From a virus, in the IMG/VR virus record IMGVR_UViG_3300031841_000100, positions 1 to 24,402 of that record: DNA of 24,402 nt. One strand, given 5' to 3'. Every line of letters starts with the position of its first letter. Position 1 is the first letter of the stretch. The position numbers were made by a program, and so were the translations under genes. This document shows, one piece after another, positions 1 to 24,402 of this stretch. The notes under the pieces are model-generated. The model searched no databases, was not told where the DNA came from, and saw only the letters and a list, made by a program, of their open reading frames with translations.

Positions 1-107
1 GTAGAGCCACGCTGAGCTGTAGTACCAGACGCAACCTTAGTTCCCTCTGTACCAGTATCAGTTATGTTCTCAAATTTAAAGTCAGCAATGTCCCTAGCTT
101 TAGTCAT
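1..107 (-). CDS. Tail fibre/adhesin-like protein, N-terminal part (runs off left edge)
   Basis: Only the first 35 codons are inside the window; the frame is open to base 1. The start is the ATG at 107-105, preceded by a strong TAGGAGG Shine-Dalgarno sequence about 8 nt upstream, which fixes it. The visible peptide begins MTKARDIADF and continues with FENITDTGTEGTKVASGTTAQRG split over the next residues. This Asp/Thr/Gly-rich opening is familiar from tail-fibre or structural proteins of marine (pelagiphage-type) podoviruses, where it is followed by fibre repeats. It is the third fibre-type gene in a row, so a role in the receptor-binding apparatus is inferred from context. No catalytic or receptor-binding region is visible because the C-terminal part is missing. 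Confidence 0.7.
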   Translation of the reverse strand, partial: MTKARDIADFKFENITDTGTEGTKVASGTTAQRGS

Positions 108-146
108 AAGACTAAACCTCCTATATTAGTTTTTAAAATTATTTTA

Positions 147-371
147 TTAAAGAACGATTGTATTCGCCTCATCCTCAGTTAATGGCTCTCCAGCAATTAA
201 CTTTGCTTTAGCACTAGCTTTTAAAGTATCTTTTTCAGCTTTAGCTGTTTCTTCTGCTTGTTTTTCAGCTTCTAATTCAGCTTGTCTGTCATTGTATGCT
301 TGTAATTCAGTTTCATCTAAATCAACAAGTGTTTGAACATTGTTTGCTTCTATAATTAATCTTTTAGTCAT
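147..371 (-). CDS. Small coiled-coil protein between fibre genes (74 aa)
   Basis: Unrecognised protein beginning MTKRLIIEANNVQTL. A longer upstream start (base 410) lies inside the preceding fibre gene. I prefer the ATG at 371-369 because it overlaps the fibre stop codon as TAATG, follows a GGAGAAAAGGA ribosome site, and gives a protein with sensible composition. Residues 20-60 are a charged helix rich in Gln, Glu, Ala and Lys that should form a coiled coil. The tail ends in GEPLTEDEANTIVL. Small charged proteins beside fibre genes can be fibre chaperones or attachment factors, but nothing in the sequence proves that here. Translational coupling to the 281-aa fibre gene is likely from the overlap. 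Confidence 0.75.
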   Translation of the reverse strand: MTKRLIIEANNVQTLVDLDETELQAYNDRQAELEAEKQAEETAKAEKDTLKASAKAKLIAGEPLTEDEANTIVL

Positions 372-1216
372 TATCCTTTTCTCCCATAAAGTTTGTATGC
401 ACCTTGACAAGTAGCAGGAAATGTTAATCTATAACCACTTCCACTTGATGAAACATTTCCATGAAATACTTGATGAAACTCAAAAATTGCTCTGTAAGTT
501 GCATCTTGGTTTGGTCTATTATAATGGATAATGTGATTTTTATTTACTGCTCTATTCATTCCATTACTTTCAATTTTAAGTAATGCTCTCATATTTCTAA
601 AACCATCTGTCATAAAAACACAGCTATTACTATTATCTCTTTGATGACCATAAACTGTTGTAGATGATGAGTTCATTCTAATACCATTAGAAGAAACTGC
701 TGAAGAAGTAGAACCATTACTCAATGGAAGAAACTCTCCACTTCCTGCTTGAGTACCACTATTATTTTCTACTTCAATCATATTAACAAATGAGTGATAT
801 GTTGAACCATCAAAAAGAGATGATGCAAAATCTACACTAGCACTTCCAGAAAAAGTTCCACTTGCAACTTTTACAAAGTCAGATGATACTGTTCCCCAAC
901 TAGGATTAGCACCAGCTCCACCAGTTTGCAAAACTTGACCAGAAGTTCCAGCTGCTAGTCTTTGCAGACCAGAGCCATCACGATATAAAATATCTCCCTG
1001 GGTAGTAATAGTTGTTCCTACATCTGTTCCATCAGTACCAGCTTGAGCTAATACATTCCAATAAGTCGTGTTAGTGACAGCATTACCAGTTGATGCAAGG
1101 ATACAGATATAGCTTGTTCCCCCGCTTGAAACAACATCGTCTGGAGTATATGCGGTTGCGTTATTATACGCTCCACGCCATACCATTTTAATTTTGCCTA
1201 AATCTACTGTAGCCAT
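371..1216 (-). CDS. Tail fibre / receptor-binding protein with carbohydrate-binding-like N-terminus (281 aa)
   Basis: Structural adhesin by composition (Ser, Thr, Gly, Asn rich) and position. Residues 13-57 contain the pattern WRGAYNNATAY, DDVV, TSYICI and YWNVL. This resembles the small CBM5/12-like beta module found on many phage fibres and is also present in the neighbouring 674-aa fibre. Residues 60-110 include a linker with TQGDILYRDGSGLQRLAAGT and GQVLQT, a motif commonly placed before fibre head domains. The C-terminal 170 residues look like a beta-rich head ending in TCQGAYKLYGRKG. The start at 1216 has a weak AGGATTATC leader. The stop overlaps the next start (TAATG). Receptor specificity cannot be read from the sequence. 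Confidence 0.8.
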   Translation of the reverse strand: MATVDLGKIKMVWRGAYNNATAYTPDDVVSSGGTSYICILASTGNAVTNTTYWNVLAQAGTDGTDVGTTITTQGDILYRDGSGLQRLAAGTSGQVLQTGGAGANPSWGTVSSDFVKVASGTFSGSASVDFASSLFDGSTYHSFVNMIEVENNSGTQAGSGEFLPLSNGSTSSAVSSNGIRMNSSSTTVYGHQRDNSNSCVFMTDGFRNMRALLKIESNGMNRAVNKNHIIHYNRPNQDATYRAIFEFHQVFHGNVSSSGSGYRLTFPATCQGAYKLYGRKG

Positions 1217-1271
1217 GATAATCCTATAAGTTATTTGTTTAATTATTTATAGAAAACTTATTGTGAACAAA

Positions 1272-3296
1272 TTAAACTGTTGCAATAAGGTTTCCATCTG
1301 AGTTGATGCTAAAAGTAAAACCAGTAGCAGCAAAAATTACATCATCTGCTGCAGCATAATCGGCATTGCTAATATTATCAGCTCCTCCATTTGTTGTTAT
1401 TATATTCAAATTATTATTAACTGTTTTAAATACATATACCTCAGCTGAGCTAGCATTTGCGTATGAGAGAGCTGTTCCAGCTCCATTAACAACTAACGCT
1501 TGACCAGCCGATCCAATCGATGCTGGAGTATCTGTTAAATCATTTATTGATATGTTGGCTAATTGAAAAGTACCATAAGCCACTATCATAAGAATATCAT
1601 TAACAGCTGCTGGAGATGCTAGTACAACGCTATTTCCCGATGTTGCAGTAAAATCTGCATTCGCTAGCTTAACCCCGTTCAAATATATATCACAGAACCC
1701 GCTATCATAAGCAAGAACGGCTGAATTATTATCTGCTCCAGAGAAAGTAGTTTGACCAGCTGTAGCTGTGTATTCAAATCTAGCTGCAGTTCCATTAACT
1801 GTAGAACCAGCTGCCGCCCATCCACTAGATTTATAAACTTTTAATTCATTGGCTGTTGTATCAAAATATAGATCTCCAGTATTTAATGATGTTGTTGGAG
1901 CTGATGCTGATATTCTATAAACATCTGCAAAGTTTTGCACCGATGATAAATTGCTAGATACATTAGACACCGCTGCATGAGCTGATGCTAAGTTTCCTAA
2001 ATCAGATATTGCAGCAAGTGTATTAATATTTCCGCTGTTTGAGTTGACAGCATTAATGTTAGCTGAATTTGAGTTGACCGCAGATACTGCAGCCTGGATC
2101 GAATTAACTCCAGAAATATCAGTACGAATATTATTAAGATTTGTAATCTCGCTGCTTAAACCAGAGAGATTTGTAATTTCAGTATTTAAACCAGCAACTG
2201 TTGAAATATTGTTTGTTGGAGATATTTGAGCTGCAACTGTATTTACATTAGCTTGATCCGCTGTTGTAAGTTGGATTTGTCTCCAGGTAGTATTACCTAG
2301 ATCATAAACTTTCATTACATTGTTAGTCGTATCAAAATATAATGCTCCGTCTGTAAGAGCTGCTCCATCATTATCTAAAGTTGGATCTGATGCTTTAGCT
2401 CCTAAAAATCTATCATCAAAATTATCTAATGCTGCCTCCGCTGCAGCTTGAGCTGTTTGAGCTGCTGTTCTTGCAGTTTCGGCTGCTGTCTGAGCTGTTT
2501 CGGATGCTGTTTTCGCAGTTTCAGCATCGTTCTTATGAGATAAGGCTGTTGCCGCAGATGATGCTGCATTAGTCTCAGAAGTTGCTGCATTTGTTTCAGA
2601 AGTAGCCGCAGCTGCAGCTGATGAAGTAGCAGATGCTGCATCTACTAATAAATCCCATTTTGCGCTGTCAGCATTTGTAGTTAATGGCTGAGTACCAGAT
2701 GAAGTGTGACCCGTATTAGCTAAAAAAATATTATTTGTACTTGTGTCTTTAACTATATCTCTAGCAGCATAAGAAGTTGCTGCAGACCAATTTCCCTTAA
2801 ATGTCCCCAGCTCTTGTGAAACTACTAATTCCCCGTTGCTATCAAATCCTAAAATTTTTCCAGCTCTTTCTGCAGATCCAACAATAAACTCAGTTGAGTT
2901 CATCGTATTAGTTCTTGATAATTTAATAGATCTATCTACTTCTTCTTGCAGCTCTTGCTGCTGTAAAGTTAATTTATCGAGAGCTGCCTCATGTGTTTCA
3001 GCTGGAAATGGATCATTTGATATGTAATCTGTTTCTTGAGTTAAGTTAGTATTTCTTAATAAGACTACAGTTATTCCAGTTCCAGGAGCTGTCACAAAAT
3101 TTACTTGTCCACCAGATGCTCCGTTATCTACAATAGAATAATGAGTTGTTAAAGTTTGTACTGTTTCAGTTCCGTCAGCAGCTCTTAGGATTACTTGCAG
3201 CTCTGCTGAGCTATGGATTGGAAAAGTAAAAGCAAAACTTGTTGTGCTATTATCTCCATTATAGGAATTTTTTACCGATAAACTCGATACTGTCAT
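1272..3296 (-). CDS. Tail fibre with T7 gp17-like N-terminal anchor (674 aa)
   Basis: Main tail fibre candidate. Residues 1-130 match the N-terminal tail-attachment domain of the T7 gp17 family: SYNGDNSTTSFAFTFPI, a central LQVILR, a GITVVLLRNTNL strand, and ERAGKILGFD near residue 143. Residues 168-216 carry a CBM-like module (GNWSAATSY, RDIV). Residues 220-295 are an Ala-rich coiled coil with repeated SETNAA and ETAxTAA units. A short module with LYFDTT and KVY occurs twice (about residues 319-331 and 476-488). Residues 350-450 are Asn/Ile-rich repeats that probably form a trimeric stalk. Residues 538-580 (IYLNGVKLANADF) form a common fibre beta module. The length fits a trimeric side fibre. 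The promoter-like stretch at 3336-3378 lies just upstream. Confidence 0.9.
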   Translation of the reverse strand: MTVSSLSVKNSYNGDNSTTSFAFTFPIHSSAELQVILRAADGTETVQTLTTHYSIVDNGASGGQVNFVTAPGTGITVVLLRNTNLTQETDYISNDPFPAETHEAALDKLTLQQQELQEEVDRSIKLSRTNTMNSTEFIVGSAERAGKILGFDSNGELVVSQELGTFKGNWSAATSYAARDIVKDTSTNNIFLANTGHTSSGTQPLTTNADSAKWDLLVDAASATSSAAAAATSETNAATSETNAASSAATALSHKNDAETAKTASETAQTAAETARTAAQTAQAAAEAALDNFDDRFLGAKASDPTLDNDGAALTDGALYFDTTNNVMKVYDLGNTTWRQIQLTTADQANVNTVAAQISPTNNISTVAGLNTEITNLSGLSSEITNLNNIRTDISGVNSIQAAVSAVNSNSANINAVNSNSGNINTLAAISDLGNLASAHAAVSNVSSNLSSVQNFADVYRISASAPTTSLNTGDLYFDTTANELKVYKSSGWAAAGSTVNGTAARFEYTATAGQTTFSGADNNSAVLAYDSGFCDIYLNGVKLANADFTATSGNSVVLASPAAVNDILMIVAYGTFQLANISINDLTDTPASIGSAGQALVVNGAGTALSYANASSAEVYVFKTVNNNLNIITTNGGADNISNADYAAADDVIFAATGFTFSINSDGNLIATV

Positions 3297-3335
3297 AATT
3301 TACCTTTTATTGTTTTGGGAAAAATTTTTGTAGGC

Positions 3336-3378
3336 GTTATAATCCTACTATATTTTTCGTATTAGATTAATTTGTCAA
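3336..3378 (-). promoter_or_regulatory. Candidate promoter upstream of the fibre genes
   Basis: In the 96-nt gap before the fibre module the minus strand reads TTGACA (3378-3373), then TAATACGA (3364-3357), then TATAGT (3352-3347) and TATAAC (3341-3336). TTGACA to TATAGT is 20 nt apart, longer than the usual 17. The TAATACGA followed four bases later by TATAG resembles a T7-class promoter that is one base short. This could be a host-sigma promoter or a phage-polymerase promoter relic. No second copy of TAATACGA was noticed in the window, which argues against a phage-specific RNA polymerase system. Confidence 0.3.
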
Positions 3379-3392
3379 TTCTGTCTATAGAA

Positions 3393-5975
3393 TTATTGAG
3401 AAATTTCTGGTGCATCACTAGGCATATTTTCGCCTGGATACCACCAATAATCTCTATTTTCTTTGTTCTGGTATCTTTTAATAATATTGTTATTTCTTTT
3501 ATGAAATTTTGGATCAATTAAGTTCTGTAATGTATCTACTATGATCCTTTCCCATGCTGCTCTTAAATACCATATTGAGCTGCCTGGAGTGTATTTTTTA
3601 ATAAAATTAGAAAACTCTCTACCCAAAGCTGGCTCTTTACCGCCAGGCATATATCTAAGTGTTTCATCAATTAGACCATATACATCTTTAGCAAAAGCTA
3701 CTGGTAATCCAAGTAAAGCATCTGTGACATCAGTTCCGTAATTTTCTCCCTCTGCCTCTTGATAAACTAGATCTCCAAAAATACCTAATCCACCACCACC
3801 AATTAATCTAGCTAACCAATATTGAAACATTTGTGTTTTATCTAAGCTGCTAAAGTTAATTACATCTCTGCCTTTTAATACTTCTCTCATCTCATGTGAG
3901 TAAGCATTCATTAAAGTTGTACCTATTAAAAATGGTACTAGATAACCCGCTTTGCCTTTTAAACCAGTTTCTCTTAAACCTCTCATTATGTGAGTAAAAC
4001 CAATTGCAATTGCAAAATTTTTAAACATCAATCCAGATGCTAATATTTCTCCAGCAAATGTTCCTGGTTTATTTTTACCCATAACAGCAACTCTACCTCT
4101 AATCGCAGCTGTAGGTATAGCATGATCTGTTTCTGTAAAGATCATCTCCATAATTCTTGCGTGCAATCTATTAGCTGTTCCTACATCAATGTCTTTTCTT
4201 TTTAATAAATCTTCTGGTTTAAAAAACATTGCCTCTCCAGGCTTAATGTTTGGATCATCAATAGCAGCATCATATAATTTAGTTTGCCTGATAAGATCCC
4301 AATCTCCCTCTCTTATTCCATAAGTTTCTAAAGTTTGTGTAAGAGATCTTCCGTAAGATTGTAATTTTCCTTTTTGTGTTAAGGCATTAAGTTCTTTCCA
4401 AGATAAATTAAAATTATCTCCTAAGAAACCCATAAACTCCATACCAAAAGCCCAACGACCAGCTTGTGTTAAATGTGATAAACCAGATGCTCTAAGTGTT
4501 GCGTCTGATAACATCTTTGCAAGTATAGGTGCATCCGTATCTATAAAATATCTATTAGCAGCTGATGCAATAGTTGACCAATGCTCTCCAACTAACCCAG
4601 CTCTAATAGCTGCCTTAGACCAGGTTTTGTCTGTTTTTAAACCATCCTTAATTAATTTTAATGCTTTTCTATTTGCTTTATATGCGGGTAATCCAAGAAA
4701 CTTAGATGTCATTCTTGAAAAGAAAAAGTCAGATTGTGCAAGTAGTGTTGCAGAACCAATAACAGCAGAAGTTAGAATATGTCTTAAACCAGCAAATCCC
4801 ATAGCCCACCACTTATCTACTCCACTATTTAATCTACCAGAATGAGCTAAGTATAAATTTTCTAATCCCTCTATTTTAGCTCTAATATTTTCTCTTTCTT
4901 TAATTGGCATATCTTTTGTATTAACTCTAATAAGATCTACCAAGTATCTAAAACCAGCGTTAGGATTTGGTCCCAAGGCTCTCATCATAGCTGTATCTCT
5001 ACTAATGCTTTCTAAATGCTGGTATATTGTAGATATAACATCTTCATCTCCAAACTTAGATTGATAAGCCATATAATCATCTGCGCTTTTAAAAACTAAA
5101 AATCTATGATCTAATCTTTTGTTAGCTGTCATACCAGATGCGTTGCTCATAGTTCTTGATGTAGATCTTGTGCCTGGTACTAATTGACTAACTCCCTCAG
5201 TTCTAATTGCCTCATAAGTTCTAGGTAATTCTAAAACTAATTCCTCTCTAGTAAATGATCTACCCGTTTTATTATTAATCATTCTTTCAAGATCTAACTT
5301 AGGTAAAATATATTCAATCCATTCTTCTTGAGTTGCTTGACCAACTTTAACTGGATTATGTGGTTGTGGTAAATAATTACCTTTTATCTTAGCAACATTG
5401 CCACCAAATTGATTATGTCTAGTTCTTGCAAGTTCTATAGCCTCATTGATTGCTGCAGCAAATTCTTTTGCTAAAGGATTAGCAGTAGATCCAGGTTCTA
5501 ATATTTCTTTAATAATTAATGGAGTAGTCATTTTTTGAAATTTATTTCTTCTGCCAAAATAACTTGTTCTATACTTCTCCATAAACTTAGCTAAAGGTGC
5601 GTGTACTAAACCTAGCTCAGTTCTTTTCATATTAGTTATTGATAAGATTTGATTGCCAGCATCTTGATCGAATATAGATCTTATTCCCTCAATAATATCT
5701 TTTTCGCCTTTTACATTTTTATAATTTTCTGCAGTAAATTTATTCTGAGCTTGTACTCTAGCTTGATATAATGCGTTTCTTTTAGATCTTATTCTTTTTT
5801 CTTGCTGCACATCCCAAGTCTCTTTAGCTGCAGCTCTTTCAGCCTCAAAATCATTATAGCCTTGAGACTTAAATTTATCGTATTGTTTTTGAAATTCTAT
5901 TCTGTGAGCATCTGCTGCATCTGATGTCATCTCTCCATCTCTAAGCGCATTGCTAATACATTTTAAATAACTCAT
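3393..5975 (-). CDS. Large internal virion / ejection protein (860 aa)
   Basis: Large, mostly helical protein without an enzyme motif that I can recognise. It begins MSYLKCISNALRDGEM and has charged helices up to about residue 200. It then has a NYLPQPHNP segment near residue 205 and a KRLDHRFLVFKSADDYM stretch near 290. The PQPHNP and LDHRFLVF signatures occur in very large phage polyvalent or internal proteins that are packaged and ejected with DNA. Hydrophobic stretches near residues 400-420 (GLRHILTSAVIGSATLLAQ) and 675-690 (LVPFLIGTTLMNAY) could contact a membrane. Its start overlaps the end of the 1052-aa gene as ATGA, so the two are probably made together. By order and size it corresponds to the last ejection protein of T7-like virions (gp16 position), but no lysozyme-type motif was seen. 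Confidence 0.75.
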   Translation of the reverse strand: MSYLKCISNALRDGEMTSDAADAHRIEFQKQYDKFKSQGYNDFEAERAAAKETWDVQQEKRIRSKRNALYQARVQAQNKFTAENYKNVKGEKDIIEGIRSIFDQDAGNQILSITNMKRTELGLVHAPLAKFMEKYRTSYFGRRNKFQKMTTPLIIKEILEPGSTANPLAKEFAAAINEAIELARTRHNQFGGNVAKIKGNYLPQPHNPVKVGQATQEEWIEYILPKLDLERMINNKTGRSFTREELVLELPRTYEAIRTEGVSQLVPGTRSTSRTMSNASGMTANKRLDHRFLVFKSADDYMAYQSKFGDEDVISTIYQHLESISRDTAMMRALGPNPNAGFRYLVDLIRVNTKDMPIKERENIRAKIEGLENLYLAHSGRLNSGVDKWWAMGFAGLRHILTSAVIGSATLLAQSDFFFSRMTSKFLGLPAYKANRKALKLIKDGLKTDKTWSKAAIRAGLVGEHWSTIASAANRYFIDTDAPILAKMLSDATLRASGLSHLTQAGRWAFGMEFMGFLGDNFNLSWKELNALTQKGKLQSYGRSLTQTLETYGIREGDWDLIRQTKLYDAAIDDPNIKPGEAMFFKPEDLLKRKDIDVGTANRLHARIMEMIFTETDHAIPTAAIRGRVAVMGKNKPGTFAGEILASGLMFKNFAIAIGFTHIMRGLRETGLKGKAGYLVPFLIGTTLMNAYSHEMREVLKGRDVINFSSLDKTQMFQYWLARLIGGGGLGIFGDLVYQEAEGENYGTDVTDALLGLPVAFAKDVYGLIDETLRYMPGGKEPALGREFSNFIKKYTPGSSIWYLRAAWERIIVDTLQNLIDPKFHKRNNNIIKRYQNKENRDYWWYPGENMPSDAPEISQ

Positions 5976-8900
5976 TTACAATCCTTTAATCTTTCTAAGG
6001 CTTGAGCTGCCTTAGCATCATCTTCTAAAAATTCTCTCATTGGCTTAACTATATCTATTTCTTCTCCAGCTCCATCGATATAAGTACCCGTATGGATCTT
6101 AGCATCTATTAATTCTTCTGATCCTAATCCTTGTTTTTCCAAAGCTGAAAACCAAGCATCGTCTAATTCCATTCTTATATTTTCTTTTGCTTTTTCGAAT
6201 GCAGCTAAACCTTTTGCTGTTTTAAATTCACTAGCTTTCATTTTGTATAGCTTGTGAGATCTTGTTAAAATTGAGGCAGTTGATTTTAATCTAATTTGCA
6301 GCTCAGCTGTCATGCCATCTTTAGTTAAAAGTTGAACATGAATACCTCTATATCCAGATCCTCTGCCATTTTCAGTTTTTAAGAAATCGTCAAATTCTAT
6401 AGCTTTTACAGTATTCTTAATATCTTGAGCTACAGCTCTAGCCTGGTCAATAGTATCTACATCTATTCTAGCTCTAAGCAAATCAGACACTTCTTCAATA
6501 TTTCTAGTCTTGAGCTTTTCTGCCAAACTTGCGTCATCTTTTATACTTATATCTATATTAGCTTTATGTTTTTCTTTAAATTTGTTAAGAAAAGCTAAGT
6601 ATCCATCATAGTTCTTTTTGGCTAAAGCCTTTAATTCGTTGATGTCATTAATACTATGATATATAATTCTTTTACTTATGGCACTTGTAGAACCAACAAT
6701 ATTATTATCAGATCCTCGTAATGATGGAGGAGATGCTGTAGCGTCTGCAAAAACTGATGATGGCGGAGTAGCTTTTGTTCGTTGGGATCCAGCTGCTAAA
6801 TCCTGGGTAATAGATAATGACTTAACTGCTGGAGATGTGCTTACACTTCCTCCACTACCTACATCATCTTTTATTTCTTTAGATATTCCCTCGCCTAATA
6901 TTTCATCTGCAATTGATGGATCTTCTGAGGCTTGACCCACTTTCGGATCACTAAATAATTTATCTGTTTTTAAGTCTTCTTCAAATTTCGTAGGTATCGT
7001 TGGTGTCTCAATTTCAGTTTTGTTAGCTCCAAATGACTGGCTAACATCGCTCCCTCTAAAATCTCCTTTCGCAGCTGCGTCATCGATAGCTTGCTGGAAG
7101 AATTTTTCAGCATCCCCTCGTTTTCCATCTTTGAGGAGTTGCGCTGCTTTTGTGAGTTTGTCTGAGAGTTCTGCTCCAGCTCTGGTTGCGATCTGTTCAA
7201 ATCTTTCTCCAACTTGCTCATATATTAATCTTTGCTCCTCATTGTTAAGTTTGTTTAATTTATTTCCCGCTTTTTGTAAAGTTGTATCATTTTCAACAAT
7301 AGTCTTAAAAGCAGCACTTCTCTTAGTTATATTCTTTTTAGCCCAGTTTAATAACTGAGATCTTTCTACTAATAGAGTTTCTGCAAAAAAATCTGTACCA
7401 AATAATGTGTCTTGTTTAGTGACAGTTTTAGGTAATGTATTTGTTAATCTTAATGTTTGCTCTAACTCTCCAACTGTAGAGAATTTTTTATCTTTTAGAA
7501 TTTTAATTATATTTGCGTGTAAAGATTGATCTTCAATAATCTCTCCAACTTTAGCACCCAGGTTTTCAAGCTGTCTATTATTAGATACCATTCCCCAGGC
7601 ATCATCACTTAACCTTGTTAAACCAAATGTATTTCTAACTAAATTAGTTCTAGGTGGTAAAAATTTTTTTATTTGTTCAAAGTCAACACCATATCTGGAT
7701 CTTAATATTTTAGCAGCATCGCTAGCTGTACCAGTATTATTCATAAGATTAACCATCAAACCTTTAATCATGGCAGCCTCTGGAGTAATACCATCAGCCT
7801 CTCTTATTGTGTAAGCTAGTAAATCAATTTTTTTTCCTTGAGCTGATAATCTTTTAGCTAAGCCTAATCTTTGGTGTCCATCAACAATTGCTTTTGTTCC
7901 ATTCCTATATTCAAAAACCATTATTGTTCCAGCTGCAACATTATCCCATTCTTTAACCTCAGCTAGTTTGTTAGATACACCTCTTTTGTCTCCGTCAGTT
8001 TTATATTGAAAATTTACTGGATCAAATTCTATTTCTTCTGGTTTATAAATTTGATTATTAGCTGTTATCTCATTTATACTTTTTGATTTAATTGCTGCCT
8101 CAATAGGTTTTATTTCTTTTTTAATATCATTTAAAACCATGCTTTGAGCTGCATTATGATTTTCTGTATCTAGCTGCGATGTAGCTTTTGTTTCTTCAAA
8201 AGGATTTTCTGGCTGTTTAACTTTAGACAGCTCTTCTGGATTTTCTATTTTAAGAGCTTTAGATATTTTATTTATTTCTTCATCGCTTGATTTGTTTAAT
8301 TGTTTTCTTAATATGCCAGTAGCATTAGGAACGCCTTTAATAATACCTTGTATTAATCCACCTAAAACAAATGAACCAGCTCCAACAGTTAATGTATTTA
8401 AAACTCCAAGATTTACTGTCTTGCCAAATAATTCTACTTCTGTTTTTAATCCTACTTCTTTTCTAAAACCTTGAGCTTTTATTTGAATAGGTATCTCAAC
8501 AGCTGTACCTATTAAACCCTCTACCCAGGCTACTCTCCATGCAGCAGCTAACGCTGTTGTTGGAACCTTATACATAGCTCCAATTGGTAAAGTACCAAGA
8601 ACCAAAGGATCTGTGACTAACGCAGAAAAAGAACCAGCAAAGTTTCCAAAGGTTCCCATACCCGTAGATCTGTCTGCTATATCAGCTTGCTTATCATGTA
8701 GTCCCTGGATCCTAACTCCCATAGTATTAAAAAATTGATCTTGATTTTCATAACCCATGTTAGTTAATTCTTCTGCAATATCTGGATTAGCAGCTTTTAA
8801 TTCATCTATTCTTTGCCAAAAAGTTTCTATATTTTCTGTTTCTGATGGTGGCGGTTCATCTAATACTCTAGGATCTTCTGGTCCCAAAGGCACATCTTCA

Positions 8901-9130
8901 TTATTGTAAATTGGATTGCTAAATTGTGAGTATCCTTTTTTATTAAGATGATCGACTAATAGACTATATTCTTTTTCTACAGAGTTTCTTTCACTATCAA
9001 ATCTATCACTAGCAAACATTGCATCATAACTAGCTCTAAAATTTTCTAAGTATCCAGTTCTATCTCCACTAGCCCAGGATGTTTCTCCTAAAGAGTTTGT
9101 GGCTTTTTTCTCATCAAAGACAAAAGACAT
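5972..9130 (-). CDS. Giant putative ejection protein with ParB-like and RelA/SpoT-like domains (1052 aa)
   Basis: Multi-domain protein in the internal virion block. Residues 100-150 are helical. Residues 155-265 are Gly/Ala-rich and hydrophobic (FGNFAGSFSALVTDPLVLGT, then GTAVEIPIQI and AGSFVLGGLIQGI), as in membrane-interacting ejection proteins. Residues about 360-500 look like a ParB/sulfiredoxin-fold domain with VDGHQRLGLAKRL (DGHQR at 417-421). Residues 690-820 are a low-complexity Ser/Thr/Pro/Asp linker. Residues about 823-1000 resemble a RelA/SpoT synthetase: K864 and S868-K872 in the ATP-binding stretch, D883 in VSDLLRARI, GYRGIH at 926-931, E943 in AELQIR and SHKLYK at 958-963. No HD hydrolase domain is visible. 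The C-terminus PMREFLEDDAKAAQALERL ending in Cys resembles phage polyvalent-protein tails. The start overlaps the previous stop (TAATG). The domain calls rest on motif recognition and activity is inferred. Confidence 0.85.
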   Translation of the reverse strand: MSFVFDEKKATNSLGETSWASGDRTGYLENFRASYDAMFASDRFDSERNSVEKEYSLLVDHLNKKGYSQFSNPIYNNEDVPLGPEDPRVLDEPPPSETENIETFWQRIDELKAANPDIAEELTNMGYENQDQFFNTMGVRIQGLHDKQADIADRSTGMGTFGNFAGSFSALVTDPLVLGTLPIGAMYKVPTTALAAAWRVAWVEGLIGTAVEIPIQIKAQGFRKEVGLKTEVELFGKTVNLGVLNTLTVGAGSFVLGGLIQGIIKGVPNATGILRKQLNKSSDEEINKISKALKIENPEELSKVKQPENPFEETKATSQLDTENHNAAQSMVLNDIKKEIKPIEAAIKSKSINEITANNQIYKPEEIEFDPVNFQYKTDGDKRGVSNKLAEVKEWDNVAAGTIMVFEYRNGTKAIVDGHQRLGLAKRLSAQGKKIDLLAYTIREADGITPEAAMIKGLMVNLMNNTGTASDAAKILRSRYGVDFEQIKKFLPPRTNLVRNTFGLTRLSDDAWGMVSNNRQLENLGAKVGEIIEDQSLHANIIKILKDKKFSTVGELEQTLRLTNTLPKTVTKQDTLFGTDFFAETLLVERSQLLNWAKKNITKRSAAFKTIVENDTTLQKAGNKLNKLNNEEQRLIYEQVGERFEQIATRAGAELSDKLTKAAQLLKDGKRGDAEKFFQQAIDDAAAKGDFRGSDVSQSFGANKTEIETPTIPTKFEEDLKTDKLFSDPKVGQASEDPSIADEILGEGISKEIKDDVGSGGSVSTSPAVKSLSITQDLAAGSQRTKATPPSSVFADATASPPSLRGSDNNIVGSTSAISKRIIYHSINDINELKALAKKNYDGYLAFLNKFKEKHKANIDISIKDDASLAEKLKTRNIEEVSDLLRARIDVDTIDQARAVAQDIKNTVKAIEFDDFLKTENGRGSGYRGIHVQLLTKDGMTAELQIRLKSTASILTRSHKLYKMKASEFKTAKGLAAFEKAKENIRMELDDAWFSALEKQGLGSEELIDAKIHTGTYIDGAGEEIDIVKPMREFLEDDAKAAQALERLKDCK

Positions 9131-11232
9131 TATCTACTTTCCCAGTTTGATCTAACTTTATTGAAATCTATTATAAAAAAATTATTACCCTCTTTTGCAA
9201 AATTACCATCAATTGCGTATTTAGGATCTGCATTAGCTTTAGATGGATGATCTTGCATAGCTACTTTAAATTTACCATAGCCCACACTAACTAAGTATGG
9301 ATCTCCACCCTCAAAAATTTGTATGTTTCTAATTTTACCATCGCTAGATTTACCTACTGCATCTCCAGGTAAGAATTTACCATCAACTGTAGTTCCGCTA
9401 GCTGTAGCTAACATAGCTGGATTTTCTTTTAACCAATCTACAAAATCGTTAAACTCATCATTCTTTAACCACATTGGAACATGAACAGCGTTGTTATTAT
9501 ATTCTGCAACACCGCCATATTTACCATTAGCACCTAAAGACATATTCATTGCTTTATCGTAAAGTTTTTTATCAAAAGTACCCGTCTTATATTTTGGAGA
9601 ATTAAAATACATAGCAGCATAAATATTATCTGCAGTTCCAACTATGTTGTTAAATGTTTCTACATTTTCTGGAAATATATTTTTATACTTAGCAATCGTT
9701 AATCTTTTATCTGTGTCTTTAACTTTAATATCTATATTGTCATTTTTATTTAATAGATAACCCTCAATAGCTAGATCTATAGCTTTGTTAGGCATACCCT
9801 CAGATATAATACTTAAACCTCCTATATGAGCTAGGAATTGATCTTTTTCCTGGAGCTGAGCAAATACTTCTGGAGCTTTATCTCCAAAACCCTCAACTAA
9901 TATTTGAGACATGAATTGTATTTGTGTTGCATTTTCCATTTTACCTAAAACAGCTGTTATTTGTGTAGCCTCAGTTTCAGATAAAAATTTACTTTCTACT
10001 CCATAAATAGCTCCAATGCTTTCTGCTTGTGATTTTCTTTTAATCATAGCAGCTTTAAAAGTTTCGAAGTTTCCTTTTGGATCAGATGCAAACTCATTGA
10101 AATCGATTGTTTCAATATCAAATGTTCCTCTTTTAGATGCAGCTAATATTGGATCTTTTTTTAGATCTGTTTTTAGTTTAGCCTGGTAATCTTCAATTGT
10201 TTTTAATTGATCGTATAATACAGTTGAAGTTCCCTGTTTATTAGCAGCTATCTTAGCTCTTGTATCAGTTATAAAATTTTCTATTTGTGTTGGTGTCATT
10301 ACATTTAATGATTGAACCAAAGCAACTTTAGCTTTTATCTTTTGAGCTTTTAATTCTATTTCTGGCTTACCTAATGCTTTTCCAGTAGCCTCATAACCAT
10401 CAAGCGTAGCAAGATCTGGAAGAATACCATCGCTAGCCATGTTGTCCATCTTAGTTAATTCAGAGTTAATTAATTTTGTAGATGTTTCACTAGATGTTTT
10501 AAAATGACTTTGTAATTTTTCTATATCTTCTACTGATAATCTATTATCTTTTTTAGCAGCCTCTAATGCGCCAGCTCTTTGATCTATTGGTACATTTTTA
10601 TAACCAAAGTAAGCTATATCTCTTCTAGTAGTTTGTTTAACATCATCTGTTTTTTCTCCAAACAAATCGCTAAATTTTTTACTATTTAATAATTCTTTTA
10701 ATTCTGTTTCTGCAGCAAATTGAGTATCTGGATTTTGTGCATATATTATTTTTTTCTTTAATGTTTCTATGTATGTAAGATTTTCAGCTCTATTATTTTC
10801 AATTAAATTTTTTGTAGTTGATAATCTAATTTCGTTGCCATCTTCTAATTCTTGTTTTTTTAACCAATTGTTAAAATATTTTTTAGCAAATAAACCATTA
10901 AAATTATTTGTGGTATCTTTAACTTTTTGTACTTCATTTTTATAATATTCTAATCCTTGATCTGGATCATTCATTTGGGATGCAATAAGTTTGTGAGCAG
11001 ATAAACCTTGTTTGTTTTCTGATCCATTCATCACAGATTTTTTCTTTTCAAACAAATCATTCTCAGATTTTATTTGTTGGTGTTTAATGTAAAGATTTTC
11101 TCCAGATTTTAAAAAACCTTTCATGGCTTTGCCAATAGAACCAGCCTCATTTAAACTAATTTGTCTTGTATCATATTTATTAGATGTTTGTTCTGTTGGT
11201 GCTATTTGTGATTTATATAATTTTATTGCCAT
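9130..11232 (-). CDS. Internal virion-type protein (700 aa), gp15 position
   Basis: Long, Lys/Asn/Glu-rich, predominantly helical protein with no catalytic motif that I recognise. It starts MAIKLYKSQIAPTEQ after an AGGAGAA ribosome site 6-7 nt upstream. Residues 20-150 are dense in charged helices (KQGLSAHKLIASQM, YYKNEVQKVKD) that suggest coiled coil. Residues 560-700 are more globular and end in FFIIDFNKVRSNWESR. It sits between a gp14-like protein and the 1052-aa protein. In T7-like virions the internal core proteins occupy this place in the order gp14, gp15, gp16, so I infer an ejected or internal core component. The downstream gene begins within its stop codon (TAATG), which implies coupled translation. 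A tail-needle or other virion protein cannot be ruled out. Confidence 0.7.
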   Translation of the reverse strand: MAIKLYKSQIAPTEQTSNKYDTRQISLNEAGSIGKAMKGFLKSGENLYIKHQQIKSENDLFEKKKSVMNGSENKQGLSAHKLIASQMNDPDQGLEYYKNEVQKVKDTTNNFNGLFAKKYFNNWLKKQELEDGNEIRLSTTKNLIENNRAENLTYIETLKKKIIYAQNPDTQFAAETELKELLNSKKFSDLFGEKTDDVKQTTRRDIAYFGYKNVPIDQRAGALEAAKKDNRLSVEDIEKLQSHFKTSSETSTKLINSELTKMDNMASDGILPDLATLDGYEATGKALGKPEIELKAQKIKAKVALVQSLNVMTPTQIENFITDTRAKIAANKQGTSTVLYDQLKTIEDYQAKLKTDLKKDPILAASKRGTFDIETIDFNEFASDPKGNFETFKAAMIKRKSQAESIGAIYGVESKFLSETEATQITAVLGKMENATQIQFMSQILVEGFGDKAPEVFAQLQEKDQFLAHIGGLSIISEGMPNKAIDLAIEGYLLNKNDNIDIKVKDTDKRLTIAKYKNIFPENVETFNNIVGTADNIYAAMYFNSPKYKTGTFDKKLYDKAMNMSLGANGKYGGVAEYNNNAVHVPMWLKNDEFNDFVDWLKENPAMLATASGTTVDGKFLPGDAVGKSSDGKIRNIQIFEGGDPYLVSVGYGKFKVAMQDHPSKANADPKYAIDGNFAKEGNNFFIIDFNKVRSNWESR

Positions 11233-11243
11233 ATTTTATTCTC

Positions 11244-11690
11244 CTAAGCGTTTTGCATTTTAAATCCAAGATCTAATAAACTTGCTCCAGCTGCATAGTA
11301 AGATGCTTTCTTAGCAACTTTACCTCTCCATCTAGCAAGATCTGCATCAGCTCTTTTTTGAATTGCATCGTTATATGCTTGATCTCTAGCATTCTCTGCA
11401 TTGTATTGAAGATTATCTCTATCTCTTTGTAATTCTAATTCTTGATCGTATAATGCCTCAACTACAGTTCCAGACATTGTGGCTCCACTAGATAAATAAG
11501 CTACAGTAGTTTTGCCTTGGATCTGTTCAACTGTTTTATCAAACTTAGGTAAAGAATATTCATTATGAACAGACATAATCTGTTCAGCTTTCTGCTCATC
11601 TAATTTTGCATTACGCTCTAATATCTTAGCATTATAATTAGCTGCTGCTTGTTGTGACTTACCCGCAAATATATCTCCAAAAAAACTCAT
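11244..11690 (-). CDS. Internal virion protein, T7 gp14-like (148 aa)
   Basis: Starts MSFFGDIFAGKSQQAAANYN and carries a long amphipathic helical region at residues 12-50 and 80-125 (RDRDNLQYNAENARDQAYND, then DADLARWRG). A Gly/Ala-rich centre (TVAYLSSGATMSGTVVEAL) and a hydrophobic end (SYYAAGASLLDLGFKMQNA) may insert in a membrane. This pattern (SFFGDI start, Ala/Gln-rich helices, SSGATMSGTVVE) is typical of gp14-type internal virion proteins in podoviruses. These are ejected first and form part of the channel in the host envelope. It overlaps the GNAT-like gene by 4 nt and precedes the 700-aa gene. The family call rests on pattern and position. Confidence 0.75.
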   Translation of the reverse strand: MSFFGDIFAGKSQQAAANYNAKILERNAKLDEQKAEQIMSVHNEYSLPKFDKTVEQIQGKTTVAYLSSGATMSGTVVEALYDQELELQRDRDNLQYNAENARDQAYNDAIQKRADADLARWRGKVAKKASYYAAGASLLDLGFKMQNA

Positions 11691-12139
11691 CTTTCTATCC
11701 TCGCAAATCTAATAAAGTCTTCTCCATCTGGTCCATAGTTTTTCATAAGACCCTCTGGATTTAGACCCAGCCATTTAGCAAATCGGATTGCCATTTCACA
11801 ATCTGCTTTGACACTTGTTTGTAGTCTTTTTATTTTATTATTTTTTATAAGCATCTCAGTTCTTTTTTTTATATGCTTTGCGCAAAAAATTGGATACTTA
11901 TAAATATCTTTTGTAGCCAAGACCCACCCCTCGGCAACGCCATCCCAAAGTGTAAATACACCTCCAGCCGCTATGGGTTTGTTATTAACTAAACCCGTGA
12001 ACGACATACCAACTTCTTTTAAGTAGTAAGCATATTTTTTATGTTCTGGTTTCAGCTCTAATAATTTGCTGTTTAAACCAATCTCTAATATTTGTTCAGC
12101 GTGTTTATTTTCAAAAGGTACAATTACAACTTTAGACAC
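11687..12139 (-). CDS. GNAT-like protein of the T7 gp13 family (150 aa)
   Basis: Has the outline of a GCN5-related N-acetyltransferase fold. There is a central strand pair NNKPIAAGGVFTLWDGVAEGW (residues 52-72) and a C-terminal segment of the type seen in GNAT motif B, with KADCEMAIRFAKWLGLNPEG, then MKNYGPDGEDFIRFARI. The classical acetyl-CoA loop (Q/RxxGxG/A) is not clear, so catalytic activity is doubtful. T7 gp13, an assembly protein needed for the internal core, belongs to this fold group, and the position between the tail tube gene and the gp14-like gene fits. The first 8 nt overlap the end of the gp12-like gene. Role in virion assembly is inferred from that position. Confidence 0.75.
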   Translation of the reverse strand: MSKVVIVPFENKHAEQILEIGLNSKLLELKPEHKKYAYYLKEVGMSFTGLVNNKPIAAGGVFTLWDGVAEGWVLATKDIYKYPIFCAKHIKKRTEMLIKNNKIKRLQTSVKADCEMAIRFAKWLGLNPEGLMKNYGPDGEDFIRFARIER

Positions 12140-14636
12140 TCTCTGTCTCCAATCGTGGATATATACCTAGAATAGTCATTGGTAGAGCTTGAGGTTGTTT
12201 AACATAAATTAATCCCTCTACTCCGTGTCCAGCATCAAACTCAACTTGTTTGTCGCCAGTAAATAATGGAACGGGTAAATCCATACTAGCTCCACTATCT
12301 CTAAAATCTATTGCGGTTAAATTATCTGAGCTTGGTCCAACACTAGCTCCAACTGTATTTTGAAATCTTACAGATAAATCAAAAACTCTTACAGTTTTAG
12401 TTTGTGTTGTTTCTGTATAACCCTCATCCAATCTCATAGTTCTTAAATCAGATGTATATAATAATCCTACAGATGCCTCTTCAATTGCTGTGTCCAGGTT
12501 AATTGAACCCGATGAAACTGTTTTTGAATTTTGTACGGATCCCTCTCCGATTATATCTACTACTTCTCCCTCTAAATGAGTTAAACCAGATAAGGTAGAA
12601 GTTTCTCCACCAGTATAATTTAAACCACTATCTAAATAATGAAACGCAGTAAGATCTTGATTAAATTCAAAAGGTGTAAAATATTCAACATATCTTTTTG
12701 TAGCTCCATTTATATATCTTTGAACAATGACCCAAACTTGATCCTCTTCCCCATCGCCATCAATACAAGCTACACTTTCAACTTTAGCATGAGTTAAAAT
12801 TTTATCAGTTTGCTCTGAGCTATGTGCAGAAGTTAAATTGACTACAGTTTCTCTAGCCTCATCTGTGTATAATTGTATTTGATTATCATCTATTTTTTCT
12901 ACAAAGTATTTTGTATTTTCAGATAAACCAGAAATAGCAGTACCAGAATTTTTGTAAAAAATATGATTACCACTTTTAAAACCATGAGCTGATACAAATA
13001 AAATATTATTATTTATATTTACACCTTGATAAATAAATTGTGTTGTGTCAGATCCAGGAGCGGAAGTTAAACTAATAGCTGTTCCAGCAATAGCATTAGA
13101 AGAAGATTTTGCTAATTTAATATTATTAGCATCAACACTAATAACATAATAAACTTTAGAATTTGATAATCCACCTATCTTATTAGATGCAGCGTAATAA
13201 TAAACTTGATCTCCCGTAGCTAAACCATGACCCGTAATTGTAATTTGATTTGATGTGGTATTTACATTTGTTGAATTTGCTGTGAATGAAATCTTTTGTT
13301 GCTTAACAGTTTTACCAGTATCAGATTTTCCTCCGAAGATGTGTCTGTGCCAGGCTACAACATTCTCTAATCTATTATAAGTTAATCCAGCCATTTGACC
13401 ATCAGCTCTTACTGCCCATACAACAGAGTATGGTTCTTGTTGATAAGACATATCTGTTAAACCACTTTCTGAAATATGATCTGCTAAGATAGTAAGATCT
13501 GGAGCTGTATAACCATCTGTATCAAAGTTATAAGCTAACTCTCTAATTTTTCTTCTTGCTCTTTGTAAAAATATTGTTGCGTTTCCAATTGATAAAGCAT
13601 CAACACCAGAAGATCCGTAGTTAGATTGTTTTCTAATATTAATGTTAGTTGGTGTTATAGCATCTTGAGCTGCTCCAGAAGATACAGCATACTCTCCACC
13701 CGTTGTCATTACAATTAAAGTTCTTGTAGCTTTTAATGCTTGGATTGCGTTGACCTGGTTAGATGCAATAGTATAGATCATAGCATCATCATCATTAGTT
13801 CCAGATGTCATATTTTCATAATCTCCAGACTTAGAAAAAAACATAGTCTGTGGTTGATTAGAAGTTCCAGCAAAAACTAATCTTTGTTCAAAGAAAGATA
13901 CACATCTAGGATGACCAGTTGTTGTAGAGAAAGCTCCTAACTTCCAATCTGTGACAGCAGTAGTATTATCAAAATCATCTTCAACAGTTGCACTAACAAC
14001 TGTAGCAGAAGTAAATGCAGTTATCTTAGCATAGCCATTTGAAAAATTTATAAATCTATTTACATCGGTTGAAACAAAAGCAGAGCTGCTAGCAGTAATA
14101 GTTATAGATCCAGTAGTTCCACTAGGGGTCATCGTTGTAGATGAGGTGTTGCTATCTAGGTATGGTCCATCAGTAAAATCAACATCTGCTAAAGTCCATG
14201 ATGTATGACCAGTACGAGATAATTTTTTTACGGGATGATTTTCGTTGCATATATACATGACATCGGCACTTTGCGCGAATTTAAGATCAAACAATTGTGC
14301 TGTTGTATATGGAGATGCGATTTCATAAGCAGATCCACCAGATGTTATTTGACCATCATCTTTATAAAATCTTATATATTGATTGCCAAACTCTAAAACA
14401 TAAGTTTGCTCAGTTGAAAAACTGAATGGAATTAATCTTGTTTTAGCTGAGCTTGTTTTAACTTCTGCTACAAAATAAGTTCCTGGTCTTCTAGTTATTG
14501 GTCCATGGGGTAATACAACAAAGTTCTCAATACGAGATGCAGCCGAAAAGTATTTCGCAAAATCTGTTCTTCCTTGCATACTGTCACTCATCTCCCCCGC
14601 TGTAAAGCTAGGGATTGATAGTAATTGTTTTCCCAT
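12132..14636 (-). CDS. Tail tubular protein B / nozzle (T7 gp12-like, 834 aa)
   Basis: Virion tail protein. The N-terminus SIPSFTAGEMSDSMQGRTDF, then ENFVVLPHGPITRRPGT near residue 37, is the hallmark of the gp12 nozzle family. Next comes LIPFSFSTEQTYVLEFGNQY around residues 65-85. The rest is beta-rich, with repeated short modules of Ser/Thr/Asn strands, including two related segments at about residues 450-520 and 535-600 (ITGHGLATGDQVYYY and VSAHGFKSGNHIFYK). These are inserted domains likely exposed on the tail tip. It begins one base after the gp11-like stop codon. It would form the lower tail through which DNA and the internal proteins leave. Confidence 0.9.
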   Translation of the reverse strand: MGKQLLSIPSFTAGEMSDSMQGRTDFAKYFSAASRIENFVVLPHGPITRRPGTYFVAEVKTSSAKTRLIPFSFSTEQTYVLEFGNQYIRFYKDDGQITSGGSAYEIASPYTTAQLFDLKFAQSADVMYICNENHPVKKLSRTGHTSWTLADVDFTDGPYLDSNTSSTTMTPSGTTGSITITASSSAFVSTDVNRFINFSNGYAKITAFTSATVVSATVEDDFDNTTAVTDWKLGAFSTTTGHPRCVSFFEQRLVFAGTSNQPQTMFFSKSGDYENMTSGTNDDDAMIYTIASNQVNAIQALKATRTLIVMTTGGEYAVSSGAAQDAITPTNINIRKQSNYGSSGVDALSIGNATIFLQRARRKIRELAYNFDTDGYTAPDLTILADHISESGLTDMSYQQEPYSVVWAVRADGQMAGLTYNRLENVVAWHRHIFGGKSDTGKTVKQQKISFTANSTNVNTTSNQITITGHGLATGDQVYYYAASNKIGGLSNSKVYYVISVDANNIKLAKSSSNAIAGTAISLTSAPGSDTTQFIYQGVNINNNILFVSAHGFKSGNHIFYKNSGTAISGLSENTKYFVEKIDDNQIQLYTDEARETVVNLTSAHSSEQTDKILTHAKVESVACIDGDGEEDQVWVIVQRYINGATKRYVEYFTPFEFNQDLTAFHYLDSGLNYTGGETSTLSGLTHLEGEVVDIIGEGSVQNSKTVSSGSINLDTAIEEASVGLLYTSDLRTMRLDEGYTETTQTKTVRVFDLSVRFQNTVGASVGPSSDNLTAIDFRDSGASMDLPVPLFTGDKQVEFDAGHGVEGLIYVKQPQALPMTILGIYPRLETESV

Positions 14637-14637
14637 A

Positions 14638-15219
14638 TTAGTATCTACTTGTTATAAAATCTTCTGTTAAGATTTGATCTACTTGACCATTTGCTGGATC
14701 TACATTGTATCCCTCGCTAGCGTCTGTATGTTTAGCAAGTGATAGTTTGTATTCGTATTTTTCTTGCATTAGTTTAGCTACCTGGAGATTAGCTGTAATT
14801 GCATAAGCTATATCTGCAGCTAAACCAGCTGATATTGTTTCTCTTAATAACACATCCATTTCGTTTGGATCTGTGACTTGAGATATAAAACTAATTTTAA
14901 TTGCACTTTCGTTGCAAAGAATTTTTCTTCCCTCTACTTTATGATCTGAATTGTAAGCATCTAAATTTAAAAGTCTCAGGCAATCACTTGGTAAAGTAAA
15001 TTGAAACTTAAAACCATAAGCTGGAGTTGCAGTATCTTGAGCCAATTGTTGTCTCTTGATTAATGAGTTCCAGGGATGACTTCGAAATACCGCATCTCTA
15101 ACAGTAGCATATCGCTCATTGCAAAGTCTTGCGTTTTTAGAATTATCAGTAAGTGAAGTAATGCTCGCAGCTCCTAGCTGATTGAGCGCAGAATTACAAA
15201 TTTGAACGACACTAGCCAT
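14638..15219 (-). CDS. Tail tubular protein A / head-tail adaptor (T7 gp11-like, 193 aa)
   Basis: Matches the gp11 adaptor family. It has an N-terminal helix SVVQICNSALNQLG, the ARLCNERYATVRDAVFRSHPW stretch (residues 30-50, with NERY and the HPW turn), then a FTLPSDCLRLLNL strand and a helical C-terminus with ISAGLAADIAYAITANLQ. Length is close to T7 gp11 (196 aa). It forms the ring between portal and nozzle in podoviruses. The gene lies 3 nt after the 46-aa basic protein and 1 nt before the gp12-like gene, the usual order portal, capsid, gp11, gp12. Confidence 0.9.
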   Translation of the reverse strand: MASVVQICNSALNQLGAASITSLTDNSKNARLCNERYATVRDAVFRSHPWNSLIKRQQLAQDTATPAYGFKFQFTLPSDCLRLLNLDAYNSDHKVEGRKILCNESAIKISFISQVTDPNEMDVLLRETISAGLAADIAYAITANLQVAKLMQEKYEYKLSLAKHTDASEGYNVDPANGQVDQILTEDFITSRY

Positions 15220-15222
15220 TTG

Positions 15223-15363
15223 TTATGCTCTCCTCTTTTTTTTTGGAAATCCAGCTTTCATATTCGCGTATGCTTTTTTAGTGATTGTACTTTTAGATTT
15301 TGGTCTTGAAGTACCAGCTCTTTTTCTAGCATTTATATTTGCGTATAAGCCTCTTTTAGCCAT
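15223..15363 (-). CDS. Tiny Lys/Arg-rich protein (46 aa)
   Basis: Short open frame MAKRGLYANINARKRAGTSR continuing to AYANMKAGFPKKKRRA. It is preceded by AGAGGAAATAAC, where the Shine-Dalgarno core overlaps the stop of the 41-aa gene. It has 18 Lys/Arg in 46 residues. The GLYANINAR and AYANMKAGFP halves repeat a Tyr-Ala-Asn core. Proteins with this MAKRGLYANINARK-type opening occur between capsid and tail genes of many marine and alphaproteobacterial podoviruses. I recognise the type but know no established function. Extreme basicity suggests binding of DNA or of acidic virion surfaces. Its reality is supported by the ribosome site, tight packing and conserved type. Confidence 0.75.
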   Translation of the reverse strand: MAKRGLYANINARKRAGTSRPKSKSTITKKAYANMKAGFPKKKRRA

Positions 15364-15365
15364 TG

Positions 15366-15491
15366 TTATTTCCTCTTTTTACTTTTCATTATTTTTGCTT
15401 TGAGATCTGCTGGTAATCTTTTTTGACCACCTTTTAGCTTGTTGCTTGGTCTGCCTCTCTTAGACCCGTATGTTCCTTTACCCATTGGCAT
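15366..15491 (-). CDS. Tiny basic protein MPMGKGTYGSKRGRP-type (41 aa)
   Basis: Opens MPMGKGTYGSKRGRPSNKLK and ends IMKSKKRK. The motif MGKGTYGSKxGRP is common in very small phage proteins encoded next to capsid or tail genes, usually with no assigned role. The ATG at 15491 follows GGAGAAACCTT, and a second ATG two codons later (15485) is possible. The GRP segment resembles AT-hook-type minor-groove binding, though a single copy proves little. It follows the post-capsid hairpin and is 2 nt from the 46-aa gene, so the pair form a small operon segment between head and tail genes. Confidence 0.75.
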   Translation of the reverse strand: MPMGKGTYGSKRGRPSNKLKGGQKRLPADLKAKIMKSKKRK

Positions 15492-15518
15492 AAGGTTTCT
15501 CCTATTGGTTAGTTTAAC

Positions 15519-15558
15519 ATTCTAGGCGGGTTCCACTCTCGCTTTCCCCGCCTAAAAT
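15519..15558 (-). terminator. Strong hairpin after the capsid gene
   Basis: Inverted repeat with core arms AGGCGGG and CCCGCCT around a 16-nt loop. On the minus-strand RNA it extends to 12 bp (one G-U) because flanking ATTTT and GAAT sides also pair. It starts 13 nt past the capsid stop codon. On the minus strand no U-run follows (AGAATGTTAAAC), so it is a weak intrinsic terminator at best. It may instead stabilise or separate the abundant capsid mRNA from the tail genes, in the place where T7 has its late terminator. Confidence 0.65.
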
Positions 15559-15570
15559 TTCTAGTGACTA

Positions 15571-16443
15571 TTACTCATCACAAGGTACTTGGAAAACTTT
15601 ACTTTCTTCCATTCTAGTAGCTCCAAGAGCCATAGAGTAGTACACTTGAGTTGCGTAAGATTTGTCATCTCTCTCTGTGATTTTTGCTTTTACATCAGCA
15701 CCAATCGCTAACTTGATTGCGTCTTCAGTAAAACCAAAACATAATCTATCGTCTGTGTTAGTTCCATCAAAAGCAAGTCTAGTTGACATGATAAATTCGA
15801 AACCTAAGAACGAATTGATTGATCCTTGAGCTAGAGCTTTTACAGTATTAAAATCGCTAGATTTTACTTCTGTTGTCGCTAATAGATCTTGGATCTGTTT
15901 TGGACCACAAACAAAGTATCTTTTTAAAGATGGATCTACATCGCCATTGTCGAAGAAATATTTAGTTTCTAACAACTTAGTAATTGTTAATCCGTCTGTT
16001 TGTTGTGCAGTTGAGAATTTAGATCCTGCTGGTAATGCTACCGCTGTTCCACCCGCAACGCCAGTATCAGCTGAGCCGCCTAGAGCTGCGATGATAATAT
16101 CATCGATAGATCTATTCATAGCTGCTGCTGCTGCTTTAGCGTAGTTAGAAGTTGGATCAACAAGCATTCTTACCTTGTCAAGATCATCTATTAGATCAGC
16201 CCATTCATAGTCGGCTAAGCTAACTCGTCTTCTGCTATGCGGAGTGTTCACTTGAGGAGTTGCCCCATGCCTCGTTGTACGAGCAACCGCTGCGGTTGCG
16301 CCAATTTGGTCAAAGAAAGCATTTTTTCCTCTTACAGTTTCAACATCCACCGCACCTCTTAACTTGCTACCCATTTGTTGTGATAGCATACTTACATTTG
16401 AAGAGTATTGTTCTACAAATGCTGTAGTTATTTGAGTTGACAT
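15571..16443 (-). CDS. Major capsid protein (290 aa)
   Basis: HK97-fold-type phage capsid protein by family resemblance. It opens MSTQITTAFVEQYSSNV, has GKNAFFDQIGATAAV at residues 39-53, and then the RHGATPQVNTPHSRRRVSL region with the DYEWADLIDDLDKVRML segment (E-loop/P-domain hinge type). The ALGGSADTG and CGPKQIQDLLATTEV segments follow, and the end is ATRMEESKVFQVPCDE. This matches the phage capsid family seen in podoviruses with Sf6/T7-type mosaics. It sits directly after the scaffold gene, with a 143-nt structured leader upstream and a hairpin downstream, both features that often mark a highly expressed coat gene. A GAGGGAGAC ribosome site lies 5 nt before the ATG. Confidence 0.9.
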   Translation of the reverse strand: MSTQITTAFVEQYSSNVSMLSQQMGSKLRGAVDVETVRGKNAFFDQIGATAAVARTTRHGATPQVNTPHSRRRVSLADYEWADLIDDLDKVRMLVDPTSNYAKAAAAAMNRSIDDIIIAALGGSADTGVAGGTAVALPAGSKFSTAQQTDGLTITKLLETKYFFDNGDVDPSLKRYFVCGPKQIQDLLATTEVKSSDFNTVKALAQGSINSFLGFEFIMSTRLAFDGTNTDDRLCFGFTEDAIKLAIGADVKAKITERDDKSYATQVYYSMALGATRMEESKVFQVPCDE

Positions 16444-16485
16444 AATTGTCTCCCTCTTTGGTTAGTGTTATTGTTTATGTTAAAA

Positions 16486-16575
16486 CGGATGATTATCCTT
16501 GCGGGTCGCTCCTCGGTTTTAGATCTCATGGATCCCAGGCTATTCCTGGTGTCAATTGGGGTCGAATGATTATCC
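16486..16575 (-). repeat. Direct repeat pair in the capsid leader
   Basis: Two copies of the 13-mer GGATAATCATYCG on the minus strand, at 16575-16563 (with T) and 16498-16486 (with C), 77 nt apart. They flank the hairpins between the scaffold and capsid genes. They could be protein-binding sites or remnants of a duplication. Spacing is close to seven to eight helical turns. Confidence 0.6.
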
Positions 16576-16579
16576 CAAT
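16535..16579 (-). promoter_or_regulatory. Structured leader / candidate promoter of the capsid gene
   Basis: On the minus strand ATTGGG and CCCAAT (16579-16555) can form a 6-bp stem with a 13-nt loop. CCAGG and CCTGG (16549-16535) form a second stem with a 5-nt loop. A TTGACA hexamer (16555-16550) lies between them, but no good -10 box follows at 16-18 nt. The whole 143-nt gap (16444-16586) holds no convincing gene. A role as capsid-gene leader, processing site or promoter is inferred only. Confidence 0.4.
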
Positions 16580-16586
16580 ATTTCAG

Positions 16587-17414
16587 CTATACAGATGATT
16601 TTTGTTCCCGTAAAGCTAAAACTTCATTAACAGCGTCTTGATGGTGCGGATGGTTTTTATCCCAATAAGCCGAACCTGGAGCTGTTAAATTATTTATTTC
16701 TTTGTCTATCTGTTTAGGAGTTTGCATCATTGGTCCATCTGATTGAACAATTTTATCTTCTCCCATTCTTTCAGCTAGCATTGCAAACGCTTTTATGACA
16801 GCTGGATTATCTCCAATCTTAGTTCCATCTTCCATATTCATACTCATAAATCCTGGAGGGAATACAGATGCAACTACATTGTTAGCAGCTGTAATTTTTT
16901 GATCGTATGCTTGACCCCACTCTGTTTTTAATTCAGTAGTAGCTTTATTTCTAGCTGCCTCTGCAATACTATTTGCATTAGACAATTCTTGACCAATCAT
17001 ATCATTATAAAATTTTACAACGCCATCTGCTTGACCAGGTAATAAACCTAGCTTATGCGCTTGCTCTGCAAAACCTTTTAATGCTGCCTCATCGACAGTT
17101 TTATCTTCTGGTAAATTAAACTTATATTCATCAGCAGATTTTGGTCTTCCAAGTTTTTCATAAACTTTATTCCAATCATCTTCTGTTGCAAATTTATTAG
17201 GTACTGGAATTTTATCTGCACCTACTAATTTTTGCGCATGAACAAAACTTTTAGCTAAACTTTCTATATCAGAAATATTCTCTAAAGATTTTTCGTTTCT
17301 TATCTCATCAGAAAGACTTGCTTTCCAATCAGTATTTTGTGTTGGAGTATTTGTATCTCCAGACAGCGTGGGAGCTTGCTCCGTTGCTGCTACCTCTTGA
17401 TTTTCACTCGACAT
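16587..17414 (-). CDS. Scaffolding / capsid assembly protein (275 aa)
   Basis: Acidic, helix-rich and Gln/Glu-rich, located between portal region and capsid gene as scaffolds are. The N-terminus (residues 1-30) is disordered Thr/Pro/Gln-rich. Residues 32-110 include WKASLSDEIRNEKSLENI, then LAKSFVHAQKLVGADKIPVP and VYEKLGRPKSADEYKFNLP. This GADKIPVP and LGRPKxADEYxF pattern is the recognised signature of podovirus capsid assembly scaffolds. The C-terminal 40 residues are polar and charged (YWDKNHPHHQDAVNEVLALR), suitable for coat binding. It guides procapsid assembly and is absent from mature heads. An AGGAGAAATAAC ribosome site precedes the ATG. Confidence 0.85.
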   Translation of the reverse strand: MSSENQEVAATEQAPTLSGDTNTPTQNTDWKASLSDEIRNEKSLENISDIESLAKSFVHAQKLVGADKIPVPNKFATEDDWNKVYEKLGRPKSADEYKFNLPEDKTVDEAALKGFAEQAHKLGLLPGQADGVVKFYNDMIGQELSNANSIAEAARNKATTELKTEWGQAYDQKITAANNVVASVFPPGFMSMNMEDGTKIGDNPAVIKAFAMLAERMGEDKIVQSDGPMMQTPKQIDKEINNLTAPGSAYWDKNHPHHQDAVNEVLALREQKSSV

Positions 17415-17416
17415 TG

Positions 17417-17629
17417 TTATTTCTCCTTTTTGTTGAGCATATTATTTATAAATAAGACAACGGCTCGTTGTCCCTCTCTAAATGCAGTATCGTGACTATC
17501 TCCTTGAACAAAAGTAGTTGAATTAAAACTGCATCTCTTTTTAAGATCTTCAAGCACTAATTGACCGCTCTCCGATCCAAAAGTCGTTTTGTAGTTTATT
17601 GATAATTGTTTTATATCTTTCTCATTCAC
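17417..17629 (-). CDS. Bbp19-like small protein (70 aa)
   Basis: Sequence features F-x-S-x-x-G-x-x-VLEDLKKRC, then FNSTTFVQGDSHDTAFREGQ and VVLFINNML. The G-QLVLEDL, DT-x-F-x-EGxR and VV-x-xI pattern is that of the Bbp19 family, small proteins encoded between portal and scaffold in many podoviruses; their function is not established. It overlaps the portal gene end by 8 nt and ends 2 nt before the scaffold start. Co-translation with portal is likely. Confidence 0.75.
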   Translation of the reverse strand: MNEKDIKQLSINYKTTFGSESGQLVLEDLKKRCSFNSTTFVQGDSHDTAFREGQRAVVLFINNMLNKKEK

Positions 17630-19226
17630 TTAATAACCCCGCTTTCAAAGCTGGAGCGATTTTACCAGCACTCTCAGCTACTTGTTGAGCTTGCTGTAAT
17701 TCAGCTTGCTCGATTTGTTGTTGCTGTTTTTGCTGCTGGATTTCTTGTACTTGTGCCTTAGATCTCATCACTTTAGCTGGTAAGCCTAGTACATCTTTAA
17801 TATGATCTACTAAACCATCAACATCTAAGTAATCAAATACTGGAGCTACATTTTGTAATGAGCCAAATATTTCTATACCTCTCATCACAGATGAAAGCTC
17901 TTGTGTCTTTTGAGCTTTAGCTAATGGAGATACATATTCAATTTCTACATCTTGATCTGCTACAGTTTCTGGTGGTTGTGGAAACTTACCATTTTTAAAT
18001 AACAGATTAAAAGATCTAGTAATTAATGGCTGCAATAATTCAGATTGTAATCTGCCTAATACTGGACCAAGTAATCTCATCTTTTCTTCAGTACGCTGCA
18101 TAACTTCTGTAGCTGTCATATTCACACCCTGGATCATCATTAACTGATCGACAAAAAAGTTTTCTCTAATAGCTTTTCTTCTTTGTTCTTCCATTTGTAA
18201 TCCTATTGGATTATTAGCTCCAATGTTTAATGGTTCAATTCTTTCTCTAGTACCAGATCTGTAGAAGTTTAATCCTCCAGGTACAGTTCTTACTGGTAAA
18301 ACAAAACCATCATCTGGAACCATTAATGGTGGGTCGATTTGTTTTTGTGCAGCTTTGATTGTAGTTTTGCACATTGTATTTAACATCTTAACATCTGGCA
18401 GCGCATTCATTGCTGGAGATCTTCCATAAATTTCATTTGATGAAGATTTTAAATATCTAGGAACCACATACGGAAATTCTCTAAATCCACTTTCTCTTAA
18501 AATTACACCACTTTCTTCGTGGACATGACAAGATACAAAATCCATATTCTTATTGCTTTCATATCCCATCGGCATATCTGATTGAGATACAGAATGAATA
18601 ATAGTTGTTTCATCGTATGGAGCATCTTGAATTTTTCTAACTAAAGATTGTGGTAGCTGTGCATCTGGATACATAGCTGGTATATTTTTATTTTTAATTT
18701 GAAATCTTCTTATCAGGCAATCCACCATGCCTTTTTCATTTTCAGTAATGTATATTTCTGAAATATGAATAGTTTTAAATCTTAAATCATCTTTAACATC
18801 ATCTGTGATAAACATTGCAGATGTACCAAATGCTAGCAGCTCATGGTATAATTCAAAAATTTCTTGTTGAAAATTAGATCTTTGAAACACTTGCTGCATA
18901 ATATTTGCGCAGCTCTCTAACCATTCTTTTGCCTCGTCATCCTGGTTCATCATCTCAGATCTGTATTTCAAAACAAACCATGGAGATATAGTATTTGTGA
19001 GCATTCCATTTAAAGATGCAGATAATAACTCGAGAGCATGAGTTGCAGTACCATCATAAATCTGGTCATGCCTTTTGTCTCCTCTGGTTCTCTTTAATGT
19101 AATGTTAGATTTTCTTGGTAAAAAATAATTAGCAACATCTTGCCAATGGTCTTCCCATGTAGATCTTTGCGCTCTTAGCGTTTGATACTTATCCAGTATC
19201 GCTTTGGCTTTTTTGTCTATTGCCAT
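17622..19226 (-). CDS. Portal protein / head-tail connector (534 aa)
   Basis: T7-type portal (Head-tail connector family). It begins MAIDKKAKAILDKYQTLRAQ, followed by WEDHWQDVANYFLPRKSN, THALELLSASLNGMLTNTIS and PWFVL, the characteristic N-terminal block. The middle has REFPYVVPRYLKSSSNEIYG and GRSPAMNALPDVKMLN. The NMTATEVMQRTEEKMRLLG helix near residue 370 is also diagnostic. The end is Gln-rich (residues 490-520, about half Gln, Ala and Glu) and probably a flexible barrel extension. Twelve copies would form the DNA channel at one vertex, docking terminase and the gp11-like ring. The start follows an AGGAGG sequence that lies inside the final codons of the preceding gene. Confidence 0.95.
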   Translation of the reverse strand: MAIDKKAKAILDKYQTLRAQRSTWEDHWQDVANYFLPRKSNITLKRTRGDKRHDQIYDGTATHALELLSASLNGMLTNTISPWFVLKYRSEMMNQDDEAKEWLESCANIMQQVFQRSNFQQEIFELYHELLAFGTSAMFITDDVKDDLRFKTIHISEIYITENEKGMVDCLIRRFQIKNKNIPAMYPDAQLPQSLVRKIQDAPYDETTIIHSVSQSDMPMGYESNKNMDFVSCHVHEESGVILRESGFREFPYVVPRYLKSSSNEIYGRSPAMNALPDVKMLNTMCKTTIKAAQKQIDPPLMVPDDGFVLPVRTVPGGLNFYRSGTRERIEPLNIGANNPIGLQMEEQRRKAIRENFFVDQLMMIQGVNMTATEVMQRTEEKMRLLGPVLGRLQSELLQPLITRSFNLLFKNGKFPQPPETVADQDVEIEYVSPLAKAQKTQELSSVMRGIEIFGSLQNVAPVFDYLDVDGLVDHIKDVLGLPAKVMRSKAQVQEIQQQKQQQQIEQAELQQAQQVAESAGKIAPALKAGLLSE

Positions 19227-19442
19227 CTATCCTCCTAATAAAGTTCTTTTAGATGTTGTTAATTGATTGTCGCCTAAACCTTTAGCTCCAGTTAATATTG
19301 TGCTGGATCTACCTTTACCTCTACCCATATCAGTTTTTGATAAAGCTGTTGCTTGAGAAACTTCTGGTTTCGTTGGAGCTACAACTACGGGAGCTGCGGG
19401 TGGTGGTGCTGGTGGTTTCGGTTTTGAAATTACTCCTCCCAT
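19227..19442 (-). CDS. Small protein with GRSSTILTG...TLLGG C-terminus, copy 2 (71 aa)
   Basis: Proline-rich N-terminal half (PKPPAPPPAAPVVVAP) and a conserved C-terminal half with GRGKGRSSTILTGAKGLGD and a final RTLLGG. The same C-terminal pattern is in the upstream 75-aa protein, so the two are paralogues joined head to tail. The R-SSTIL-TG motif is widespread in tiny proteins coded just before podovirus portal genes; a head-assembly or connector-related role is suspected but not established. The last codons (TTA GGA GGA TAG) carry AGGAGG, the Shine-Dalgarno of the portal gene, whose ATG follows the stop at once. The start itself lies one base after the stop of its twin. Confidence 0.75.
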   Translation of the reverse strand: MGGVISKPKPPAPPPAAPVVVAPTKPEVSQATALSKTDMGRGKGRSSTILTGAKGLGDNQLTTSKRTLLGG

Positions 19443-19443
19443 A

Positions 19444-19671
19444 CTATCCTCCTAATAAAGTTTTCTTTGTTATCTTACTATCATCATCCTCTAAGCCATC
19501 AGCTCCAGTAAGAATAGTTGATGATCTTCCAGTTCTTTGATTTCTTAATCTTGCTCTCTTCCTTGCAGCCTCTTCTTCTCTTTGCGCATCATCATACTTT
19601 GGCGGCTCGGGTAAAGGTTTCACTTCTGGAATAGGTGGCATCGCTGGTATCTTTGGTTTCATAAATCCCAT
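19444..19671 (-). CDS. Small protein with GRSSTILTG...TLLGG C-terminus, copy 1 (75 aa)
   Basis: Paralogue of the next gene. The N-terminal half is proline-rich (MKPKIPAMPPIPEVKPLPEP), and a middle charged helix reads REEEAARKRARLRNQR. It then has GRSSTILTGADGLEDDDS and the end KTLLGG. Only the C-terminal half is shared with the 71-aa twin, and codons there differ (for example TCATCAACTATT against TCCAGCACAATA), so the duplication is old or the motif is strongly selected. The end TTATTAGGAGGATAG also supplies the ribosome site of the downstream twin. It lies 1 nt after terL. Function unknown. Confidence 0.75.
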   Translation of the reverse strand: MGFMKPKIPAMPPIPEVKPLPEPPKYDDAQREEEAARKRARLRNQRTGRSSTILTGADGLEDDDSKITKKTLLGG

Positions 19672-19672
19672 G

Positions 19673-20950
19673 TTAGTCTCCGTGTATTGAATATTCGTTT
19701 AATGAATAAGTTTGTTTTGGTTTATTTTTTTCTGGTAAATCATTTAAAGATATTGCCATGTACCTCACGCTATCTACTGCATGACTAGACCAATCCTTAA
19801 CTGGTTTATTCGAAAACATTTTAATTTTTTCGTTATACTTTCGATGGTATTGTCTAAGCGCATCTATTAATGGTTTTGTGTTTTCTATATCGAACCAACA
19901 TCTAGGTAAAACCATCTTTGTACTGTGGATCCCATCCTCTAAAGATAACTTAGGTAAAATTCTAAACCTAACTCCCAACTGATAAGCTACATCTAATCTG
20001 GTCTTACCCGTTGAAAATTCTGTGACTTCTATATCGTGTGGAGCGTAATGCTCTCCGTAAATATAATCTTTATCTTTTATAACCTGGACATAGTGAGGAA
20101 GACCCTCTCTCCTATTCTCATAGTAATCAATTACTAAAATAGAGTTTCCTAACTTTTGAAAAAAAACAATTGCTGTACTATCATCCACTCCTAGATCCCA
20201 GGCGGTATGAACCTCCAGGCTAGGATCATAAGCTATTCTAGTTAATTGTTTCTTCTCTTCTAAATTTTTAATTATATCTCCAAATATAGATCCCTCGATA
20301 TTTGCAATCCAATCGCATTCAAATTCTTGCCGATACTTCGTCTCTCCCATTTGAGCTTTGGCTGCATCTAACTCTTCCTGGTCTATAATATTAGTTTCAC
20401 TTGCCTTAGCTGTATAAGTCATCCACTTATCATCGCTTAAAGCATATTGATATAATTCGTAAAATAAATTTCCCATCCCAGCGGGAGTTCCTATAAAATA
20501 ACAAAACCCCTTACGATCCGATAAGGCTGGTCTAATTATTTCATTCCACAGCTTAGGTTCTATTTGCGCTGTCTCATCTATGCAAACTCCGTCAAGAAAT
20601 AATCCTCTTAAACTATCCCCCGCCTCACTAGATAATAAAGTTATTCTAGCACCATTTGGCAAATCGCATCTAAGCTCTGTCTCATTAAAAGTTGTGCCTG
20701 GTATTGGTCCAGCAAACATTTTTAAATAATCAAATGCAATAGCTTTTGCTTGCTTATAAGTTGGAGCTATATAAGCGTACCTAGGATTTTTCAAATTATT
20801 CTGTAATGCTGCACGGATTAGGTGGTTTAGCATACAGACAGTTTTGCCAAATCTTCTATGACAACTTAACACCGCAAATCTATATTGAGATAGCTGATTG
20901 TGCAGCTCCGCTTGTAAGGGTCGTGGTGTATAGGGTATTTCAACTTTCAT
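19673..20950 (-). CDS. terL: Terminase large subunit (425 aa)
   Basis: DNA-packaging motor and nuclease. The N-terminal ATPase has a Walker A-type loop CHRRFGKT (residues 30-37), a Walker B LFLDGVCIDE (117-126) with E126 catalytic, and a GTPAG coupling motif (154-158). The C-terminal RNase H-like nuclease has D252 in WDLGVDDSTA, a HYAPHD centre (301-306) and DWSSHAVDSVRY (386-397) with the last acidic residue at D393. Length is slightly short but typical for compact podovirus terminases. The start overlaps the stop of the 31-aa membrane peptide (TAATG). It is separated from the small-subunit-like gene by about 1.4 kb of small genes. Confidence 0.97.
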   Translation of the reverse strand: MKVEIPYTPRPLQAELHNQLSQYRFAVLSCHRRFGKTVCMLNHLIRAALQNNLKNPRYAYIAPTYKQAKAIAFDYLKMFAGPIPGTTFNETELRCDLPNGARITLLSSEAGDSLRGLFLDGVCIDETAQIEPKLWNEIIRPALSDRKGFCYFIGTPAGMGNLFYELYQYALSDDKWMTYTAKASETNIIDQEELDAAKAQMGETKYRQEFECDWIANIEGSIFGDIIKNLEEKKQLTRIAYDPSLEVHTAWDLGVDDSTAIVFFQKLGNSILVIDYYENRREGLPHYVQVIKDKDYIYGEHYAPHDIEVTEFSTGKTRLDVAYQLGVRFRILPKLSLEDGIHSTKMVLPRCWFDIENTKPLIDALRQYHRKYNEKIKMFSNKPVKDWSSHAVDSVRYMAISLNDLPEKNKPKQTYSLNEYSIHGD

Positions 20951-21045
20951 TATAAAATAGCTAATACAATAATTACTACTGCTACAACTGCACAGATTGT
21001 TTTATGTTCCTTAACAATATGTGGAATGTGATCTTTCAGTTTCAT
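20950..21045 (-). CDS. Single-pass membrane peptide upstream of terL (31 aa)
   Basis: Short frame MKLKDHIPHIVKEHKTICAV followed by VAVVIIVLAIL. It has a basic/polar head of about 16 residues and one hydrophobic helix of about 15 residues ending at the C-terminus. An excellent Shine-Dalgarno (TTAGGAGGATTA) lies 5 nt before the ATG at 21045-21043, and the stop overlaps the terL start (TAATG). These make it a real gene although it is very small. A tail-anchored, positive-inside helix could be a holin-like or other membrane factor, but no sequence family was recognised. Confidence 0.75.
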   Translation of the reverse strand: MKLKDHIPHIVKEHKTICAVVAVVIIVLAIL

Positions 21046-21053
21046 TAATCCTC

Positions 21054-21245
21054 CTAATGTATTGTTGGTAAATCAAAAATGTCTCTAATTGATTTATATT
21101 CGATGCCGCTGTTCTTCATTAATTTTTTTACAAACTTGTGAGCGTGCCGCTCATCCTCAAATCCGTTTAGGTGTATTACCAATCCGTTAGTGTCTTCGTT
21201 GGTAAAAACCATAGCTGTTATTAAACTGTCTGTATATTTATTCAT
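21054..21245 (-). CDS. Small protein of unknown function (63 aa)
   Basis: Begins MNKYTDSLITAMVFTNEDTN and ends SIRDIFDLPTIH. Predicted to be a compact alpha/beta protein: strands around residues 8-15 (ITAMVFTN) and 22-28 (LVIHLNG), then a helix with ERHAHKFVKKLMKNSG. No family recognised. Its start overlaps the end of the 90-aa gene by 4 nt, and its stop is 8 nt before the 31-aa gene, so it is probably co-translated with both. The sequence HxxxKFVKKLM suggests a structural rather than enzymatic role. Confidence 0.7.
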   Translation of the reverse strand: MNKYTDSLITAMVFTNEDTNGLVIHLNGFEDERHAHKFVKKLMKNSGIEYKSIRDIFDLPTIH

Positions 21246-21514
21246 GCTGACTTCTTATTATTTTTTACAAAATTTCTAGCTGCGGCTACTGAGCTAAATC
21301 CCCACTTCTTGAGAGCCAAAGCTTTTCTTGTAGGCTTACCTTTTTCATCTTTCATTGCGCCTTTCATCCCAGCAAACCTGGCAGCAAAGCTAACTCTTCG
21401 TGGGTTCTTGCCAGCCTTAACTGGTGGTTTTAAATTAGATCCATCTCTGTTTTTAAAGAATTGTCTCCCCCGCTCTGTTAATCCTCCAGTTTTGCTTTTG
21501 TGTTCTTTTCTCAT
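21242..21514 (-). CDS. Basic phage protein of the KTGGLTxxGR / PTRKALALKKW type (90 aa)
   Basis: Lys/Arg-rich protein with KTGGLTERGRQFFKN (8-22), PRRVSFAARFAGMKG (38-52), KDEKGKPTRKALALKKW (55-71). These blocks recur in small proteins of marine phages (I recall the name DUF6321 for the family, to be verified). No enzymatic motif is visible; the many basic residues suggest binding to nucleic acid, perhaps during packaging since terL lies 0.3 kb downstream. The ATG at 21514 is preceded by a CA repeat rather than a Shine-Dalgarno. Function unknown. Confidence 0.8.
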   Translation of the reverse strand: MRKEHKSKTGGLTERGRQFFKNRDGSNLKPPVKAGKNPRRVSFAARFAGMKGAMKDEKGKPTRKALALKKWGFSSVAAARNFVKNNKKSA

Positions 21515-21516
21515 AA

Positions 21517-21535
21517 GTGTGTGTGTATGTGTGTG
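21517..21535 (-). repeat. CA-dinucleotide tract immediately upstream of a start codon
   Basis: The minus strand reads CACACACATACACACAC, ending two bases before the ATG of the 90-aa gene; one T interrupts the repeat. It replaces any obvious Shine-Dalgarno. It is the only dinucleotide run of this length noticed in the window. It could keep the start site unstructured or bind a factor. Confidence 0.8.
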
Positions 21536-21558
21536 AAATTCCCAAGTTATATATTTTT

Positions 21559-21601
21559 AAAAAATGCGGCTATAATTTCGGGTGTACCCCCTTTGTTCCG
21601 C
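21559..21601 (-). terminator. Possible intrinsic terminator before the head/packaging genes
   Basis: On the minus strand GCGG (21601-21598) can pair with CCGC (21569-21566), enclosing an inner GGGT/ACCC hairpin, and is followed by ATTTTTT (21565-21559). The outer stem is only 4 bp, so the case is weak. If real it would separate the early-type genes upstream from the terminase operon. Confidence 0.3.
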
Positions 21602-21694
21602 GTGATTTTATTCTTTTTATATGCAGATCCGCGAGTTGATCCTCTTATAATCCTCTTGATGATTGATTTGTCTTTTGTTTATTGATGTTGTCGC

Positions 21695-21709
21695 TAGGTA
21701 TCATACCTA
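21695..21709. promoter_or_regulatory. 15-bp palindrome TAGGTAT-N-ATACCTA
   Basis: Perfect 7-bp arms with one central base. On the minus strand the centre reads TATGAT, a near-consensus -10 hexamer, though no good -35 was found. This layout fits an operator covering a promoter. A phage HTH protein encoded upstream, for example at 23504-24103, could be the binder, but that is speculation. Confidence 0.5.
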
Positions 21710-21716
21710 CCACCCA

Positions 21717-21727
21717 GGTTCCGAACC
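21717..21727. promoter_or_regulatory. 11-bp palindrome GGTTC-N-GAACC
   Basis: Perfect 5-bp arms with one central base, only 7 bp from the TAGGTAT palindrome. A second GAACC at 21745-21749 could pair alternatively with its left arm. Possible operator half of a paired site, or an RNA element. Confidence 0.4.
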
Positions 21728-21755
21728 CCATAACGCGCACCCGAGAACCATGGAT

Positions 21756-21786
21756 GACACCACCAAGAACGAACTTTAGTAGTGTC
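21756..21786 (-). promoter_or_regulatory. Hairpin with 9-bp stem in the GC-rich island
   Basis: Minus-strand RNA GACACUACU (21786-21778) pairs with GGUGGUGUC (21764-21756) over 9 bp with two G-U pairs and a 13-nt loop. It begins 16 nt after the stop codon of the 173-aa gene. There is no U-run, so it is more likely a structured element than a terminator. Confidence 0.45.
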
Positions 21787-21801
21787 AACCAGGATTAAGA
21801 T

Positions 21802-22323
21802 CTAGTTTAAATTATTTTTAACAAGGCAATGAGCATATAACTTGTTAGCATAACCCGCCAACTTGCCATTGATCTCATCTTGTTTAGCTTTATGAGCTGC
21901 TCTCTCTTCATCGCTCCAAGCTGTTGAATTAACAAATTCAATTTTTACATTCTCCATTGATTTGCTAAATGCTTTAATTCTGCAAAGCTGTTTCTTTTGT
22001 AAAGTGTTGAGCTGATTGTAATCAACTTTTGTCAACCAGTTTTCTACATCTTTAGCAGCATCACATTTGCTTAATCCAAAATAATCAACATAACCATTGC
22101 TGTTATCTTGAGTTAAAACAAACGCAGCTCCATAAGTAGAAGTTTTAACAGCACACCACTTATTGTTTTTTGGATTTAAAGTTTGATAACAAAATCTGTC
22201 GCCTTTGTTATTTGTCTCAATCCAATAAGCTCTTTTAGTTTTGAGCTTGAAACCCCAAGGATAGTTATCAACGACAACTGCTGTCTCGAAGTTTTTTGCG
22301 TTGTAGATGTTTTTTTTTGTCAT
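21802..22323 (-). CDS. Phage protein of unknown function (173 aa)
   Basis: Begins MTKKNIYNAKNFETAVVVDN. The N-terminal half is rich in aromatic and basic residues, with GFKLKTKRAYWIETNNKGDR and RFCYQTLNPKNNKWCAVKTS (residues 24-62). This KLxTKxxYWxET and QTLNPKxNKW pattern recalls small proteins of unknown role in other marine phages. The C-terminal half is helical (KDVENWLTKVDYNQLNTLQK). No enzyme motif is visible. The ATG lacks a Shine-Dalgarno, and a palindrome containing TTGACA lies 21 nt upstream, so the mRNA may start very near the ATG. It is flanked by non-coding DNA on both sides, unlike most genes here. Confidence 0.75.
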   Translation of the reverse strand: MTKKNIYNAKNFETAVVVDNYPWGFKLKTKRAYWIETNNKGDRFCYQTLNPKNNKWCAVKTSTYGAAFVLTQDNSNGYVDYFGLSKCDAAKDVENWLTKVDYNQLNTLQKKQLCRIKAFSKSMENVKIEFVNSTAWSDEERAAHKAKQDEINGKLAGYANKLYAHCLVKNNLN

Positions 22324-22343
22324 TACTAATCAATAAACTAGCA

Positions 22344-22358
22344 TTGACATAGTGTCAA
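22344..22358. promoter_or_regulatory. Palindrome TTGACA-N3-TGTCAA upstream of the 173-aa gene
   Basis: Perfect 6-bp arms with a 3-bp centre. The minus-strand TTGACA is a consensus -35 box, with TATTGA 17 nt further (22335-22330) as a poor -10. It lies 21 nt before the ATG at 22323. The same TTGACACTA string recurs near 21788, hinting at a shared binding site. Confidence 0.45.
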
Positions 22359-22390
22359 GATAATAATGCAGATCTGGCAATTATTTTTTT

Positions 22391-22843
22391 TTATCTTTTT
22401 TCTTTATTATACCCGACATCTCCAGGTAGCTTTTGAATAGATGTACTTGCCAACGGATCCACAATGTTTTTAATTTCTTTAATATCATTTTTAGGTTCTC
22501 CCCAACTTATAATTAAATGATTATCTATTTTTTGTTGCACTTGTGATTTGTCTCCAAATGTTGTGCTTGCGAGTTTTGTAGCAAGCCATCTGATATGGCT
22601 CCACTTCTCTCTTAAAAAATGTGTTTCTTGTGGTGTCTTTGGGATCTGCATATCTTCTGCAATCTTATCCAACAAAGTCCAAACCCCAGTTTGTCTAGCT
22701 GCCATGACTTTCTCTCTTAACTTCTCATCGTTTCTGCAATGCTTATAAACTGTAGAAACATCTGGCATCTCCTTATCTTTGCAAATAGTTGAGAGCGGTT
22801 CTCCAAGCTCTAATCTTTCGCATATCTTTTCAATTTGATCCAT
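22391..22843 (-). CDS. Terminase small subunit-like HTH protein (150 aa)
   Basis: Residues 1-65 resemble the DNA-binding part of Sf6-type small terminases: EKICERLELGEPLSTICKDK, then MPDVSTVYKHC and EKLREKVMAARQTGVWTLLD. The S-T-V-Y helix is the recognition helix of an HTH, followed by the long helices that form the oligomer ring. Residues 80-105 are THFLREKWSHIRWLATKLAS. The C-terminus is polar. It would recognise the packaging site and dock TerL, but it sits about 1.4 kb upstream of terL with five small genes or elements between. It overlaps the HGG protein by 34 nt. Confidence 0.75.
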   Translation of the reverse strand: MDQIEKICERLELGEPLSTICKDKEMPDVSTVYKHCRNDEKLREKVMAARQTGVWTLLDKIAEDMQIPKTPQETHFLREKWSHIRWLATKLASTTFGDKSQVQQKIDNHLIISWGEPKNDIKEIKNIVDPLASTSIQKLPGDVGYNKEKR

Positions 22844-23067
22844 TCTATTAATTCTTGATCTGTTTTATTTTTAAAATTTTTTAAATTTTTTATTGCTTTT
22901 AATCTACCCTCCAAAGACTTTGGTCCAGTAGATGCTCCGCCATGAAACTTGCAGCGATACTTGCCAGATGTTTTCTGAAAGTATCCTTTGCAAAGACATT
23001 GCTTGGTAAATTTAGAGCCTCGAGTAAAGCTCTCACATTGGATCTTATGAAGAGGTTTTCCAACCAT
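22810..23067 (-). CDS. HGGxSTGP motif protein, small zinc-binding type (85 aa)
   Basis: Cysteine/histidine pattern C-x12-C-x-C-x12-C-x2-HGG (C11, C24, C26, C39, H42) followed by HGGASTGPKSLEGRLKAIKN. The HGGxSTG signature is a recognised small-protein family of phages and bacteria, of unknown function, with a likely zinc knuckle plus a basic helix. It sits between two HTH genes and may bind nucleic acid. No Shine-Dalgarno was visible before the ATG at 23067. The terS-like gene starts inside its 3' end. Confidence 0.75.
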   Translation of the reverse strand: MVGKPLHKIQCESFTRGSKFTKQCLCKGYFQKTSGKYRCKFHGGASTGPKSLEGRLKAIKNLKNFKNKTDQELIEWIKLKRYAKD

Positions 23068-23099
23068 AAAAACGCACTACTTTGACCCTATTTATCCGT

Positions 23100-23507
23100 T
23101 TAAATTAAATTGTCTATTCTGTCTAGTATTGATTTATCTAATTTAAACTCAAGATCTAAGATGATGCTTTTGTACTTTCTTTGTATTGTCACTCGATGAC
23201 ATCCAAACTGTCTGCCTAATTGCGACCAGTTAAATCTGCAAGCTCTAGCCCAGACAAGTCTCCTATCATCTAATTTTTCAAGTTTTAGCAGCAGATCTAT
23301 AGCCAATTCCCAGCAAGTAATCTGCTTGCTATTGGCTCGTAATTTCATGCCTTTTTTATCATAAAAACCTAGATCATTTTTATCGTAGCTCATTTGTAAA
23401 AGATCAAACATTTTGGGTTGTCCAGGTTTAGATATAGTAGGCATAAGTCTTTCTGCGGTTCCAGCTATCTCAAAGACTTCAACTATTTTATGAGCTATAA
23501 TCTTCAA
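23100..23507 (-). CDS. HTH protein resembling DUF6362 (135 aa)
   Basis: Residues 13-30 (EIAGTAERLMPTISKPGQ) and 66-125 match the pattern of DUF6362-type phage proteins, with WELAIDLLLKLEKLDDRRLV, WARACRFNWSQLGRQFGCHR and VTIQRKYKSIILDL. The segment FNWSQLGRQFGCHRVTIQRKY is a sigma-region-4-like helix-turn-helix, so DNA binding is likely. It overlaps the winged-helix gene by 4 nt (ATGA type). A regulatory role for late transcription or DNA recognition is a reasonable inference, not shown. Confidence 0.75.
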   Translation of the reverse strand: MKIIAHKIVEVFEIAGTAERLMPTISKPGQPKMFDLLQMSYDKNDLGFYDKKGMKLRANSKQITCWELAIDLLLKLEKLDDRRLVWARACRFNWSQLGRQFGCHRVTIQRKYKSIILDLEFKLDKSILDRIDNLI

Positions 23508-24103
23508 GCCACCACCCTAGAGGCAGCAGCCTCAAACTTTTTTCTCGAGGTTTCTACCTCCTCAATAGTATTCTTAAAACTATGCTTACGGATCTTTAAC
23601 CCTTTTTTAGAACAATAATATTCGTTCCAATGACCCTCTTTTCCACACTCTTCATAAATATTACCTTTATATTCTATAGATTGTTTTTCAAGCTGGGGGG
23701 AGGATATTAACCTATTAGAGTTATTAACATTCTTATTATATTTATTAGTTATATAAGATGGTTTTATTAATACACCTCTCCCTGACTTATCGGATATGTC
23801 AAATTTACCTCTCACTCGCTTTTTAATAGTTTCTTGTAATATTTTCTGCGTTCCTAGGAAATAAAGATTAGTAGAGGCAAGCCGCTTGATTGTAATTAAA
23901 TTGTGTTTGGCAAGGTGTTTAACAGATCTTTGAATTGAGCTAATACTGATACCAGTACGCTCCTTGATTGTGGCATATCTTGGATAGCATTTGCCATCGG
24001 CAGCATTCATAAACCCAACCAGGCAATAATAGACCAGCTTATCTGTAGGAGTGAGCTTTTTATTATACATGACATTTAAGTCGCCAACAAAATATAAGCT
24101 CAT
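23504..24103 (-). CDS. Winged-helix DNA-binding protein, HTH_36-like (199 aa)
   Basis: Residues 12-75 form a winged helix: KKLTPTDKLVYYCLVGFMN, then CYPRYATIKERTGISISSIQ and RSVKHLAKHNLITIKRL. This is the pattern of replication-initiator-like or HTH_36 proteins of phages and plasmids, with ISISSIQRSVKHL as recognition helix. The rest is lysine/asparagine-rich with a WNEYYC motif near residue 158 and an Ala-rich end. It could initiate DNA replication or regulate early genes. The start overlaps the upstream gene's stop (ATGA). Confidence 0.8.
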   Translation of the reverse strand: MSLYFVGDLNVMYNKKLTPTDKLVYYCLVGFMNAADGKCYPRYATIKERTGISISSIQRSVKHLAKHNLITIKRLASTNLYFLGTQKILQETIKKRVRGKFDISDKSGRGVLIKPSYITNKYNKNVNNSNRLISSPQLEKQSIEYKGNIYEECGKEGHWNEYYCSKKGLKIRKHSFKNTIEEVETSRKKFEAAASRVVA

Positions 24104-24402
24104 TTTTTACACACCAGGTTATGTCGATCTTGCAGCAGCTCCATTGCTTGAACCCAGGCACGCGGCTCCAGGAGAACTTCTTTTTTATGCTTTTCTGGCG
24201 TGAGCTGCTTAACTCTTAAACTTACGACAGCATCATTCTCAACTTTATAAAAAATTAAAAAACTAGGTAGGTTCGCCAGGCGCGCAAGAGCCTCGGTTGT
24301 GGTTGTTGCTTTCCAGGCTTGTCCAACATCAAATGTAGTTTCAGCAAGATAAAGCGGAGCTTTACATTTTAAACAGATCCCAACACTATCAATATCAATA
24401 TA
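24100..24402 (-). CDS. Unknown phage protein, C-terminal 100 aa (runs off right edge)
   Basis: The frame is open to the right edge, so the start is outside. The visible part runs YIDIDSVGICLKCKAPLYLA, then ETTFDVGQAWKATTTTEALA, RLANLPSFLIFYKVEN and VSLRVKQLTPE. The D-D, CxxC, ET-x-D-xGQ and Y-x-V pattern recalls phage proteins that may have a restriction-endonuclease-like fold (Asp and Glu acidic positions before a strand), but I cannot confirm it. Its stop overlaps the start of the winged-helix gene (ATGA). Higher G+C and codons such as CTG and GCG differ somewhat from the AT-rich head genes. Confidence 0.65.
   Translation of the reverse strand, partial: YIDIDSVGICLKCKAPLYLAETTFDVGQAWKATTTTEALARLANLPSFLIFYKVENDAVVSLRVKQLTPEKHKKEVLLEPRAWVQAMELLQDRHNLVCKK

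Follow-up and report, generated by a model that had tools for sequence, protein, structure and literature searches.

A conserved bipartite motif between terS and terL as the likely DNA-packaging site of uncultivated relatives of Pelagibacter phage HTVC010P

What is the role of the GC-rich, palindrome-bearing DNA that lies between the two terminase genes of a marine phage? The window (the whole stretch of DNA analysed, a virus record of 24.4 kb) represents part of the genome of an uncultivated marine phage akin to Pelagibacter phage HTVC010P, whose relatives rank among the most abundant viruses of the ocean. The closest cultivated phages are of the HTVC010P type, and since their TerL is only 58-65% identical to that of the window, the phage studied here is a separate, uncultivated relative. 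The gene order on the minus strand is terS, a 173-aa ORF, the island, a 90-aa DUF6321 protein, a 63-aa ORF, terL, and the portal gene, of which the following matter most for the argument:

22391-22843, minus strand: terS, Sf6-like small terminase of 150 aa (PF20901, phrog_1482; Sf6 gene 1 protein in the PDB)
21802-22323, minus strand: ORF of 173 aa between terS and the island, family unassigned (no Pfam match and no convincing PHROG match)
19673-20950, minus strand: terL, large terminase of 425 aa (phrog_2, PF03237)
17622-19226, minus strand: portal (PF12236, T7-like head-tail connector family)

A preliminary description placed the island just downstream of terS and upstream of terL; it does lie between the two, but the 173-aa ORF separates it from terS. 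Other lineages have nothing or different DNA in the place of this ORF, so that 21802-22323 may be a spot where insertions occur.

What had been claimed of the island's composition holds. 21690-21800 has a G+C content of 0.504, compared with 0.348 for the window as a whole, a richness equalled by 0.37% of the window's 111-bp stretches, but the part 21645-21690 is not rich, and the whole 157-bp interval has a G+C content of 0.43. Both palindromes that had been pointed out are present:

21695-21709, no strand: 15-bp palindrome TAGGTATCATACCTA, candidate protein-binding site, recurring in part of the lineages
21717-21727, no strand: 11-bp palindrome GGTTCCGAACC, which shares bases with the end of the anchor box (below), not kept as a palindrome in relatives

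Of the dinucleotide shuffles of the interval, 2.1% contain at least two palindromes with arms of 5, and 1.3% a palindrome with an arm of 7. Both the island and the two palindromes are thus real, and modestly unusual. The 9-bp-stem hairpin fares worse: it is probably the imperfect repeat TGACACTACTA/TGGTGGTGTCA on the minus strand, which includes G-T pairs, and the perfect stems reach at most 6 bp, a length equalled by 33% of shuffles. Folding is slightly better than in shuffles, with z-scores of -2.5 for the minus strand and -1.8 for the plus strand.

If the island has a function, what do related phages keep of it? Searches of IMG/VR by TerL, by TerS, and by pattern gave several hundred loci, and a profile found the core of the island in 278 of them, i.e., 91 distinct sequences from 34 lineages (<85% identity). 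The conserved part is non-coding and consists, on the minus strand, of AAGTTS^GTTYTT (the caret marks the putative cut), about 12 variable bases, and a longer GC-rich box. A further conserved element lies nearby:

21765-21776, minus strand: cut box AAGTTCGTTCTT, conserved and exactly matched in the window; the homologous base is where four contigs of relatives begin
21721-21753, minus strand: GC-rich anchor box CCATGGTTCTCGGGTGCGCGTTATGGGGTTCGG (consensus CCAYGSTCCTCGCaCRCGCRTTATGGAGTTCG), the most conserved part of the island and a candidate recognition element for TerS/TerL
21615-21625, minus strand: conserved TGCATATAAAA element, kept across lineages although its flanks vary

The features stressed in the preliminary description mostly differ from what is conserved: only the nearest relatives have the 11-bp palindrome and the hairpin. 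The 15-bp palindrome (TAGGTA..TACCTA) reappears in some of the lineages, at two alternative distances from the cut, about +61 or +115 to +126. It may bind TerS, a regulator of the phage, or a host factor, and may belong to a control region. Two further candidates were discarded. A small ORF that begins with the conserved ATGGAGTTC meets early stops at differing points and lacks its ATG in one locus (L008). The long imperfect inverted repeat TGACACTACTA...TGGTGGTGTCA, centred on the cut, is striking in the window, but in the 34 lineages taken together the symmetry at the cut does not exceed that at other positions, and we have therefore left this dyad out of the evidence.

The core sits between terS and terL, in many loci at most about 110 bp from the end of terS, and farther in loci with inserted extra genes, the window among them. 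Of 16 records searched over their full length (up to 39.9 kb), 13 had a single copy of it and three a more diverged core or none, and the anchor box occurs once in the window. A single copy near the terminase genes is a feature expected of a cos site. Cellular genomes gave six scattered matches of the pattern in 257 Gb, in unrelated organisms, versus 63 in viral contigs, and a DNA search of a phage database with the island returned short chance matches only. The small structured RNA once suggested for the island found no support in these relatives. Over 27 aligned lineages, the consensus structure has 3 pairs (-0.49 kcal/mol) and no compensatory or double changes, although conserved pairing with compensatory changes would be expected of such an RNA; Rfam and tRNA scans gave sub-threshold matches only, none of them on the conserved core. 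Nor does any observation speak for a replication origin, another role that the preliminary description had considered.

A further indication of function comes from the places where contigs end. Four IMG/VR contigs from four datasets start precisely at the base after AAGTTS:

L017: TATTTCATATAC
L058: GTTCTTGTTAAC
L068: GTTTTTCGTAGC
L074: GTTCTTTGTAGC

In all four, the start is 25 nt from the CTC of the anchor box. L068 and L074 share a lineage, from which L017 and L058 are distant, as they are from each other, which makes three lineages in total. After strict removal of near-identical contigs, 3 of 49 starts over about 1.6 kb fall on this base (P = 4.4e-6 for the named base, and 0.007 if any base of the 1.6 kb is allowed); since the choice of the base followed inspection of the data, 0.007 is the fairer figure for the starts alone. 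A single, separate observation comes from the opposite side: L348, a terS-side contig of another lineage, ends with ...TTGGATCTC, 1-3 nt short of the point homologous to the cut in its relatives; a search for further right-end contigs in its lineage found none. The tally is four left ends against one right end, taken from assembled contigs rather than from reads or virion DNA. Contigs can break for reasons other than genome ends. Together, these ends suggest a physical, fixed end of the virion DNA.

Could the coincidence have a more trivial cause? The island might be a regulatory region or a small structured RNA, and the contigs might end there by chance or by an assembly artefact at the junction of conserved and variable DNA. 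The sequence immediately upstream of the cut does vary across lineages, the 15-bp palindrome is operator-like and recurrent, and the minus strand folds somewhat better than shuffles. However, the breaks fall within the conserved box, six bases past its beginning, in diverged lineages; covariation is absent and all Rfam families stay under threshold; and the promoter-like block of the terL operon is a separate one, at 21516-21591. We therefore regard this explanation as very unlikely. The block itself is strongly conserved and non-coding (GGGTACACCC, GCCGCATTTTTTAAAAATATATAA, TGGGA, CACACACA on the minus strand), precedes the DUF6321-terL operon, with a counterpart in HTVC034P, and looks like the promoter and leader of that operon.

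A number of arguments are thus in favour of the hypothesis that the island is the DNA-packaging site of this phage group, one of the roles that the preliminary description had suggested, from its position: the motif is conserved in place between terS and terL, and contigs end at one base of it. We consider it likely that TerS recognises this site and TerL cuts it, leaving a fixed virion end, and that it is of the cos rather than the pac type. The Sf6-like TerS would recognise the anchor box, and perhaps also the palindrome, and would place TerL on concatemeric DNA; TerL would then cut AAGTTS^GTTYTT at a point 25 nt ahead of the anchor-box CTC. This would correspond to a cut between 21771 and 21770 of the window, with the terL-side genome end starting at 21770. 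The virion map would have the terL and structural side at one end (the start) and the early-gene and terS side at the other. Binding and cutting by the terminase, the direction of packaging, and the cos type are what we infer from the sequence comparison. The overhang of the virion ends is perhaps 0-2 nt long; contigs themselves show no overhangs, and the gap of 1-3 nt at L348 gives no more than a hint of its length.

The type of ends deserves closer attention. Contigs assembled from virion DNA should break at cos ends, whereas reads bridging the ends would be left by terminal repeats or headful permutation, and unique, cos-like ends therefore fit best; contigs that cross the site would be expected from intracellular concatemers. 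The site could instead be the start of a long direct terminal repeat with T7-like ends, as might be expected from a portal of the T7-like connector family and from the 125-bp terminal repeats reported for Skadi phages (PMC10504331). Such a repeat should bridge both ends in assemblies and carry the right end past the left one, yet the sole right end, that of L348, stops just before it, and we find this reading most improbable.

A pac site with a precise first cut, from which TerL starts a headful series with one end fixed and the other variable, is a more serious competitor. The TerS is Sf6-like, of a family known for headful packaging, and left ends exceed right ends 4 to 1; these two facts keep a pac site alive, though we prefer a cos site. 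The authors of the Skadi study took the repeats of these related phages as a sign of pac headful packaging (PMC10504331). Headful DNA is permuted, so that assemblies should pass through the site, and L348 stops at the same place from the opposite side. The site lies outside terS, at least 19 bp past the terS match in all relatives measured and, in the window, 621 bp past the terS stop; the contig ends coincide to the base. In P22- and Sf6-type phages, pac lies within terS and the first cuts spread over many bases. We hold a pac site of this kind to be unlikely. Against a cos-type packaging site itself stand the single right end versus four left ends and the HTVC010P-type isolates, which have no recognisable core (a search for the motif gave no match).

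If a motif marks the terminus, linear genomes could be oriented by it, true contig ends could be separated from breaks, and the packaging mode would become testable from existing virome reads. The site is of an ordinary kind, and we found no earlier description of it for this phage group in the openly licensed literature, nor mapped genome ends for this group of pelagiphages. More specifically, a cos site placed between terS and terL, leaving blunt ends or a 1-2 nt overhang and used with an Sf6-type TerS in a marine phage group, would be a packaging mode that to our knowledge is not described for the Sf6-type terminase family; judged from sequence, this full combination seems to us unlikely.

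How does the island compare with known systems? HTVC010P-type Pelagibacter phages share with the window a related TerL and a similar promoter-like block upstream of terL, but a search for the core motif in them found none, and terminal repeats are reported for Skadi among them (PMC10504331). The deposited HTVC010P record (L092, L093; KC465898) is opened between its terS-like gene and terL, which is either a mapped end or the authors' choice. For Vibrio phage OVC8, the terminase phylogeny and a tandem sequence lying upstream of terS have led to the proposal of a cos site (PMC4802629); among the listed matches of its TerL, that of HTVC010P is the closest, at 32%. Like P22/Sf6-type pac sites, the island is near an Sf6-like terS; unlike them, it is outside the gene. 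In lambda, cos is upstream of terS and the R-type TerS boxes of cosB are repeated, whereas the island is between terS and terL, and 21300-22200 contains no repeat family with at least three copies; such repeated boxes are a trait of the lambda subtype only. With lambda, HK97, and other cos sites the island shares a single copy beside the terminase genes and a putative cut box with a separate candidate recognition box; the fixed ends suggested by the contig ends would be a further likeness.
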